Shown here piece after piece: positions 1 through 64,000 of a DNA stretch of 64,000 nt. Below the pieces are notes generated by a model. The model worked only from the letters and a program-made list of their open reading frames with translations. It was not told the origin of the DNA and did not search any database. A program made the translations under genes and the position numbers. Each line of letters begins with the position of its first letter. Position 1 is the stretch's first letter. The stretch is from assembly GCA_018267655.1 (NCBI GenBank), contig JAFDYB010000093.1:1-64000 (forward strand). Reading direction: 5' to 3'. The stretch comes from Bacteroidota bacterium. Lineage in GTDB: Bacteria; Bacteroidota; Bacteroidia; B-17B0; Aurantibacillaceae.

Positions 1-42
1 ATGGTACTTGGCCTAAAGCCCGGGAGAGTATGTCGATGCCAA
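1..42 (+). rRNA. rrf: 5S ribosomal RNA, 3' end only
   Basis: The first 42 bases match the 3' part of a bacterial 5S rRNA. A GATGGTACT-like segment is followed by a CCCGGGAGAGTA stretch and then GTCGATGCC, the strand that closes the terminal helix. The rest lies left of the window. A strong intrinsic terminator follows within ten bases, as expected at the end of an rRNA operon. The exact 3' end is uncertain by a few bases. Confidence 0.85.
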
Positions 43-46
43 TTTT

Positions 47-82
47 AAAAAAAGCCTTACTAACAATAGTAAGGCTTTTTTA
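47..82 (+). terminator. Rho-independent terminator of the rRNA operon
   Basis: A perfect stem pairs AAAAGCCTTAC with GTAAGGCTTTT around an 8-base loop and runs directly into a T tract. It sits just after the 5S end and should end rRNA operon transcription. Confidence 0.9.
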
Positions 83-170
83 TTTTATATCATCAGCCCT
101 TTGAACTGCCTTAAATTACACACTTGGGTAAGTGACAGTGTTTCATTTTCAAAAAATTAATAGCAATGTG

Positions 171-3100
171 CTATCTAATTAACGTTGTATTTCCTTTTTT
201 AAACGACTCTAATCCATTTACGCACTTAACACGCAAGTACCAACCAAAAACACCAACCTCACAAGGCTTGCCATTATAGGTACCATCCCAGCCTTTAAGC
301 TTATCATTGGTTTCAAACATAAGTTCGCCCCAACGGTTGTAAACAGCAAAATAAATTTCATTAATTTTTAATCCCCTCACATAAAGCACGTCATTTTCTC
401 CATCGCCATTTGGCGTAAATGTATTTGGAACAAAAACATCGCTACTTATACAACCCGGCGTATAAGCATCTACCAAAACAATAACCCTATTTGCACAAAC
501 GCCGTAATTAGCAATAGCTGTGTATGTTGTTGGTAAACCAGGACTAGCGCTAACAGTGTAACCGGTTGTAGGATTTGTGCTTCCAAACGGATACCATGTA
601 ACTATTGCGCCCGGATCTCCTATATAGGTTAACGTTGTAGATCCTCCTGTTGTAATTACCAATGGGTTTGCGCTAGCCGAAGGCGTTGTGGACGATGCTG
701 AATATACGTTTACATTGGTGATTAACGTAAATGTGCAAGCCGTAGATGTTGTAATAATAACCGAATAACTCGTGCTTACAGATGGAGATGCTATAGGTGT
801 TGATATATTGGGTATATCAATACTGCTTGCCGGAGACCATGAATAGGTAATGCCACCCGTTGCACTGAGTTGATACGTATGGCCTATGCAAATATTTGTT
901 GAAGCGCTTACTGAAACTGGCGGTGGCACAGGAACATTAATTATTTGTATAGAGGTATCTTTGCACCCCATATTACTTGTAACTATTTGTGTTATTGTTT
1001 GTGTTCCTCCTGAAGAGTAAAAATAATAGGGATTTTGTAATGTGCTTGTTGCGCCCGCATTCAAAGTCCATTGCCAAGAGGCTGGTATAGGGCTTGAAGT
1101 ATCAAAAAAGTTAACAGCACCGCCACAAGGATTTATTGAATAATTAAAGGAAGCAATTGGTTTAGGGTAAACAGTTGCTTGCACCGTAATTGTTTGAACG
1201 CAATTTTGCCCAAAAGACGTATTTGTAATTTGAACTGAATAATTTGTATTGATTGAAGTTGTGGTTATAGGATTAGCAATAACGTTGTTCGAAAGCGCTG
1301 TTGCGGGTGTCCATAAGTAATTTGTACCTCCTCCTGCGTTTAAAGCTCCGGTTTGTCCATAGCAATACGATGTTCCTAGTGCATTTGGAGTAAAGTTTAA
1401 AACAGAAATAGTATTAATTGCTGTTGATTTACATCCATTAACATCTGTAACAGTAAGACTTACGTTATACACCCCGTTAATGGGATAGGTATATGAAGGG
1501 GCTGATAACGTAGATGTTACGCTGTTTCCAAAATTCCAGCTAAATGAGTTTGTTGTAAAAGTTCCCGTTGAGTTATTACTAATTGCAAATGTGTTTGTGC
1601 AAGGCGAAGATGTTAAAGAGAAGCTGGCAAGCGGTTTTGGGTATACTGTTATAAAAGTAACTGAACTATCTTTAACATTGCAGGTACTTGGATCTTTCAC
1701 CACCAATGCAACTGTATATACGCCGGGTGCTGTATAAGTCATTGATGGATTAATGGTTGTAGTGTTTGTAATGCCTCCGCCTAAATACCAAATAAACGAA
1801 GCCAAAGAGCCGGTAGGCGCAGCTGCATTAGTAAAATTAATTACAACAGGTGCACAACCTGCTAAGGTATTTGTGTTAATTGTTGAGACAACTAATTGCA
1901 ATTGAAAATCAAACTTAAAAACTCCATTGTTGCAATTATTATTATCGGTATTATGATTTGGAAAAGGAGGTGTATTTGGCCAAGCACCGGCAGTTACCGG
2001 AAAATCTTGATTACCACCACAACCGGCGCAAACTGATTGGTAAATTTTTCCTGATGGGTCAAAGCGTGATGTGCCGCCGTCAACATGTTCTTTACTACAA
2101 GCTCCGCCAAAATATGTACCATATAGTAATGATGCCATGCTCGGACTTAAAGCAGCTAAATAAAAATCAAATCCATTTGGTGATGTTGGAAATATAGCAG
2201 TTGTTGTAGTTGGCATTCCGCTTGTAGAAGGCCCATAAATAATATCGCCGCCCCAACCAGATGCATAAATATTTTCACACTTATCAACAGCAAATGCGGA
2301 AGGCGATATATCTATGTTAGTGGTTGATGCGCCAAATACTGTGCTTAAGTTAATATTTGATAATTGCGCATCTAAGCGCGCAATAAATTGATGCGTTCCT
2401 GGATTACTGTAAACACCGCTAGAAACAGGCATGTTGCCTAATGATTGTCCATAACAATACACCTGGTTTTTTTTGTCTATTGTTACAAAATAACTTTGGT
2501 CGTAGTTGCTTGTTCCTATATAAGTTCCTTTAAGTATAGCATTTCCTGCCGGGTTTATTTTCACTATATACCCATCACCTTTTCCGCCATTGTAGCTAGT
2601 GTTGTAGCAGCCCGGTTTGGTTGGAAAATCGGTGCTGTATGTGCCACCGGTTACATAGGTGTAAAGCGAATCACTGACAAATAATGAATACCCTGCATCA
2701 TTGCCACTTCCTCCTAAATAGGTACTCCATGCTAAGCTTGACAAGCCAGGATTCATTTTAAATACTACAGCATCTTGCTTATCTGCCGGGGTTGAAAAAG
2801 TAGATTTAAATCCCCCCAAGGTGGGAAAATTATTTGAACGTGTTGAACTGGCTATATAAACATTTCCAAACTTATCGAGTTGTATTTCACCTCGGTATTG
2901 GTCGCCATAATTATGTTGCAACGAATCAGCTTTATATTCGTTAATAGAAAATGTACCGCCACAAGGGTAACAAGTAGTATTTCCGGGCGAAGTACAATTA
3001 CTATTTACTGTAACCACATACGAAACTAAAGCATTAGTATGGTTAACACCATCGTTATCGCTGCCACCAATGTAAGTTGATGCTAGTAACGACGTTCCGG

Positions 3101-4304
3101 TTGAGTTAAATTTTGAAACAAAAATATCTGTACCATTTAAAAACTCTGTACCATTAAACATAAAATACATATAATTTCCGCCATTAAATGTATTGTCAAA
3201 AGCACCCGCAGTTGTCGGGAAATTTGACGATCCGGTAGCTCCATACAAATACAAATTATTGTTTTGATCTACAATTAAACTTGTAACTATTTCACTTCTT
3301 GTGCCACCTAAATACGTTGAAAACAATAAGCCCGTTCCGGTTGAATTGTATTTTGTTACTACAACATCTGTATTTCCTGTATTTGGCGTATAAGTTCCGG
3401 CAAAAGACAGTTGGTATGCTCCGGTAGTAACAGGATAGCCATTATTAAACGCTGTCCCACCGGAGTATAAATTACCTTGCGCATCATAAGTTGCAGTCAT
3501 TCCAAAATTATCGGCAGTGGAGCCTGATTGCGCGGCAAACACTAAAATAGGATCTATAATTAACTCTTTTGTAACATCGTATCCTTTAGGAAATTCGTAA
3601 GAAAGTATATTGTTTTTAAGCACGTAGCGGCACGGCACTTCAACTTTACTATTATTAACAAGTTGGTACGCAAAAGGCTTTTCTTCAACGATTGAATCGA
3701 GCGAAGTAATAATAATTAATCTCTCTTTTGAAAGTTTAATTTTTTCGGCTCCTGTATATTGCATCTGTATTTGCTTATAATTAGCATTAGGGGCCACATA
3801 AAAAGTGTTTTTTAAATGCTTTGATTTTGCGTACACTTCATAATCAATGCCATTATATAAATTTTTATAGGTTGCTTTATTATAATTTTTTACATTGGTT
3901 TTCCATGTTTTGCTATCCGTTCCTAAATAAAAATTTTCATAATCAGGGTTAGGTTTTTCTTTTTGAATTGTAGAACTGTTTTGTGCATTTAGAAATTCTA
4001 TTTTAAAACAATGTGCTTTTAAATAATTAAGCGTATCAAGGCCACCCTCACCCATGTGCCTGCTCCTGTACTTTTTCTTATCATAAAAATCAAATGTGAG
4101 TGTGTGCTTTTCTAAGTAAACCGCTCCCCCATCTAGTTGCGCTCTTAATAAAATGTTATTATTCCACTGTCCGTTATTTTCAGTAAATCTCAAACCTATG
4201 TTTGGGTTAGGTACTACAACTCTTTTTGCGTTGCTACTATTCTGTGCATACACAAAGCAAAATGAAAGGCAAATGAAAAACAAAAGCGCAATTTTTCTTA
4301 GCAT
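171..4304 (-). CDS. Secreted SBBP/PKD-repeat protein with type B T9SS C-terminal domain
   Basis: Large exported protein of about 1377 residues, probably surface-displayed or secreted by the type IX system. A signal peptide (MLRKIALLFF, ending near YAQN) is followed by a domain with the ENNGQW motif common at the start of such Bacteroidota proteins. Residues about 250-800 hold beta-propeller-like SBBP repeats, recognisable by recurring STYLGG/STYIGG and D-x-x-x-N-x-Y motifs. Residues about 820-1290 contain several PKD-like modules. The last 85 residues are the gliding-motility-associated domain (VPNTFTPNGDGENDVL, then YNRWGELMFE). I chose ATG 4304; the reading frame extends to a TTG at 4310. 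The ligand or substrate cannot be told from sequence. It stands alone, reading toward the rRNA terminator. Confidence 0.9.
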   Translation of the reverse strand: MLRKIALLFFICLSFCFVYAQNSSNAKRVVVPNPNIGLRFTENNGQWNNNILLRAQLDGGAVYLEKHTLTFDFYDKKKYRSRHMGEGGLDTLNYLKAHCFKIEFLNAQNSSTIQKEKPNPDYENFYLGTDSKTWKTNVKNYNKATYKNLYNGIDYEVYAKSKHLKNTFYVAPNANYKQIQMQYTGAEKIKLSKERLIIITSLDSIVEEKPFAYQLVNNSKVEVPCRYVLKNNILSYEFPKGYDVTKELIIDPILVFAAQSGSTADNFGMTATYDAQGNLYSGGTAFNNGYPVTTGAYQLSFAGTYTPNTGNTDVVVTKYNSTGTGLLFSTYLGGTRSEIVTSLIVDQNNNLYLYGATGSSNFPTTAGAFDNTFNGGNYMYFMFNGTEFLNGTDIFVSKFNSTGTSLLASTYIGGSDNDGVNHTNALVSYVVTVNSNCTSPGNTTCYPCGGTFSINEYKADSLQHNYGDQYRGEIQLDKFGNVYIASSTRSNNFPTLGGFKSTFSTPADKQDAVVFKMNPGLSSLAWSTYLGGSGNDAGYSLFVSDSLYTYVTGGTYSTDFPTKPGCYNTSYNGGKGDGYIVKINPAGNAILKGTYIGTSNYDQSYFVTIDKKNQVYCYGQSLGNMPVSSGVYSNPGTHQFIARLDAQLSNINLSTVFGASTTNIDISPSAFAVDKCENIYASGWGGDIIYGPSTSGMPTTTTAIFPTSPNGFDFYLAALSPSMASLLYGTYFGGACSKEHVDGGTSRFDPSGKIYQSVCAGCGGNQDFPVTAGAWPNTPPFPNHNTDNNNCNNGVFKFDFQLQLVVSTINTNTLAGCAPVVINFTNAAAPTGSLASFIWYLGGGITNTTTINPSMTYTAPGVYTVALVVKDPSTCNVKDSSVTFITVYPKPLASFSLTSSPCTNTFAISNNSTGTFTTNSFSWNFGNSVTSTLSAPSYTYPINGVYNVSLTVTDVNGCKSTAINTISVLNFTPNALGTSYCYGQTGALNAGGGTNYLWTPATALSNNVIANPITTTSINTNYSVQITNTSFGQNCVQTITVQATVYPKPIASFNYSINPCGGAVNFFDTSSPIPASWQWTLNAGATSTLQNPYYFYSSGGTQTITQIVTSNMGCKDTSIQIINVPVPPPVSVSASTNICIGHTYQLSATGGITYSWSPASSIDIPNISTPIASPSVSTSYSVIITTSTACTFTLITNVNVYSASSTTPSASANPLVITTGGSTTLTYIGDPGAIVTWYPFGSTNPTTGYTVSASPGLPTTYTAIANYGVCANRVIVLVDAYTPGCISSDVFVPNTFTPNGDGENDVLYVRGLKINEIYFAVYNRWGELMFETNDKLKGWDGTYNGKPCEVGVFGWYLRVKCVNGLESFKKGNTTLIR

Positions 4305-4535
4305 AATCAAATATAGTTAATTATCAGTAGTTTTTTTGTTTTTTATTTAAAAATTAAGAGGCAACGCCATTTAATCTTTTTATAAAAAAATAGCTAATGC
4401 CATTTTATAAATCTTTATGTCTAAATGCTGCAACAGGGGCATTAAGCCAAACAAAAAAAGCCCTTGAACAGAGCTGCAAAACCTCACTTGTTTTTGTATT
4501 GATTAAAAATATTTTTTTAATTCAGGATATATTTA

Positions 4536-4543
4536 TACATTTG
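4536..4543 (+). promoter_or_regulatory. Bacteroidota -7 promoter element for the HU-like gene
   Basis: TACATTTG is an exact match to TAnnTTTG, 47 bases before the ATG at 4591. No clear TTG-type -33 element is visible. The remainder of the 4305-4590 spacer shows no gene I trust. Confidence 0.6.
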
Positions 4544-4590
4544 CAGCCCATAAAAAAACACAAGTTATTGATTTTTAATATTTTGTAGAT

Positions 4591-4905
4591 ATGACTAAGG
4601 CGGATATAGTGAATGAAATCTCTGAAAAAACAGGAATAGAAAAAATGGCTGTACAAGCCACAGTAGAAGCTTTTATGAAAAGCATTCGTAACTCAATGAT
4701 TGAAGGAAGGAACGTTTATTTAAGAGGTTTTGGTACATTTTTAGTTAAAAAAAGAGCAGAAAAAATAGGAAGAAACATTTCTAAAAATACAACAGTAGTT
4801 ATACCGGCACATTTTATTCCAACCTTTAAAGCAGCAAAAACTTTTTCAGATAGAGTAAAAAGAAATGTAAAAGTTGCTGAACCATTAAAAAACAGTGAAA
4901 AATAA
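4591..4905 (+). CDS. HU/IHF-family DNA-binding protein
   Basis: Histone-like nucleoid protein of 104 residues. The N-terminal helices (TKADIVNEISEKTGIE) and the beta-arm region (RGFGTF, then GRN and IPAHFIPTFKAAK at 60-82) are those of the HU family. HU proteins dimerise and bend DNA. The arm reads GRNIS, so Ile63 stands where most HU and IHF proteins have the proline that intercalates and kinks DNA. From memory, this variant is common in Bacteroidota. A basic tail of about 14 residues extends past the usual 90-residue length. The TPR gene follows 6 bases downstream, so the two are probably co-transcribed. Confidence 0.92.
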   Translation: MTKADIVNEISEKTGIEKMAVQATVEAFMKSIRNSMIEGRNVYLRGFGTFLVKKRAEKIGRNISKNTTVVIPAHFIPTFKAAKTFSDRVKRNVKVAEPLKNSEK

Positions 4906-4911
4906 TATTAT

Positions 4912-5718
4912 ATGAATGCTCCAAAAACAAAAATAATCCTTGTTTTCGGCGCAATAGTACTTTTCGTTCTTTTATATTTTGCACCTAAAATTCAAAATTC
5001 TGCCGGCAACGGCTCTGAACCAAAATTGCCAATGCAACAACTTTCTAGTATAGATAGTTATGTGGCTATGGCCGAAAAAAAACTCGACCCTAAAAACAAA
5101 TCGCTTTTTGATGCCTTTGCAGTAAAAAAACAGTTTGACAGCCTTGTTTTATTTTGGAACAAGTTAAAACGTCCTGATATAGCAGCATTTTATTTTGAAA
5201 AAAAAGCAGAAAAAGAAAATAATGCAGAAAGCTGGTTTAAAGCAGGCAATAAATACTATTTTAGTATAAAATTTATTGACGATAAAGATGAAACCGCTGC
5301 CATGTTTCAAAGTGCTTTTCGCTGCTATGAAAACGCCGTAAAAATTAAACCCGGGTATGTAGATGCCCAAATAATGAGTGCGGCTTGTTTAGTAGAAGGA
5401 ACAAACAACCCAATGGAAGGCATTGCCAAACTTAAAGAAATTGAAAAAACGGACAGTTTAAACCCAAAGTTAAATTCAATTTTTGCCGAATTTTCGGTAA
5501 AAAGCGGTCAAACTGAAAAAGCTATTTCAAGGTATAATAAAATATTGCGCGCTGATAGTTCAAATATTGAAGTATTTTTATACTTAGCGCAGTTATACGA
5601 ACAAACAGCCGACACCATAAAAGCAGTTAAAATGCTCGAAAATTTTAGAAGCAAAACAACCGATGTAACAGCTAAGCTCGAAATTGGAAAATACATAGAA
5701 CAATTAAAACGAAAATAA
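4912..5718 (+). CDS. Membrane-anchored tetratricopeptide-repeat protein
   Basis: A 268-residue protein with an N-terminal hydrophobic segment (about residues 7-25) that acts as a signal anchor. Helical repeats follow. TPR-like units are visible at about residues 105-140 (AESWFKAGNKYYFS), 180-215 (KLNSIFAEFSVKSGQTEKAISRYNKIL) and 215-250 (EVFLYLAQLYEQTADTIKAVKML). These repeats are scaffolds for protein-protein contacts, most likely in the periplasm here. It lies 6 bases after the HU-like gene and upstream of the COX24-like and RNase genes. From memory, this gene order recurs in Bacteroidota. The partner and exact role are unknown. Confidence 0.8.
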   Translation: MNAPKTKIILVFGAIVLFVLLYFAPKIQNSAGNGSEPKLPMQQLSSIDSYVAMAEKKLDPKNKSLFDAFAVKKQFDSLVLFWNKLKRPDIAAFYFEKKAEKENNAESWFKAGNKYYFSIKFIDDKDETAAMFQSAFRCYENAVKIKPGYVDAQIMSAACLVEGTNNPMEGIAKLKEIEKTDSLNPKLNSIFAEFSVKSGQTEKAISRYNKILRADSSNIEVFLYLAQLYEQTADTIKAVKMLENFRSKTTDVTAKLEIGKYIEQLKRK

Positions 5719-5755
5719 ACAAACAGTAAATTACTAACCATTAAAATTTAAAATT

Positions 5756-5845
5756 ATGCCAAGCGGTAAAAAAAGAAAAAGACATAAAATGGCAACTCAT
5801 AAACGTAAAAAGCGTTTAAGAAGAAATCGTCATAAGAAAAAATAA
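5756..5845 (+). CDS. 29-residue basic protein, AURKAIP1/COX24 (mS38-like) family
   Basis: A tiny ORF starting ATG CCA AGC GGT AAA and encoding 29 residues, of which 20 are Lys, Arg or His. The pattern KKRKRHKMATHKRKKRLRR is typical of the AURKAIP1/COX24 family. That family includes mitochondrial ribosomal protein mS38 and small bacterial ribosome-associated proteins. It is therefore likely a ribosomal small-subunit accessory protein. It starts 37 bases after the TPR gene and is followed by an intrinsic terminator, so it is the last gene of the HU-TPR unit. The family match is from memory of the motif. The ribosomal role is an inference. Confidence 0.75.
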   Translation: MPSGKKRKRHKMATHKRKKRLRRNRHKKK

Positions 5846-5867
5846 GTTTTAGCATAAACCATTTTGT

Positions 5868-5910
5868 CACGCGGAAAGGACAATACTCCTCTTCCGTGTG
5901 TTTCTATTTT
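5868..5910 (+). terminator. Intrinsic terminator after the COX24-like gene
   Basis: CACGCGGAA pairs with TTCCGTGTG (one G-U pair) around a loop, followed by TTTCTATTTT. It separates the HU-TPR-COX24 unit from the RNase gene. Confidence 0.7.
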
Positions 5911-5948
5911 ATAAATGGTATGCCATGTTATATTAAAAATTTTTTAAG

Positions 5949-7505
5949 GTGAATCAGGAATTAGTTATAAACTCAGCTCCGGGCGAAGTTGTTATTGCAC
6001 TTTTAAACGACAAACGCTTAGTTGAGTTACACCGCGAAAAAAGTAACACGCAATTTGCAGTAGGCGATTTGTATCTCGGCAAAGTAAAAAAAGTAATGGC
6101 CGGATTAAATGCAGCCTTTGTAGATGTTGGTTACGAAAAAGACGCGTTTTTACACTACCTCGACCTAGGGCCGCAGGTAAATTCGTTATTTAAGTATGTT
6201 GATTTAGTACAAAAAGCTAAGCAAAATAGCAGCAACTTAATGTATTTTAAAAACGAACCCGACATTGTAAAAGAAGGTAAAATTACCGATGTTGTTAAAT
6301 CAGGGCAATACGTATTAGTACAAGTTGCTAAAGAACCAATAAGCGCTAAAGGTCCGCGCATCACCTCCGAAATTAGTTTGGCCGGGCGCTTTATTGTACT
6401 TATCCCTTTTGCCGATAAAATCTCAGTTTCTTCAAAAATTAGAAACCTTGAAGAAAAAAATCGCCTAAAAGACTTAATGCAAAAAATAAAGCCAAAAAAC
6501 TTTGGTGTAATTGTACGTACAGTTGCCGAAAATCAAAGTGTTGCTGAGCTTGAGGGCGACTTAAACGACTTAATGAAACGTTGGGAAGAGTGCTTTAAGC
6601 AATTAAAAGATGCCCAACCCCCCTTAAGAGTTTTAGGAGAGGCCGATAGAACCAATGTTATTTTACGCGATTTTTTTAATAATTCGTTTAATTCAATTGT
6701 AGTAAATGATGTAAAAGTTTACGACGATATGCGCGGCTATGTTAAATCTATTGCCCCCGATAAACTCGAAATACTAAAACTGTATTCCGGAAAAATTCCA
6801 ATTTTTGATGCCTATAGCGTTGAAAAACAAATAAAAAGTTTATTCGGAAAAACTGTTCATATGAAAAGTGGGGCCTACCTCATCATTGAGCATACCGAAG
6901 CCTTACACGTATTTGATGTAAATAGCGGCAATCGCTCTAAAAGCGAAAGCTCACAGGAAGAAAATGCGCTTGAAGTAAACTTGGAGGCCGCAGTAGAAGT
7001 AGCTCGTCAGCTACGCTTACGCGATATGGGTGGAATTATTGTTGTTGATTTTATTGACATGCAAAATCCTGACAATCGTAAATTGCTACACGATAAATTG
7101 CGTGACGAGATGCGAAAAGACAAAGCAAAACACAATATTTTGCCTCCAAGCAAATTTGGCTTAATTCAAATTACCCGTCAGCGCTTGCGCCCCGAAGTAA
7201 ATATCGAAGTATTAGAAACTTGCCCTAGCTGTAACGGAACAGGCAAAGTTCAACCAAGTCTTTTATTTGTTGACCAAATTGACAATGCCTTACGCTTTAT
7301 CATAAAAGAACAAAATATTAAAGGAATTTCGCTACATGTACACCCATATATCGAAGCATTTATTAAAAAAGGCTCATGGTTTAAATCAAAACAATGGAAA
7401 TGGTATTTTGAGCACAAACAATGGATAAAAATACTACCAATTGCCAGTTATGGTTTTATGGAGTATAAATTTTTTGATAAAAGCGACGAGGAAATTGTAC
7501 TTTAA
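5949..7505 (+). CDS. rng: Ribonuclease E/G family protein
   Basis: Endoribonuclease that cleaves single-stranded AU-rich RNA in rRNA maturation and mRNA decay. Its 518 residues are close to RNase G length, without the long scaffold tail of RNase E. An S1-like segment lies near residues 38-125 (VGDLYLGKVKKVMAGLNAAFVDVG). The catalytic magnesium aspartates are D323 (in DVNSG) and D367 (in VDFIDM). The zinc-link cysteines C425 and C428 lie in CPSCNGTGK. Translation starts at GTG 5949; no in-frame ATG exists upstream of the conserved N-terminus. It is preceded by a terminator and followed by a 126-base spacer that holds the secDF promoter. Confidence 0.95.
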   Translation: MNQELVINSAPGEVVIALLNDKRLVELHREKSNTQFAVGDLYLGKVKKVMAGLNAAFVDVGYEKDAFLHYLDLGPQVNSLFKYVDLVQKAKQNSSNLMYFKNEPDIVKEGKITDVVKSGQYVLVQVAKEPISAKGPRITSEISLAGRFIVLIPFADKISVSSKIRNLEEKNRLKDLMQKIKPKNFGVIVRTVAENQSVAELEGDLNDLMKRWEECFKQLKDAQPPLRVLGEADRTNVILRDFFNNSFNSIVVNDVKVYDDMRGYVKSIAPDKLEILKLYSGKIPIFDAYSVEKQIKSLFGKTVHMKSGAYLIIEHTEALHVFDVNSGNRSKSESSQEENALEVNLEAAVEVARQLRLRDMGGIIVVDFIDMQNPDNRKLLHDKLRDEMRKDKAKHNILPPSKFGLIQITRQRLRPEVNIEVLETCPSCNGTGKVQPSLLFVDQIDNALRFIIKEQNIKGISLHVHPYIEAFIKKGSWFKSKQWKWYFEHKQWIKILPIASYGFMEYKFFDKSDEEIVL

Positions 7506-7589
7506 CTAAATTGTTAAAATTTAAACATCATCTAAAATAATCATTAAAAACAAAACATTAATTTAATTAGCTTATTTAGCTTAAAATTA

Positions 7590-7597
7590 TATCTTTG
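7590..7597 (+). promoter_or_regulatory. Bacteroidota -7 promoter element for secDF
   Basis: TATCTTTG matches TAnnTTTG exactly, 35 bases before the ATG at 7632. A GCACCC stretch at the expected start site follows. No clear -33 TTG is seen. Confidence 0.65.
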
Positions 7598-7631
7598 CAC
7601 CCTTAATTTTAAAAAAATTTAAACAGATACT

Positions 7632-10600
7632 ATGCAAAATAAAGGCGCTATAAAAATTTTCGCAATCCTTTTAGGATTAGCCTGCTTATTTTATCTTTCA
7701 TTTACTTGGGTTGCCCGAGGCATTGAAAACGACGCACAATTATATGCTGATAATTATGTTGCTTCAGCAAAAATACAAGCAGCGGCAAAACAAATTGCAA
7801 ACGGCAATGTGCCAAAAGAAACGAGTTACCTCGATTCAATTAAAGAAAGAGTAAAAGATCGCTATCTAGATTCGATGAAAAAAATCAGCGTTTACAACCT
7901 TGGCATAGCTGATTATACCTACGAAGAGTGTAAACGCAACGAATTAAATTTAGGATTAGACTTACGTGGCGGTATGAATGTAACGCTAGAAGTTTCAGTA
8001 ATTGACATCGTTAAAAACTTAGCAAACAACAGCACAGACCCTGCGTTTAACAAGGCTTTAACCGAGGCTCAAAAAAACTTGGGTGTAACTAACAACGATG
8101 ATTTTATTACTCTTTTTGAGCGCAGCTATAAACAAATAGCTCCAAATGGTCGTTTGGCACCACTTTTTCAATCTATTGAAAATAAATCAAAGCTTTCGTA
8201 TAACTCAAGTAATTCCGAAGTTATAAAGTTTGTTCGCGAACGTGTTAGCGAAGCTATTGACAATTCAGAGCACACATTCCGCTCACGTATTGACAGATTT
8301 GGCGTAGCACAACCAAACATTCAAAAATCAGAAACAAGTGGTCGCATCTTAATTGAGTTACCCGGCGTAAAAGAGAAAGAACGTGTGCGTGAATTATTAC
8401 AAGGAACCGCCAACTTAGAATTTTGGGAAACATACGAAAATGGCGAAATAGCTCCTCTATTAGATAAGGCAAACTCACTTATCAGTAAAGAGCTTAATCG
8501 TGATGCAAAAGATACCACAAACGTTGAAAACAAAGATACCTTAGCTGTTGAACAGCCAAATGTAGCATCTACCCCAACTAATAGTGCTGAAAACAAAAGT
8601 TTAAGCGTAACAAATACTGCAAAAGGCGACTCCTCTAAAAAAGACAGTACCACAGCTAAAACACCTTCGGTAAACCCACAAGATACTGCCCTTAAAAACT
8701 TTGTAAAACGTGTGCCGTTATACTCTTTTTTTAACAATGCACCCGTGCCACTACACGGATTAGTAGATTTTGACGAAAAAAATAACCCAAAATCTTACGC
8801 TAAGGGCTGCGTGGTAGGAAGATCTTTCAGTAAAGCTGATACAGCTAAAGTAAATAAATACCTTCGCATTGCTTCCGAAAAAAATATTTTCCCGGCAAAA
8901 CTTAAATTTATGTGGGGTTCAAGTGAAGAAGAAATTAAACAAGACGGAAAAGTAGTAGCAGCCTACTTTAATTTATTTGCAATTAAAGCATCTGACTCAA
9001 AAGGCAGAGCAATATTAAGCGGAGATATTATTACAGATGCTCGCAAAGATTACGATCAACAAAATGGCGGATCGCCCGTAGTTAAAATGAATATGACTAA
9101 CGATGCTGCCCAAAAATGGAAAAATATTACCGGTAACAATAAAGGAAAATGTATTGCAGTAGTGATGGACAATATGGTGTTTTCAGCGCCGGTTGTAAAT
9201 GTTCAAATTTCTGACGGACAATCTGTTATATCAGGTAACTTTGATGATTCTGAAGCAGAAGCCTTAGCCGCTATTTTAAGCGCCGGAAAACTTCCTGCGG
9301 CTGCCCGTATTGTTGAAGAAAGTGTTGTTGGTCCAACTTTAGGCCAAGAAGCTATTCAATCAGGCTTAGTTAGCTTTGCTTTAGCGCTAGTAGTAATTTT
9401 ACTATTTATGGCAGCGTATTACAGTAAATCAGGCTTAGTTGCTAATATTGCCTTAATTGCTAATATGTTCTTTATAATGGGAATACTTACCTCTTTAGGT
9501 GCAGTACTTACGCTACCTGGAATTGCCGGTATAGTTTTAACCATAGGTTTAGCGGTTGATGCTAACATCTTAATATTTGAGCGTATCCGCGAAGAATTAG
9601 CACATGGTAAATCAACAGCGCAATCAATTAAAGAAGGTTTTAAACATGCCATGAGTTCAATTATTGACTCAAACGTTACCTTAGCCATTTTAGCTGTAAT
9701 ATTGATGGTGTTTGGTAGTGGCCCTGTGCGTGGTTTTGCTACAACCTTATTAGTAGGTATAGGCACATCGTTATTTAGTGCCATATTAATTACTCGCGTT
9801 GTTTTTGAATGGATGCTCGGCAAAAAAATGGAAATTCCTTTTGATACAAAAGCTACAAAAAATGCATTTAAAAACATACACATTGACTTTGTTGGAAAGC
9901 GTAAGCTTTATTACATCATATCTTCTGCCATAATAGCACTGGGCGTTGTGTTCTTCTTTAAAAATCATGGCTTAAATTTAGGCGTTGATTTTAAAGGTGG
10001 GCGTACTTACCAAGTTCGTTTTGATAAAGACATGAACACAGAAGATATTAAAAATGTATTAAACAAGGCATTTGAATCAACTCCTGAAGTAAAAACATTA
10101 GGCAGCAAAAATCAAGTTAAAATAACAACAACCTACCGCATTAGTGACAATTCAATAGGTGTTGATAATCAAGTTGAAGAAACTTTAAAAACCGGCTTGG
10201 CTCAATTAAAAACCGGATACGAAATTATGCAATCGCAAAAAGTAGGACCTACAATTGCAACAGACATAGTATATAGCGCTTATGGGGCCATTTTATTTTC
10301 ATGCATAATGATGTTTATATACATTGTTATTCGTTTCCGTAAATGGCAATATGGCTTAGGCTCTGTTGTAGCGTTATTCCACGACGTATTAATTGTATTA
10401 TCATTCTATACCATTTTTGATGGAATTGTTCCATTTTCATTAGAAATTGGGCAAGATTTTATAGCAGCCATATTAACCGTAATGGGCTATACAATGACTG
10501 AAACGGTGGTTGTATTTGACCGTATTCGCGAGCGCATAAACGAAAGCGGAAAGGCTGATGTATTTGGAGAAGAACGTAATAAACTAATAAACTATGCCTT

Positions 10601-10790
10601 AAACAGTACCTTAAGTCGTACAATTTTAACATCATTAACTGTGTTTTTTGTGCTATTGGTAATATTTATTTTTGGTGGCGACAGTATCCGTGGGTTTATT
10701 TTTGCCTTGTTAATTGGACGTATCATAGGTACATACTCATCACTATGTATTTCAACACCTATAGTTGTTGATTTTGATAAGAAAAAATAA
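7632..10790 (+). CDS. secDF: Protein translocase subunit SecDF (fused)
   Basis: Inner-membrane Sec accessory protein that uses the proton gradient to help pull preproteins across the membrane. At 1052 residues it fuses SecD and SecF, the normal form in Bacteroidota. The SecD half has TM1 (about 10-27), the LGLDLRGGMNVTLEV motif and the RIDRFGVAQPNIQ motif. Its TM bundle contains GLAVDANILIFERIREE. The SecF half begins near 755 with LNLGVDFKGGRTY and has TETVVVFDRIRE. Residues about 293-356 are a low-complexity Ser/Thr/Asn/Lys insertion in the periplasmic P1 region. It is a single-gene unit with its own promoter and a strong terminator. Confidence 0.97.
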   Translation: MQNKGAIKIFAILLGLACLFYLSFTWVARGIENDAQLYADNYVASAKIQAAAKQIANGNVPKETSYLDSIKERVKDRYLDSMKKISVYNLGIADYTYEECKRNELNLGLDLRGGMNVTLEVSVIDIVKNLANNSTDPAFNKALTEAQKNLGVTNNDDFITLFERSYKQIAPNGRLAPLFQSIENKSKLSYNSSNSEVIKFVRERVSEAIDNSEHTFRSRIDRFGVAQPNIQKSETSGRILIELPGVKEKERVRELLQGTANLEFWETYENGEIAPLLDKANSLISKELNRDAKDTTNVENKDTLAVEQPNVASTPTNSAENKSLSVTNTAKGDSSKKDSTTAKTPSVNPQDTALKNFVKRVPLYSFFNNAPVPLHGLVDFDEKNNPKSYAKGCVVGRSFSKADTAKVNKYLRIASEKNIFPAKLKFMWGSSEEEIKQDGKVVAAYFNLFAIKASDSKGRAILSGDIITDARKDYDQQNGGSPVVKMNMTNDAAQKWKNITGNNKGKCIAVVMDNMVFSAPVVNVQISDGQSVISGNFDDSEAEALAAILSAGKLPAAARIVEESVVGPTLGQEAIQSGLVSFALALVVILLFMAAYYSKSGLVANIALIANMFFIMGILTSLGAVLTLPGIAGIVLTIGLAVDANILIFERIREELAHGKSTAQSIKEGFKHAMSSIIDSNVTLAILAVILMVFGSGPVRGFATTLLVGIGTSLFSAILITRVVFEWMLGKKMEIPFDTKATKNAFKNIHIDFVGKRKLYYIISSAIIALGVVFFFKNHGLNLGVDFKGGRTYQVRFDKDMNTEDIKNVLNKAFESTPEVKTLGSKNQVKITTTYRISDNSIGVDNQVEETLKTGLAQLKTGYEIMQSQKVGPTIATDIVYSAYGAILFSCIMMFIYIVIRFRKWQYGLGSVVALFHDVLIVLSFYTIFDGIVPFSLEIGQDFIAAILTVMGYTMTETVVVFDRIRERINESGKADVFGEERNKLINYALNSTLSRTILTSLTVFFVLLVIFIFGGDSIRGFIFALLIGRIIGTYSSLCISTPIVVDFDKKK

Positions 10791-10807
10791 TAATAACTCA
10801 ACATTAG

Positions 10808-10843
10808 GAAAACCGTTTGTTTTGCAAACGGTTTTCTTTTTTT
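10808..10843 (+). terminator. Intrinsic terminator after secDF
   Basis: A 12-base-pair perfect stem pairs GAAAACCGTTTG with CAAACGGTTTTC around a TTTTG loop and is followed by a run of seven T. Confidence 0.92.
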
Positions 10844-10892
10844 AACACATCACAACAAATATTTACTTTAACTTTATTCTTAAAATATTAAT

Positions 10893-11441
10893 GTGGTAAA
10901 AATTACCGACTCTGAAATACTCCTTCTTTATAAAGACGAAAGTACGCGCAATCAAGCGTTAACTCATATTATAACTATATACCAACAAAAATTATATTGG
11001 CACATTCGTAAAATTGTAATTCAGCATGATGATGCCGATGATGTTCTGCAAAATACTTATATAAAAATTTGGCGAGGTTTAGAAAATTTTAAAGAAGAAA
11101 GCCAATTATATACATGGATGTACAGAATTGCCACAAACGAAGCTCTTACATTTTTGCGCCAAAAAGAAAAGAAAAATACAACATCAATTCACCCAATTGA
11201 GCACACATTAAGCAAAAGTTTAGAAAGCGATGTTTATTTTAAAGGAGATGAAATTCAGTTAAAACTACAACAAGCCATATTATTACTTCCGGAAAAACAA
11301 CGAATCGTCTTTAATATGCGCTATTTTGACGAAATGCCCTACGAAGAAATGAGCCAAATACTTGATACTTCGGTAGGTGCATTAAAGGCAAGTTATCATT
11401 TAGCTGCAAAAAAAATTGAAGAATTTTTGACTAAAAATTAA
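10893..11441 (+). CDS. ECF-type RNA polymerase sigma factor
   Basis: Sigma-70-family factor of 182 residues. Region 2 lies at about 25-95, with DADDVLQNTYIKIWRGLENF and YTWMYRIATNEALTFLR. Region 4 lies at about 125-178, with LPEKQRIVFNMRYFDEMPYEEMSQIL and the helix-turn-helix. It directs polymerase to a small regulon, usually under control of a membrane anti-sigma factor. The start used is GTG 10893; an overlapping ATG at 10891 is out of frame and stops at once. It heads a four-gene run with a membrane regulator, a Spy-like protein and an outer-membrane barrel, which suggests an envelope-stress circuit. A weak promoter (TAACTTTA, 10869-10876) lies just upstream. Confidence 0.93.
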   Translation: MVKITDSEILLLYKDESTRNQALTHIITIYQQKLYWHIRKIVIQHDDADDVLQNTYIKIWRGLENFKEESQLYTWMYRIATNEALTFLRQKEKKNTTSIHPIEHTLSKSLESDVYFKGDEIQLKLQQAILLLPEKQRIVFNMRYFDEMPYEEMSQILDTSVGALKASYHLAAKKIEEFLTKN

Positions 11442-11473
11442 ACTTTAACAAAAAAAAAAAGTCAATGTAATAA

Positions 11474-12196
11474 ATGAATTTGTATGAAGAAAATAGTAAT
11501 TTATTTAGGCTCCCAAAAAATTATTTTGGAAAGTCAGCTTTGTCTATCGCAAATAAAATTGAATGGATAGATGAACACAAAGAATTTCCTATACTTCAAA
11601 AAATTAATAAAGAAATAGGGTTTACTGCTCCAGAAAAATACTTTGAGCAACTTGAGGCTAATTTGGAATTGCAAGAATTTGAAAACCTTAAAAAATTTAA
11701 TAAAACACTGCCTTTCACCTTACCTAGCAATTATTTTACTGAAAATAAAGAACAAACGCTATTTAATTTAAACCAAACCAAGCTTTCAAGTATTTCTAAA
11801 GAAAATCCATTTGCGCTACCATCTAATTATTTTGAAGGAATAACTAAAAAATTAAATGCAGATTTAAATAATACCGATAAAACAAAAGTAATTTCGCTTT
11901 TTGCATTTAAAAAGCAAATTAAATATGCGGCGGCGGCAGCATTAATTTTATCCTTGTGCATTGTGGGCTATAGGTACTTTGCTCCGGCAAGCAAAGATGG
12001 AGAATGCGTGAGCGTGGCTTGTTTAGAAACAAAAGAATTAATTAAAACAAAGCACCTCGAAATTGTTGACGATGAAGAGTTATACAAACTTGTTAATGTG
12101 AAAAAATTAGAAGATAAGTTAACAAAATCAGATAGCGTAAAGCCCGATAGCACTAACTTAAAAAGCAACGAAAACGAATTAATTGACGAATTATAA
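11474..12196 (+). CDS. Putative membrane-bound regulator with four FxxPxxYF repeats, likely anti-sigma
   Basis: 240 residues with a cytosolic N-terminal part, one TM helix (about 149-169, an alanine-rich segment then LILSLCIVGYRYF) and an acidic periplasmic tail. The cytosolic part carries four copies of the short motif F-x-x-P-x-x-Y-F, at residues 11-18, 50-57, 81-88 and 113-120. It follows the sigma gene by 32 bases. Its position and topology fit an anti-sigma factor. No zinc-binding anti-sigma motif is seen, so that role is inferred from context only. The repeats could be docking sites for the sigma factor. The next gene starts 2 bases after its stop. Confidence 0.6.
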   Translation: MNLYEENSNLFRLPKNYFGKSALSIANKIEWIDEHKEFPILQKINKEIGFTAPEKYFEQLEANLELQEFENLKKFNKTLPFTLPSNYFTENKEQTLFNLNQTKLSSISKENPFALPSNYFEGITKKLNADLNNTDKTKVISLFAFKKQIKYAAAAALILSLCIVGYRYFAPASKDGECVSVACLETKELIKTKHLEIVDDEELYKLVNVKKLEDKLTKSDSVKPDSTNLKSNENELIDEL

Positions 12197-12198
12197 AA

Positions 12199-12621
12199 TT
12201 GAACTCTAAAAGGCACATAGTTATAATATTAGTTTTTTTGTTTTTGGGCTTTAAATCAATAGCGCAAAACGATAAACTAGAGCAATTACGGGTTACATTT
12301 ATCAATAAAAAACTTAGTTTGAGTATTTCAGAGGCAGATAAATTTTGGCCGGTGTATAATGAATACCAGGACAAAATTAAAACTATTCGTAAAAATTTAC
12401 GAATAGCACACCGTAAAAACGTTGAAGTAATTAGCGATAGCGAGCTAGAAGAACTTTACAAGCTTGATATAAAAAGCAAACAAGCAGAAGCTGACATTCA
12501 CAAACAATATATTGAGCAAATAAAAGCAATAATAGGTTTAAAAAAAACAGTTAAATTGCGCATTGCAGAAGACGAATTTAAAAAAGAAATAATAAAAAAT
12601 ATTCAAGAAAAAACTGATTAA
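12199..12621 (+). CDS. Periplasmic Spy/CpxP-like helical protein
   Basis: 140 residues. A signal peptide (NSKRHIVIILVFLFLGFKSIAQ) is followed by an all-helical domain with SISEADKFWPVYNEYQ near residues 45-60. That pattern is typical of the small Spy-like sensor proteins found after ECF sigma genes in Bacteroidota. Such proteins may bind misfolded or stress ligands in the periplasm. The start is TTG 12199, two bases after the preceding stop. This implies translational coupling with the regulator gene. The next gene begins one base after its stop. Function is inferred from context and fold pattern. Confidence 0.65.
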   Translation: MNSKRHIVIILVFLFLGFKSIAQNDKLEQLRVTFINKKLSLSISEADKFWPVYNEYQDKIKTIRKNLRIAHRKNVEVISDSELEELYKLDIKSKQAEADIHKQYIEQIKAIIGLKKTVKLRIAEDEFKKEIIKNIQEKTD

Positions 12622-12622
12622 A

Positions 12623-13807
12623 TTGTTTTACAAAAATGGTACATATAAATTTACTTTAGTACAGGTTCTAATCGTTTGCTTTATAGGACTTTTTAATTTT
12701 ATTATAGCTCAAAAAAATAACGATACATTAAAAATTAAATCACCAAAACACTACTTTAATTCCGTGTTACTTTTCGATTTTTATGGCAAGCCAAAAGAAT
12801 CCATAAAAGATACCGATGCAATAAGCAAACAACTAAAATCTTATGGCATAAAACAATATTTGCTTGGCTTTTACACGCCAATTTATACCAAAAACAGAAT
12901 AAGCGAAGACAATGTTACATCTAATTCGCACGTGCTGTTAACTGGTAATTTTGTTTTATTACAGCCTGAATTTGCAGGCATTTCGCAACATAATTTAGTA
13001 AAAGCAGGAGTAGGAATTAGATATATTTTTAACACAGGAAAAAAAGGCGTTTGGTTTGCCGATGTTTCGCCTTGCATAACTTCAGATGTAACCTATAAAA
13101 GCGTATCTTATTTTAGGCTTGCCAATAGCTTTATTTATAGTAGAAATGTGAGCGAAAGATTAAATTTTAGAATAGGTATTACAAAATCATTTATGTTTGG
13201 CAACCGCAACTATTTACCATTTATTGGCATTAGAATTGGAAGAGTAGATGGCGTAAACTTTGATTTACAATTTCCAAGAAGCGTAAGTTTGAATATCCCT
13301 ATTAATACAAAATTGCTTTTAAGTGTTTATACAAAGCCCCAAGGAGGAATGTATTATTTTTCAAACAACGACTCTATTTATTTTAATAACGATGCCGCTT
13401 TTCATTTTACGCGTTACGAAATAAATTCAGGATTTAGAATAGATGCAAGTATTAACAATCGTTTAAGTTTTTATGCTGCTTTTGGCATTAGTGCAAGAAA
13501 TCAAATTACATTTTACTCAGAGCGCATGAACAATTCTAATAAAGTATTGAATTACATCTATTACTTTTACGGACAAAACATTAGGCCAACAGGTTTTTTA
13601 AATACCGGTATAGTATTTAGATTTGGGAACAACCGAGCCTTTTACGGTGTAAAAAACCTATATGATGTAATGGACCTTAATAACACATCAGGTATTGGCG
13701 ATGAAAATATTAGAACAGGCAATGTTCAAATTCCACGAAAGCCTTCTAAAAAAGAAAATTACAATCTTAAATCTGTTCAAGATTTAATTGATTATAACGA
13801 ACAATAA
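12623..13807 (+). CDS. Outer-membrane beta-barrel protein of unknown function
   Basis: 394 residues. An N-terminal hydrophobic signal segment ends near residue 30 (FNFIIAQ). Alternating beta strands follow, with aromatic girdle residues and repeated glycine-aromatic turns such as GVGIRYIFNTG and RLSFYAAFGISARN, as in outer-membrane barrels. About 55 C-terminal residues are charged and outside the barrel. The start is TTG 12623, directly after the previous stop. It is the last gene of the sigma operon, so it may be a target or sensor of that circuit. The exact family was not recognised with certainty. Confidence 0.6.
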   Translation: MFYKNGTYKFTLVQVLIVCFIGLFNFIIAQKNNDTLKIKSPKHYFNSVLLFDFYGKPKESIKDTDAISKQLKSYGIKQYLLGFYTPIYTKNRISEDNVTSNSHVLLTGNFVLLQPEFAGISQHNLVKAGVGIRYIFNTGKKGVWFADVSPCITSDVTYKSVSYFRLANSFIYSRNVSERLNFRIGITKSFMFGNRNYLPFIGIRIGRVDGVNFDLQFPRSVSLNIPINTKLLLSVYTKPQGGMYYFSNNDSIYFNNDAAFHFTRYEINSGFRIDASINNRLSFYAAFGISARNQITFYSERMNNSNKVLNYIYYFYGQNIRPTGFLNTGIVFRFGNNRAFYGVKNLYDVMDLNNTSGIGDENIRTGNVQIPRKPSKKENYNLKSVQDLIDYNEQ

Positions 13808-13872
13808 TCCAATCAAACGTTAATTTTTTTTGCTTTTTCAACCAAATGTTAAAATTTTTAAATTTAAAATTT

Positions 13873-13880
13873 TATCTTTA
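13873..13880 (+). promoter_or_regulatory. Probable -7 promoter element that fixes the M43 protease start
   Basis: TATCTTTA is one base from TAnnTTTG and lies 23 bases before ATG 13903. It is downstream of the first in-frame ATG (13846), which supports 13903 as the real start. Confidence 0.45.
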
Positions 13881-13902
13881 TTTTTACAAAAAAAGAAAGA
13901 AT

Positions 13903-16365
13903 ATGAATAAAAACTACCTAACACTGGCGCTTGCTGTGGGTTTACTTGGCGTAAATGCACAAAACGGGCGAAAGTTTGCTGGCAGTGCTCAAGGAGTACA
14001 AGCCGCAGAAAATAAAACGAGCTATGTTCGTTGTGCTACACAATCACCTTCAACTGATTGGGAAACCTTGTTTCAAGGGAAAATTCAAGAATTTAAAAAT
14101 GCCCATCAGAATGGTAAAACAACAGCTAGTACCTATAATATACCTGTTGTTGTACACGTTATTCATACAGGGCAAGCAGTTGGAACCTATCCTAACATTC
14201 AACAAGGGCAAGTAAACTCACAAATACAAGTATTAAATGCCGACTTTGCAGGAACAGGAATGGGCTCATCTTCATTACCTGCACCTTTTGCAGCAGTTAA
14301 AGCTAATACTGGTATTAACTTTTGTTTAGCAACCAAAAACCCGACAGGCGGTGTATTACCTGAACCTGGTATTGATAGAGTAAATGCAAATAATATTACT
14401 GCTTCATTAGGAAGTTTTCCGTCAAAAAATCCTGGAAACTCTTCATACAACTCACCAACCACATTTCAAAACTTTATTGATGGTTATATAAAGCCAAATA
14501 CTATTTGGGACCCAACAAGATATATGAACGTTTGGGTAACCGACGAGTATGGTTTTACAACCGGTACAGGTGCAGGTTTGTTAGGCTATGCAACATTTCC
14601 TGCCTTAACAGGCACAACAATGCCGGGGCTTTCAGGTGGTGGAACTGCAACTACTGATGGCTTTTGGGCTTGTGCTTATGTGTTTGGTTCAAAAACAATA
14701 TTCCCTTCAGGAACATACGATCCTTCAAATACTTACGTTTATGGCCGTACAGCAACTCACGAAATTGGACACTGGGTTGGCTTAAGGCATATTTGGGGCG
14801 ATGCAGGCCAATGTGGTGCAAGTGATTATTGTAATGATACTCCTCCTCAAAAAGGAGGAACAGCTTCTCCTGCGGGCTGTAATTACGGTTGCCCTACTTA
14901 CCCGTCTCAACCAAACACTTGTACACAAGGTGCGTTCACTAACACTAATGGCGACATGTTTCAAAACTTTATGGATTATACAGATGATAATTGTATGAGT
15001 TTATTTACAAACGATCAAAGCACACGTATTCAAACAGCAATGAATTTTGGTACATATCGTTCAGGGTTAACAGCGAGCGCGTCATCATTATGCGTAATTT
15101 CACCTGCAACACCAACTGCTAACTTTAGCATGCCAAGTTCGGCTTGCACTAGCTCTGCGGTTACACTAAGTAACTCTTCAAGCGGATTTCCTTCCCCAAC
15201 CTATTTATGGAGCTCTACTCCTAGCTCAGGCGTTTCATTTGCACCAAGTAATACAGCTACAAGCCCAAATGTTACATTTTCAACTCCGGGCAGTTATGTG
15301 ATTAGTGTAGTAGCAACTAATTCATTAGGTGCAAGCACAAAAACATTATCAATTGTAATTAATACCTGTTCTGCAGGTCCATCATCAACCTGTAAAGATA
15401 CGTTATCAAATATAGCTTTGAGCGATAGTTTAAACGTATTTAAGGGCGGTGCCGATGCCTCAACTAGTGGCTGTTCCCCAAATTCAGGCTATATTGGTGG
15501 CAATAATTGCTATGGTGATAAAGAAAAAGCTGAGTTTTATGCCTATTCAACATATTCAGCAGTTCCAAGTCAAAAAATCATTGGCGCAATAGTATTGTTC
15601 TTTAAAAATGGTACTCGCGGTACCGGAGGAAATCCGGCTAGTAACGTTGGTTTAAAAATATATGGAGCAACTTCGGTTTCTGGCAACACATTAATGCCAT
15701 CAGGAATAGCACCTGGCACCCTATTATCATCAACCACTGTGCCTATGAGTTCAATTTTAGCGGCTCCAATGGTTAGCAACGTAGTATATTGCGGAAATCC
15801 TGCTTTAGGCTTTACATCAGCAATTATAAAACCATACCGTTTCAACTTTTCTAGTCCTGTTAATGCGCCCGCCAGCGGTGGCTTTTTTGCATCGGTAGTA
15901 TTACCAACAGGGGCTAATGATACAGTAGCAATATTTAATTCAGGTGTAAGCACTCCGCTTAATAGAGCTTACGAAATGATGAGCGATAATTCATGGGCCG
16001 AAATTAAATCAGACTGGGGCATGTCATTTAATTACAACTTGGCTATATTGCCAATATTAGATTGCACAGCTACCGGAACTGTAACCGGAATTAATACCTC
16101 AGCAAACGTTTTAAGTTCAGCTGTTTCATTATTCCCTAACCCAAGTAACGGAATTGTATCGGTTATAGCAACTTTACCAAGCGTTGAAACTATTGAAATT
16201 ACAGTACACAATGCCTTAGGGCAATTAATCACAAGTCAAAAACATTTAAATGTTTTAAACGATGTGTTTAATTTAAATTTAGAAAAAGAAGCTAATGGCA
16301 TCTACTTCATTAGCATCAGCAATGGTTCTGATAAAATTGTAAAAAGAGTAATACTTAATAAGTAA
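13903..16365 (+). CDS. Secreted M43-family zinc metalloprotease with T9SS type A sorting domain
   Basis: Extracellular protease of the pappalysin/cytophagalysin group, 820 residues from this start. The signal peptide MNKNYLTLALAVGLLGVNAQ starts at ATG 13903. The reading frame opens 19 codons earlier but would bury the signal. The zinc site HEIGHWVGLRH begins at residue 286, with the met-turn region near QNFMDYTDDNCMSLFT. Cysteine-rich segments flank the site. A PKD domain (about 400-485) follows, then a beta-rich segment of about 240 residues that I do not recognise. The last 80 residues are the type A sorting domain (LFPNPSNG at its start, ANGIYFISIS near the end). It should be exported by Sec and then by T9SS. 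A terminator follows. Confidence 0.93.
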   Translation: MNKNYLTLALAVGLLGVNAQNGRKFAGSAQGVQAAENKTSYVRCATQSPSTDWETLFQGKIQEFKNAHQNGKTTASTYNIPVVVHVIHTGQAVGTYPNIQQGQVNSQIQVLNADFAGTGMGSSSLPAPFAAVKANTGINFCLATKNPTGGVLPEPGIDRVNANNITASLGSFPSKNPGNSSYNSPTTFQNFIDGYIKPNTIWDPTRYMNVWVTDEYGFTTGTGAGLLGYATFPALTGTTMPGLSGGGTATTDGFWACAYVFGSKTIFPSGTYDPSNTYVYGRTATHEIGHWVGLRHIWGDAGQCGASDYCNDTPPQKGGTASPAGCNYGCPTYPSQPNTCTQGAFTNTNGDMFQNFMDYTDDNCMSLFTNDQSTRIQTAMNFGTYRSGLTASASSLCVISPATPTANFSMPSSACTSSAVTLSNSSSGFPSPTYLWSSTPSSGVSFAPSNTATSPNVTFSTPGSYVISVVATNSLGASTKTLSIVINTCSAGPSSTCKDTLSNIALSDSLNVFKGGADASTSGCSPNSGYIGGNNCYGDKEKAEFYAYSTYSAVPSQKIIGAIVLFFKNGTRGTGGNPASNVGLKIYGATSVSGNTLMPSGIAPGTLLSSTTVPMSSILAAPMVSNVVYCGNPALGFTSAIIKPYRFNFSSPVNAPASGGFFASVVLPTGANDTVAIFNSGVSTPLNRAYEMMSDNSWAEIKSDWGMSFNYNLAILPILDCTATGTVTGINTSANVLSSAVSLFPNPSNGIVSVIATLPSVETIEITVHNALGQLITSQKHLNVLNDVFNLNLEKEANGIYFISISNGSDKIVKRVILNK

Positions 16366-16383
16366 GTTTTAAACCTAAAATTT

Positions 16384-16415
16384 AAAAGCCCTTGTGAAAG
16401 CAAGGGCTTTTTTAT
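16384..16415 (+). terminator. Intrinsic terminator after the M43 protease
   Basis: An 11-base-pair perfect stem pairs AAAAGCCCTTG with CAAGGGCTTTT around TGAAAG and is followed by T residues. Confidence 0.9.
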
Positions 16416-16520
16416 TAATATAAAGCTGTTGATTTGTTTAAACACGGAATTTGTTAAAAAAAATAACACTTTTGCCAATAAGGCTTTTATACTTAACATA
16501 AATTTGTTTTAGAAACTTTT

Positions 16521-17417
16521 ATGTCGCTAAAGCGTAAAAACAATATGAATCTTAAAGAGGTTATTGCATTAATAACATTGCTAGATGACCCTGACGATCA
16601 AATATACTCACAGGTAAAATGCCGCTTTGAAGAATTAGGCGTACCGGCAATTCCACACTTAGAAACAGCTTGGGAAAATAGCTTTGAAGCCTTAATGCAA
16701 AAAAGAATAGAGCAAATTATTCATTCTATTCAATTTAAAACGCTTAACGACTCCTTGAAAAATTGGAGTTTAAATGAACAAGAAGATTTGTTGAAAGGAG
16801 TGTGTTTAATCGCCCGTTATCAGTACCCCGATTTTAATGAAGACGACGTTAAAAAAAGTATAGCTCAAATAAAAAAAGATGTGTGGCTTGAGTTACACGA
16901 TGATTTAACAGCCATCGAAAAAATTAAAATAATAAATCATATTTTATTTGAAGTTCATAATTTTAGTGGTAACATTACTAATTATCATGCTCCTCAAAAC
17001 TCTTTTATAAATAATGTTTTAGAGTCTAAAAAAGGAAATCCTTTAATGTTGAGCGTAGTGTATGCTTTAATTTGCAAAGAATTAAATATTCCGGTATATG
17101 GAATTAACTTGCCTCAGCATTTTGTACTGGCTTATGTAAATGATTTTGCAAATTTATTTGATGCTAATCACAAATCATTTTCAAATAATATTCTATTTTA
17201 TATTAACCCATTTAGTAAAGGTTTAATTTTTAATCAAAATGATATTGATAATTTTTTGAAACAACTAAACATTGTTGCTGAGCCAAAGCATTACCTACCT
17301 TGTAGCAATGCCGATATAGTAAAAAGGTGTTTAAACAACTTAATATTTTCATATGAAAAACTCGGCTACCTTGAAAAGGTAGAAGAATTAAAAAAACTTG
17401 AAAAAGTTATAGAATAA
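16521..17417 (+). CDS. SirB1-like protein with transglutaminase-like fold
   Basis: 298 residues related to the SirB1/YchA family. The core segment (about residues 125-260) includes NFLE-type and GNPLMLSVVYALICKELNIPVYGINLPQHFVLAY motifs typical of this transglutaminase-like domain. The catalytic Cys-His-Asp triad of true transglutaminases is not clearly kept: the position before the PLMLS helix lacks a nucleophilic Cys, while the His of LPQHFVL remains. Its role is uncertain. The likely start is ATG 16521, with an in-frame ATG nine codons later (NMNLKEV) also possible. It converges with the iron alcohol dehydrogenase gene, with a 56-base gap. Confidence 0.75.
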   Translation: MSLKRKNNMNLKEVIALITLLDDPDDQIYSQVKCRFEELGVPAIPHLETAWENSFEALMQKRIEQIIHSIQFKTLNDSLKNWSLNEQEDLLKGVCLIARYQYPDFNEDDVKKSIAQIKKDVWLELHDDLTAIEKIKIINHILFEVHNFSGNITNYHAPQNSFINNVLESKKGNPLMLSVVYALICKELNIPVYGINLPQHFVLAYVNDFANLFDANHKSFSNNILFYINPFSKGLIFNQNDIDNFLKQLNIVAEPKHYLPCSNADIVKRCLNNLIFSYEKLGYLEKVEELKKLEKVIE

Positions 17418-17473
17418 ACAATTGCGATTTAAATTTTAGATAGGAATAAATTTTACCGTAAAATTATTCGCAG

Positions 17474-18550
17474 CTAGAGCCGTTTAAATAAACTTTCGAT
17501 ATAGTTGATTGTAGCTATTTCTTTATAATTTTCGCCAAAAGCATGGTTCCACATAAAAGGCAAATTATAACTTACTTCTGCCATCTTTCTTAAGGTGTTT
17601 TCGTCCCAGTTTTTACTTAAATTTTTTGGTAAAACAATAGCGTGTTTTTGTAACATTTGCTTAAACTCATTTACGCCTTCTGCATAAATATCTTCGAGAT
17701 GCTGAAAAATAATACAATTCGCATAACAGTGGCGCGTGCCTAATATTTTACTTAGGCCATAACTTAACGCATGGCAAACCCCTACTTCACTATAGGTTAA
17801 ACTTAAACCGCCCATCAACGATGCCACCATTAACTTATCGTCATTTTCAGAGTTTTGGCCGGCACCTTCGTACAAATAAACTTCGCGACACAACTGTAAT
17901 GATTGATTGCCATAAGCTAAGCTAAAAGCATTGTTGCGAATGCCATTATGCGACTCTATGCAGTGAATGTACGTATCCATACCTGTATAAAACCACCAAT
18001 CGTTTGGAACACTTGCAATTAATTCAGGATCTAAAATTACTTGGTTGAAAACAGTCCAATCGCATTTTAAACCTAATTTTTTTTCAGGACCGGTTAATAC
18101 TGCTGTCATGCTAACTTCCGCGCCGGTACCGCTAATAGTAGGCACGCCTAAATGGTAAATACCTTTTTTCTTAATTAAGTTTAATCCTTGATAAAGGGTA
18201 GATGAACCCTCATTGGTAAACATAAGCGAAAGTGCTTTTGCTATATCCATTATACTCCCTCCCCCTATGCCAACAATTCCACTTGGTAGGCCTTTTTTAG
18301 CCAGCACTTCATCACGTAATGCATCAATTTGTTGAGTAGTTGGTTCGTGTGGATCAACATCTATAAAATAAACTACATCTTCTGGTAGAGCGTTATAGTT
18401 TAGGCTTTTATTTTTAAAATAATTATCAATTACAAAAACAAAATATTTATTGTTTTCATTACGAATAGGGGCAATTGTTTCTGATAGTTGCGAAAAAGAA
18501 CCTCTGCCGTAGGTAACTTTATCAATATTTTTAAAATTTTTATGCTGCAT
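17474..18550 (-). CDS. Iron-containing alcohol dehydrogenase, KdnB-like
   Basis: 358-residue group III alcohol dehydrogenase. NAD(P)-binding GIGGGSIMDIAKA lies near residue 95. The metal ligands appear as an Asp and His in MDTYIHC, and two His 14 residues apart in CHALSYGL and RHCYAN. The pattern YGRGSF near the start and DVDPHEPTT resemble KdnB. KdnB oxidises C8 of Kdo before transamination to 8-amino-Kdo in Shewanella. This is a resemblance from memory, not a proven assignment, and no KdnA aminotransferase lies nearby. I chose ATG 18550. The upstream TTG at 18562 lies inside a TAACTTTG promoter element, so it cannot be transcribed from that promoter. Confidence 0.8.
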   Translation of the reverse strand: MQHKNFKNIDKVTYGRGSFSQLSETIAPIRNENNKYFVFVIDNYFKNKSLNYNALPEDVVYFIDVDPHEPTTQQIDALRDEVLAKKGLPSGIVGIGGGSIMDIAKALSLMFTNEGSSTLYQGLNLIKKKGIYHLGVPTISGTGAEVSMTAVLTGPEKKLGLKCDWTVFNQVILDPELIASVPNDWWFYTGMDTYIHCIESHNGIRNNAFSLAYGNQSLQLCREVYLYEGAGQNSENDDKLMVASLMGGLSLTYSEVGVCHALSYGLSKILGTRHCYANCIIFQHLEDIYAEGVNEFKQMLQKHAIVLPKNLSKNWDENTLRKMAEVSYNLPFMWNHAFGENYKEIATINYIESLFKRL

Positions 18551-18559
18551 AAATTTTTT

Positions 18560-18567
18560 CAAAGTTA
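18560..18567 (-). promoter_or_regulatory. -7 promoter element close to the KdnB-like start
   Basis: TAACTTTG (minus strand) matches TAnnTTTG and ends only 9 bases before ATG 18550. If used, the mRNA leader would be a few bases at most. Confidence 0.5.
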
Positions 18568-18616
18568 TAAATTAAACATTAATTTTTTTTCCGTGAGTTC
18601 AAGGTGTTGCTTTTAT

Positions 18617-19510
18617 CTATTGATTATAATCATCGGGCTCAACATGAATTAGAACATGTCCTAATTGCGGAATGTTTTTTCGCAAAGTATTTTTTAAATT
18701 ATGTGCAATCTCGTGCCCTTGCTTAACTGTTATACTCGCACTTACCATTGCATGCAAATCAACATGGTAATAAAAACCTGATTTTCGCACAAAGCATTTT
18801 TCAGTACCGATTACGCCATTTACTGTTACTGCAACTTTTCGTATATCATCAATTAAATCATCATACAAATTCTCATCCATAATTTCGCCAAGCGCAGGTC
18901 TAAATATTTTATATGAGTTATATAAAATAAAAATGGAAGAAAATAATGCCGCCCAATCATCTGCTGATTCATAGCCCTTTCCAAAAAACAGTGCTATTGA
19001 TATTCCTATAAACGCAGCAACCGATGTTATAGCATCGCTACGGTGATGCCAAGCATCTGCTTTTAACGAAGAGCTATTTGTTTGCTTTGCTTTACGCATT
19101 ACAAGCTGAAACGACACTTCTTTCCAAATTATTAACGGTGCTAAAATAAACAGCGTGTATGATTTTGGAAGTTCGTGCGGGGCCTTTATATTAACGATAC
19201 TTTCATAAGCTATAACTGTTGCAGAAGTAACAAGAAATGCAACTACTATAAATGTAATCAGCGGCTCTAGCCGGCCATGACCATAAGGATGATTTTTATC
19301 AGCAGGACGGCTTGTGTACTTAAAGCCAATTAAAATTAGCAACGATGAAAATATATCTGTGGTAGATTCAATAGCATCTGCAATTAAGGCATAGGAATTT
19401 CCGAAATAACCAAAAATCCACTTAACGAGCGCTAAAAGAGCATTACTTATTATACTGAAATAAGTTGTTTTAATTGCCGTTTGCTGGTTTATGTTTATTT
19501 CTTGACTCAT
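18617..19510 (-). CDS. Cation diffusion facilitator family transporter
   Basis: 297-residue divalent-metal/proton antiporter of the inner membrane. About six TM helices occupy residues 15-205. The first metal-site helix reads ALIADAIESTTD and the second ADAWHHRSDA, the latter with the usual HxxxD. The C-terminal cytosolic domain (about 215-295) has YYHVDLHAMV and HVLIHVEPD, the ferredoxin-like dimerisation fold. The variant first motif leaves metal choice (Zn, Fe, Mn, Co) open. It lies 24 bases after the malic enzyme gene on the same strand and is probably co-transcribed with it. Confidence 0.92.
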   Translation of the reverse strand: MSQEININQQTAIKTTYFSIISNALLALVKWIFGYFGNSYALIADAIESTTDIFSSLLILIGFKYTSRPADKNHPYGHGRLEPLITFIVVAFLVTSATVIAYESIVNIKAPHELPKSYTLFILAPLIIWKEVSFQLVMRKAKQTNSSSLKADAWHHRSDAITSVAAFIGISIALFFGKGYESADDWAALFSSIFILYNSYKIFRPALGEIMDENLYDDLIDDIRKVAVTVNGVIGTEKCFVRKSGFYYHVDLHAMVSASITVKQGHEIAHNLKNTLRKNIPQLGHVLIHVEPDDYNQ

Positions 19511-19534
19511 TTAATTTACTGCTACAAAATAAAG

Positions 19535-21805
19535 TTACTTACCTCTATTTTGGGCATCAACTACGGCAAGTGTAACCATATTTACAATTTCGCGCACACT
19601 ACTGCCTAGTTGTAATACGTGAACAGGTTTATTAAGCCCCATTAATATTGGACCAATGGCTTCTGCTCCGCCTAATTCTTGCAAAAGTTTATATGAAATA
19701 TTTCCTGCTGCAAGGTTAGGAAAAATAAAGGTGTTCACATCTTTATCTACTAAAGTGCTAAACGGAAACTGCTCTTTTAATAGAGAATTATTCACTGCAA
19801 AATTAGCCTGAACATCACCATCAATAATTAGTTCGGGGTTATTTTTATGAAGTATTTCAACTGCTTTGGCAACTTTTTTTGGCACATCACCTTCTGCACT
19901 TCCAAAATTAGAATAACTAAGCATTGCCATACGCGGAACAATATTATATTGCTTAACTGTATTTGCGGTAAGTATTGCTATTTCGGCAAGTTCTTCAGAT
20001 GTTGGTTCTAAATTCATGGTTGTGTCGGCAAAAAAGTATGGTCCTTTTTTTGTTACTAAAATATAAAGTCCGGCTACTCGCTTAATATTTGGCTTAACGC
20101 CAATGCATTGTAATGCCGATGTAATTGGCAGGCCATATTTTCTGGTTAAGCCACTTATCATTGCATCGGCTTGCTCTGATTCAAGCATCATTGCGCCAAA
20201 ATAATTTCTATCACGCATTAATTTGCGGGCATCGTATTGTGTAACGCCTTTTCGTTTTCGCTTTTCCCAAAACATGTCGCCAAAAGTATTTCGCTTACTT
20301 TCTTCTACATTTAAAGGATCTATTATTTGCATGTCGTTTAAATCAATATTATTTTCAGCTGCTAAATTTTCAATTTTATTTAAATTTCCTAATAAAATTG
20401 GAAATGCTATCCCTTCGTCGCGTACTAATTGTGCAGCCTTTAGTATTTTATAAGTATCTGCCTCAGCAAATATTACACGCTTTGGATTACTTTTTGCTTT
20501 ATTTGCCAAGCTGCGCATAAGCTTATTATCTTTTCCTAGCCTATTTTCAAGCTCTAGTTTATATGCTTCCCAATCTGTTATTTTATATTTTGCTACACCA
20601 CTGTCAATAGCGGCTTTAGCTACTGCTGATGAAACTGCTGATATTAAACGATTATCAATTGGTTTAGGAATTATGTATTCTGAACCAAAACTTAGATTTT
20701 TAGAGCCATAAGCAAGATTAACGTACTCGGGCACTGTTTCTTTTGCAAGCTCTGCAATTGCTTTAGTTGCTGCTAATTTCATTTCTTCGTTAATTGTATT
20801 TGAACGAACGTCTAAAGCACCTCTAAAAATAAACGGAAATCCTAATACATTATTAACTTGGTTGGGTGTGTCGCTTCTTCCTGTAGCAACAATAATATCC
20901 GGTCGTGCTGATATAGCGTCTTCGTAACTAATTTCAGGTACCGGATTTGCAAGTGCAAACACGATGCAATTTTTATTCATGCTTTTTACCATTTCTTTTG
21001 TAAGAATGTTTCCTTTACTTAGTCCAACAAAAACATCGGCTCCATTTATTGCTTCGACAAGTGTGTTGATTGATGTGTTTTCAGAAGCAAAAAATTGTTT
21101 GTACTGGTCAAGGTCGTTTCTTCCTTTATGAATAACGCCTTTGCTATCAAGCATTGTAATGTTTTCTTTTTTTACGCCAACGGCAATGTACATTTTTGCA
21201 CAAGAGTTTGCACTGGCTCCGGCACCATTAATAACTAATTTTATGTCGCCTAATTTTTTATTACTGATTTCAACAGCGTTTATTAATCCGGCAGCACTAA
21301 TTATGGCTGTGCCATGCTGGTCGTCGTGCATAATTGGTATATCAAGCACTTCTTTTAATTTTCGTTCTATTTCAAAACATTCGGGTGCTTTAATATCTTC
21401 AAGATTAATTCCGCCAAATGTTGGCGATATGTTTTTCACGGTTTGTACAAATTCGTCAATATTAGTTGCACTAACTTCTATATCAAACACATCAATATCG
21501 GCAAAAATTTTAAACAACAAGCCTTTACCTTCCATTACGGGCTTTGATGCCAGCGAACCTATGTTACCTAAACCAAGCACAGCAGTGCCATTGCTTATTA
21601 CAGCTACTAAATTTCCTTTTGCCGTATATTTGTAAACATCTTCGGGGGTTTTTGCAATTTCGAGGCAGGGTTCGGCCACACCTGGCGAATATGCTAATGT
21701 TAAATCGTGTTGTGTACTGTAGGGTTTTGTTGGAATTACTTCAATTTTACCCGGGCGTCCGTTAGAATGATAATCTAGGGCGTCTTCTCTTCTAAATTTT
21801 GCCAT
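19535..21805 (-). CDS. maeB: NADP-dependent malic enzyme with phosphotransacetylase-like domain
   Basis: 756-residue two-domain malic enzyme that decarboxylates malate to pyruvate with NADP reduction. Residues about 1-410 are the malic enzyme part, with SPGVAEPCL, GNGTAVLGLGNIG-like and DDQHGTA motifs. Residues about 425-750 are a phosphotransacetylase-like domain (ITSALQCIG, GPILMGLNKPVHVLQLG). In related enzymes that domain is regulatory and binds acetyl-CoA. The chosen start is ATG 21805 (MAKFRRED). The frame extends seven codons upstream, but those residues are not typical of the family. It feeds the CDF gene downstream and faces the repeat-rich spacer upstream. Confidence 0.95.
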   Translation of the reverse strand: MAKFRREDALDYHSNGRPGKIEVIPTKPYSTQHDLTLAYSPGVAEPCLEIAKTPEDVYKYTAKGNLVAVISNGTAVLGLGNIGSLASKPVMEGKGLLFKIFADIDVFDIEVSATNIDEFVQTVKNISPTFGGINLEDIKAPECFEIERKLKEVLDIPIMHDDQHGTAIISAAGLINAVEISNKKLGDIKLVINGAGASANSCAKMYIAVGVKKENITMLDSKGVIHKGRNDLDQYKQFFASENTSINTLVEAINGADVFVGLSKGNILTKEMVKSMNKNCIVFALANPVPEISYEDAISARPDIIVATGRSDTPNQVNNVLGFPFIFRGALDVRSNTINEEMKLAATKAIAELAKETVPEYVNLAYGSKNLSFGSEYIIPKPIDNRLISAVSSAVAKAAIDSGVAKYKITDWEAYKLELENRLGKDNKLMRSLANKAKSNPKRVIFAEADTYKILKAAQLVRDEGIAFPILLGNLNKIENLAAENNIDLNDMQIIDPLNVEESKRNTFGDMFWEKRKRKGVTQYDARKLMRDRNYFGAMMLESEQADAMISGLTRKYGLPITSALQCIGVKPNIKRVAGLYILVTKKGPYFFADTTMNLEPTSEELAEIAILTANTVKQYNIVPRMAMLSYSNFGSAEGDVPKKVAKAVEILHKNNPELIIDGDVQANFAVNNSLLKEQFPFSTLVDKDVNTFIFPNLAAGNISYKLLQELGGAEAIGPILMGLNKPVHVLQLGSSVREIVNMVTLAVVDAQNRGK

Positions 21806-21910
21806 ATAAAAAAAATAAAGGAACAAGGTACGAATTTTTTAAATGAAATTAACCTAGATTAGCCTAATTTGTTTATAGTGTTTTTTTACTATATCAAAAA
21901 GTGGAGTTAC

Positions 21911-21918
21911 TACCTTTG
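21911..21918 (+). promoter_or_regulatory. Orphan -7 promoter-like element facing the repeat cluster
   Basis: TACCTTTG matches TAnnTTTG exactly on the plus strand, but no gene follows for more than 3 kb on that strand. It could drive a short RNA across the repeats or be a chance match. Confidence 0.35.
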
Positions 21919-22020
21919 TGCGGATCCAAAAGAAACAAAAAGTCAAGAAACATAAAATTTTATAGAAGCTACTGTATAAAAAAAGAAATTCTTTGAAGGC
22001 ATAAAATACAATGCTCGTCA

Positions 22021-22072
22021 CTCTGAACTCGTTTCAGAGTCTCTAGTTCAGATTCCGAAACAGGTTCGGAAT
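22021..22072. repeat. Pair of inverted palindromic repeat units
   Basis: CTCTGAACTCGTTTCAGAG (22021-22039) is one hairpin. ATTCCGAAACAGGTTCGGAAT (22052-22072, written here as two joined arms) is a second. Read on the minus strand, the second unit has the same layout (GAAC-x-x-GTTTC core) as the first, so the two are diverged copies in opposite orientation. Similar sequences are known to me as dispersed intergenic repeats in many Bacteroidota. Confidence 0.65.
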
Positions 22073-22095
22073 TACCTAAATTTGGTAGCGAACAA

Positions 22096-22132
22096 AAAAC
22101 TGCGCATTTCTACAGGCTCAATGTGCAGTTTT
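22096..22132. repeat. Long hairpin containing a TACAGGCTCA-type repeat core
   Basis: AAAACTGCGCAT pairs with ATGTGCAGTTTT (one G-U pair) around a 13-base loop. The loop TTCTACAGGCTCA is close to the TTCGACAGGCTCA core of a widespread dispersed repeat. With its A and T ends it could also act as a terminator in either direction. Confidence 0.55.
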
Positions 22133-22145
22133 ACACATCCTTCAG

Positions 22146-22158
22146 ACCTCTCCGAGGT
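22146..22158. repeat. Small ACCTC-TCC-GAGGT hairpin
   Basis: Perfect five-base arms with a three-base loop, next to the longer repeat hairpins. It is probably part of the same repeat cluster. Confidence 0.35.
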
Positions 22159-22362
22159 TGAAAAAGCAACACTCCCTTACTTTTTTGGGTGGCTAAAATA
22201 AAATACAAAATAATAAACAAATATACAAATCCTCATCTTCCAAGAGGGAAAAAGGAACTGATGTTGAGTAGGTGATATCTGTTTATGTCAAAAATTTTTT
22301 TATTGCTTAATTAAAAAACAACAAGCAAATTGGGCTACAATATATTTGCTTTTAGTATTATC

Positions 22363-23325
22363 TTAATTTTTTACCGAAGCTCTTTTTAGCCTATCGTTTA
22401 TGGCCTTACCTAATCCTTTTTCCGGTAAAAATGGAGCTAATACAATATCTGCTCCTGCTTCATCGGCTAAGCGCATTGTTGAAAATAAATTAATTGCCGC
22501 TTCATTAATATTTTCTGTTTCAGATAAATTAAAGGTTTTAAATACGTTGTGTGTTAAAGTTTTCTTACCAAAAACAATTAATGCAATTTTTTTTAAAACA
22601 TTTTCTTTTATTAAAGCATCTATATTTCCTACCATTAAAGGTGTTTTAGGAGCATAATGACTTTTTAATTGTCCAGGTGCTTTAGGATTACTCGATATAT
22701 TTAAATTTATTTCAACAGGGCCTATACACTTTTCAATAGCCTCTATACTTAAACCACCTAATCGGTAAACACTAATTTTGTTTTGCTCGTTAAGCCCAAT
22801 AATTGTACTCTCAATTCCTATACTGCATTGGCCACCATCAAGCACATACTCAACTTTATTTTTTAATTGATTAACAACATGCTTTGGTTCTGTTGGGCTA
22901 ATGTATCCAAATGGGTTAGCGCTTGGTGCAGCCAAAGGGAATTTAAGCTCTTGTAATAATTTAAGAGTTAGTGCTTGGTTTGGTATTCTTATGCCAACAT
23001 GGTTTAAACCACTTGTTACGATTGATGGCAAGTTGTTTTTTTTAGGTAACAATAACGTAAGAGGACCCGGCCAAAATGTGCTTGCCAACCTTTCTAGCCT
23101 ATCATCATTTATTGTAGCATATTTTTTTACATCATTTATATTTGCCACGTGCACAATTAAAGGGTCAAAGTATGGACGCTGTTTTGCTTCAAAAATTTTA
23201 ACAACTGCTTTTTCGTTCAGGGCATTGGCTGCAAGCCCATATACGGTTTCTGTAGGAATGGCAACGAGTCCTTCTTTATTGAGTATTTGCACTGCTTTAT
23301 GAATATCATTTCCAATATCTGTCAA
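22363..23325 (-). CDS. tsaC: L-threonylcarbamoyladenylate synthase (TsaC/Sua5)
   Basis: Cytosolic enzyme that makes threonylcarbamoyl-AMP from threonine, bicarbonate and ATP. This is the first step of the t6A modification of ANN-decoding tRNAs. At 320 residues it is the long Sua5 form. The YrdC domain (about 10-200) has PTETVYGLAANAL, KQRPYFDPLIVH and APSANPFGYISPT. A C-terminal Sua5 domain (about 225-318) follows. The start is TTG 23325, 22 bases after the S41 protease stop, so the two genes form one minus-strand unit. TsaD, which uses its product, is at 47346-48389. Confidence 0.94.
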   Translation of the reverse strand: MTDIGNDIHKAVQILNKEGLVAIPTETVYGLAANALNEKAVVKIFEAKQRPYFDPLIVHVANINDVKKYATINDDRLERLASTFWPGPLTLLLPKKNNLPSIVTSGLNHVGIRIPNQALTLKLLQELKFPLAAPSANPFGYISPTEPKHVVNQLKNKVEYVLDGGQCSIGIESTIIGLNEQNKISVYRLGGLSIEAIEKCIGPVEINLNISSNPKAPGQLKSHYAPKTPLMVGNIDALIKENVLKKIALIVFGKKTLTHNVFKTFNLSETENINEAAINLFSTMRLADEAGADIVLAPFLPEKGLGKAINDRLKRASVKN

Positions 23326-23347
23326 TTGAGTTGTGTGTATATTTAAA

Positions 23348-25012
23348 TTACTTTTGTTTATCTAAAATTTCAATTGCATGTTTAATAAAGCTGTCGTCTG
23401 AGTTAATGATAGGAAAATAGGCGTCTTTATCAAATAAATTACGACCAATTAATGCTTTTAAAAGCAATGTTAATCCTTTATCTGTGAGGTTCAGTTTAAA
23501 TTTATCGAGTTTTTTTGATGCTAAGTATAAATTCATCGCATCAATTTCTTTATTAGAAATTTTGAAGTTAGCGATAAAGATATTTGCATTAGAAAATTCT
23601 TTTAAAAACTGGCTTCTATTTTTATCGGTATATTCAAACGCAAAATTATTAAGTACGCCATTATAAAATAAATGATTTAGGTTTTTGCTGTATTTATTTG
23701 AATCAAGTGGTATAAAAACATCTGGTACTATGCCACCGCCGCCATATACTATTTTGCCGGCAGGTGTTTTATACGATTTGCTTTTATCGAGTTTCATGCT
23801 GTCGGCATTATATAGTTCGCCGTGTTTAAAGCGCTCAAATTCTTCATTATAGTAATCATCAAGGTTGTCGCTATAAGGTTTTTGAATACATCGGCCGGTA
23901 GGTGTGTAGTATCTTGCAATGGTTAATCTTACTGCAGAGCCATCATTTAATTCTACTTGATCTTGAACTAAGCCTTTGCCAAAGCTTCTTCTTCCAATTA
24001 TTGTAGCGCGGTCATTGTCTTGCAGGGCACCGGCAAGTATTTCGCTGGCACTGGCACTGCCCTCGTCAATTAATACAGTTAAAGGTTTTGATTCAAAGCC
24101 ACCGCTATTAGTGGCGGTATATAATTTTTTAGGGTGCGTTCGGCCTTGGGTATAAACTATGTGCAAACCATTAGTTAAAAACTCGTCGGCTAGTTGCACT
24201 GCGATTTTTAAAAAGCCGCCGCCGTTGTCTCTTAAATCAAGTACTAATTTTTGCATGCCTTTAGAGCTAAGGTGATTAAACGCTTTTATGTATTCATCGT
24301 AAGTTGTTTCGGCAAAGCGACTAATTTTTATGTAACCAATATTTTTTGTGAGCATATACGCAACGTCAATGCTATAAATAGGAATTTTGCCTCTTTCAAT
24401 TTTATATTCAATAAGGTGGTTAACTCCTCCACGCATAATTGACACATTTACAAAGCTGCCGCTTTTGCCTCTTAATTTTTTAAAAACATCTTTGTTCGAT
24501 ATTTTTTTACCGGCAATTATTTCGCTATTTACTTTGATAATTTTATCGCCCGATTTTATACCTAGTTTTTCAGATGGTCCTCCGGGAATAGGGTTTACAA
24601 CGCGCACGGTATCATTAAAAATGTTAAATTCAATGCCAACACCATCAAAATTTCCTTCTAAAGGTTCATTAATCTCCTTTAAATCTTCGGCGGGTATGTA
24701 ATCGCTGTGTGGGTCGAGCCCTTTTAATAGTTTTGCAATGGCTTTGTTTTCTAATTTATTTATGTCAACACTATCAACATATTGCATTTGAATAAAATCG
24801 AGCAATGAGTTTATTTTATTTTTGTATTGAGACCTGTTATTTGTTTCGTTAGTATTAACAGACTCGGTATTAAAATTATAAAAGTAGCCTATTACGATGC
24901 CGGTAGCAAGTAAAAGTGCAAACACCAAGGGCATAATAAAGTGTTTTGTTTTTTTTGAACTATTTTTAAAATTTTCAGGTTCAGAAGGTTCTAAATTTTG
25001 TAAATTTGGCAT
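23348..25012 (-). CDS. S41-family C-terminal processing peptidase
   Basis: 554-residue envelope protease of the CtpA/Prc family that trims or degrades proteins from their C-terminus. One TM helix (about 28-46) anchors it, leaving the rest in the periplasm. A PDZ domain lies at about 105-190 (GVGIEFN, IPGGPSEKLGIKSGDKI). The S41 core carries the serine in GSASASE (about 316-322) and the lysine in SFGKG (about 341). The start is ATG 25012, with a TAnnTTTG-type element only 9 bases upstream. TsaC follows 22 bases later. The divergent lipoprotein gene starts one base away. Confidence 0.93.
   Translation of the reverse strand: MPNLQNLEPSEPENFKNSSKKTKHFIMPLVFALLLATGIVIGYFYNFNTESVNTNETNNRSQYKNKINSLLDFIQMQYVDSVDINKLENKAIAKLLKGLDPHSDYIPAEDLKEINEPLEGNFDGVGIEFNIFNDTVRVVNPIPGGPSEKLGIKSGDKIIKVNSEIIAGKKISNKDVFKKLRGKSGSFVNVSIMRGGVNHLIEYKIERGKIPIYSIDVAYMLTKNIGYIKISRFAETTYDEYIKAFNHLSSKGMQKLVLDLRDNGGGFLKIAVQLADEFLTNGLHIVYTQGRTHPKKLYTATNSGGFESKPLTVLIDEGSASASEILAGALQDNDRATIIGRRSFGKGLVQDQVELNDGSAVRLTIARYYTPTGRCIQKPYSDNLDDYYNEEFERFKHGELYNADSMKLDKSKSYKTPAGKIVYGGGGIVPDVFIPLDSNKYSKNLNHLFYNGVLNNFAFEYTDKNRSQFLKEFSNANIFIANFKISNKEIDAMNLYLASKKLDKFKLNLTDKGLTLLLKALIGRNLFDKDAYFPIINSDDSFIKHAIEILDKQK
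25001..25008 (+). promoter_or_regulatory. -7 promoter-like element for the divergent lipoprotein gene
   Basis: TAAATTTG on the plus strand lies within the first codons of the S41 gene and 5 bases before the TTG start at 25014. Confidence 0.4.
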
Positions 25013-25013
25013 A

Positions 25014-25484
25014 TTGAATCACAAAAGTAAATATTTAAACGTTGTAATTTTAATTTCTGCTTTTTGTATTGCATTTATTTTTATTTCATGTAAAAAAAGC
25101 AATCAGCAACAGCAAGCACCACAAAATCCTGTGCCTTATACCCCAATAAATTACACGCTTTATGTAAACGACCCTTTAAATTTTAAAATTCAAATTATTG
25201 GTGGATGGCAGTATTACAATAATGTTGGCATTAATGGTGTAATTATTTATCGAAAAACTCAACAAGATTTTGTTATTATAGAGCGTACATCATCTTATTT
25301 GCCAAATAATGCTAATGCAAAAGTTAAAGTAATGAGCGATAATTTTACCTTAACGGATACCATTAGCGGTTCGCAATGGATAATAGTTGATGGGAGTATA
25401 AAAAAAGGCCCTGCTACATGGCCCTTGCGACAATACGCAAATTCATACGATCCATCTTCGAGTGCTCTGCTTATTAAAAACTAA
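25014..25484 (+). CDS. Small putative lipoprotein
   Basis: 156 residues. The start is TTG 25014, giving NHKSKYLNVVILISAFCIAFIFISCKK, a lipoprotein signal with lipobox FIFISC. The frame is open for 39 codons upstream, but those overlap the S41 gene antisense and lack signal character. The mature part is beta-rich with no known domain (INYTLYVNDPLNFKIQIIGGWQYYN). It lies head-to-head with the S41 gene and its stop overlaps the end of gldD by 4 bases. A role in the envelope is likely but unspecified. Confidence 0.65.
   Translation: MNHKSKYLNVVILISAFCIAFIFISCKKSNQQQQAPQNPVPYTPINYTLYVNDPLNFKIQIIGGWQYYNNVGINGVIIYRKTQQDFVIIERTSSYLPNNANAKVKVMSDNFTLTDTISGSQWIIVDGSIKKGPATWPLRQYANSYDPSSSALLIKN
25022..25029 (-). 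promoter_or_regulatory. -7 promoter-like element for the S41 protease gene
   Basis: TACTTTTG on the minus strand ends 9 bases before ATG 25012 and lies inside the coding sequence of the opposite lipoprotein gene. Confidence 0.4.
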
Positions 25485-26104
25485 TTTTTCCATTTAGTGG
25501 TATTTATAAGTTTTAAAATATCTTTTCGCAAATAGTCAATTACCACGTTAAGAGAATCTATGTTAGGTACGCTATTAAAATACAAAGCGCCTCTTAAAAA
25601 GTGCTTTGTGCTGTCTGTTAAGTAAAATTGTACATTTGAAGCTGTATTTCCTTCAATATCGAACAATAAGCCATACACTTTTGCGCTATCTCTAATAATT
25701 ACAGTTTGTTCTATTCCGGTAGCTTTAACTTGGTGTTTGCTTAATGCGAAAAAGTGTGCATCGTCTAAATAACTTGCTAAATTGTTGTTTATTGTAAGAT
25801 GCGTTAAATTAATAGTTGCGTTATATTTAGGAAATATAATGTTTAGCCATTGAGGGTTTGATTTAGCAAATTTTCCGGTATCATTATTAAATTTTTTCTT
25901 TGTATCAATTTCGGCATACGCATATTGAGGTAAGCTAAAACTGCAATACAGTGCACTATCAAAATTATAATATGTTTTTTGAGGAAAATCAATTCTATAG
26001 TATCCTTTAGGTTTGGGAATGACCGTATCCTCATCATCATTGGTACAAGAAACAAGCAAAAAAGTTGCAAGGCTGATAAAGAAAAAGAGTGTTTTATAAT
26101 TCAT
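25481..26104 (-). CDS. gldD: Gliding motility lipoprotein GldD
   Basis: 207-residue lipoprotein with lipobox LLVSC near residue 20. The conserved block after it, PKPKGYYRIDFPQKTY, identifies GldD. GldD is needed for gliding in Flavobacterium and is linked to the type IX secretion/gliding machine. Its presence agrees with the two T9SS cargo genes in this window. No gldB, gldC or gldE lies nearby. It sits 38 bases downstream of bshA on the same strand and overlaps the convergent lipoprotein gene by 4 bases. Confidence 0.9.
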   Translation of the reverse strand: MNYKTLFFFISLATFLLVSCTNDDEDTVIPKPKGYYRIDFPQKTYYNFDSALYCSFSLPQYAYAEIDTKKKFNNDTGKFAKSNPQWLNIIFPKYNATINLTHLTINNNLASYLDDAHFFALSKHQVKATGIEQTVIIRDSAKVYGLLFDIEGNTASNVQFYLTDSTKHFLRGALYFNSVPNIDSLNVVIDYLRKDILKLINTTKWKN

Positions 26105-26142
26105 TGTCGAAGTTATTAATGAGTTCCGGATATTTTTAGTGT

Positions 26143-27270
26143 TTATTTTTTTAATAATTGTCTATAAAGTTTTAAGTACTGCGGAAGAATATTATCAATG
26201 TCGAATTTTTTTGCGTGCTCAAATGCATTTTCTTTAAAAGAGTTTAGCAGTTTATTGTTTTTTAATAATTTTAAAGCGTTTACAGCCATATCGTTTATAT
26301 CCCCTACTTTGCTTAAAAAACCTGTTTTTCCGTGAATATTAACCTCCGGTAAGCCTCCGGTATCGGTACTTATAACCGGCACTTTCATGGCCATAGCTTC
26401 TAATGCACTTAATCCAAAGCTTTCTGTTTCTGAAGGTAAAACAAATAAATCGGCAATACTTAAAACTTCTTTCGGGTCGTTAATTTTACCAAGATTAATA
26501 ATGTCGCTGCAGGTTTGTAGCTTTCGACAAAGTAAATCTATTGCAGCTCGTTCAGGACCATCGCCTACTAAAATTAGTTTGCAAGGTATTTCTTTTCTTA
26601 CTTTATTGAATACTTCAAGTACATCTTCTACACGTTTTACTTTTCTAAAATTACTAATATGAATTAATATTTTTTCGCCATTTGGTGCATATTTTTTCTT
26701 ATAGCAACATAAATCACTTAGTGGATCGTATTCTTTAATATTAATAAAATTAGGCACTACCGATATTTTATTATCAATTTTAAAAGTTTTAAGTGTATCG
26801 CGTTTTAAGCTTTCAGAAACCGATGTTATTATGTTGCTGCAATTAAGCGAAAATCGTATAACTGGTTCAAATGATGGGTCTCGGCCAACCAAGGTAATGT
26901 CTGTGCCATGCAATGTGGTAATGTACGGCAAATTAATTTTTTTAGATTTTAATATTTGTTGTGCTGTGTAAGCAACAGAAGCGTGTGGTATGGCATAGTG
27001 AACATGTAGTAAATCTAAATGTTCATACATAGCTACATCAACAATTTTACTGGCCAAAACGCTTTCGTAGGGGGGATAATCAAATAAAGGATAGTCGTTT
27101 ACACTAACTTCATGATAAAAAATATTTTCACTAAAAATATTTAATCTAAAGGGCTGGCTATAGCTCATAAAATGTACTTTGTGCCCTTTTCCGGCTAAAG
27201 CTTTGCCTAGCTCTGTTGCCACAACACCACTTCCGCCATACGTTGGAAAACAAACTATTCCTATATTCAT
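26143..27270 (-). CDS. bshA: N-acetyl-alpha-D-glucosaminyl L-malate synthase BshA
   Basis: 375-residue GT4-family glycosyltransferase that joins UDP-GlcNAc and L-malate, the first step of bacillithiol synthesis. The N-terminus MNIGIVCFPTYGGSGVVATELG is diagnostic for BshA. The C-terminal domain has the GT4 signature SETESFGLSALEAMAMKVPVIST. I chose ATG 27270 because the family starts there; a TTG at 27300 in the same frame adds ten untypical residues. It lies just after the CapD-like dehydratase gene on the minus strand. Confidence 0.93.
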   Translation of the reverse strand: MNIGIVCFPTYGGSGVVATELGKALAGKGHKVHFMSYSQPFRLNIFSENIFYHEVSVNDYPLFDYPPYESVLASKIVDVAMYEHLDLLHVHYAIPHASVAYTAQQILKSKKINLPYITTLHGTDITLVGRDPSFEPVIRFSLNCSNIITSVSESLKRDTLKTFKIDNKISVVPNFINIKEYDPLSDLCCYKKKYAPNGEKILIHISNFRKVKRVEDVLEVFNKVRKEIPCKLILVGDGPERAAIDLLCRKLQTCSDIINLGKINDPKEVLSIADLFVLPSETESFGLSALEAMAMKVPVISTDTGGLPEVNIHGKTGFLSKVGDINDMAVNALKLLKNNKLLNSFKENAFEHAKKFDIDNILPQYLKLYRQLLKK

Positions 27271-27307
27271 AAAATCATTATTGTTTATTTTATTTTTCAA
27301 TGGGGTT

Positions 27308-29254
27308 TTAGTCTAACTTTTCAAAAACTGAGTTGTTGCTTTTATATTCCGGAACTAAGTCTTTCATACGCTGTACAATAACAATATTGTTTTGTGTTTT
27401 AAATGAAATAATTAGTTCGTTAATTATTTTACTTACTTCTTCATAATTATATTCTCTTATTTTTCCTACTAAAATTTGAGGGTGGTGAGTTGGAAGCGAA
27501 TTTTCATTATCTGCCAACAGTTCCTCAAACAATTTTTCTCCTGGTCTTAAACCCGTGTATGCAATAGTTATATCACGTCCTTCTGTTAAGCCGCTAAGTT
27601 TTATCATTTTGCGAGCTAAATCTATTATTTTAACTGATTTACCCATGTCAAATAAAAATATTTCTCCTCCTTTTCCCATACAGGCAGCTTCAATTACAAG
27701 TTGGCTGGCTTCTGGAATTGTCATAAAAAACCGGGTAATATCGGGGTGAGTAACCGTTAATGGGCCGCCTTGCTCAATTTGTTTTTTAAACCGAGGTATT
27801 ACCGAACCATTGCTGCCTAAAACATTTCCGAAGCGCGTTGTAATAAATTTTGTGTGCGATTGTTTGCCTAAGCTTTGAATGTAAATTTCGGCAATGCGTT
27901 TACTTGCTCCCATAACATTAGTGGGATTTACTGCTTTATCTGTACTTACAAACACAAAACGCTCTACGCTATAGTTGTTTGATAAGTCTGCACAAATTTT
28001 TGTTCCTAACACGTTTGTTAAAATACTTTCTGATGGGTTGTTCTCCATCATAGGCACATGCTTGTATGCGGCTGCATGAAAAAGAATTTGAGGCTTGAAT
28101 GATTTAAAAACATTTTCCATTCTTTCTTTATTTCTAACATCGCCAATAACCACTTCAAATATTTTTTTATCAATCATGTCGCTAAACTCAAGCTCTAGTT
28201 CATGTAAAGGGCTTTCAGCCTGATCGAGTAAATAAATTTTTTTAGGGTTAAATTTTAAACATTGTCTGGCTAATTCGCTGCCAATACTACCGGCTGCTCC
28301 GGTAATTAAAACTATTTTTTGATTGAGTTGTTTTGAAATAGCATCGTTATTGAGTTTTATAGGATCGCGTTCCAACAATTCTTCAATATTAATCCCTTTC
28401 ATTTGATTAAAACTTAACTCACCGTTAATCCATTTTTTGAATGGTGGCACCGTTAATAATTTAATATTTTGTGCTAAGCAAATATCAGCTACTTCGCTTT
28501 TTCTTTGCGCTGAAATTTTTTGTGTAGAAATTATTATTAAATCAATATTTTCTTTCTTAATTAAATTACTCAGCTCCACCGTTTCGTATATAAAAATTCC
28601 TTCAAGGCTTCTGCCTCTCTTTTTTTCATTATCATCAACAAAACCTATAACCTTGTATTTTAATGCCGCATCGCGTTCAAGTGTGTTTTTTGTAATAATA
28701 CCCGCTTCGCCGGCGCCATAAATTATAACATTTGATTTTTCTTTATCCGGATTTTTAATTTCTAAATACAAGGCTTTTACTGCTAAACGAGAGCTTATAA
28801 GTAAAAACATACAAAGTAAACCATCAATAATTATTACTGAATTTGGTATAAAGTATGCGTGTAAAAAAGAGTATCTAAAAATAATATTTAATAAAAATAT
28901 GGCAAAAGAACCCAGTGCTACAACATTAAAAATTCTAACCGCGTCGCGAGAGCTGGTGTAGCGAACAACGCCTTTATATGTTTTAGAAATAAAAAAAGAA
29001 AAGAACCTCACGCAAATAACAACTATATAATCATAAGGTAAATTTGCTGCATCTGCTGGTGGTATTGCATCAAAATTAAATCGCAGCAAAAATGCTATAC
29101 TTAAAGCAAAAACACATATTAAAGTGTCAATAAATAATATTGACCAGCGTGGTAAGTTATAAGTCCAAAATAATTTAAATAATCTATACACTTTGTAAAT
29201 GTAACTATTTTTTTTGAGGCTCTGCTTGGTTGCTTGGTTGCTTTGTAGTTTCAA
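27308..29254 (-). CDS. Membrane nucleoside-diphosphate-sugar dehydratase/epimerase (CapD/PglF type)
   Basis: About 648 residues. Four TM helices (about 35-165) precede a CoA-binding-like Rossmann fold (GAGEAGIITKN) and a second Rossmann catalytic domain (GAAGSIGSELARQ). The latter has STDKAVNPTNVMGASKR, where Met-x-x-x-K replaces the usual Tyr-x-x-x-K, as is normal in the PglF/FlaA1/CapD group. These enzymes make 4-keto-6-deoxy UDP-GlcNAc or related sugars for glycans and capsules. The TTG at 29254 overlaps the preceding gene by 50 bases. A GTG at 29191, just past that gene's stop, is an alternative start that keeps all TM helices. Confidence 0.9.
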   Translation of the reverse strand: MKLQSNQATKQSLKKNSYIYKVYRLFKLFWTYNLPRWSILFIDTLICVFALSIAFLLRFNFDAIPPADAANLPYDYIVVICVRFFSFFISKTYKGVVRYTSSRDAVRIFNVVALGSFAIFLLNIIFRYSFLHAYFIPNSVIIIDGLLCMFLLISSRLAVKALYLEIKNPDKEKSNVIIYGAGEAGIITKNTLERDAALKYKVIGFVDDNEKKRGRSLEGIFIYETVELSNLIKKENIDLIIISTQKISAQRKSEVADICLAQNIKLLTVPPFKKWINGELSFNQMKGINIEELLERDPIKLNNDAISKQLNQKIVLITGAAGSIGSELARQCLKFNPKKIYLLDQAESPLHELELEFSDMIDKKIFEVVIGDVRNKERMENVFKSFKPQILFHAAAYKHVPMMENNPSESILTNVLGTKICADLSNNYSVERFVFVSTDKAVNPTNVMGASKRIAEIYIQSLGKQSHTKFITTRFGNVLGSNGSVIPRFKKQIEQGGPLTVTHPDITRFFMTIPEASQLVIEAACMGKGGEIFLFDMGKSVKIIDLARKMIKLSGLTEGRDITIAYTGLRPGEKLFEELLADNENSLPTHHPQILVGKIREYNYEEVSKIINELIISFKTQNNIVIVQRMKDLVPEYKSNNSVFEKLD

Positions 29255-29912
29255 TTGGCGGCAACACTTTAATTTGCGATTTTAATGGTTTATCGCTGGC
29301 AACTAATTCGCAGGCGGTACAAATTTCTTTCCATTTCACTTCCATTTTACACTCGGTAGGCTGAATGTATATTTTCTTTTTTGTGCTATCCGGCATAGTA
29401 AATTCCATGTCTGTTGTCATAGTTCTAGGGCCTTCAAAAGCAAATGGGTCTTTAAAATAATCTTCGAGGTGAATGTCTTTAATATGAACTTTTTTACCAA
29501 ACACAATTGTATATAATTCAAAAATGGCGCGCGATATTTTTATAAAAATTAAATTTTTAGTGTTGTCGTAACTTATTTTAACATTGCCAATAACGCTGGT
29601 TTTATAGGAGAATGGGCCGCATGTAACAAAAGCATCGCAAATAAAATTACTACTATCAGGGCGAATATTTATTTTAGAATTTTGAATTTTCCAATGGTAC
29701 TTCCCTTTTATTAGCAACACTTCATAAGTGTTTGTACCGCTAATTTCGCCAATTGCCGAAAGCACTTTGTTAACAGCATCTTCATGAAGCGTGACAACAA
29801 AATCGTTTATGGGGTTTATACTATTCGCTTTAGTTTGCGAAAACAAAAACAATTTAATCAAAAGAAAAAAAACAAAAAGTGTATTTTTAGTCATACGGTA
29901 TCTGTTTTTCAT
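29205..29912 (-). CDS. Secreted protein of unknown function
   Basis: 235 residues with an N-terminal signal (KNTLFVFFLLIKLFLFSQTKA) and a beta-rich body. Features include AVNKVLSAIGEISGTNTYEVL near residues 45-65, CGPFSYKTSVIGNVKISY, and a late pair of cysteines in ICTACELV. The tail is Pro/Gln/Lys-rich. I do not recognise the family. It is likely periplasmic or outer-membrane-associated. Its 3' end overlaps the start region of the dehydratase gene, so the two are probably co-translated. A good promoter lies 17 bases upstream. Confidence 0.6.
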   Translation of the reverse strand: MKNRYRMTKNTLFVFFLLIKLFLFSQTKANSINPINDFVVTLHEDAVNKVLSAIGEISGTNTYEVLLIKGKYHWKIQNSKINIRPDSSNFICDAFVTCGPFSYKTSVIGNVKISYDNTKNLIFIKISRAIFELYTIVFGKKVHIKDIHLEDYFKDPFAFEGPRTMTTDMEFTMPDSTKKKIYIQPTECKMEVKWKEICTACELVASDKPLKSQIKVLPPIETTKQPSNQAEPQKK

Positions 29913-29929
29913 TATTCATTGCTAAGCAA

Positions 29930-29937
29930 CAAAGGTA
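29930..29937 (-). promoter_or_regulatory. -7 promoter element of the minus-strand block starting at 29912
   Basis: TACCTTTG (minus strand) matches TAnnTTTG exactly, 17 bases before ATG 29912, giving a leader of about 11 bases. It may drive the secreted protein, dehydratase, BshA and GldD genes. Confidence 0.55.
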
Positions 29938-30055
29938 CAATTAATATGCTAAATGTAGCATTGATAACTTTAATAGAGAGATTATCTTAGAGAGGCTACA
30001 AAAAAATGGTCTATGCCCCACAAAACTTGGGCTTAATTTTAAGCTAATTTTCTGT

Positions 30056-30063
30056 TATCTTTG
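30056..30063 (+). promoter_or_regulatory. -7 promoter element of a candidate small RNA
   Basis: TATCTTTG matches TAnnTTTG on the plus strand. No gene starts within 250 bases, but a terminator-like hairpin closes at about 30213. Confidence 0.45.
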
Positions 30064-30069
30064 AGCAGA

Positions 30070-30213
30070 GATTAAAAATATAAATACAAACTATTTTTTT
30101 AATTTACATAGTAATGAAACGCTACCCTGAATCTATTACTCAGCAATGATTTTGAGTCCATCTTGTCTTAAAGTCTTTTTCAGATAAGGCTTCTATTTAA
30201 TGGACTTTTTTTT
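30070..30213 (+). ncRNA. Candidate small RNA or long leader
   Basis: About 145 bases between a TAnnTTTG promoter and a terminator-like structure with T8. AGTCCAT (30155-30161) pairs with ATGGACT (30200-30206). Inside it, CTTGTCT (30162-30168) pairs with AGATAAG (30182-30188), making a stacked two-part stem. No ORF of note lies within. I know no family that it matches. It may instead be an attenuated leader of the lipoprotein gene at 30362. The spacer 29913-30361 holds nothing else I can name. Confidence 0.35.
30154..30213 (+). terminator. Terminator-like hairpin at the end of the candidate small RNA
   Basis: A 7-base-pair outer stem with an inner 7-base-pair stem is followed by a run of eight T at 30206-30213. 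Confidence 0.5.
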
Positions 30214-30361
30214 ATCACTATTTCACTTTTTAACTCAATCATTTTGTTGATAATCAATGGATTTGTAAATTATTTAAATTATTTTTGGGGAAATCTCAGT
30301 AATTTTATCAATTACCTCATAAAACCATGAAAAAAAATCAGTTAAAAAATACAATAGAACA

Positions 30362-31201
30362 TTGTTGTTACTCATTTTAAAGAGTATTAGCATTTGGCTT
30401 AGCTACAGTACTGGGTTTGCAACATGTATTTTTTTACTGTACTCTTGTTCTCCCAAAATGCAAATAGTTTCACTTCAAAGCGACCCTATTTTAAGAAACG
30501 ATACCATGTTAAAGAGCAAAGATTCTATTACAGATATTTATTTTAATTTTTATCTAAGAGGAGGGAATGTTATTTTTTCGATTGTGAACAAATCCGGTAA
30601 ACCAATTTTTTACGATTTAAAAAATTCATTTGTGGCAGTAAATAATTTAAAAAAAGATCTTTGGCAAGATGTTTCTCAGGTTTCAGAAACATTAACGCTT
30701 AAACAATATAGAATGAGAGGAACATATCAAAATCCTATAAATGGTACTATTTCTCGTCCGGACCGCATTATTATGATACCGCCAAAATCAATAGAAGGAT
30801 GCTCCGCAAAGATGGATATACAAACACGACCGTTTAATACTAAGTTATACAACTCTAGCCAATACAATACAACATTTGATACAGTGCAAGTAAATTGGAA
30901 AAATAACTCTTCAAAAAAAACAATAATTAAAACAATAAATTTCAATAAAATTAATTCGCCGGCAACAATAAGAATTTTTTTAACCTTTTGTAAAACCGAA
31001 GATTTTAAAGACCCTATTTATCACGATTATATTTTTTGGATATCTGATATAATGGAAATGGATCATCGGCAAGCAACAAAGTCAAGTTACCCTATGGATT
31101 TTTACAATGGATTTTATTCTCTAATGGACAATCAAAATAAAGCCTACCATCCTTATAAAAAAGCTTGGCGCTTTTATATTCCACCTTATAACCCCCAATA
31201 A
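30362..31201 (+). CDS. Putative lipoprotein of unknown function, possible start-region frameshift
   Basis: 279 residues from TTG 30362. A hydrophobic stretch ends in LLYSCSPK, a lipobox. The body is beta-rich with no recognised domain (LKQYRMRGTYQNPINGT; FKDPIYHDYIFWISDIMEMDHRQ). An ATG at 30327 is in another frame after an A8 tract and stops at 30380. One extra A in that tract would join it to this frame and give a basic, Lys-rich N-terminus. So the true start may be 30327 with a frameshift, or translation may use TTG. Confidence 0.55.
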   Translation: MLLLILKSISIWLSYSTGFATCIFLLYSCSPKMQIVSLQSDPILRNDTMLKSKDSITDIYFNFYLRGGNVIFSIVNKSGKPIFYDLKNSFVAVNNLKKDLWQDVSQVSETLTLKQYRMRGTYQNPINGTISRPDRIIMIPPKSIEGCSAKMDIQTRPFNTKLYNSSQYNTTFDTVQVNWKNNSSKKTIIKTINFNKINSPATIRIFLTFCKTEDFKDPIYHDYIFWISDIMEMDHRQATKSSYPMDFYNGFYSLMDNQNKAYHPYKKAWRFYIPPYNPQ

Positions 31202-31230
31202 ACCTGAGGTAGGTTAATTTTTTGTTTTTT
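31201..31230 (+). terminator. Weak terminator-like hairpin after the lipoprotein
   Basis: AACCT pairs with AGGTT around a 5-base loop, then a T-rich tract follows. The short stem makes this tentative. Confidence 0.3.
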
Positions 31231-31261
31231 TAAGAAAGGATTAAATTTTATCGTTTAAGCT

Positions 31262-31279
31262 TTTAGTAATTTTACTAAA
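31262..31279. promoter_or_regulatory. Inverted repeat just upstream of mqo
   Basis: TTTAGTAA and TTACTAAA are perfect eight-base arms with a two-base spacer, ending 16 bases before the mqo ATG. It could be an operator or an mRNA hairpin over the ribosome-binding region. Confidence 0.4.
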
Positions 31280-31294
31280 CATAATAAATTAACA

Positions 31295-32824
31295 ATGCTA
31301 AACATTTCTCATATTTTTCATAAACATTACAAACCCAGTTCGCACCCAGATGTAGTTTTAATTGGTGCAGGCATAATGAGCGCAACATTAGGCGTTTTTT
31401 TAAAAGAACTACAACCTTCACTTAAAATTGAAATTCACGAGCGACTTGGCGTAATTGCCGGAGAAAGCTCAGATGCTTGGAACAATGCGGGCACAGGGCA
31501 TTCAGCATTTTGCGAATTAAATTACACTCCGGAGCTTGAAAACGGAGAAATTGATGCGAGCAAGGCATTTAAAATCGCAGAAATGTTTGAAATATCTAAA
31601 CAATTTTGGGCATATTTAATTGAACAAGACTATATCAATAATCCAAAAAGTTTTATTAATTCAGTGCCTCACATGAGTTTTGTATGGGGCGAAAATGTTG
31701 ATTTTTTAAAAAAACGATATGCTGTGTTAAAAGAACATCCTTTGTTTAACAATATTGAGTTTTCTGACGATTACAACCAATTAAGTGAGTGGGTGCCTCT
31801 AATAATGAAAGGAAGAGATAAATCTCAAAAACTTGCCGCAACAAAAATTAAGTTAGGGACTGATATGAATTTTGGTGAATTAACCCGTTTATTATTTCAA
31901 CACTTAAAATCATTGCCAGATGTAAGCATTTATTTAAACAGCGAAGTTGATTTTATTGAGAAAAATAATACCAATAACCATTGGCAAGTAGAAGTAAATG
32001 ACTTAAACACAAAGCAAAAAAGAACAATTGAAACTAAATTTTTATTTATTGGAGCAGGGGGAGGGGCGCTGCCGCTTTTAGAAAAAACTGAAATTCCTGA
32101 AGCAAGTGGTTTTGGCGGCTTTCCTGTTGGTGGCCAATGGTTAGTTTGCAAAAATGAAAATGTAATTGAGCAGCACGCCGCAAAAGTATATGGTAAAGCA
32201 GAGGTTGGCTCGCCTCCAATGTCGGTTCCTCATTTAGACACGCGTATTATTAATGGAAAAAAAGCATTGCTATTTGGCCCTTTTGCCGGTTTTTCTACAA
32301 AATTTTTAAAACATGGCTCATTGATGGATTTGCCTCACTCTCTGCAAGTAAATAATATTTTGCCAATTATTTCTGTAGGACTTCACAATATCCCCTTAAC
32401 CAGATACCTAATTAACCAAGTTAAACAATCTCCGGAAGATAGATTAAATGCATTAAAAAAATTTGTTCCTACAGCCAAAATTGAAGATTGGGTTTTGGAA
32501 GAAGCAGGGCAACGCGTTCAAGTAATAAAAAAAGATCAACACAATGCTGCAAAAGGGGTGTTAGAGTTTGGGACAGAAATTGTGAGTTCGGCCGATGGCA
32601 CAATAGCAGCTTTATTAGGCGCTTCGCCCGGAGCTTCCACTTCTGTTAGCATAATGCTTAATTTATTAGAAAAATGCTTTCCGGAACAGCTAAAATCGCC
32701 TGAGTGGCAAAATAAATTAAAAGAAATGATACCAACTTATGGCAAAATAATGGCTAAAGATGAGCGCTTATGTAAAACTGTTAGAGAAAGTACGTGTAAA
32801 TCTCTTGAGCTAATGCCCAATTAG
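31295..32824 (+). CDS. mqo: Malate:quinone oxidoreductase
   Basis: 509-residue FAD enzyme on the inner membrane face that oxidises malate to oxaloacetate and passes electrons to quinone. It serves as a TCA-cycle alternative to NAD malate dehydrogenase. The FAD-binding motif VVLIGAGIMSATLG begins near residue 20, followed by E-x-x-G and SSDAWNNAGTGHSAFCELNYTP. The C-terminal block EFGTEIVSSADGTIAALLGASPGAST is typical. Length matches the family. It is a single gene with a possible operator inverted repeat in front. Malic enzyme and fumarase are elsewhere in the window. Confidence 0.97.
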   Translation: MLNISHIFHKHYKPSSHPDVVLIGAGIMSATLGVFLKELQPSLKIEIHERLGVIAGESSDAWNNAGTGHSAFCELNYTPELENGEIDASKAFKIAEMFEISKQFWAYLIEQDYINNPKSFINSVPHMSFVWGENVDFLKKRYAVLKEHPLFNNIEFSDDYNQLSEWVPLIMKGRDKSQKLAATKIKLGTDMNFGELTRLLFQHLKSLPDVSIYLNSEVDFIEKNNTNNHWQVEVNDLNTKQKRTIETKFLFIGAGGGALPLLEKTEIPEASGFGGFPVGGQWLVCKNENVIEQHAAKVYGKAEVGSPPMSVPHLDTRIINGKKALLFGPFAGFSTKFLKHGSLMDLPHSLQVNNILPIISVGLHNIPLTRYLINQVKQSPEDRLNALKKFVPTAKIEDWVLEEAGQRVQVIKKDQHNAAKGVLEFGTEIVSSADGTIAALLGASPGASTSVSIMLNLLEKCFPEQLKSPEWQNKLKEMIPTYGKIMAKDERLCKTVRESTCKSLELMPN

Positions 32825-32893
32825 ATATAGATACGTAAGGTAAAATTTTCTTGCTATAACATATCCGCTAATGGCAAGTTAATAGGTTAAAAA

Positions 32894-32914
32894 GATAACT
32901 CGTTTAGAGTTATT
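32894..32914. repeat. Hairpin between mqo and the SMC operon
   Basis: ATAACTC pairs with GAGTTAT around GTTTA. No T tract follows on the plus strand, so it is not a good terminator for mqo. Confidence 0.35.
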
Positions 32915-32941
32915 AAAAAAATAATAACAAAATAGTTAATT

Positions 32942-32976
32942 ACCTTAAATTTATGTTAATAACACCTTAAATTTAT
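32942..32976. repeat. Two direct copies of ACCTTAAATTTAT spaced 22 bases apart
   Basis: Identical 13-mers at 32942-32954 and 32964-32976, upstream of the SMC operon start at 33028. A 22-base period is about two helical turns, as expected for a regulator that binds one face of DNA. Confidence 0.5.
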
Positions 32977-33027
32977 AAATGTGGCTTGATGTATATTTAA
33001 AGGTTAGCTTTTTAAGGCTTTTTAAAT

Positions 33028-34260
33028 ATGAGTCTCCAAGTAAATGTAAACGACATATTAACTCAACTTTACCAAAATAAAAGTGTAGTTGAATTTTTAT
33101 TTGCCAATCGCGATTCAATAACCGTAAACGAATTATTAAGTCGTGATGATATTAGTGCAGAGCAGTATCAAAAATTAAAATCACTTGAATTAGTTAGTGA
33201 ATACGAGAGTATAGTTAGTTTGAACGATGCTGTAACAGCAATGTTTGAAGACTTTATGGAAATTGGCGAAGTTACGCCTGGTTTTATTAATGATTACATT
33301 AATGAATTAAAAAGGTATATCCGTTTTTATCAAGAAGTGCATGAACACAGATTTTTACGTAGTATTAAAAAATATTTAAAAAGAACAAATATTGCGTTAA
33401 GTCGCGAAATTATAAAGCTCCAAAAAAATGTAGATGATACGTATAAAAATGAAGCAAATTACCGAATTAAAATTCAGAAGCTTGAAGACTATCGGCAAAA
33501 GCGCGACACAATTATTGAATTTATACATAAAACAGAAGATATTATTTTTGAAGCCCGCCAATTGTTTGCATTCACAAACGACCCGGAGCTGTATGGAATA
33601 GTAAGCTCATTAAAAATAGGACTTATTGAAAACTTAGATTTCTTAATTGAAATACAAACCGATATTACAGATTACATTAATAAAATTCAGTTTCAGATAG
33701 ATATTTATTTAAAAGCGCAACAATTAAAAGAAATTAAAGACCATGGCTTGTTGCACTATCAAACAAATTTTAAAGAAGTGGTAAATGCAATAAGTCCTAT
33801 AAAATTTAATGCCATAAAAGGACCACGCACCAAAGTAGCCGTTGAGTTTTTATTTACAGATGCCGGACACATACTTTGCAAAAAAGTAGCAGACAAATAC
33901 AAACTGTCGCGCTTATCGTTTAGAGGAATTGCAGGAAAATTACCAACTAATTTTAAAGACCAATTAATTGACAGGCAAATAAAATTAGATGTTGAAAAAC
34001 TAGTAGAACGATTTTTGCACCAAACAAAACACAATTTATTTGAATATTTAATTGAGTACAAGTTTCCAAAAGATTTAGGCGAGGTTTCTTTTGAAGACCG
34101 GCTTTCAATTTTTGTTGAAATAGCAATGGAATATCAAAACCAATTAGACTTTAAATATCGCTTAAACTACTTTGACTATCAAGATAAAAACAATAATAAA
34201 AAACGTTTAGGTTATACATTAATCCTACCAATAGAAAAAAAACAGAAAATTAAAGTTTAA
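33028..34260 (+). CDS. MukF/MksF/JetA-like kleisin subunit
   Basis: 410 residues with no signal peptide or TM helix. The N-terminal 100 residues form a small helical, winged-helix-like domain (SVVEFLFANRDSITVNELLS). A long helical middle follows (about 105-230, with ELKRYIRFYQEVHEHRFLRSIKKYL and QKLEDYRQKRDTIIEFIHKTEDIIFEARQLF). A second mixed alpha/beta domain (about 270-405) ends it. This order matches the kleisins of bacterial MukBEF, MksBEF and Wadjet JetA. The next two genes have MukE and MukB features, which makes the assignment much firmer than this sequence alone. Start ATG 33028; the next gene begins 9 bases after its stop. Confidence 0.65.
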   Translation: MSLQVNVNDILTQLYQNKSVVEFLFANRDSITVNELLSRDDISAEQYQKLKSLELVSEYESIVSLNDAVTAMFEDFMEIGEVTPGFINDYINELKRYIRFYQEVHEHRFLRSIKKYLKRTNIALSREIIKLQKNVDDTYKNEANYRIKIQKLEDYRQKRDTIIEFIHKTEDIIFEARQLFAFTNDPELYGIVSSLKIGLIENLDFLIEIQTDITDYINKIQFQIDIYLKAQQLKEIKDHGLLHYQTNFKEVVNAISPIKFNAIKGPRTKVAVEFLFTDAGHILCKKVADKYKLSRLSFRGIAGKLPTNFKDQLIDRQIKLDVEKLVERFLHQTKHNLFEYLIEYKFPKDLGEVSFEDRLSIFVEIAMEYQNQLDFKYRLNYFDYQDKNNNKKRLGYTLILPIEKKQKIKV

Positions 34261-34269
34261 AAAATAAAT

Positions 34270-34878
34270 ATGAACGAAATAGATTATAATTTACCAAAAC
34301 AAACACACGATATTTTTTCGGTGATGGCGCGCGGACATTTTATTAGCAGCAATGGCACAAAAGATAATATGGCAAAGTTGTATGATATAATAAACAGTCC
34401 TGAAAATTTTGACAGATTACAAGCATATTTTAATGTTATTAGATATAACATTGAGCGCGGAAATAACTACTTTTATTTTTCGCGAATAAACGAAGCCAAT
34501 AGCATTATTGAACAAAAGCTCGAAACCTTTGAGCGCTACATAGATATTGTAGATTTATTTGCAAGCATGGATAATAAAATTACAATAGGCTCGCGTTTTC
34601 GCCCAAGTGAAATAGCTGAGGAGTGTAACGCCAATGTTCGTTTAAAACAAAAATTACAAAAAATTCCTATTTACCGCAGCGAAACATTACTTAATAAGGT
34701 ACGCGATATTTGCAATATGATGTCTCGCGATTCGTTTTTAGAATTAGAAGATGAAGAGAGCGAAAACTATAAAGTACTAGATGCCTATACATATTTATTA
34801 GATGTAATTAATGCCATTAGCATATACGAAGCAAAAGATGGCATTGATGAAAATAGCAGCGGATTAATTTTAAATTAA
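34270..34878 (+). CDS. MukE/MksE/JetB-like accessory subunit
   Basis: 202 residues, soluble and mostly helical. The segment DIFSVMARGHFISSNGT followed by LQAYFNVIRYNIERGNNYFYFS is like the winged-helix core of MukE/MksE/JetB proteins. These bind the kleisin and regulate the SMC ATPase. The C-terminal half holds a further helical domain (SETLLNKVRDICNMMSRDSF) and an acidic stretch. It lies between the kleisin-like and SMC-like genes with 9- and 26-base gaps, exactly the E position of such operons. Family assignment rests on gene order and these motifs. Confidence 0.65.
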   Translation: MNEIDYNLPKQTHDIFSVMARGHFISSNGTKDNMAKLYDIINSPENFDRLQAYFNVIRYNIERGNNYFYFSRINEANSIIEQKLETFERYIDIVDLFASMDNKITIGSRFRPSEIAEECNANVRLKQKLQKIPIYRSETLLNKVRDICNMMSRDSFLELEDEESENYKVLDAYTYLLDVINAISIYEAKDGIDENSSGLILN

Positions 34879-34904
34879 AAATTAGAAAAGAAAACCAAAT
34901 TAAA

Positions 34905-37900
34905 ATGGAAAACGTAAGAATACTTAATAGAATTGTTGAAATAAATATTGCAAGTGTAAAATATGCAGATATCGAATTATGCGGAAACACTTGTTTTGTG
35001 GGAACAAATAATTTTGGTAAAACATCGTTACAACGCGCAATTTTATTTTTTTATAGCGCTAATAGTAGGGGTTTAGGAATATCGTCCTCTCAAAAAACAT
35101 TTGAAGAGCATTATTTTAGATATGAAAACTCCTACTTAATATATGAAGTATCAACTGACGAAAAGCCATTTTTTGTAATTGTTTATCGCCATAATAAATT
35201 AGTATTTCGTTTTGTAGATGCCCCGTATAACCCCGATTTTTTTCTAAATGCAAATGATGAGGCAATGAAAATAAAAGAAATTGTTTCAAACATTGAAAAA
35301 AGAGGTATCTACATATCCAATCAAATCGACACCTTTGAACGATATAGAAACATTATTTATGGTACCGAAACCGACAAACAACTTTCTAAATTTCATTTAC
35401 TAAAAGGAAATGAAAAATACAGTAACATTCCAAAATCAATTACTAACGTGTTTTTATCTTCTAAAAGTAGTATTGATTCACGTTTTATAAAAGATTTTAT
35501 AGCTAACTCATTAACCAGTGAAAGCAGCAGTATTAAGCTAGACCAAGTGGAGCGCCAGTTACGTCAGTTTAATGAAAAATATACAGATATAGAAATTTTT
35601 ATAAAAAAAGATACTCAGCAATTGATAGAAATGATTGATACAAAATACGATCAAGTTCAAATGCTAAAAGGATCACAAATAGAACTAGCCGAAAAACTGG
35701 GCGCATGTTTAAGATTTGCCGAAACCCAAAACGAAAGTATTAGAGAAGCCGCTAAGAAAAAAGAAGAAGAGTTAGAACAACTCGATAATACACACGAAGA
35801 GCAAACACTGCACATACAAGAAAAACAAAATAATTTACGCGAAGAAATTGGATTTTACGATAGAACAATTAGAGATGCCAACAAAAAATTAAAAGAATAT
35901 AAAGAAAAGCAAATTGATAACGCCGTTGAAAAAAACGCAGAGCGAGAAAAATTACAGGTTGAATTTAATATGGCGCGCAGAGAGTATGAAAGTCTTACCA
36001 GCAACGTGTCGAGCATCGAGTTAAAATACTCTTCGTTAATAGAGCAATTGCGAAACGATAAAGCAGCGTATATTAATAAGGTAAATTCAAATATTGTAAA
36101 CCTATCTAACCACTATAGCGAATTACTTTTACTCCAAAAAAACGATTTTAATAAACGTGAAAACGAACTTAAAAATCGTCGAGATGAGGCATTGGCAGCT
36201 GTAAATTCAGATATAACATTTAAACAAATTGAGTTTAATGAATTAAAAAGCGAAGAAAAAGTAATTAAAAATACTCGCTTTTATGAGCAAGAGGTTAAAA
36301 TTTTAGAAACAGAATTAAACGAACTAAGAGCAATTTCGTACAAAAATAAAAGCGAAAGAGCAATAAAGCAAAATTTAATTCAAACCATACAGCGCGAGTG
36401 GGAAAACGCAGAAGGCAAATTAAAATTAGCCTTATCAACTAAAATAAATCAATCAAATAACGAAATTATTTCGTTAAAAAATGAAATAAAAGAAATTGAA
36501 TCAAAGCTAAATGTACAAGCCGATGCACTTTATGGGTATCTTGAAAAAAATGTAAAAAACTGGCAAGGAACAATTGGTAAAGTAGTTAATGAAAAACTGC
36601 TTTTTCGCAATGATTTAAAGCCAGAGCAAATTGAAGCCACATCAAATACCCTTTATGGAATTAGCTTGCAATTAGATAATGTTGAAGTTGTATCAAAAAG
36701 TATTGAAGAGTATCAATTTGAAAAAAATGAACGCTTAGCTTCAATCAAAGATCTTGAAGAAACCCTTAATCAATTCCAAATATCAAACAATGATGAAAAA
36801 TTATTGGCCGCTGATAAGTACGGAAAACAATTAGGCGAATTAAAAGAAGATGTTAAAGTTCTTTCATATTCATTAGAATTAGCAGAAAAACGAGAGCAAA
36901 AATTACAATTAGAGTTAGACGAATGGAAACAAAAGGCATCTGAAGAAATTGAACAATCTTTAATCGGAAATAAACAAAGAATAAATATTTTAGAGGAAGA
37001 GTTAGCTATTCTTAATAAAAAGAAAAATTTAACCATAAATGATTACGATCAACAATTAGATAAAATAAAAATTTTTAATACAGATAGGTTAGCTGACTTA
37101 AAAGACAGGCAAGATACTGAAATGAGTGAATTGGAGGTTGAGAAAAAAAATACGGTTAAAGAATACGAGGACAGAGAAAATGAGATGAGTAAAGAGAAAG
37201 AAACCAACTTTAAAAGTAAAGGTGTTGATTCAAAACAGTTAAAAATAGTTGAAGATAAAATGCGCGAACTACAAGATGCCTTAAAGGAAATTGAACAATA
37301 TGCCCAACTTGTAAGCGATTATTTTAAAGATAAGCGCGAAACCTTTGATAAACTACCCGATTTAATTCAAAAAAAAGAAGATTTTGTAAAACAAAATAAC
37401 GAATTAGCCTCTTTACTTGAAGAAAATAGCCGCAAATTTAATTTAAAGCGCATGGAGTTGAATAAGCAAAAACGCGCATTTGACGAGGAGTTAATTGAAT
37501 TTAATAATGGTGTAAGATTTTATACAGGAAACTTTAGAGAAACTCCAGTGTATAATCGCTATGCCGAAATTATTGAGCGTGCTGAACCTAAGAGAACTAA
37601 TTTTAATATTATTGATTTATGCTCTCAAATGTTAAAAAATGATTCGCACTTTAATGATGAATACACTTCATTTCAACGCTTTGTAAATGAATTTGCCGGC
37701 AAATTCAGAATTGATAATCACTTTAATTTTATAATTAGAAACGATGCTACACAAGGGGAATACGAACGCTTTGCTCAAAATTTACGCTCGTTTTTAAATG
37801 AAAATAAAATTGATTTTAGCGTTGCCGAAACAGCCACTCAAATTGGTTTGGTTACTGATAGTATAGCCAGTAAAGTAAAAGAATTAAGCGGGCAAAAAGA

Positions 37901-38588
37901 TAAAATAAATCATATTATTACCTTAATTGCCGAAGATTTTAAAAAAGCTGAATTTGAAGAGAGCAAATTAATTGAATTTATAAAAATAAAAATTGAAGAA
38001 TCTGATAATAAAGTATATCGTTTGCTTAAAAAAATTGAAGAGTTTAGAGAAGAACACGGCTTGGTTTACAATGAAGGTTTATTTAATACTGATTTTGCAA
38101 CTATTTCAAAAAGAGAAATTAGTCAGCGCGCCGTTAAATTGCTCGATCAACTGCGCATAGCTATTAAAGAGCAAGAACAAGAGGAGATTAGACTTCAGGA
38201 TTTATTTGAACTTAAATTTAACATTAAAGAAGGTATGAATGAAACCGGTTGGACTCACAAGATTGATAGCATTGGTAGTACCGGCACAGATATTTTGGTA
38301 AAAGCAATTATTTATATTACGCTTTTGCACGTATTTATAAAAGAGAGCAGTCACCGCAGTAGCAAAGACTTTAAGGTACACTGTATAATTGATGAAGTAG
38401 GACAAATTAGCGCACATTATTTAAAAGAATTGTTGAAGTTCGCCAAAAATAGAAATATTATGATGATTAATGGTTTACCAAATAAATCCGGTTTGGAAAG
38501 TCATTACAAATTCACATACCAATTTAGACGCGAAGAAAATAATAATGTTCGTATTTTCCCAAGTATTGTAACTGAAGTAGAAGCTTAA
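34905..38588 (+). CDS. MukB/MksB/JetC-like SMC ATPase
   Basis: 1227-residue SMC-type ATPase. Walker A is GTNNFGKTS at residues 33-41. An ABC-type signature SIGSTGTD lies near 1122-1129 and Walker B VHCIIDEVG near 1157-1165, with D1163 and E1164. Two long coiled-coil arms (about 265-535 and 610-900) flank a hinge-sized segment at about 540-605 (LYGYLEKNVKNWQGTIGK). This head-arm-hinge-arm-head order is that of SMC proteins, which entrap and extrude DNA loops. The divergent Walker A and short tail point to the MukB/MksB/JetC branch rather than housekeeping SMC. No partner nuclease gene follows. All three genes share one strand with short gaps. Confidence 0.8.
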   Translation: MENVRILNRIVEINIASVKYADIELCGNTCFVGTNNFGKTSLQRAILFFYSANSRGLGISSSQKTFEEHYFRYENSYLIYEVSTDEKPFFVIVYRHNKLVFRFVDAPYNPDFFLNANDEAMKIKEIVSNIEKRGIYISNQIDTFERYRNIIYGTETDKQLSKFHLLKGNEKYSNIPKSITNVFLSSKSSIDSRFIKDFIANSLTSESSSIKLDQVERQLRQFNEKYTDIEIFIKKDTQQLIEMIDTKYDQVQMLKGSQIELAEKLGACLRFAETQNESIREAAKKKEEELEQLDNTHEEQTLHIQEKQNNLREEIGFYDRTIRDANKKLKEYKEKQIDNAVEKNAEREKLQVEFNMARREYESLTSNVSSIELKYSSLIEQLRNDKAAYINKVNSNIVNLSNHYSELLLLQKNDFNKRENELKNRRDEALAAVNSDITFKQIEFNELKSEEKVIKNTRFYEQEVKILETELNELRAISYKNKSERAIKQNLIQTIQREWENAEGKLKLALSTKINQSNNEIISLKNEIKEIESKLNVQADALYGYLEKNVKNWQGTIGKVVNEKLLFRNDLKPEQIEATSNTLYGISLQLDNVEVVSKSIEEYQFEKNERLASIKDLEETLNQFQISNNDEKLLAADKYGKQLGELKEDVKVLSYSLELAEKREQKLQLELDEWKQKASEEIEQSLIGNKQRINILEEELAILNKKKNLTINDYDQQLDKIKIFNTDRLADLKDRQDTEMSELEVEKKNTVKEYEDRENEMSKEKETNFKSKGVDSKQLKIVEDKMRELQDALKEIEQYAQLVSDYFKDKRETFDKLPDLIQKKEDFVKQNNELASLLEENSRKFNLKRMELNKQKRAFDEELIEFNNGVRFYTGNFRETPVYNRYAEIIERAEPKRTNFNIIDLCSQMLKNDSHFNDEYTSFQRFVNEFAGKFRIDNHFNFIIRNDATQGEYERFAQNLRSFLNENKIDFSVAETATQIGLVTDSIASKVKELSGQKDKINHIITLIAEDFKKAEFEESKLIEFIKIKIEESDNKVYRLLKKIEEFREEHGLVYNEGLFNTDFATISKREISQRAVKLLDQLRIAIKEQEQEEIRLQDLFELKFNIKEGMNETGWTHKIDSIGSTGTDILVKAIIYITLLHVFIKESSHRSSKDFKVHCIIDEVGQISAHYLKELLKFAKNRNIMMINGLPNKSGLESHYKFTYQFRREENNNVRIFPSIVTEVEA

Positions 38589-38617
38589 TATTTTTAGCTT
38601 TTTAAAAAAAATATAAA

Positions 38618-39144
38618 ATGCAAAAAATAGCATTTCTGTTGTTATTAATTTTGTTTTTATTTCTTTTAAATCGATGCGCTGAGCGATGGTATATAGTTGA
38701 AGAAAACGAATACATCTTTAATACAAGCGATTCGTTAATAAAAAAAACGGTTTTAATTTAATTACTGCGTTAAAAGACAGAACTATTTTTGAAAAGCAAA
38801 TTCAAAAACCAATTTCTTTAAATCGTATTTGGGCTATTTACGAATTTGAAGCATTAAGCAATTCTGCCGTTAGCGATGCTTTTGCAAAAGTTGAGAGTTT
38901 TTCAGAAAACAACGCTATGTTTTCTTCTACAAAAAATGGCTTGAAGCATTTAATTGCCGAACCTAATATTTAGTGCAGAATCAGAGATTCTGTAATAATT
39001 TTTAATGATAAAAATAACAAACTTTCAAAATTTAATGTCTCCATCCATTTGTTAAATCTACCAAAGGAAACGCTAAGTATTCGCAACTTTAATATTTCAA
39101 TAAAATATTTGGTAAATGGAACACTACCATTCTACACGAAATAA
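38618..39144 (+). pseudogene. Broken lipoprotein-like gene
   Basis: An ORF starts at ATG 38618 (MQKIAFLLLLILFLFLLNRC, a signal-like start) and stops at 38761. The reading resumes one frame over just after an A8 tract at 38740-38747 (GFNLITALKDRTIFEKQIQK) and runs to TAG 38971. The same frame then continues as CRIRDSVIIFNDKNNKLS to TAA 39142. One missing A and one nonsense codon would explain this. It lies 29 bases after the SMC gene, so it may once have been the fourth gene of that operon. Its family was not recognised. Confidence 0.65.
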
Positions 39145-39145
39145 A

Positions 39146-39302
39146 CTTACAAAAAAGCGGGAGTTGATTTATACCCTAACCGATAGCATTGCCTACCAAT
39201 TTGGTAGCGAAAGCAACAAAAAAATTAGAAAAAACATTTGCTAATTGGAAAGGTGATGCAGAGCAAGTAGATGATGTAACGGTAATTGGGGTGAGGGTAT
39301 AG
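39146..39302 (+). pseudogene. Remnant of a SpoIIE-type PP2C phosphatase
   Basis: One frame reads LTKKRELIYTLTDSIAYQFGSE, matching the GDxLYxxTDGxxDQFGG block of bacterial SpoIIE-domain phosphatases but with the metal-site Gly changed to Ser and DQFG changed to YQFG. A frame shift later, the sequence reads TFANWKGDAEQVDDVTVIGVRV and stops. That is the family's C-terminal WKGxxEQVDDVxxIGxxx end. About 25 codons between the blocks are missing, and no catalytic start exists. It is clearly a decayed fragment. Confidence 0.75.
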
Positions 39303-39308
39303 TACAAA

Positions 39309-39743
39309 TCAATATTCTAATTTTGTAGAAACAGCAATTCTGTTCCAAAAGTTAATTTGCCCGATTATTAATATTATTTGAGCAATTTGCTTATCGTTGA
39401 AATGCTTTTTTGCTTTTTTATAGGTAGTGTTTTTAAGCCCTTGTTTTGAAATTAATGTAACCTCCTCCGTAATGGCTAGCACAGTTTTTTCTACATCGCT
39501 AAACAAAGGGCTATCTTTCCAGGCAGATAAAGCGTAAATTTTTTGTTCGCTTTCGCCCGCATTGCGCGCATCAATGGTATGCATATTTAAACAATACGCA
39601 CATTTATTAATTTGCGAAGCTCTAATTTTAATTAGCTCGCGCAGTTGCAAACTAAGATCAGACTTTGCTAAATAATTTTCCATTTCAATTAAAATTTTAT
39701 AAGATGCCGGCTCAAGATTTTTTATGTTTATTCGTTTTTCCAT
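39309..39743 (-). CDS. Carboxymuconolactone decarboxylase-family (AhpD-like) protein
   Basis: 144 residues of the AhpD/CMD fold. The CAYCLNMHT motif (about residues 50-58) carries the CxxC pair and His used in the peroxidase cycle of AhpD-type proteins. RELIKIRASQIN precedes it, the usual pattern. It likely acts as a thiol-dependent peroxidase or related oxidoreductase in the cytosol. It starts one base after the neighbouring PEP-mutase-like gene ends, so the two are an operon. Its end nearly abuts the SpoIIE remnant. Confidence 0.88.
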   Translation of the reverse strand: MEKRINIKNLEPASYKILIEMENYLAKSDLSLQLRELIKIRASQINKCAYCLNMHTIDARNAGESEQKIYALSAWKDSPLFSDVEKTVLAITEEVTLISKQGLKNTTYKKAKKHFNDKQIAQIILIIGQINFWNRIAVSTKLEY

Positions 39744-39744
39744 A

Positions 39745-40593
39745 TTATTTATTTTTTATTAAGTTGGCTAAGTAATCAGTTGTAACTTCATTATTTACAA
39801 TTTCGTTTAGTCCATCGTTATGTTTTAGTTTTATAGCAAGCTGTTTCATGGCATTCATAGCAATTTTTAAAAAAGAGGGACCTAAACTTACCCTTGCAAC
39901 GCCGCAGTTTTTAAGTGCTGTTAAATCAGGAATTCCTGGAATTGTTAAAATATTAATTGGATAATTTAACTCTTTACAAAGTTTTTCAATATGAGTTTGA
40001 TTTTTTAAAGCGAGCGGGAAAAAACCACTTGCACCTGCATTTTTATATTCATGTCCACGTAATAAAGCAGCTTTAATTTGTTCTTCGGGCGTAAAATTAT
40101 CTTTACTAATAAAGGTATCGGTGCGGGCGTTAATAAAAAAATCTATCTCTTTTTTTTGGGCAATAGTTCTAATTAGTTGAATTTTTCGGCATTGTATTTC
40201 AATTGGCACGAGCAATTTTGTGTCGTTATGCGAATCTTCAATATTTATTCCCACAACACCGGCATCTATCAAATCTGAAATATTTTTTTGCAATTCTTCA
40301 TCATTACTCGCATACCCTTTTTCAATATCGGCAGTAACAGGTAGAGAAACGGAAGTTACAATTTTTTTTATTTGAGCAAGATGATTGCTAAATGAAATAT
40401 TCTCGCCATCTTCAAAAGCGTTTGTAAAAGCAATTGAGGCGCTGGCAGTAGCTATGGCCTCATAATTTAAACTTTTTAGTAATAATGCTCCTAAGGGTTC
40501 CCAAACATTTGGAAGTATTAAAAGGTTATTTGAGTAATGAAGCTTATTAAACGTTTTTGCATATTGTTGTTGAATAGAACTAACTGTTCTCAT
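39745..40593 (-). CDS. Isocitrate lyase/PEP mutase superfamily protein
   Basis: 282-residue TIM-barrel protein. It has LPVTADIEKGYASND near residue 80, NIEDSHND near 115, and FFINARTDTFI and AGASGFFPLALKN further on, the layout of the PEP mutase/ICL superfamily. The KKCGH motif of true isocitrate lyases is absent, so a C-C or P-C bond reaction on another 2-oxo acid is more likely. The substrate is unknown. A TAnnTTTG-type promoter ends 8 bases before ATG 40593, suggesting a very short leader. The AhpD-like gene follows directly. Confidence 0.88.
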   Translation of the reverse strand: MRTVSSIQQQYAKTFNKLHYSNNLLILPNVWEPLGALLLKSLNYEAIATASASIAFTNAFEDGENISFSNHLAQIKKIVTSVSLPVTADIEKGYASNDEELQKNISDLIDAGVVGINIEDSHNDTKLLVPIEIQCRKIQLIRTIAQKKEIDFFINARTDTFISKDNFTPEEQIKAALLRGHEYKNAGASGFFPLALKNQTHIEKLCKELNYPINILTIPGIPDLTALKNCGVARVSLGPSFLKIAMNAMKQLAIKLKHNDGLNEIVNNEVTTDYLANLIKNK

Positions 40594-40601
40594 AATAATA
40601 T

Positions 40602-40609
40602 CAAAAGTA
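40602..40609 (-). promoter_or_regulatory. -7 promoter element close to the PEP-mutase-like start
   Basis: TACTTTTG (minus strand) matches TAnnTTTG and ends 8 bases before the ATG at 40593. Confidence 0.45.
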
Positions 40610-40648
40610 TTAAGTTTTATAATTCTATAAGTAATAAAAATTCTTTTT

Positions 40649-40677
40649 TTTGTTTTAGAAATTATTTTGTAACTTTA
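40649..40677 (+). promoter_or_regulatory. Promoter of the DUF2024 gene
   Basis: TTTG (40649-40652) and TAACTTTA (40670-40677) are separated by 17 bases, close to the Bacteroidota -33/-7 arrangement, 20 bases before the ATG at 40698. Confidence 0.5.
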
Positions 40678-40697
40678 ATTAACTAAAAATAATTAAT

Positions 40698-40961
40698 ATG
40701 GAGGTTGCAGTTTGGGATACTTACGTAACAAAAAAAGATGGAAGGATTATGCATTTTGACATAATAGTGCCCTCTAATGTAAAAGATGAAAACATCATTT
40801 ATAATTTTGGTAAAGAATATTTAAAAAGCAAAAACCAAGAGGGGCAAGCTTTAACAGCAAGTGAGTGCAAGTTTTGTCACGTGCAAAGTATAAAACCAAA
40901 GCGTGAAGAAGAAATTAAGCAAAAAGGCTACTCAATTTATGAGATGGAAAATTGCGATTAA
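40698..40961 (+). CDS. DUF2024 family protein
   Basis: 87 residues beginning MEVAVWDTYVTKKDGRIMHFDIIVP, the conserved start of DUF2024. The later ECKFCHVQ motif is also typical and includes a CxxC-like pair. Function unknown. It is a small soluble protein with its own promoter, convergent with the rhomboid gene 27 bases away. Confidence 0.85.
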   Translation: MEVAVWDTYVTKKDGRIMHFDIIVPSNVKDENIIYNFGKEYLKSKNQEGQALTASECKFCHVQSIKPKREEEIKQKGYSIYEMENCD

Positions 40962-40988
40962 CTTAGTTTATTTTTTTTGAGTCTGAAG

Positions 40989-41618
40989 CTAAAAAGCGTT
41001 TTGTATTTGGTGTATAAAATTTTTGAGTGATGCAGGCTGTGTTATAAGTACGAACGCTACACCAAATAAAGCGCCCCAAAAATGACTTTCGTGACTAATG
41101 CCATCATTGTACTTTCCGCTGCGTTTTCGTTTAATTAAAAAGAAACTTACGCCCAACAGCAATATCCCTGCAATCCAGCCTTGTAGCGGAAAGAAAAAAA
41201 ATGAAATTCGACTTACAGGGCTAATCATAATAAAGGCAAATAAAATAGATGAAATTGCGCCACTTGCACCAAGTGATGAATAGCCCGGGTTATTTTTTTG
41301 GCGAAAATACTCAGTAAAAGAAGCAACATATATGCCCCCGGTATATAAAATTAAATAATAAACCTCACCAAGTTTTTCTCCATACATATATGGGAAGTAT
41401 TGATTTTCGAGAATAATACCAAAACTATAAAGCGCAAGCATGTTAAAAATTAAATGAATGTAACTGCCATGTATAAAAGCGTGCGATAAAAAACGATAAT
41501 GTTCTTTTAAATGATAAATAGAGTAGGGGTGAAACATGTATTTACGCATTAACTTATCATTATTTAAAGCGAATAGTGAAAAAATAATATTGAGTATTAA
41601 TAAGGCGTATGTAATCAT
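40989..41618 (-). CDS. Rhomboid-family intramembrane serine protease
   Basis: 209 residues with about six TM helices. The catalytic Ser lies in SLGASGAISS and the His in SHESHFWGALFG near the end, the usual Ser-His dyad. The HLIFNMLALYSFG block carries the conserved HxxxN pattern. It cleaves TM substrates inside the inner membrane. It is followed 9 bases upstream in the operon by the queuosine-precursor transporter gene, so the two are co-transcribed. The substrate is unknown. Confidence 0.9.
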   Translation of the reverse strand: MITYALLILNIIFSLFALNNDKLMRKYMFHPYSIYHLKEHYRFLSHAFIHGSYIHLIFNMLALYSFGIILENQYFPYMYGEKLGEVYYLILYTGGIYVASFTEYFRQKNNPGYSSLGASGAISSILFAFIMISPVSRISFFFFPLQGWIAGILLLGVSFFLIKRKRSGKYNDGISHESHFWGALFGVAFVLITQPASLKNFIHQIQNAF

Positions 41619-41627
41619 ATTTGTTTT

Positions 41628-42272
41628 TTATTTTAAAAGTTTATTAATTGCGCTATGTCCTACATAAATCAGTGGAGTTAAACAAATAGCAATAAGTAGT
41701 TTAAATACGTAACCCCATGCCGCATTTTGAACAAAATCGTTAAAAGCCCATTTTCCGGGTAAAACAAAGGCAATAAACTGTACCACAAAAGTATCAATTA
41801 ATTGGCTAATAACAGTGCTACCGGTGGCACGTAGCCAAATTAACTTACCATTAGTTAAATTTCTGAAAATCCAAAAAATATACACATCAATCAATTGCGA
41901 AAGCAAAAAGGCTATAATGCTACCAACTATTATCCATTGGCTTTGCCCAAATACAGTATAAAAGTTTTGATCATTTACAGGACTTATTGAAATAGCCGGA
42001 ATTTTAATGCCAATGCTAATTAATATATACATGTAAATAATTAGCCCAATAGTAATGTAAGTTAGTTTTTTAACGCCGGTTTTGCCATAGTGTTCATTAA
42101 TTAAGTCGGTTAATAAAAAAACAAAAGGCCATAAAATTATACCAATGCTTTGAGTAAATATACCAAAAAAAGAAACGAGCTTTCCTCCAATAAGTTCAGC
42201 TACAATAGTATTTGTAACAAAAAAACCTGCTAAAATTAAAAAAACTAAATCACGACGCTTGTTAAAATCCAT
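41628..42272 (-). CDS. Queuosine precursor transporter (VUT family)
   Basis: 214-residue multi-span membrane protein with the VUT/YhhQ pattern: AELIGGKLVSFFG near residue 25, a TDLINEHYGK motif and RATGSTVISQLIDTFVVQ. It imports queuosine precursors such as preQ0 or preQ1 for tRNA modification. I looked for a preQ1 riboswitch in the leader and saw none. A TACATTTG promoter lies upstream on the minus strand at 42358-42365. The rhomboid gene follows. Confidence 0.9.
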   Translation of the reverse strand: MDFNKRRDLVFLILAGFFVTNTIVAELIGGKLVSFFGIFTQSIGIILWPFVFLLTDLINEHYGKTGVKKLTYITIGLIIYMYILISIGIKIPAISISPVNDQNFYTVFGQSQWIIVGSIIAFLLSQLIDVYIFWIFRNLTNGKLIWLRATGSTVISQLIDTFVVQFIAFVLPGKWAFNDFVQNAAWGYVFKLLIAICLTPLIYVGHSAINKLLK

Positions 42273-42357
42273 AGTATTAGGTAAATAGAATCAAAAAAAG
42301 AATTTATGTCGTTTCAAAATATTTTTTGGTTGATTAAAACAAAACTCACCTCAAAGG

Positions 42358-42365
42358 CAAATGTA
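42358..42365 (-). promoter_or_regulatory. -7 promoter element for the queuosine-precursor transporter
   Basis: TACATTTG on the minus strand, giving a leader of roughly 80 bases before ATG 42272. Confidence 0.5.
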
Positions 42366-42511
42366 GTATTATTTTTGTAAAATAATTACAGAGAATTAAC
42401 GATTCAACGGCAATGTAATTTTAAATAAAGGCACCACCACTTTAATATATGGGGGAAGTGAAAAAAAATAATTAGCAAAGGTAGAATTTATTAAAAATTC
42501 AATAAAAAATA

Positions 42512-42519
42512 TAAATTTG
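42512..42519 (+). promoter_or_regulatory. -7 promoter element for gcvH
   Basis: TAAATTTG matches TAnnTTTG exactly, 17 bases before the gcvH ATG at 42537. Confidence 0.6.
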
Positions 42520-42536
42520 CGTTTTATTTTAAAAAT

Positions 42537-42917
42537 ATGAATTTTCCGGCAGAATTAAAATACACAAAAGACCACGAGTGGGTTAAAATTGAAGGCGACA
42601 TTGCTACAATTGGAATTACAGACTTTGCACAAAAAGAATTAGGCGATATTGTTTATGTAGATGTAAGTACTATTGGTGAAGATGTTGAAAAAGAAGCTGT
42701 TTTTGGTACAGTTGAAGCAGTTAAAACCGTAAGCGATTTATTTATGCCGCTTTCAGGTAAAGTATTAGAGCTAAACACAGCTATTGACAGTAGCCCGGAA
42801 TCTGTAAACACAGATCCTTATGGCGCCGGTTGGATGATAAAAGTAAAAATTAGCAACCCTTCAGAAGTAGCGTCCTTATTAGATGTAACTGCTTACAAAG
42901 CACTTATAGGGGCTTAA
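42537..42917 (+). CDS. gcvH: Glycine cleavage system H protein
   Basis: 126-residue carrier protein that shuttles the aminomethyl group on a lipoyl arm between the P, T and L proteins of the glycine cleavage complex. The lipoyl lysine is K63 in [12 protein letters not shown]. The N-terminal [10 protein letters not shown] and [17 protein letters not shown] blocks are conserved. Other gcv genes are not present here. VanZ and EamA genes follow on the same strand within short gaps, though their link to glycine metabolism is unclear. Confidence 0.97.
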
Positions 42918-42944
42918 TAAATAATATAGCCTTAAGGCTTTATT

Positions 42945-43340
42945 ATGTTAAAACAATTAGTTTGCAATAAGTCAAAATTGTTTGCGTTTTTTTGGGCGCT
43001 CATTATCTTTTTGTTATGCTCTTTACCGAGCAAATACATACCTGAAAGCAATTTATTAGACTTATTAAGTTTTGATAAGTTAGTACACGCGTCGTTGTTT
43101 TTTGTTTTAACATCGTTAATGCTTTTGTCGTATAAAAGCAAAAAAAAGCAACTGCTTGCGAGTATTTTTTTGGTAAATGTAGCAATTATGTATGGCGCTA
43201 TTCTTGAACTATTGCAAGCAAAATTTTTTAGCAGTAGAAGCGGTGATTGGCTTGACTTTATTGCAAATAGCATAGGAAGTTTTATGGCATTAGTTTTTAT
43301 TAACCGTATAAAATTGTATTTAAATTGCAAAGTACATTAG
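42945..43340 (+). CDS. VanZ-family membrane protein
   Basis: 131 residues with about four TM helices and the VanZ-like core DKLVHASLFFVLTSLMLLS, followed by GAILELLQAKFFSSRSGDWLDFIANSIG. Such proteins are widespread. One confers weak teicoplanin resistance in enterococci, but the general function is unknown. It starts 27 bases after gcvH and overlaps the EamA gene start by 16 bases. Confidence 0.85.
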   Translation: MLKQLVCNKSKLFAFFWALIIFLLCSLPSKYIPESNLLDLLSFDKLVHASLFFVLTSLMLLSYKSKKKQLLASIFLVNVAIMYGAILELLQAKFFSSRSGDWLDFIANSIGSFMALVFINRIKLYLNCKVH

Positions 43341-44224
43341 CTAAAAAATATTTAAGCTGGGTTCTACTAATAACACTATCAATAATATGGGGCAGCTCAT
43401 TTATTTTAATGAAACAAGGCCTTAAAGCCTTTGATAGCGAAGAGGTAGCTGCATTACGAATAGCCATTGCATTTATAGTTCTTTTTCCATTTATATTTTT
43501 TCATTTAAAAATTAATTTCAGAAAGTATTTATTAGGCTTATTGCTGATGGGCATTTTAGGCAGCTTTATTCCTGCTTTTTTATTTACAAAATCAGAAACA
43601 AAAATTAGCAGCAGTTTAGCGGGTATGCTAAATGCTCTTACGCCAATATTTACAATATTAATTGGAAGAATTTGGTTAAAACAAAAAATATCTTTTTCAA
43701 AATCAACGGCAATTTTTGTTGGCTTTGTAGCATCTGGCTGCTTAATGGCATTTGATCAAGATAATGCATTAAGCAAAAATATGATTTATGGAGTACTTGT
43801 AATCATAGCAACTTTTTTTTATGGCATTAGCTTAAATAGCATTAAAAAATATTTAAATGATTTAAACTCTGTTGCCTCTACAGCATGGGCATTTACAATA
43901 ATGGGACCATTTGCCATAGCATATTTATTTTCGTTTACTGATTTTACAATACATTTAAAAACAAATCCGGGTGCAGGCTTGTCTTTATTTTATATTTCGA
44001 TATTAGCAATAGTAGGTACAGCTATTTCATTAGCATTGTACAATTACTTAATACAAATTTCAGACACGATTTTTGCCAGTAGCTGTACATATTTAATACC
44101 CGTTGTAGCAATGGCATGGGGTATGCTAGATGGCGAAAACGTGAGTTCAGCTCAAATAGTATCCGTGATTGTTATTATAATTAGCGTTTATTTCATAAAT
44201 AAATCAGAAAACTTGGCAGATTAA
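43325..44224 (+). CDS. DMT-superfamily EamA transporter
   Basis: 299 residues with ten predicted TM helices in two EamA repeats. SIIWGSSFILMKQGLKAF near residue 20 and the second repeat near 150 (GVLVIIATFFYGISLNSIKKYL) are typical of drug/metabolite exporters. The start is TTG 43325 inside the end of the VanZ gene, which implies coupling. The substrate is unknown. The L21 promoter overlaps its last codons. Confidence 0.9.
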   Translation: MQSTLAKKYLSWVLLITLSIIWGSSFILMKQGLKAFDSEEVAALRIAIAFIVLFPFIFFHLKINFRKYLLGLLLMGILGSFIPAFLFTKSETKISSSLAGMLNALTPIFTILIGRIWLKQKISFSKSTAIFVGFVASGCLMAFDQDNALSKNMIYGVLVIIATFFYGISLNSIKKYLNDLNSVASTAWAFTIMGPFAIAYLFSFTDFTIHLKTNPGAGLSLFYISILAIVGTAISLALYNYLIQISDTIFASSCTYLIPVVAMAWGMLDGENVSSAQIVSVIVIIISVYFINKSENLAD

Positions 44225-44243
44225 ATAATTGTTAGTATATTTG
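44213..44243 (+). promoter_or_regulatory. Promoter of the L21-L27 operon
   Basis: TTGG (44213-44216) and TATATTTG (44236-44243) are separated by 19 bases, a full match to the Bacteroidota -33/-7 consensus. The -33 element lies inside the EamA gene. The start ATG follows at 44272. Confidence 0.8.
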
Positions 44244-44271
44244 CGTCCCTTTTTAAACAAAATATATAAAT

Positions 44272-44748
44272 ATGTACGCAATTGTAGAAATAGCCGGGCA
44301 ACAATTTAAAGTGGAACGTGGCAACAAAGTTTACGTTCACCGCCTACAGGCTAAAGAAGGCGATAAACTTGAGTTTGACAAAGTATTACTAGTTGATAAC
44401 GGAGGAAAAGTTCAAGTGGGCACGCCAACATTAGATGGCGCTAGAGTAGCAGCCACAGTAATAGGTAATGCTAAAGGCGATAAAGTATTGGTTTTCAAGA
44501 AAAAACGCCGTAAAACCTATCAAAAAATGAATGGTCACCGCCAATTATTTACTCAAATTTTAATTCAAGGCATATTAGCCAAAGGAGAAACGCTTAAAGA
44601 TGAACTTAAAGTAGAAAAAAAGCAAAAACCCTTAGCTAAAAAAGCTGAAGTTAAAGAAGTAAAGGCAGTTGAAAAAGCGCTTGCTGTAAAAAAGGCTCCT
44701 GCAAAAAAAGCAGCAGCAAAAAAAACAACTAAAAAGAAAGAAGATTAA
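44272..44748 (+). CDS. rplU: 50S ribosomal protein L21 with long basic tail
   Basis: 158 residues. The first 105 are canonical L21 ([25 protein letters not shown], then [26 protein letters not shown]). It binds 23S rRNA in the large subunit. The last 50 residues are a Lys/Ala-rich tail with [13 protein letters not shown]-type repeats, absent from E. coli L21. L27 follows 28 bases later, the standard operon order. Confidence 0.96.
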
Positions 44749-44776
44749 TTTTTATTCAATTTAAAACTTATAAAAA

Positions 44777-45031
44777 ATGGCACACAAAAAAGGTGAAGGT
44801 TCATCGTCAAACGGTCGCGAGTCGCATAGTAAGCGATTAGGTATTAAAATATTTGGAGGTCAACCATGTATTGCCGGTAACGTTATTGTACGTCAACGCG
44901 GCACAGTTCACCATGCCGGCGAAAATGTGGGCATGGGCAAAGATCACACGCTTTTTGCATTAACCGAAGGAGTTGTTACTTTTAAAAAGAAAAGTAATAA
45001 CAGGAGCTACGTTTCGGTAGTAAAAGCATAA
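44777..45031 (+). CDS. rpmA: 50S ribosomal protein L27
   Basis: 84 residues beginning [22 protein letters not shown], the conserved N-terminus that reaches the peptidyl-transferase centre. [23 protein letters not shown] follows. No cleavable N-terminal extension is present, unlike in Firmicutes. It ends the L21-L27 operon and a terminator follows. Confidence 0.97.
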
Positions 45032-45049
45032 TTTTTTTAAAATCTTATT

Positions 45050-45082
45050 AAAAGCCTATCGTTTGTTCGGTGGGCTTTTTTA
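45050..45082 (+). terminator. Intrinsic terminator after rpmA
   Basis: AAAAGCCTATCG pairs with CGGTGGGCTTTT (two G-U pairs) around TTTGTT, then a T run. Confidence 0.85.
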
Positions 45083-45094
45083 ATTTTATACCGT

Positions 45095-46369
45095 ATGTTA
45101 CAAATAAATTATATTCGCGAAAACAAACAAGATGTACTTGATCGCTTGGCAATTAAAAACTTTAAAGATGCCAATGATTTTATTAATTCAATTATCGAAA
45201 AGGATTCTCAACGCAGAACAATTCAAAAAAACAGCGATGATGTAAAAGCAGAAGCAAACCTACTTGCAAAGCAAATTGGTGAGTTAATGAAAAGTGGCAA
45301 AAGAGAAGATGCCGAAGTTATTAAAGCAAAAACAGTTGAACTAAAAAATAAAGAAAGAAAACTTGATGAGGAGTTAGCAGAAACAGAAAAACAAATTCAT
45401 GCACTATTAGTTCAAATACCCAACACACCAAGTAAAAAAGTTCCATTGGGGAAAACTGCAGAAGATAATGAAGTTGTTTTTGAGCATGGAGGTAAGCCGC
45501 AACTCAATGTTGGCGCACTCCCACATTGGGAACTTGCCGCCAAGTACACCCTTATTGATTTTGAATTAGGAGTTAAAATAGCAGGAGCGGGGTTTCCTGT
45601 CTATAAAGGTAAAGGCGCTAAATTGCAGCGCGCATTAATCAATTATTTTTTAGATAAAGCAAACAACGAAGGTTATCATGAAGTGCAGCCGCCTATTGTT
45701 GTAAATGAAGATAGTGGGTACGGAACAGGCCAATTACCGGATAAAGAAGGACAAATGTATCATGTTGGTATTGATAACCTATACTTGATACCAACTGCCG
45801 AAGTGCCGGTAACAAATATATACAGAGATGTTATTATAAGAGAAAACGACTTACCAATTAAAAACTGTGCCTACACACCTTGTTTTAGAAGAGAAGCCGG
45901 AAGTTATGGGAAAGATGTGCGTGGTTTAAACCGCTTACACCAATTTGATAAAGTTGAAATTGTTCAAATAGCACACCCTGAAAAAAGTTATGAAATTTTA
46001 GAGCAAATGCGCGAATATGTTGCCGGAATACTTAAAGAATTAGAACTACCCTTTAGAACTTTAAAATTATGTGGGGGTGATATGAGTTTTGCAAGTGCGT
46101 TAACGTATGACATGGAGGTTTGGAGTGCCGCGCAACAAAGGTGGTTAGAGGTTAGCAGCGTTAGTAATTTTGAAACTTTTCAAACAAATCGCTTAAAATG
46201 CAGGTTTAAAGATGCAAACGGTAAAACACAGTTAGCGCATAGCTTAAATGGCAGTGCCTTGGCATTGCCTCGAATTGTAGCAGCTTTGCTTGAAAACAAT
46301 CAAACAGAAAATGGTATAAAAATTCCAAAAATATTAGTGCCTTATTGTGGTTTTAATATAATTGATTAA
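45095..46369 (+). CDS. serS: Serine--tRNA ligase
   Basis: 424-residue class II synthetase that charges tRNA-Ser and tRNA-Sec. An N-terminal coiled-coil arm (about 30-105) grips the long variable arm of tRNA-Ser. Motif 2 is FRREAGSYGKDVRGLNRLHQF and motif 3 SLNGSALALPRIVAALLEN. Length is normal. The start ATG follows the rpmA terminator by 13 bases. Its stop overlaps the next gene's ATG by one base. Confidence 0.97.
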   Translation: MLQINYIRENKQDVLDRLAIKNFKDANDFINSIIEKDSQRRTIQKNSDDVKAEANLLAKQIGELMKSGKREDAEVIKAKTVELKNKERKLDEELAETEKQIHALLVQIPNTPSKKVPLGKTAEDNEVVFEHGGKPQLNVGALPHWELAAKYTLIDFELGVKIAGAGFPVYKGKGAKLQRALINYFLDKANNEGYHEVQPPIVVNEDSGYGTGQLPDKEGQMYHVGIDNLYLIPTAEVPVTNIYRDVIIRENDLPIKNCAYTPCFRREAGSYGKDVRGLNRLHQFDKVEIVQIAHPEKSYEILEQMREYVAGILKELELPFRTLKLCGGDMSFASALTYDMEVWSAAQQRWLEVSSVSNFETFQTNRLKCRFKDANGKTQLAHSLNGSALALPRIVAALLENNQTENGIKIPKILVPYCGFNIID

Positions 46370-46950
46370 TGTTAAGTAAGTTCATAAGTTTATGTATAAT
46401 GTTTGTTACGCTTACTGCTTGTAATACCGAGCATAAAATTAAAGAAGCGCAAATTAAACGTATAGATAGCTTATTTGCTGTGTTAAACTTAAAACAAAAT
46501 GAATTAAGCCTAACAGACAGTACAACACTTAATAAAGCCATTACAAAATACGATAATTATATTGCTTTTTTAACAGAAAAATTAAACGACACAATTTCTA
46601 AAAATGAAGCAGATAACTTGCAAACCTTTAAAAATAGTGGTTTAAACCTTGAAAAAATTAAATCTAATTTTAAAGTTTTAAATAAACGTTTACTTTTTGT
46701 AAAAAATAGACTTTCAGAACTGAAGCAAATTTGTACGCAAGAAAATTTACCCTCAAAAATAATAGCCAATATATTAAATGAAGAACTTAATCAAATCTCG
46801 TATTTAAGCGCACAAATTACAAATTACCAAAAACAAAGCGCTGTTAATATAGGCGCAATAACTTCATCACTGCCTGGTATAGAAGAATTAATACGACAAA
46901 AAAACAATGGTCTTTTACCAATAATAATAAGTAACACTGTAAGTTTATAA
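46369..46950 (+). CDS. Putative lipoprotein of unknown function
   Basis: 193 residues with a lipoprotein signal (LSKFISLCIMFVTLTAC, lipobox LTAC) and a fully helical, charged body predicted as coiled coil (about 25-145). No domain recognised. It is sandwiched between serS and ybeY with one-base stop-start overlaps at both ends, so it is translated as part of a tight operon. Confidence 0.7.
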   Translation: MLSKFISLCIMFVTLTACNTEHKIKEAQIKRIDSLFAVLNLKQNELSLTDSTTLNKAITKYDNYIAFLTEKLNDTISKNEADNLQTFKNSGLNLEKIKSNFKVLNKRLLFVKNRLSELKQICTQENLPSKIIANILNEELNQISYLSAQITNYQKQSAVNIGAITSSLPGIEELIRQKNNGLLPIIISNTVSL

Positions 46951-47384
46951 TGATAAAATTCATTAACCAATACCCTGATTTTAAAATTAAAAATCAAAAA
47001 GAAATTAAAAATTGGATAACACAAATAATTAAACTTCATAAACGAGAGCTAGGGCAAATTTGTTATGTAATAATGAGCGATACTGATTTGCTTGAATACA
47101 ATAAAAAGCATTTAAACCATAATTATTTTACAGACATAATTACATTTAATTATTGCGAAGGCAAAAAAATAAATAGCGACATTTTAATAAGCATTGACCG
47201 TATTGCAGAAAATGCGTTTAAATTTAACGTACCATTTAACGAAGAGTTATTAAGGGTTTTAATTCACGGAATATTGCATTTATGCGGTTTTAATGATAAA
47301 ACAAAAAACACGTCGGCAATAATGCGCATTAAGGAAAACGAAGCATTAAAAAAGTTCAAATCTAGCTTTGGGCGCAAAGTTTAA
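46950..47384 (+). CDS. ybeY: Endoribonuclease YbeY
   Basis: 144-residue metal-dependent RNase for 16S rRNA 3' maturation and ribosome quality control. The metal site is HGILHLCGFND at residues 106-116, with H106 and H110. The third ligand position is Asp116 where E. coli has His, as I recall for other Bacteroidota. The start ATG overlaps the previous stop. Its last 39 bases overlap the convergent tsaD gene. Confidence 0.92.
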   Translation: MIKFINQYPDFKIKNQKEIKNWITQIIKLHKRELGQICYVIMSDTDLLEYNKKHLNHNYFTDIITFNYCEGKKINSDILISIDRIAENAFKFNVPFNEELLRVLIHGILHLCGFNDKTKNTSAIMRIKENEALKKFKSSFGRKV

Positions 47385-48389
47385 GTTGGCATAATTTTGA
47401 GTTAAGGCATCAAAGTAAGCGCAAATTCCAATCATGGCAGCATTATCTGTGCAGTACTCAAATTTTGGTAAATATACCTCTACATTATTTTTTTTACCAA
47501 AATCACTTAATAAAATTCTTAGCCTACTATTAGCACTAACGCCGCCGGCAATTGCAACGTGCTTTATGTTTTGTGTTTTAACAACTTGCTCTATTTTTAA
47601 TAATAATTGTTCAAGTAAATTTTCTTGAAAAGAAGCGCATAAGTCGTTTAAATTATTAGTTATAAAATTACAATCAATAGCTTGTTGCTTTTGAATAAAA
47701 TATAATAACGAAGTTTTTATGCCGCTAAAACTAAAATCTAAGTTATTTAAGTTGCTTATTGAAAATTTATATTTTTTGGTATTTCCATTTTTTGCTAACC
47801 TATCAATTTCAGGACCGCCGGGATAAGGAAGTCCTAAAATTTTAGCCCCTTTGTCAAAAGCTTCGCCAACAGCATCGTCAATAGTTTGCCCGAGTAATTC
47901 AAAGTTGTAGGGCGAATTTACTTTAATTATTTGTGTGTGCCCGCCGCTAACGGTTAAGCATAAAAATGGAAAAGGAGGTGTTTTTTGAGCATCACTTTCA
48001 ATTAAATGAGCCATTACATGGGCTCGCATGTGATTTATGGTAACAATGGGTATGTTTAAAGCAATGCTTAACGATTTAGCAAAACTGCAGCCTACTAATA
48101 AACTTCCCATGAGTCCGGGGCCTTGAGTTACAGCTAACAAATTAATGTTGCATAAAGGTACCTGAGCTAATTGTAGCGCTTCGTTCACTACTTTAGTAAT
48201 GTTTTTTTCGTGGTCGCGACTGGCTAATTCAGGCACAACACCTCCGTACTTGTTGTGAATTAATTGGGTAGCAGCAACGTTACTTAAAACTTTTTTGTTT
48301 TCCAATATTGCACAGGAAGTGTCATCGCAACTACTTTCAATTGCTAAGATATAAAGGTTAGAACTTTTATGTTTTTTTATTGTTTTCAA
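47346..48389 (-). CDS. tsaD: tRNA N6-adenosine threonylcarbamoyltransferase TsaD
   Basis: 347-residue ASKHA-fold enzyme that moves the threonylcarbamoyl group to A37 of tRNA with TsaB and TsaE. SSCDDTSCAI near residue 18 and the metal-binding NHMRAH near 118 are kept. GGVSANSRLR near 265 belongs to the nucleotide site. The start is TTG 48389 (KTIKKHKSSNLYILAIESS). It diverges from tamB and converges on ybeY with a 39-base overlap. Confidence 0.96.
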   Translation of the reverse strand: MKTIKKHKSSNLYILAIESSCDDTSCAILENKKVLSNVAATQLIHNKYGGVVPELASRDHEKNITKVVNEALQLAQVPLCNINLLAVTQGPGLMGSLLVGCSFAKSLSIALNIPIVTINHMRAHVMAHLIESDAQKTPPFPFLCLTVSGGHTQIIKVNSPYNFELLGQTIDDAVGEAFDKGAKILGLPYPGGPEIDRLAKNGNTKKYKFSISNLNNLDFSFSGIKTSLLYFIQKQQAIDCNFITNNLNDLCASFQENLLEQLLLKIEQVVKTQNIKHVAIAGGVSANSRLRILLSDFGKKNNVEVYLPKFEYCTDNAAMIGICAYFDALTQNYANLNFAPKARFELF

Positions 48390-48421
48390 AGAATTTTTTC
48401 AGTTATATTTAGGCTTAGCCT

Positions 48422-51400
48422 ATGTGGCACAAAGTTAAGAAAATACTTTATCGCTTTGCAGCATATACGTTTTTGCTGTTAACATTGTTATTAATTATAA
48501 TTTTTCTTGTAATTAACTCATACCCATTTCAAACTTGGCTTGGTCAAAAGGCTTCAGCATATATGAGTAAAGAGTGGGGGGTTAAGGTTAATATTAAAAA
48601 AATTGAGATTGATTTAATAGAAAAGATAAATCTTAAAAGCATTATACTTTATGATAAACATGGCGACACCTTATTTTGTGGAAGCATAAACATAGATGTA
48701 AAAAATTATGATATAAAAAACAAAAAATTAAATTTGCGAAGTATTGCTTTAGCAGATGCAACATCAAAATTAGTTCAATATAAAAACGAAAAAGATTTAA
48801 ACTTACAGTTTTTAATAGACTATTTTGACGATGGAACGGTTTCGAGGAAGGGAAGCTCAAAAGATAATTGGCTTGTTGATTTTGGAAATGTTAAGTTAAA
48901 CAACGTTAGTTTTTCTTACATTGATAAAAATTCAGATTCAACAATTACAACTGCGCTTAACTATAGCAATTTGGTGTTTAAAAAAATTAACGCATCAATT
49001 TCTGCTATAAACTTAAAACCGGAGGCCATTGAAGCAAACATAAAACATTTGAGCGCAACCGAGCAATGTGGCTTAATTTTGAATAATTTTTCTTCTAAAG
49101 TAAGGATAAATGATAATGAACTTATTTTAAGTAAGCTTAATATAAAAATGCCTAACTCAATTGTAAACGGCAGGGTAGAGTTTCATTATAACGAATGGAG
49201 TGATTACGTTGATTTTATGGATAATATTTTAATTAAGGCTAATTTAAGAGAAGGCACTTCAGTTAGCTTTTCAGATATTGCTCGTTTTGCAATTGATTTA
49301 AATGGATTAAATAAAGAAGTGAAAATATCGGGCTTGGTTGATGGCTTTGTAAGCGATTTAAAACTTGAAAACTTAAAACTTCAGTTTGCAGAACATACAA
49401 AGTTCGTTGGAAACTTTAACATTACAGGTTTGCCAAACATTGAAACAAGTTACATTAAATTTAATTGTAAAAATTTATCTACTTCTTATTACGATTTAAT
49501 AAAAATCCCTACATATCCCTTTAATGAAAATAAGTTTTTGCCCATTCCATTGATAGTAAAAAATTGGGGTGTTATAAATTATAGAGGCTTTTTTGACGGC
49601 TTTTTAAAAGATTTTATAGCCACGGGTGAACTTAACAGTTTGGCAGGAAAAATTGACACTGATATAAAATTAAAATTAGGAAAAAAACCAAACGAAGTTT
49701 ATTACGAAGGTAAGCTTGTTACAACAAATTTAAATTTAGAGTTAATTACGGGGTTCCAAAAGCTAAATAATTTAAACATGAACGTTAGTGTAAAAGGAAA
49801 AAATATTACGCCTGAAGATATAGACGCAGATTTAAAGGGAACGATAAATACAATTTCGTACAATGGATACACCTATAAAAACATTTTATTAAACGGATTA
49901 TTTAAAGATAAACTATTTAATGGTTTGCTAACAAGCAACGATCCAAATGCAAACTTTGATTTTAACGGAAGCATTAATTTTAAAAACAAATTGCCTGAAA
50001 TGGATTTTATTTCAACGATTAATAATTTAAATTTAACAGAATTAAACCTTATTCAAGGAACAAAAGCTGATAGTGGAATTGTATCGTCGCAGGTGCTAAT
50101 AAATTTAAAAGGCGATAATTTAAATAACTTAACAGGGCATATTAATTTTGATGATACAAAATATAAAACGAAATATAAAATCTATAAATTATCTTCATTT
50201 GATATTGCGCTTGAACAGGAAAATATAGATAAAAGCATAAAATTAACATCATCGTATTTAAATGCAAAAGTGCTCGGAACCTTTAATCTCACAACAATAG
50301 CAAGCTCTGCCAACTCATTCTTAAATAATTATTATCCAACATTTTTTCCAAAGCCACATTCAAACAAAAAATATAACGATAGTCTTTCATTTAGTATAAA
50401 TATTAAAAACTTTAAAACTTTAAGTGAGTTATTTATACCTCAATTAAAGTTAAGTAATGACACAAAAGTGGCAGGGAGTATAAATATTGAAAAAAATAAC
50501 TTTAACCTTAATCTGTATAGCGGAACAATTAACTACAATGGTATTAAAATAAACGATGTTGATTTTACAATAAAAGATAATGACAAAGTGTTAGAGGCAA
50601 CAGCAAAGGGCAAATCAATTCAACTAACAGATAGTTTGGGAATTGAAAATTTTAACTTATGCGCATCGTCAAGAGATAAAAACACCAAATACAACTTTGA
50701 GTATGGAAATATAGAAAACTCAAAAAATAAAGGGCAATTACACGGGCAGTTACTATTTAATAATTCATCTATTTATATTTATCACGACGCACTTGATATT
50801 ACAATTAGTGACAGCACGTGGCGATTAACAACTACAAACCCTACTGTTATTGATACCTCCGGTGAGTTATACATTAATCCATTAGTTTTCCAAAATTTTA
50901 AACAAAGTATTGCAATTGCCGGAATTTTATCAAACAAACCCGGAGATAAATTAGCTCTAACTTTTTCTGACTTGCAACTCAATCAATTTAATCCACTTTT
51001 AAGTGCTTCTAAGCTTAATTTAAAAGGCATTTTAAATGGTAGCGCCAATTTTTATAGAACCGACAATAGTTTAGCTTTACAAAGTGATATTCAAATTAAT
51101 GATTTTAGCTTAAATAACAATAAATTGGGCAAGGTCGAAATAAAAAATAATTATGATTCAAAAGCTAAAACTATTTCAATAGATGGGTACACAAGCCTTA
51201 ATTCAGAAGACACATTAAATATTAAAAAAAATATTTCATTCAATGGTAATTATTATTTAGATGGCAGAGATGAAAGCATAGATATTAATTTTGAAGCAAA
51301 ACCGGCAAATCTTAAAATAATTAACCCTTACATTGAAGGTATATTGACTTTTAACAAAGGCTTAGTTGTTGGAAAGGGAAATGTGCATGGTAACACTTCA

Positions 51401-52888
51401 AATATTAAAATTGATGGAAAACTTCGGTTAGTTGAAAGCGAGGTAAAAGTAGATTTTACAAATGTTGCATACAATGCTGTTGGCGACATTGAAGTTATGC
51501 CCGATCAAATTCGATTTTCTGATTTTAAATTAAATGAAGTAGGCGTACACTCAACGCCTCAAGGAACTTTAAATGGAAACTTTTTTCATTCAAATTTTTC
51601 GAAAATGCAAATTGACTTTGACGTGAATTATAAAAACATGATGGTGTTAAACACTACAATAAAAGAAAATAAAACCTATTACGGAAAAATGTATGGTTCA
51701 GGCAATCTTAATATTTACGGATTTTTAAATAATTTACACATGCTGATAAATTATGAAACGGGAAAAAATAGCAAGTTTATTATGCCATTAGATGGGCCCA
51801 GTGAAATTAGTGAAAATGATTTTGTGAAATTTGTAAAACGCGATACAATTAAAAAAGAGCTAAACGATCGTATTTCAGGTTTTGATTTAGATATGAACAT
51901 TAGGGCAAACCCAGATGCCCAAATGAAAATTATTTTAGATAATAGAACAGGCGATGGACTTAACGTAGCCGGTATTGGCGACATCGAACTAAAAATAAAT
52001 ACACTTGGTAAATTTGAAATGTTTGGTGATTATATTATAACAAATGGAAATTATTTATTTACGCTTGAAAATGTAATAAACAAAAAGTTTGACATTGTTG
52101 AAGGTAGTAATATTAGTTGGAGTGGCGATCCATTAAATGCTGAAATATCGGTAACTACAAGCTATAAACAGCGCGCCTCAATAGCGCCACTACTAAACGA
52201 TACGCTTGATAAAAGTCGTTATATGGTTGATTGTCATTTAAAAATTAAAGACAAACTATTTACACCTAATGTAAATTTTGAATTAGAGTTTCCTACTATT
52301 GACCCAACCAGCAGATCTCGTATCAATAATATATTAACCGATGAAAACGAATTAAACAGACAAGTGTTTTCGTTTTTACTTTTTAGAAGTTTTGTGCCTC
52401 CTGCAATATACAGTGCTAATTCAGGCGGTGTTAGGGCTGGTAGCGCAGCTATATCAACCGGAAGTGAAATGTTAACAAATAAGTTAAATCAATTTTTAAA
52501 TAGCTATGTTGGAAACTTAACCGGAATTTCAGATTTACAACTTGGTTTAAATTATAGAGCAAGCACGCAAAATACAGGGCAAGGTGTTGATTTATCAATG
52601 AGTAAACAATTTATGAATAATAAATTATCGGTAGATGGTAATTTTGGCGTAAATAATAATAGCACAAATTCTCAAAATAGCAGTAATATAATTGGAGATA
52701 TAAACGTGGAATATAAATTAAGTAAAGATGGCCGTTATAAGCTAAAAGGCTATAATAAAACAAATGACAACACTCAAATAAGCGTTGTGGGAGGACCATA
52801 TACACAGGGAATGGGATTTTTTTATAGAGAAGAGTTTGAAACTTGGGCACAATTTGTTAGGCGTATTACTAAAAAGAAACAGAAGTAA
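48422..52888 (+). CDS. TamB-like translocation/assembly protein
   Basis: 1488-residue envelope protein of the TamB/AsmA-like repeating-beta-groove group. One N-terminal TM helix (about 10-32) anchors it in the inner membrane. A long body of repeating beta strands forms a groove thought to carry lipids or help outer-membrane protein assembly. The C-terminal DUF490-type domain (about 1130-1480) includes GDGLNVAGIGDIELKINTLGKFEMFGDYIITNGNYLFTL and RSRINNILTDENELNRQVFSFLLF. No TamA gene is adjacent. It ends 2 bases from the convergent next gene. Confidence 0.9.
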   Translation: MWHKVKKILYRFAAYTFLLLTLLLIIIFLVINSYPFQTWLGQKASAYMSKEWGVKVNIKKIEIDLIEKINLKSIILYDKHGDTLFCGSINIDVKNYDIKNKKLNLRSIALADATSKLVQYKNEKDLNLQFLIDYFDDGTVSRKGSSKDNWLVDFGNVKLNNVSFSYIDKNSDSTITTALNYSNLVFKKINASISAINLKPEAIEANIKHLSATEQCGLILNNFSSKVRINDNELILSKLNIKMPNSIVNGRVEFHYNEWSDYVDFMDNILIKANLREGTSVSFSDIARFAIDLNGLNKEVKISGLVDGFVSDLKLENLKLQFAEHTKFVGNFNITGLPNIETSYIKFNCKNLSTSYYDLIKIPTYPFNENKFLPIPLIVKNWGVINYRGFFDGFLKDFIATGELNSLAGKIDTDIKLKLGKKPNEVYYEGKLVTTNLNLELITGFQKLNNLNMNVSVKGKNITPEDIDADLKGTINTISYNGYTYKNILLNGLFKDKLFNGLLTSNDPNANFDFNGSINFKNKLPEMDFISTINNLNLTELNLIQGTKADSGIVSSQVLINLKGDNLNNLTGHINFDDTKYKTKYKIYKLSSFDIALEQENIDKSIKLTSSYLNAKVLGTFNLTTIASSANSFLNNYYPTFFPKPHSNKKYNDSLSFSINIKNFKTLSELFIPQLKLSNDTKVAGSINIEKNNFNLNLYSGTINYNGIKINDVDFTIKDNDKVLEATAKGKSIQLTDSLGIENFNLCASSRDKNTKYNFEYGNIENSKNKGQLHGQLLFNNSSIYIYHDALDITISDSTWRLTTTNPTVIDTSGELYINPLVFQNFKQSIAIAGILSNKPGDKLALTFSDLQLNQFNPLLSASKLNLKGILNGSANFYRTDNSLALQSDIQINDFSLNNNKLGKVEIKNNYDSKAKTISIDGYTSLNSEDTLNIKKNISFNGNYYLDGRDESIDINFEAKPANLKIINPYIEGILTFNKGLVVGKGNVHGNTSNIKIDGKLRLVESEVKVDFTNVAYNAVGDIEVMPDQIRFSDFKLNEVGVHSTPQGTLNGNFFHSNFSKMQIDFDVNYKNMMVLNTTIKENKTYYGKMYGSGNLNIYGFLNNLHMLINYETGKNSKFIMPLDGPSEISENDFVKFVKRDTIKKELNDRISGFDLDMNIRANPDAQMKIILDNRTGDGLNVAGIGDIELKINTLGKFEMFGDYIITNGNYLFTLENVINKKFDIVEGSNISWSGDPLNAEISVTTSYKQRASIAPLLNDTLDKSRYMVDCHLKIKDKLFTPNVNFELEFPTIDPTSRSRINNILTDENELNRQVFSFLLFRSFVPPAIYSANSGGVRAGSAAISTGSEMLTNKLNQFLNSYVGNLTGISDLQLGLNYRASTQNTGQGVDLSMSKQFMNNKLSVDGNFGVNNNSTNSQNSSNIIGDINVEYKLSKDGRYKLKGYNKTNDNTQISVVGGPYTQGMGFFYREEFETWAQFVRRITKKKQK

Positions 52889-52890
52889 AC

Positions 52891-53538
52891 TTAATACAAA
52901 TCATTTAGCAAAAGATTTAAATGCTCTTTAGATTCATCACCCATATCTAATTTATTACGGGTTAGCCAATTTTGCATTGCAAGCAAAAACGAGTTTTTGT
53001 TGCTTACATACTCAGTAGCAACGGTTAATGTTTTTGATTTGTTTGTAATGAGGTAAAAAACATTGTGTCTAAATTCAACAGTTTTAATTTCAGAAGCAAA
53101 TATTTTTTTCATGCCATCTTCTGCAATTAGTATATAGTTGGCATAAATATTAATAAAACACAAACTCTTTTTATATCTAATAAATGTAACAATGGCCTCA
53201 GTTAGCGAAATAATAAAACATATTGGCATTAAAAACTCCACTTTTGTTTCGGTTGAAATGAGCATTATTCCAAAAATTAAAAAAGCTCCAATTTTAATTG
53301 TTCTAAACATTAAAAAAGAACTTGTTAAATAAGCAAACCTAGTAACGGGGAGCGAGGCTTTAAAAGAAGAGTTTAAAATTTCGTAACAACTTAAAAACAC
53401 ATAAATTAGGCCGGAAATTAATTGAACGCTTAACAATTCTTTAAAGCCAAACCAATTATAATATAAATCAAGTGCCGAAATAATTAACAGAGTAATTAAT
53501 ATGACATTTTTTAATAACGATGCTAACGCCGAACTCAT
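52891..53538 (-). CDS. Membrane protein of unknown function with a C-terminal PH-like domain
   Basis: 215 residues. About four TM helices lie in residues 8-125, then a soluble domain (about 130-190) reads INIYANYILIAEDGMKKIFASEIKTVEFRHNVFYLITN, a strand pattern like bacterial PH or YdbT/DUF304-type domains. I do not recognise a specific family. It is a single minus-strand gene between two plus-strand genes. Confidence 0.6.
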   Translation of the reverse strand: MSSALASLLKNVILITLLIISALDLYYNWFGFKELLSVQLISGLIYVFLSCYEILNSSFKASLPVTRFAYLTSSFLMFRTIKIGAFLIFGIMLISTETKVEFLMPICFIISLTEAIVTFIRYKKSLCFINIYANYILIAEDGMKKIFASEIKTVEFRHNVFYLITNKSKTLTVATEYVSNKNSFLLAMQNWLTRNKLDMGDESKEHLNLLLNDLY

Positions 53539-53654
53539 GCAAATTCAGATTTTGAGATAAAGTTACAAAATTTTAAAGAGACTGTGAGAATATTAAAAAA
53601 TATTTAAAATTATGATTTTATTTAAAGTCTTTTTTATTAAAATTGTACTCTACT

Positions 53655-55703
53655 ATGTCTTTTTTATATCCGGCTGTTTTGTGGGGTTTGTTAGCTGTTT
53701 TAGTGCCGCTGATAATTCATTTGTTTAACTTTGTTAAATATAAAAAAGTTTACTTTAGCAATGTTAGTTTATTAGCGACCATCAAAAACGAAAGCAAATC
53801 AAAGTCGCGACTAAAAGAAATATTAGTTTTAATTTTAAGATGTTTCACAATAATTTGTATAGTGTTTGCTTTTTCAAAACCCTATATTCCAAATGGACAA
53901 TCGGCTGTAAATAATTTAAACGGCTTTAAAAATATTAGCATTTACATTGATAATTCACTTAGCATGAGCAATGTAAACAAATCCGGTCCTCTTATTGAAA
54001 TAGCAAAACAAAAAGCAAAAGAAATTATTAAAGCATTTTCAGGATCTGCTAAATTTCAAATATTAACTAACTCGTTTGAGGGCAAACAGCAACGCTTACT
54101 TAGCGCCGAAGATGCCTTAATGGCAGTTGATGATGTAAAAGAATATCCGCTAAGCAGAATGTTGAGCGATGTGATAAGCAAACAAAATAATTTTTTATTA
54201 CAATTGCCAAACGCCTCATCGCTGTCCTATATAATTTCAGATTTGCAAAAAAGTACCTTTAACGTAAGCGCAGTAAGCATTGATTCTTCAATTAAATATA
54301 CTGTAATACCCATAGAAGCATCGCAAGTAAATAATATTTCGATAGATACTTGTTGGTTTGAATCGCCAATACAACAAAAAGGATTTATTCAAAAGTTACA
54401 CGTAAAAATTAAAAATGTTTCTACACAAGATATTGATGTTGCTACAGCAAACTTATATATAAATAATAGTTTAATTGCTCCTGCAACATATTCTGCTGCT
54501 AGTGAGCAAACTAGCGAATTTATTTTTTCGTTTGAGTGCAAAACAGAAGCTTGGAATAATGCAGTTATTAAAATTGAAGATTATCCTGTAACATTTGACG
54601 ATGAACTTTTTTTTACATTTAATTCAAAAAATAATTTAAAAATTGCTTTAATTAATGGGAAAGAGGTGAGGGGTAACGAACTTTTTAATTTATTTAATAG
54701 CGATAGTTTGTTTAGTGTTACAAACTTTAATGAAACGCAAGTAGATTTTGGGAAATTAAAAAATGCCAACTTAATTATTTTAAACCAACTTAATTCAATA
54801 AATAGTGGCCTACTTAATGAACTTTTAAAATTTTATACTTCGGGAACGAGTCTTGTATTTGTTCCATCAGAGAAGATTGATGTGCCTCAATATAATACAG
54901 TTTTAAAGCAATTTAATTTGCCACAGCTCTTAAGTTTTGATACAACAAAAACAAGCGTTGCACATATCGAAAATAAAAATAATTTTTTTGCAAATGTTTT
55001 TGAAAAAATAGATCATAATATAAATCTACCTCTTGTTTTAAAACATTATGAAATTCAAAAATCAACTAACTCTGTCTTTCAAAATTTATTACAATTACAA
55101 AATGGCTCACCCTTTTTATTAAAAAATATTCAAGGCAATTCAAACGCATATCTTATAACTCAACCCATAAATGAGTCCTGTGGTAATTTTATTAAACACG
55201 CATTATTTGTACCAACTTTTTATCGCATGTCTTTAATGAGTGTGAAATCAAATTTATTGTACTATTTAACCGGAACAAATGCCCCCATACAAATTGAAAA
55301 CAGTAAAATTGCCGAAAAACCACCAGTTTTAAAACAAAAAAAAGGTAATGTAGAGTTAATTCCTGAGATAAAAAATATAGGCAATCAATCCCTTTTGTTT
55401 TTACACAATCAAATAATAGAAAGTGGATTTTATAGTTTAACAATGGATAGTGCGTTAATTTCAGAATATGCCTTTAATATAAACCGTATAGAGTCTGATT
55501 TAACATCGTATTCGATTGACAATTTGATGGAATTAATTAGAGACAAAAAAATTAAGAATTTTGCCGTTGTTAGTAATGGCAATGAAAATATTAATGCAAA
55601 ATTATTATCTGCTGCTGAAAATACTCAAATATGGAAGTTTTTTGTTATTTTGAGCCTTATATTTATGGCGCTAGAATTAATCGTACTTAAATTTTTTAAA
55701 TAA
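53655..55703 (+). CDS. BatA-domain (aerotolerance-type) membrane protein
   Basis: 682 residues. The N-terminus MSFLYPAVLWGLLAVLVPLIIHLFNFVKYKKVYFSN, a BatA motif with TM helices near 5-25 and 60-80, is followed by a von Willebrand A-like domain (ISIYIDNSLSMSNVN near residue 100). A final TM helix is at the C-terminus. Such proteins occur in Bacteroides aerotolerance clusters. I chose ATG 53655 over the upstream TTG 53643. The dihydroorotase-like gene starts 2 bases after it. Confidence 0.85.
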   Translation: MSFLYPAVLWGLLAVLVPLIIHLFNFVKYKKVYFSNVSLLATIKNESKSKSRLKEILVLILRCFTIICIVFAFSKPYIPNGQSAVNNLNGFKNISIYIDNSLSMSNVNKSGPLIEIAKQKAKEIIKAFSGSAKFQILTNSFEGKQQRLLSAEDALMAVDDVKEYPLSRMLSDVISKQNNFLLQLPNASSLSYIISDLQKSTFNVSAVSIDSSIKYTVIPIEASQVNNISIDTCWFESPIQQKGFIQKLHVKIKNVSTQDIDVATANLYINNSLIAPATYSAASEQTSEFIFSFECKTEAWNNAVIKIEDYPVTFDDELFFTFNSKNNLKIALINGKEVRGNELFNLFNSDSLFSVTNFNETQVDFGKLKNANLIILNQLNSINSGLLNELLKFYTSGTSLVFVPSEKIDVPQYNTVLKQFNLPQLLSFDTTKTSVAHIENKNNFFANVFEKIDHNINLPLVLKHYEIQKSTNSVFQNLLQLQNGSPFLLKNIQGNSNAYLITQPINESCGNFIKHALFVPTFYRMSLMSVKSNLLYYLTGTNAPIQIENSKIAEKPPVLKQKKGNVELIPEIKNIGNQSLLFLHNQIIESGFYSLTMDSALISEYAFNINRIESDLTSYSIDNLMELIRDKKIKNFAVVSNGNENINAKLLSAAENTQIWKFFVILSLIFMALELIVLKFFK

Positions 55704-55705
55704 AC

Positions 55706-56974
55706 ATGAAGATTTTAATTAAACAAGCAAAAATTATTTTTCCGGAAAGTAGCTTACACCAAAAAATAATGGATATTTTAATTGATTCAGGAAAAATTAA
55801 CGAAATAAAAAAGAGCATTATAGCGAACGATGCAAAAATAATTGAAGCCAATGATTTACACGTTTCGCTTGGTTGGGTTGACATGCAAGCAGTTTCTGGT
55901 TACCCGGGTTATGAATATAAAGAAGATATTGAAAGTTTAATAAAGTGTGCCGCTTTTGGCGGATTTACAGGTATTGGTTTACATACAAAAAATACACCTC
56001 AATTTGATCACCGCTCTCAAATAGAATCAATAGTTTCAGCATCAAAAAATAAAGCGGTTTCAATTTATCCTTTTGGAGCAGTTAGCCAAAGTGCAAAAGG
56101 GGTAGAACTTTCTGAGATGTACGACATGAAGCTTGCAGGGGCCTTTGCTTTTAGCGATTATAAAAATACGCTAAATAATTCCGGAACATTGCTGAGGGCT
56201 TTGCAATACACAAAAAACATTAATTCTTTACTAATTAATTTTTGTGTAGATAAAAGTTTAATTGATGGTGGTCAAATGAATGAAGGTGAAACTTCAACCA
56301 CTTTAGGTTTAAAAGGTATGCCGGCATTAGCTGAAGAGATTGCCGTTCAACAAGCTATTTCAGTATTAAATTATGTTGATTATAAAATGCATATTCCGCT
56401 CATAAGTTGTAAAGGAAGCATTGAAGCAATTAAAAAAGCTAAGCAAAATAATTTAAATGTTACATGTGGAGTGTCATCAATTCATTTATTATTAGACGAT
56501 GCCGAACTTTCAAATTTTGATACAAATCTTAAACTAAATCCACCGTTAAGAAATAAAAAAGATAAAATTGCATTAAAAAATGCTTTAGAAAGCGGTATAA
56601 TTGATGTAGTTGTTAGCGACCACTGCCCACAAGATATTGAAAGTAAAGAACTCGAATTTGATTATGCTAAATTTGGCGCAATTAATTTGCAAACATGTTT
56701 TGCATCGGCATACACTGCATTAGGCAATGATTTGTTAGATGTTTTAATTAATTCGCTTACAATTAAACCGCGTAAAATATTAGGATTAAATAGCGAAGGT
56801 TTAGCTATTGGCGAACCGGCTTGCTTAACTTTATTTTCAACATCTGAAATCACCGAGTTAACAGATAAAAATAATTTTTCAAAGTCGAAAAATTCACCTT
56901 TTTTTAATAAAAAATTGTCAGGTAAAGTGCTAGGAGTGATTAACAACAACAAATTAATTTTAAACGAAAATTAA
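55706..56974 (+). CDS. Dihydroorotase-like protein, probably non-catalytic
   Basis: 422-residue amidohydrolase of the class I dihydroorotase group. The zinc-binding HxH normally found in D-x-H-x-H-x-R is replaced by DMQAV, and the His in the HVST block is replaced by PLISC. The aspartate in VSDHCP and a late KFGAINLQT block remain. Two metal-binding histidines are therefore missing. Similar degenerate DHOase homologues sit beside active PyrC in many Bacteroidota. It may be structural, for example binding aspartate carbamoyltransferase, or it may have another reaction. Confidence 0.8.
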   Translation: MKILIKQAKIIFPESSLHQKIMDILIDSGKINEIKKSIIANDAKIIEANDLHVSLGWVDMQAVSGYPGYEYKEDIESLIKCAAFGGFTGIGLHTKNTPQFDHRSQIESIVSASKNKAVSIYPFGAVSQSAKGVELSEMYDMKLAGAFAFSDYKNTLNNSGTLLRALQYTKNINSLLINFCVDKSLIDGGQMNEGETSTTLGLKGMPALAEEIAVQQAISVLNYVDYKMHIPLISCKGSIEAIKKAKQNNLNVTCGVSSIHLLLDDAELSNFDTNLKLNPPLRNKKDKIALKNALESGIIDVVVSDHCPQDIESKELEFDYAKFGAINLQTCFASAYTALGNDLLDVLINSLTIKPRKILGLNSEGLAIGEPACLTLFSTSEITELTDKNNFSKSKNSPFFNKKLSGKVLGVINNNKLILNEN

Positions 56975-56977
56975 AAG

Positions 56978-57910
56978 TTATTGATTATAATTTTTTATTA
57001 TCAGTGAATCACAAAGCTGCTTGGTAAACAAGATTGAACCTTCTGGCATTAAATGATAAATATCTGAAAACAAATATCGGTTATTTGAAAAAGAAGTTTC
57101 TGAAAAATTAAAATACTGCACACCATTTTTTTTAAATTTTTGATGTATAACATCAATAATATTGTTTTTATTTAAAAATTCAATACTTCCACCTTTGTAT
57201 ATTGGCGATGTAACAGCTATTAGTTGAATATTGTTTTTTTTACATATTGAAATAATAGAATCTAAATATAGTTCGGTATAGTTACTTATAAAAATGTTTT
57301 TTTTAATGATGTCTGAATCTTTTGATAATTTGTGATGATATGAAACAAAACCTTTGTAATAACATGTGTCAAATTTGTTAGGAATATTCAAATAACCATG
57401 AATAGAAGTGCTTATATTCTTTAACCCGCAAAAAGGAAGGGCGTAATATGGTATATGTTTAAAAAGCTTATAACGCGGCTCAATTATTGAAAAATCTTCG
57501 TAAAAATCATTAGTGTATAGAAAAGGAAAAAAATTATTAAAGTCTTTAATCTCACGCTCGAAATTGCCTACATTCATAATATCCAGTTCATAAATAACAC
57601 ATTTTGGAGCGTTAGATTTTTTTAAATAAACTTTTAGTAACCTATAAGAAAATTCGCTCGAAGCACCTGCAGCACTTAGGTTAAACGAATTTACGTGTAA
57701 TGTTGAGTCAATTATTTTTGTGCTGTAATGCGATTCTGCTCGCGAAGATCCTAACAGCAAAAAATTATATTGATTTTTTTCTAAAAAAATTGTTTTATAC
57801 TTTTGATAATAACCCCCATTATTTAGCAGTAAGCCTTTGTATAAAAGCAATTGCAGCATGTAAAGAATTACGGTTAATATAATAAAATATGTTATGGCTT
57901 TTTTTATCAA
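56978..57910 (-). CDS. SGNH-like membrane-anchored protein partnered with MBOAT
   Basis: 310 residues with an N-terminal TM helix (about 5-25). A GSS block I (FLLLGSSRAESHYS) near residue 52 is followed by a late DIYHLMPEGS that supplies the Asp-x-x-His pair, as in SGNH/AlgX-like acyltransferases and DUF1574 proteins. It would act in the periplasm. The start is TTG 57910, overlapping the MBOAT stop by 4 bases (TTGA), so the two are coupled. Together they probably O-acetylate a surface polymer. Confidence 0.7.
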   Translation of the reverse strand: MIKKAITYFIILTVILYMLQLLLYKGLLLNNGGYYQKYKTIFLEKNQYNFLLLGSSRAESHYSTKIIDSTLHVNSFNLSAAGASSEFSYRLLKVYLKKSNAPKCVIYELDIMNVGNFEREIKDFNNFFPFLYTNDFYEDFSIIEPRYKLFKHIPYYALPFCGLKNISTSIHGYLNIPNKFDTCYYKGFVSYHHKLSKDSDIIKKNIFISNYTELYLDSIISICKKNNIQLIAVTSPIYKGGSIEFLNKNNIIDVIHQKFKKNGVQYFNFSETSFSNNRYLFSDIYHLMPEGSILFTKQLCDSLIIKNYNQ

Positions 57911-59298
57911 AATTGAAAATAAATAAATGTATTCGCATTAAAATTTCCTATCATAAAAATTAGTATTATAATTAAAATAAAAAAAATAGGTTTGAAAAAC
58001 AGATAAAATTTTTTGTGTTTGTTAATTAAAGAAAACTCTTCGTTTAATTCCTTTAAAAATAATAGAAGTGTTACAAATACCACTGCTGTTATGAGTATTT
58101 TATCATGTCTTTCTAATATTGTTTTAAATGAAAAGTAGGTTTCGGATTTCGAAAATAATTTAGCGTAAATTAAACCTGCTTCATAAATATTGCTAGCTCT
58201 AAATAAAACAAAAGTAAGGGCAAGAATAATCATTAAGCATAGCCATTTCATAAATGGCATTATTTTAATGAAACGCTTAATAAAAAATAATTCTGTAACA
58301 TATATAACTCCATGGCTCACTCCCCACAGTACAAATGTAAAGTTGGCACCGTGCCAAAAGCCACTTAAAGTAAAAACTAAAAAAACATTTAATAATCTGC
58401 GTGCATTGCCCTTTCTATTTCCTCCTAAGCTAACGTATAAATAATCGCGAAACCAAGATGTAACGCTAATATGATATCTTTGCCAAAATTCATATAATGA
58501 CTTGGAAAGAAGGGGACGTTGAAAGTTCAGGCTTAAATTAATATTAAATAATTTTGAAATACCAGTTGCAATGTCACTATAGCCACTTAAATCGCAATAA
58601 AGTTGAATAACAAATAAAAACCCTACAAATAATAATTCAATAGCAGAATAATTTGAAATGTTCAAAAAAGCAGTGTCAACAATGTATGCTATATTATCGG
58701 CTACAACCATTTTTTTGAAATATCCCCAAATAGTAAATTGAGCAAATTCTGCCCAATTAATATTTTTAAAATAGCTGGTAATTTTAAACTGTGGCATTAA
58801 GCTGTTATACCTTACAACCGGACCCGCAACCATGTGAGGAAAAAACGAAACGTACAATAAAAATTCAAATAATGAATCGTTAGGCTCGTATTTTTTTCGA
58901 TAAACATCAATGGTGTAGCTTATTGATTGAAAGGTATAAAACGAAAGTCCGGCCGGAATTATAAAGTTTTGAAGTAAATGATGTTGTGATGAAAAAAGAT
59001 TTATGCCTGTATTATAAAAAAAAACAAAATACTTAAAAATAAAAAGGACACCTAAATTTGAAATTAAGCTTAACCATAAAAAAGTTTTTTTATAATTTGA
59101 TGAAGCAATTTTTTTCGCACAAAAATAATCGAAAGAAGATGTTCCAATTAATAATAATAAAAACCAAGGATTGTAACTATAATAAAAAAAATAACTGGCT
59201 AATAGTAAAAAATAATTTCTGTATTTAAAAGGTAATACCCAATACGATATAAAAACAATTGGTAAAAATAATGTGAATATGAGTGAATTAAAAAGCAA
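57907..59298 (-). CDS. MBOAT-family O-acyltransferase (AlgI-like)
   Basis: 463-residue multi-span protein of the AlgI/DltB group that passes acetyl groups across the inner membrane. Motifs include PAGLSFYTFQSISYTIDVYRKKYEPN near residue 105, PHMVAGPVVR near 145, QLYCDLSGYSDIATG near 225 and the catalytic-type SGFWHGANFTFVLWG near 305. The start is TTG 59298, abutting the end of arfB. The partner SGNH-like gene follows with a 4-base overlap. The polymer substrate is unknown. Confidence 0.92.
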   Translation of the reverse strand: MLFNSLIFTLFLPIVFISYWVLPFKYRNYFLLLASYFFYYSYNPWFLLLLIGTSSFDYFCAKKIASSNYKKTFLWLSLISNLGVLFIFKYFVFFYNTGINLFSSQHHLLQNFIIPAGLSFYTFQSISYTIDVYRKKYEPNDSLFEFLLYVSFFPHMVAGPVVRYNSLMPQFKITSYFKNINWAEFAQFTIWGYFKKMVVADNIAYIVDTAFLNISNYSAIELLFVGFLFVIQLYCDLSGYSDIATGISKLFNINLSLNFQRPLLSKSLYEFWQRYHISVTSWFRDYLYVSLGGNRKGNARRLLNVFLVFTLSGFWHGANFTFVLWGVSHGVIYVTELFFIKRFIKIMPFMKWLCLMIILALTFVLFRASNIYEAGLIYAKLFSKSETYFSFKTILERHDKILITAVVFVTLLLFLKELNEEFSLINKHKKFYLFFKPIFFILIIILIFMIGNFNANTFIYFQF

Positions 59299-59700
59299 TT
59301 ATAGAATTGTTTTTTTTCGTAATTTTTTTTGCTCAGAATGTTTTATCTTCTTCTGCGCACGTTTTTTCAAAACACTTTTTGACACCTTGGTTTTTACTCT
59401 CTTTTTTTCTACCTTAAAGTATTTTATTAAGCATGCCACAAGCTTTTGAAATGCATCTTTTTTATTTTCAATTTGTGAGCGATATTTATTTCCTATTATT
59501 TGAATTTCAGAATTATCTTTATTTTTTTGTTTTAAAACTAACTTTTCATTAGCATTAAACAAATTACTTAAATCAATATTAAAAACAAGCTCAACCTTTG
59601 TTTCAACCTTATTTACATTTTGCCCGCCTTTTCCGCCACTACGAGACGTTTTATACAAAATTTCCTTTTTGAGCTTTTCTATTTGATTTTGTGTTAACAT
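59299..59700 (-). CDS. arfB: Alternative ribosome-rescue factor ArfB (peptidyl-tRNA hydrolase)
   Basis: 133 residues. The catalytic GGQ is G25-G26-Q27 in SGGKGGQNVNK. A Lys/Arg-rich C-terminal tail (about 100-133) inserts in the mRNA channel of stalled ribosomes in the known family. It releases the peptide when a ribosome stalls without a stop codon. The MBOAT gene follows directly. Confidence 0.93.
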   Translation of the reverse strand: MLTQNQIEKLKKEILYKTSRSGGKGGQNVNKVETKVELVFNIDLSNLFNANEKLVLKQKNKDNSEIQIIGNKYRSQIENKKDAFQKLVACLIKYFKVEKKRVKTKVSKSVLKKRAQKKIKHSEQKKLRKKTIL

Positions 59701-59764
59701 TTGGCATTTAATATTCTGTATGAAAATACTAAAAAGTTTTAAAAGGCCTGTTTAAATTTGACTA

Positions 59765-61039
59765 ATGCGCTTATTACCAATATTACTGATTTTATTTTCA
59801 ACTATAACGGCACAAACATTTAAACAATGTAAGCAGCGCTTTGATGATTATTTAAATTTAAATGGAAAGCTTTCTAACACGGTTAAATTTGAGAAAGATG
59901 CTATTTACCTATTAAATAAAAATGGCGAAAAATCATTTGCTATATACAATCATGAGATAGAAATGTTGGCTGATTTTTTTGAAAACACTTCTTTTTTAGA
60001 GCAAGAAAAGTTATTAAAACAAAAACAAATTAAAAAATACTCAAAACGCCAGCGCGATAGTATTTATATCTATATTGATGACACTCGAAAAATTATTAAA
60101 ACAAAAAAAAGTAAGGCATTATTTGGTTTAAAAGTTGCAATTGATCCCGGCCATTTTTCTACAAATTTAGCTGAAGCGTCTATCGAACAAAAATATTTAT
60201 TTTTTTTACCCGACAGTTTAAAAAATCCAAACGACACCATAAAAATTTTTGAAAGTGACTTGAATTTTATTACCGCTAGTTATTTAAAAAACAAGCTTGA
60301 ACAAGAAGGTGCAACTGTTTATTTAACTAAAACAAAAGCAAATTATACTTCATTTAATTGTACCTACAATTATTGGTTAATACATCATAAAAAAAGAATG
60401 TTAGATAGCTTAAAAAGCAACAATTCATTAAGTGACGAACGTTATAACAAATTAATTAAACTGCATGATTATAAATTTTTTTGGGAATTTTTTAGAGATT
60501 TTGATTTAATAAACAGAGCCCAAAAAATAAATACATTTAATCCCCATCTTTCAATTATTATTCATCACAATGTTGATGAAAAAAATGAGCCATGGAAAAA
60601 AGTAACCAATAAAAACTTTACAATGACTTTTATTGGAGGAGCTTTTACAGAGAGTAACTTAGATAAAATTGATGCGAAAATAAATTTTTTGCGTCTCCTG
60701 CTTAGCAAACAATTAAATCAAAGTGAAAAACTTTCGTCTTATGTTGTTTCTAACTTTAGTAAGGCGCTCCAAATTCCAATAGCAGCAGCAAACGATGCCG
60801 ATTATTTAAAAGACAATTGCATTAGTTTAAAAACTGAAGGCGTTTTTTCAAGAAACTTAATTTTATGTCGCACAATTAATTCTCCTTTGGTTTACGGTGA
60901 GGCTTTATACCAAGATAACGCACTAGAGGTTCAAAATTTTAATGCAATATATTTTAATTTACCGGGTCTAAAGCGCCTTGAAGCAGAAGCAGATTGTTAT
61001 TTTAATGCTATTTTTAAATTTTATAAAGAAAATTTTTAG
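59765..61039 (+). CDS. N-acetylmuramoyl-L-alanine amidase (Amidase_3 type)
   Basis: 424-residue exported cell-wall amidase. A short signal peptide (RLLPILLILFSTITAQ) is followed by a helical N-terminal region and a catalytic domain from about residue 120. Zinc ligands appear as His in VAIDPGHFS, Glu in FESDLNFITASYL and His in IIIHHNVDE. A Glu near the end (LKTEGVFSRNL) fits the general base. About 60 extra residues sit between the second and third ligand. It cuts the amide bond of peptidoglycan stem peptides. It diverges from arfB. Confidence 0.85.
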   Translation: MRLLPILLILFSTITAQTFKQCKQRFDDYLNLNGKLSNTVKFEKDAIYLLNKNGEKSFAIYNHEIEMLADFFENTSFLEQEKLLKQKQIKKYSKRQRDSIYIYIDDTRKIIKTKKSKALFGLKVAIDPGHFSTNLAEASIEQKYLFFLPDSLKNPNDTIKIFESDLNFITASYLKNKLEQEGATVYLTKTKANYTSFNCTYNYWLIHHKKRMLDSLKSNNSLSDERYNKLIKLHDYKFFWEFFRDFDLINRAQKINTFNPHLSIIIHHNVDEKNEPWKKVTNKNFTMTFIGGAFTESNLDKIDAKINFLRLLLSKQLNQSEKLSSYVVSNFSKALQIPIAAANDADYLKDNCISLKTEGVFSRNLILCRTINSPLVYGEALYQDNALEVQNFNAIYFNLPGLKRLEAEADCYFNAIFKFYKENF

Positions 61040-61058
61040 CCTATTTATTCTATTTACT

Positions 61059-62660
61059 TTAAGCGTATTTTATAGCATGTTCAAATGTTTTCTCATCACT
61101 TTCCATAACAGCAAGTTCCCAACCTTGAGGAAAAGGAGGTTCTAGCAAACTGCTTTTTAATAAGTAAGGATACATTTCGGCATAGGTTTGAATTTTATTT
61201 GCACTCACTCTTCTGTATATGTGCGAACGATGCAAATGTTGTGGGTGATCAATGCCTGCTGCTGCCATTAACTCAACGGCCGATTTTATTGTTTCAGTAT
61301 GATAATTTGCTACCCGCACTTTTTTATCATTAACATTTAAACCTTTATATAATTTGGGGTTTTGTGTAGCCACACCTGTTGGGCAAGTGTTTTTATTACA
61401 CTCTAAAGCTTGAATACAGCCCAGCGCTATCATCATAGCTCTTGCACCGTTGCACATATCTGCTCCTAAAGCAATATTTTTAACGATATCAAAACCGGTA
61501 TGAACCTTTCCTGAGGCTATTATTTTTATGTGTTTTTTTATACCAAATCCATTTAAAGTGTCGTAAACAAATGCTAATGCATCGCGTAAAGGCATGCCTA
61601 CTGAGTTGCTAAACTCTAGCGGTGCTGCACCTGTTCCTCCTTCGCCGCCATCAACTGTAATAAAGTCTGGCATTATGCCTGTACTTACCATAGCTTTGCA
61701 TATTGAAATAAATTGCGATTTTTGCCCGATACATAGTTTAAATCCAATAGGCTTTCCGTTACTTAAATCGCGCAATTTTTTTACGTACGCCATCATTTCT
61801 AAAGGAGTGTTAAATGCTGTGTGATAGGGGGGAGATAATACATCTTTCCCTTTCTCAACTAAACGAATTTTTGCAATTTCATCAGTAACTTTTGCTGCCG
61901 GTAAAATTCCACCATGACCGGGTTTTGCCCCCTGACTTAATTTTATTTCGATCATCTTAACATTACTGTGATTAGCTCTTTCTGCAAAGGCATCATAGTT
62001 AAATGAGCCGTCGTTGTTTCTACACCCAAAATAGCCGGTACCAATTTGCCATATAACGTCTCCGCCGGGTTCAAGGTGGTAATGACTTAAACCTCCTTCG
62101 CCGGTATTATGTGCAAAGCCACCAATTTTTGCCCCGCTGTTTAGCGCTAAAATAGCATTTTGGCTTAAACTGCCGTAACTCATTGCACTTATATTAAAAA
62201 TACTGGCATTGTAGCGTTGCTTACAATCAGGGCCCCCAACTAAAACGCGTGGATCGTGATTAATTTTATCCATGTGCAGTGGTGTAATTGAGTGATTGAG
62301 CCATTCATAACCAATTTCATAAACATTATATTGTGTACCAAAAGGCGTTGTATCATTAGCTTTTTTAGCGCGCTGATATATAACTGTTCTGCTTAAACGA
62401 TTGTAAGGCGCCCCATCGGTATCGCTTTCAACAAAATATTGATACACTTTTGGGCGCATCCACTCAGCAGCCCAGCGCAAACGACCAATAACCGGAAAAT
62501 TATAACGCAAAGAGTGATGTGTTTGGTTTACATCAATTATCCCTAATAAAATTAAAGGCATTAGTGGGATATATAAGTACCAAACCCAATTATAAAAATA
62601 ACCCGTTATTCCTAGTACTCCTATGGCAATAAAAGAATATAAATAAAATTTCCACTGCAT
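61059..62660 (-). CDS. FMN-binding glutamate synthase family protein
   Basis: 533 residues. Two TM helices lie near the N-terminus (about 5-45), followed by a GltB-type FMN barrel. The FeS-binding cysteine cluster GCIQALECNKNTCPTGVATQ is near residue 415. AKPGHGGILPAAKV and TVDGGEGGTGAAPLEFSNS match the central domain of glutamate synthase. The N-terminal glutamine amidotransferase domain is absent, so ammonia or another redox substrate is likely. Membrane attachment is unusual for classic GltB but common in this subgroup. Electron partner unknown. Confidence 0.9.
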   Translation of the reverse strand: MQWKFYLYSFIAIGVLGITGYFYNWVWYLYIPLMPLILLGIIDVNQTHHSLRYNFPVIGRLRWAAEWMRPKVYQYFVESDTDGAPYNRLSRTVIYQRAKKANDTTPFGTQYNVYEIGYEWLNHSITPLHMDKINHDPRVLVGGPDCKQRYNASIFNISAMSYGSLSQNAILALNSGAKIGGFAHNTGEGGLSHYHLEPGGDVIWQIGTGYFGCRNNDGSFNYDAFAERANHSNVKMIEIKLSQGAKPGHGGILPAAKVTDEIAKIRLVEKGKDVLSPPYHTAFNTPLEMMAYVKKLRDLSNGKPIGFKLCIGQKSQFISICKAMVSTGIMPDFITVDGGEGGTGAAPLEFSNSVGMPLRDALAFVYDTLNGFGIKKHIKIIASGKVHTGFDIVKNIALGADMCNGARAMMIALGCIQALECNKNTCPTGVATQNPKLYKGLNVNDKKVRVANYHTETIKSAVELMAAAGIDHPQHLHRSHIYRRVSANKIQTYAEMYPYLLKSSLLEPPFPQGWELAVMESDEKTFEHAIKYA

Positions 62661-62732
62661 AAATAAAGATTTATAAACCTAAAAATAGGCAATATTTATT
62701 AAGCAGAAGTGGTGTTAACAATTTTTTGTATT

Positions 62733-64000
62733 CTATTTTAAACTTCCAATCATATCTTCGGGGCGAACCCACGACTCAAATTGCTCGTTAGTTAAATAGC
62801 CTAATTCAATCGAAGCTTCGCGCAAAGTTTTGTTGCCTTTATGTGCTGTTTTAGCAATTTTAGCTGCTTTCTCGTAACCTATATGTGTGTTTAATGCTGT
62901 TACCAGCATGAGTGAGTTTTCTAAATGTTCTTTAATTAAAGGTAAATTAGGCTCAATACCATCAGCACATTTTTCAGTAAACGAAACACATGCATCGCCA
63001 ATTAAGCGGGCAGATTGTAATACGTTTGCAGCAATTACCGGTTTAAATACGTTTAATTCAAAATGCCCCATTGTGCCGCCAACTGTAGCTGCCACGTCGT
63101 TGCCAATTACTTGCGCACAAACCATTGTTAAGGCCTCGGGTTGTGTTGGGTTTACCTTGCCCGGCATTATTGATGATCCTGGCTCATTATCCGGAATAAT
63201 TATTTCGCCAATACCACAACGTGGCCCTGATGAGAGCATACGAACATCATTAGCAATTTTAAATAATGAAACGGCACTGCGTTTTAGTGCACCGCTTAGT
63301 TCTATCATTGCGTCGTGGGCTGCCAATGCTTCAAATTTATTAGGTGCCGTAACAAAAGGTAAGCCGGTTAGTTCAGCTATTTTTTTTGCAACAAGTACAT
63401 CGTATCCTTTTGGTGTATTTAAACCTGTACCAACTGCTGTTCCGCCTAAGGCTAATTCGCTTACTGCGCCTAATGCATTTTTTAAAGCGCGAATACTCAT
63501 GTCTATTTGTTGCACGTAGCCACTAAATTCTTGCCCTAATGATAACGGTGTAGCATCCATAAAATGGGTACGCCCCGTTTTAATAATGTCTTTAAATGCA
63601 ATTGCTTTTTTGTTTAAACTTTCGCGGAGACGCATCATACCCGGAATGGTTATTTCAACAACTTGTTTGTATGCAGCAATATGCATTGCTGTAGGGTAGG
63701 TATCGTTTGATGATTGTGATTTGTTTACATCGTCGTTTGGGTGAAGTACTTTAGGCTCGTCAGTTAATTTTCCGCCATTTAAAACGTGTGCACGGTAGGC
63801 AATAACTTCGTTTGCATTCATGTTGCTTTGCGTACCAGAACCGGTTTGCCAAATTACTAAAGGGAATTGATCGTCAAGTTTTTTTGCAATAATTTCATCG
63901 CAAACTTTTGCAATTAATTCGGTTTTTTCTTTTGATAATACGCCTAGTTCGTTATTAGCTAAGGCGGCAGCTTTTTTTAAATAACCAAAAGCATAAATAA
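62733..64000 (-). CDS. fumC: Class II fumarate hydratase (N-terminus cut by window edge)
   Basis: The visible 422 residues, to the right edge of the window, encode most of class II fumarase, which interconverts fumarate and malate. [12 protein letters not shown] at 63822 onward, [17 protein letters not shown] and the signature [15 protein letters not shown] are present. The first about 40 residues lie beyond base 64000. An internal ATG at 63821 is not the true start because the conserved GSGTQSN block lies upstream of it. Confidence 0.95.

Follow-up and report, generated by a model that had tools for sequence, protein, structure and literature searches.

The mksF-mksE-mksB operon of this Bacteroidota bacterium carries the genes of a complete MksBEF-type SMC complex, which is probably the housekeeping condensin of a whole Bacteroidia order, taking the place of Smc-ScpAB. 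It seems to be the only recognisable chromosome-folding machine of the order, and we read it as related to a Wadjet-like defence system, without the nuclease of that system. The operon lies in a 64,000-nt stretch of contig JAFDYB010000093.1 (the window). A preliminary description of this DNA had suggested a condensin-only role or a lineage-specific variant. This is the best reading of a core copy that is present almost throughout the order without a nuclease, and it gains from a companion fact that lies outside the window's view: the whole order is devoid of Smc-ScpAB.

Operon and subunits

The operon consists of three adjacent open reading frames on the + strand (410, 202 and 1227 residues), separated by 9 nt (first and second gene) and 26 nt (second and third gene). 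Their positions are exactly those given in the preliminary description, and its assignment of the locus to the MukFEB/MksFEB type holds: PF21980, PF12128/DUF3584 and the kleisin fold are all found. The operon belongs to the MksBEF kind, as its gene order, its MksE-family member, its kleisin fold and its SMC motifs show. Its features are as follows.

33028..34260, + strand: mksF-like kleisin, 410 aa (open reading frame, AlphaFold2 model, Foldseek; relatives 65-82% identical)
Domains of MksF in the AlphaFold2 model (approximate residues): N-terminal winged helix 1-66; helical bundle 67-239; flexible linker 240-320; C-terminal winged helix 322-401
34270..34878, + strand: mksE, KITE subunit, 202 aa (PF21980; relatives 74-90% identical)
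34905..38588, + strand: mksB, SMC ATPase, 1227 aa (PF12128/DUF3584; relatives 71-83% identical)
35001..35027, + strand: MksB Walker A, residues 33-41, GTNNFGKTS (conserved in 17 homologues)
36525..36704, + strand: MksB probable hinge, residues about 541-600, a conserved segment between two coiled coils (conservation, position)
38268..38291, + strand: MksB ABC signature region, residues 1122-1129, SIGSTGTD (invariant in 17 homologues)
38385..38396, + strand: MksB end of Walker B and catalytic Glu, residues 1161-1164, IIDE (invariant in 17 homologues)

The product of the second gene is MksE, which matches PF21980 at 109 bits (cut-off 27). The third protein matches PF12128/DUF3584, a group described as 'MukB-like' in the PADLOC JetC1 model, at 209 bits. 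The preliminary description had located Walker A at residues 33-41, the signature at about 1122 and the Walker B aspartate and glutamate at D1163-E1164, and all three motifs are conserved in 17 homologues with 71-83% identity to the window protein; residue 37 of Walker A is F in nearly all of them. MksB probably carries these ATPase motifs at the opposite ends of long predicted coiled coils, with a hinge between them.

The first protein has no family match by sequence, either in Pfam or in profile searches. With 50 homologues as input, AlphaFold2 gave a model of moderate confidence for it (mean pLDDT of 67.7). The fold comparison proposed in the preliminary description agrees with a kleisin: the top 12 Foldseek matches of the model are all MukF/JetA chains (best E 1.7e-5), and the first unrelated structure follows at E 0.066. 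VIA-align also places MukF chains first, at Z 13.7 and with a high rmsd between flexibly placed domains, although helical bundles reach high Z with unrelated proteins in such alignments too. The moderate-confidence model thus points to a MukF/JetA-type kleisin by fold.

A sequence search of solved structures with the SMC, kleisin and MksE profiles gave nothing relevant, and the Pfam families of MukB, MukF and MukE, the N-terminal domain of MukB (PF04310) included, have no match among the window proteins. The JetABC models of PADLOC do not match the window proteins either. The sole PADLOC match is a weak one of AriA to the SMC protein; it reflects the common ABC ATPase domain, and an AriA identity was rejected.

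Conservation across the order

The order is uncultured, and almost every one of its species has kept the operon. In a sample of 87 genomes (one family, ten genera; 62 genomes rated good), a profile search finds MksE in 77, including 60 of the 62 good ones, and by our count 72 of the 87 have a full-length MksE in the band of 99-111 bits to which that of the window belongs. A few genomes carry second, divergent MksE copies. The core MksE was not seen in three good genomes (G013, G066 and G085).

The F-E-B order is kept in relatives from GTDB genomes at 65-90% identity, as the comparison of neighbours proposed in the preliminary description brings out; the decayed genes downstream of the window's operon, in contrast, are not shared. 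The flanks are not syntenic with the window, except for one gene common to two close relatives. Passenger genes are tolerated inside the operon of relatives, which fits a core complex that has moved within genomes but has rarely been lost. Such insertions include a Fic-type gene between mksF and mksE in two close relatives (L001:6953-8302 and L003:7064-8374) and, in a subclade of the relatives, a secreted protein of ~330 aa without a Pfam match between mksE and mksB (L015, L017, L020-L023, L025-L027, L043, L057, L065-L067, L079).

Codon comparisons suggest that the operon is under strong purifying selection. The dN/dS of core MksB is 0.009-0.040 (Nei-Gojobori, six pairs with finite dS), where the ratios are rough, as some of the six pairs have dS > 1.5 and three further pairs are saturated; MksF and MksE give 0.003-0.030. 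A single pair of accessory systems, described below, gives 0.087 for the SMC protein and 0.21 for the TOPRIM protein.

Absence of a nuclease

The preliminary description had noted that the operon has no nuclease and had proposed a genome-wide search for an unlinked JetD/MksG. Both the observation and the search lead to the same result. No JetD/MksG is linked to the operon in the window, JetD_C has no match in the whole genome, which is 99.95% complete, and the genome contains no homologue of a short JetD (a TOPRIM protein of ~285 aa), as judged with a profile derived from the TOPRIM proteins beside the closest relatives. A very divergent nuclease, or condensin, might escape profile searches of this type.

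The same holds for the order. Wherever the operon was read among genomes with the core copy it is without a nuclease, and none stands next to it in any relative read. Seven of the 87 genomes have JetD_C, always on a contig with a divergent MksE copy that lies ~4-5 kb away, and never near the core copy; one of the genomes in which the core copy was not found has such a JetD_C-linked divergent MksE (G013). Three of the 87 genomes encode the short TOPRIM protein, and there too it adjoins second copies. The absence of the nuclease is thus order-wide and old and is not a recent local event.

Three possible traces of a nuclease were considered and rejected. The gap of ~1 kb between mksE and mksB in many relatives does not hide one: it is occupied mostly by the secreted ~330-aa protein, and by Fic, DprA and other passengers. 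The loss of the 'IFDR' motif, through which JetB contacts JetD, is not a usable marker, since the core MksE has IF[AS][VIL]M but the nuclease-bearing cousins vary too (IFKI, IFEI, IFER). Finally, the preliminary description had seen a broken lipoprotein gene and a SpoIIE scar in the nuclease's place. The decay is real: at about 38619-39310 there is a frameshifted lipoprotein-like reading frame and a fragment that ends in DDVTVIGVRV, and the last ~25-38 residues of this stretch resemble SpoIIE-like proteins found in other loci. As a mark of recent nuclease loss it fails, because it is private to this genome, the flanks differ in every relative and no relative read has a nuclease beside the core operon. 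The decayed genes are irrelevant to the question of nuclease loss.

Nuclease-bearing relatives and the direction of change

The nearest relatives of the operon outside the order, together with three extra copies within it, are four-gene systems. Their F, E and B proteins have about 398, 190 and 1225 aa, and the fourth gene encodes a protein of ~285 aa with the E...DxD motifs of TOPRIM domains. This protein matches DUF7281 and, near the cut-off, JetD_C. In hhalign, each subunit of the core operon aligns over its full length with its counterpart in these accessory systems, at probability 100 (E 1e-43, 3e-39 and 2e-140 for the three), and the SMC identity is about 28%. They are also found on plasmid-listed records in Phocaeicola and Persicobacter. 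PADLOC makes no Wadjet call on them and gives only weak JetD matches. These systems (L117, L118, L119, L120, L124, L170, L171 and L187-L190, from Bacteroidia genomes and plasmid records) are a candidate for an unlisted Wadjet-like subtype. In a further accessory system (L123, G052:C4), the SMC gene is split into frames of 551 and 594 aa and the TOPRIM gene is intact. More distant cousins on proteobacterial plasmids (L181, L182, L183) have the order SMC-KITE-kleisin-TOPRIM, not F-E-B-D.

The core operons form one fully supported clade in the SMC tree. The other nuclease-less members are two Persicobacter replicons, Parabacteroides distasonis and G212, and their placements together with that of the core need at least 3 (3-4) changes; a relative with a TOPRIM gene cut by the contig end (L122) was labelled as nuclease-bearing. 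The P. distasonis copy (L185) stands among gcvT, NAD synthase and glutamine synthetase genes, and with such housekeeping neighbours the record listed as a 'plasmid' may instead come from the chromosome. The tree favours nuclease loss as the direction of change, because the nuclease-less members are scattered in it and the proteobacterial systems that serve as distant outgroups have a fourth gene, which is TOPRIM-like. The branches are long, the root of the core clade with respect to Persicobacter has an AU p of 0.44, and the number of losses can be stated only as at least 3 changes.

Smc-ScpAB in the order and the class

The curated models of ScpA and of canonical Smc, both of which match in control genomes, find neither protein in any of the 87 order genomes (0/87 each, for Smc over the curated cut-off). 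In the genome of the window, SMC_N picks out RecN, RecF and an OLD-type protein above its cut-off, and no Smc.

A sample of 296 Bacteroidia genomes, each at least 90% complete, extends the comparison to the class. Of these genomes, 93 have MksE, 69 have ScpA and 16 have JetD_C; MksE and ScpA coincide in 12. This overlap falls to 6 once nine genomes with a JetD-linked copy as their sole MksE, picked by hand from the tables, are set aside (Fisher p 1.4e-5, kinship ignored). MksE and ScpA thus appear, by their profile matches, to tend towards mutual exclusion class-wide. Three class members (G165, G266, G354) have ScpA and an Mks copy without a recognised nuclease. In almost half of the sample (146/296), the Pfam models for MksE and ScpA both give no match, and these genomes may hold more divergent complexes. 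A class-wide search with a narrow profile of the core SMC missed known relatives and is excluded from the counts.

Mks-like loci in other families of the class are organised differently: some have no nuclease, and in some the TOPRIM protein is a different one. In several of them (L131-L139, L144, L151, L156), the gene of an ~890-aa SMC-like protein precedes those of a 398-aa protein and of MksE, and in two (L151, L156) a TOPRIM-like protein of ~264 aa additionally lies between those genes.

Proposed function and alternative explanations

Complex formation, loop extrusion and a chromosomal role are what we infer for the three proteins. The MksF kleisin, with dimers of the KITE protein MksE, would close the MksB dimers, which bear the ATPase heads, to give a ring-shaped DNA motor. 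Powered by ATP hydrolysis, the complex would trap DNA and extrude it in loops, and the loops would compact the chromosome and help in its segregation, so that MksBEF would substitute for the Smc-ScpAB missing from the order. In the nuclease-bearing cousins with the ~285-aa TOPRIM protein, the same motor would run round a small circle and trigger cutting; in the core operon, which has no cutter, the folding activity alone would remain.

The complex might instead act in plasmid defence with an unlinked or unrelated nuclease recruited in trans, so that only its operon layout would set it apart from a Wadjet. A TOPRIM protein does adjoin B in the closest relatives, and another contig of this genome encodes an OLD-type protein (L193) with an ATPase and, by inspection of its sequence, an apparent TOPRIM region. 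OLD proteins have an ATPase of their own, however, and the genome contains no homologue of JetD_C or of the short JetD. The order copy is near-universal and strongly purified, whereas defence genes are patchy, and members of the order gain separate, complete nuclease-bearing systems. Recruitment in trans is therefore quite unlikely.

It is also unlikely that the operon encodes a secondary condensin, as in Pseudomonas aeruginosa, while another, unrecognised SMC complex does the main work. The three class members that combine ScpA with a copy without a recognised nuclease are a precedent for such an arrangement, but Smc and ScpA are absent from all 87 order genomes by models that perform in controls, and SMC_N finds no other Smc-like protein in the window's genome. 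Least of all is the operon the decaying remnant of a defence island that lost its nuclease first: the decayed genes directly downstream invite this idea and are private to this genome, and three intact reading frames, invariant catalytic residues and a dN/dS of about 0.01-0.04 across the order make it extremely improbable.

Significance

In 2023, a Hi-C study reported finding no homologue of any known condensin in two Bacteroidetes; according to its authors, both depend on SMC complexes that are still unidentified (PMC10197239). The housekeeping condensin proposed here is a testable candidate type for the machine that folds Bacteroidota chromosomes. As far as we have checked, an order with an MksBEF type as its only recognisable condensin is new; Bacteroidota members are possibly mentioned in the founding MksBEF paper.

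MukBEF/MksBEF condensins have been proposed to derive from Wadjet-type defence systems (PMC10586767), and nuclease-bearing accessory systems beside a nuclease-less core of the same family form a natural series for testing this proposal. We tentatively suggest that the whole order may have swapped Smc-ScpAB for a nuclease-less descendant of a Wadjet-like plasmid cutter and that similar conversions may have occurred more than once in Bacteroidota, as the nuclease-less members in Persicobacter, P. distasonis and G212 would suggest. If true, such conversions of a defence machine to a condensin would explain some of the 'missing' Bacteroidota condensins.

Comparison with known systems

The nearest relatives in all three subunits are the accessory systems with the ~285-aa TOPRIM protein (e.g. 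L117, L171 and the plasmid locus L187), which differ from the core operon by the presence of that protein, by being extra copies and, in some cases, by being plasmid-borne. Wadjet/MksBEFG (JetABCD) has in common with the operon the F-E-B order, the MksE family, a JetA-like kleisin fold and a DUF3584-type SMC. Unlike Wadjet, the operon has no JetD/MksG, it is not matched by the PADLOC JetABC models, and it is an order-wide core gene set as opposed to a sporadic one. An hhalign comparison with E. coli MukF/E/B and with JetABC profiles of the class gave nothing significant, so the link to MukFEB/JetABC rests on Pfam profiles and structure. The operon is not a Wadjet, given the nuclease searches, and not an enterobacterial MukBEF, given the sequence families.

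MksBEF of Pseudomonas aeruginosa, by its description, resembles the operon in its composition: a kleisin, an MksE-type KITE, a MukB-like SMC and no nuclease. It is a second, nuclease-less condensin with a reported chromosomal role (PMC7485682, PMC10586767). P. aeruginosa also has Smc, unlike the order described here, from which Smc-ScpAB is absent as a whole. Escherichia coli MukBEF shares the mukFEB gene order and the MukF-like kleisin fold and differs in its longer SMC (1486 aa, as opposed to 1227 aa) and in PF04310, which the operon lacks. It is the sole condensin of its host in place of Smc-ScpAB, and this is the position that we propose for the operon in its order.
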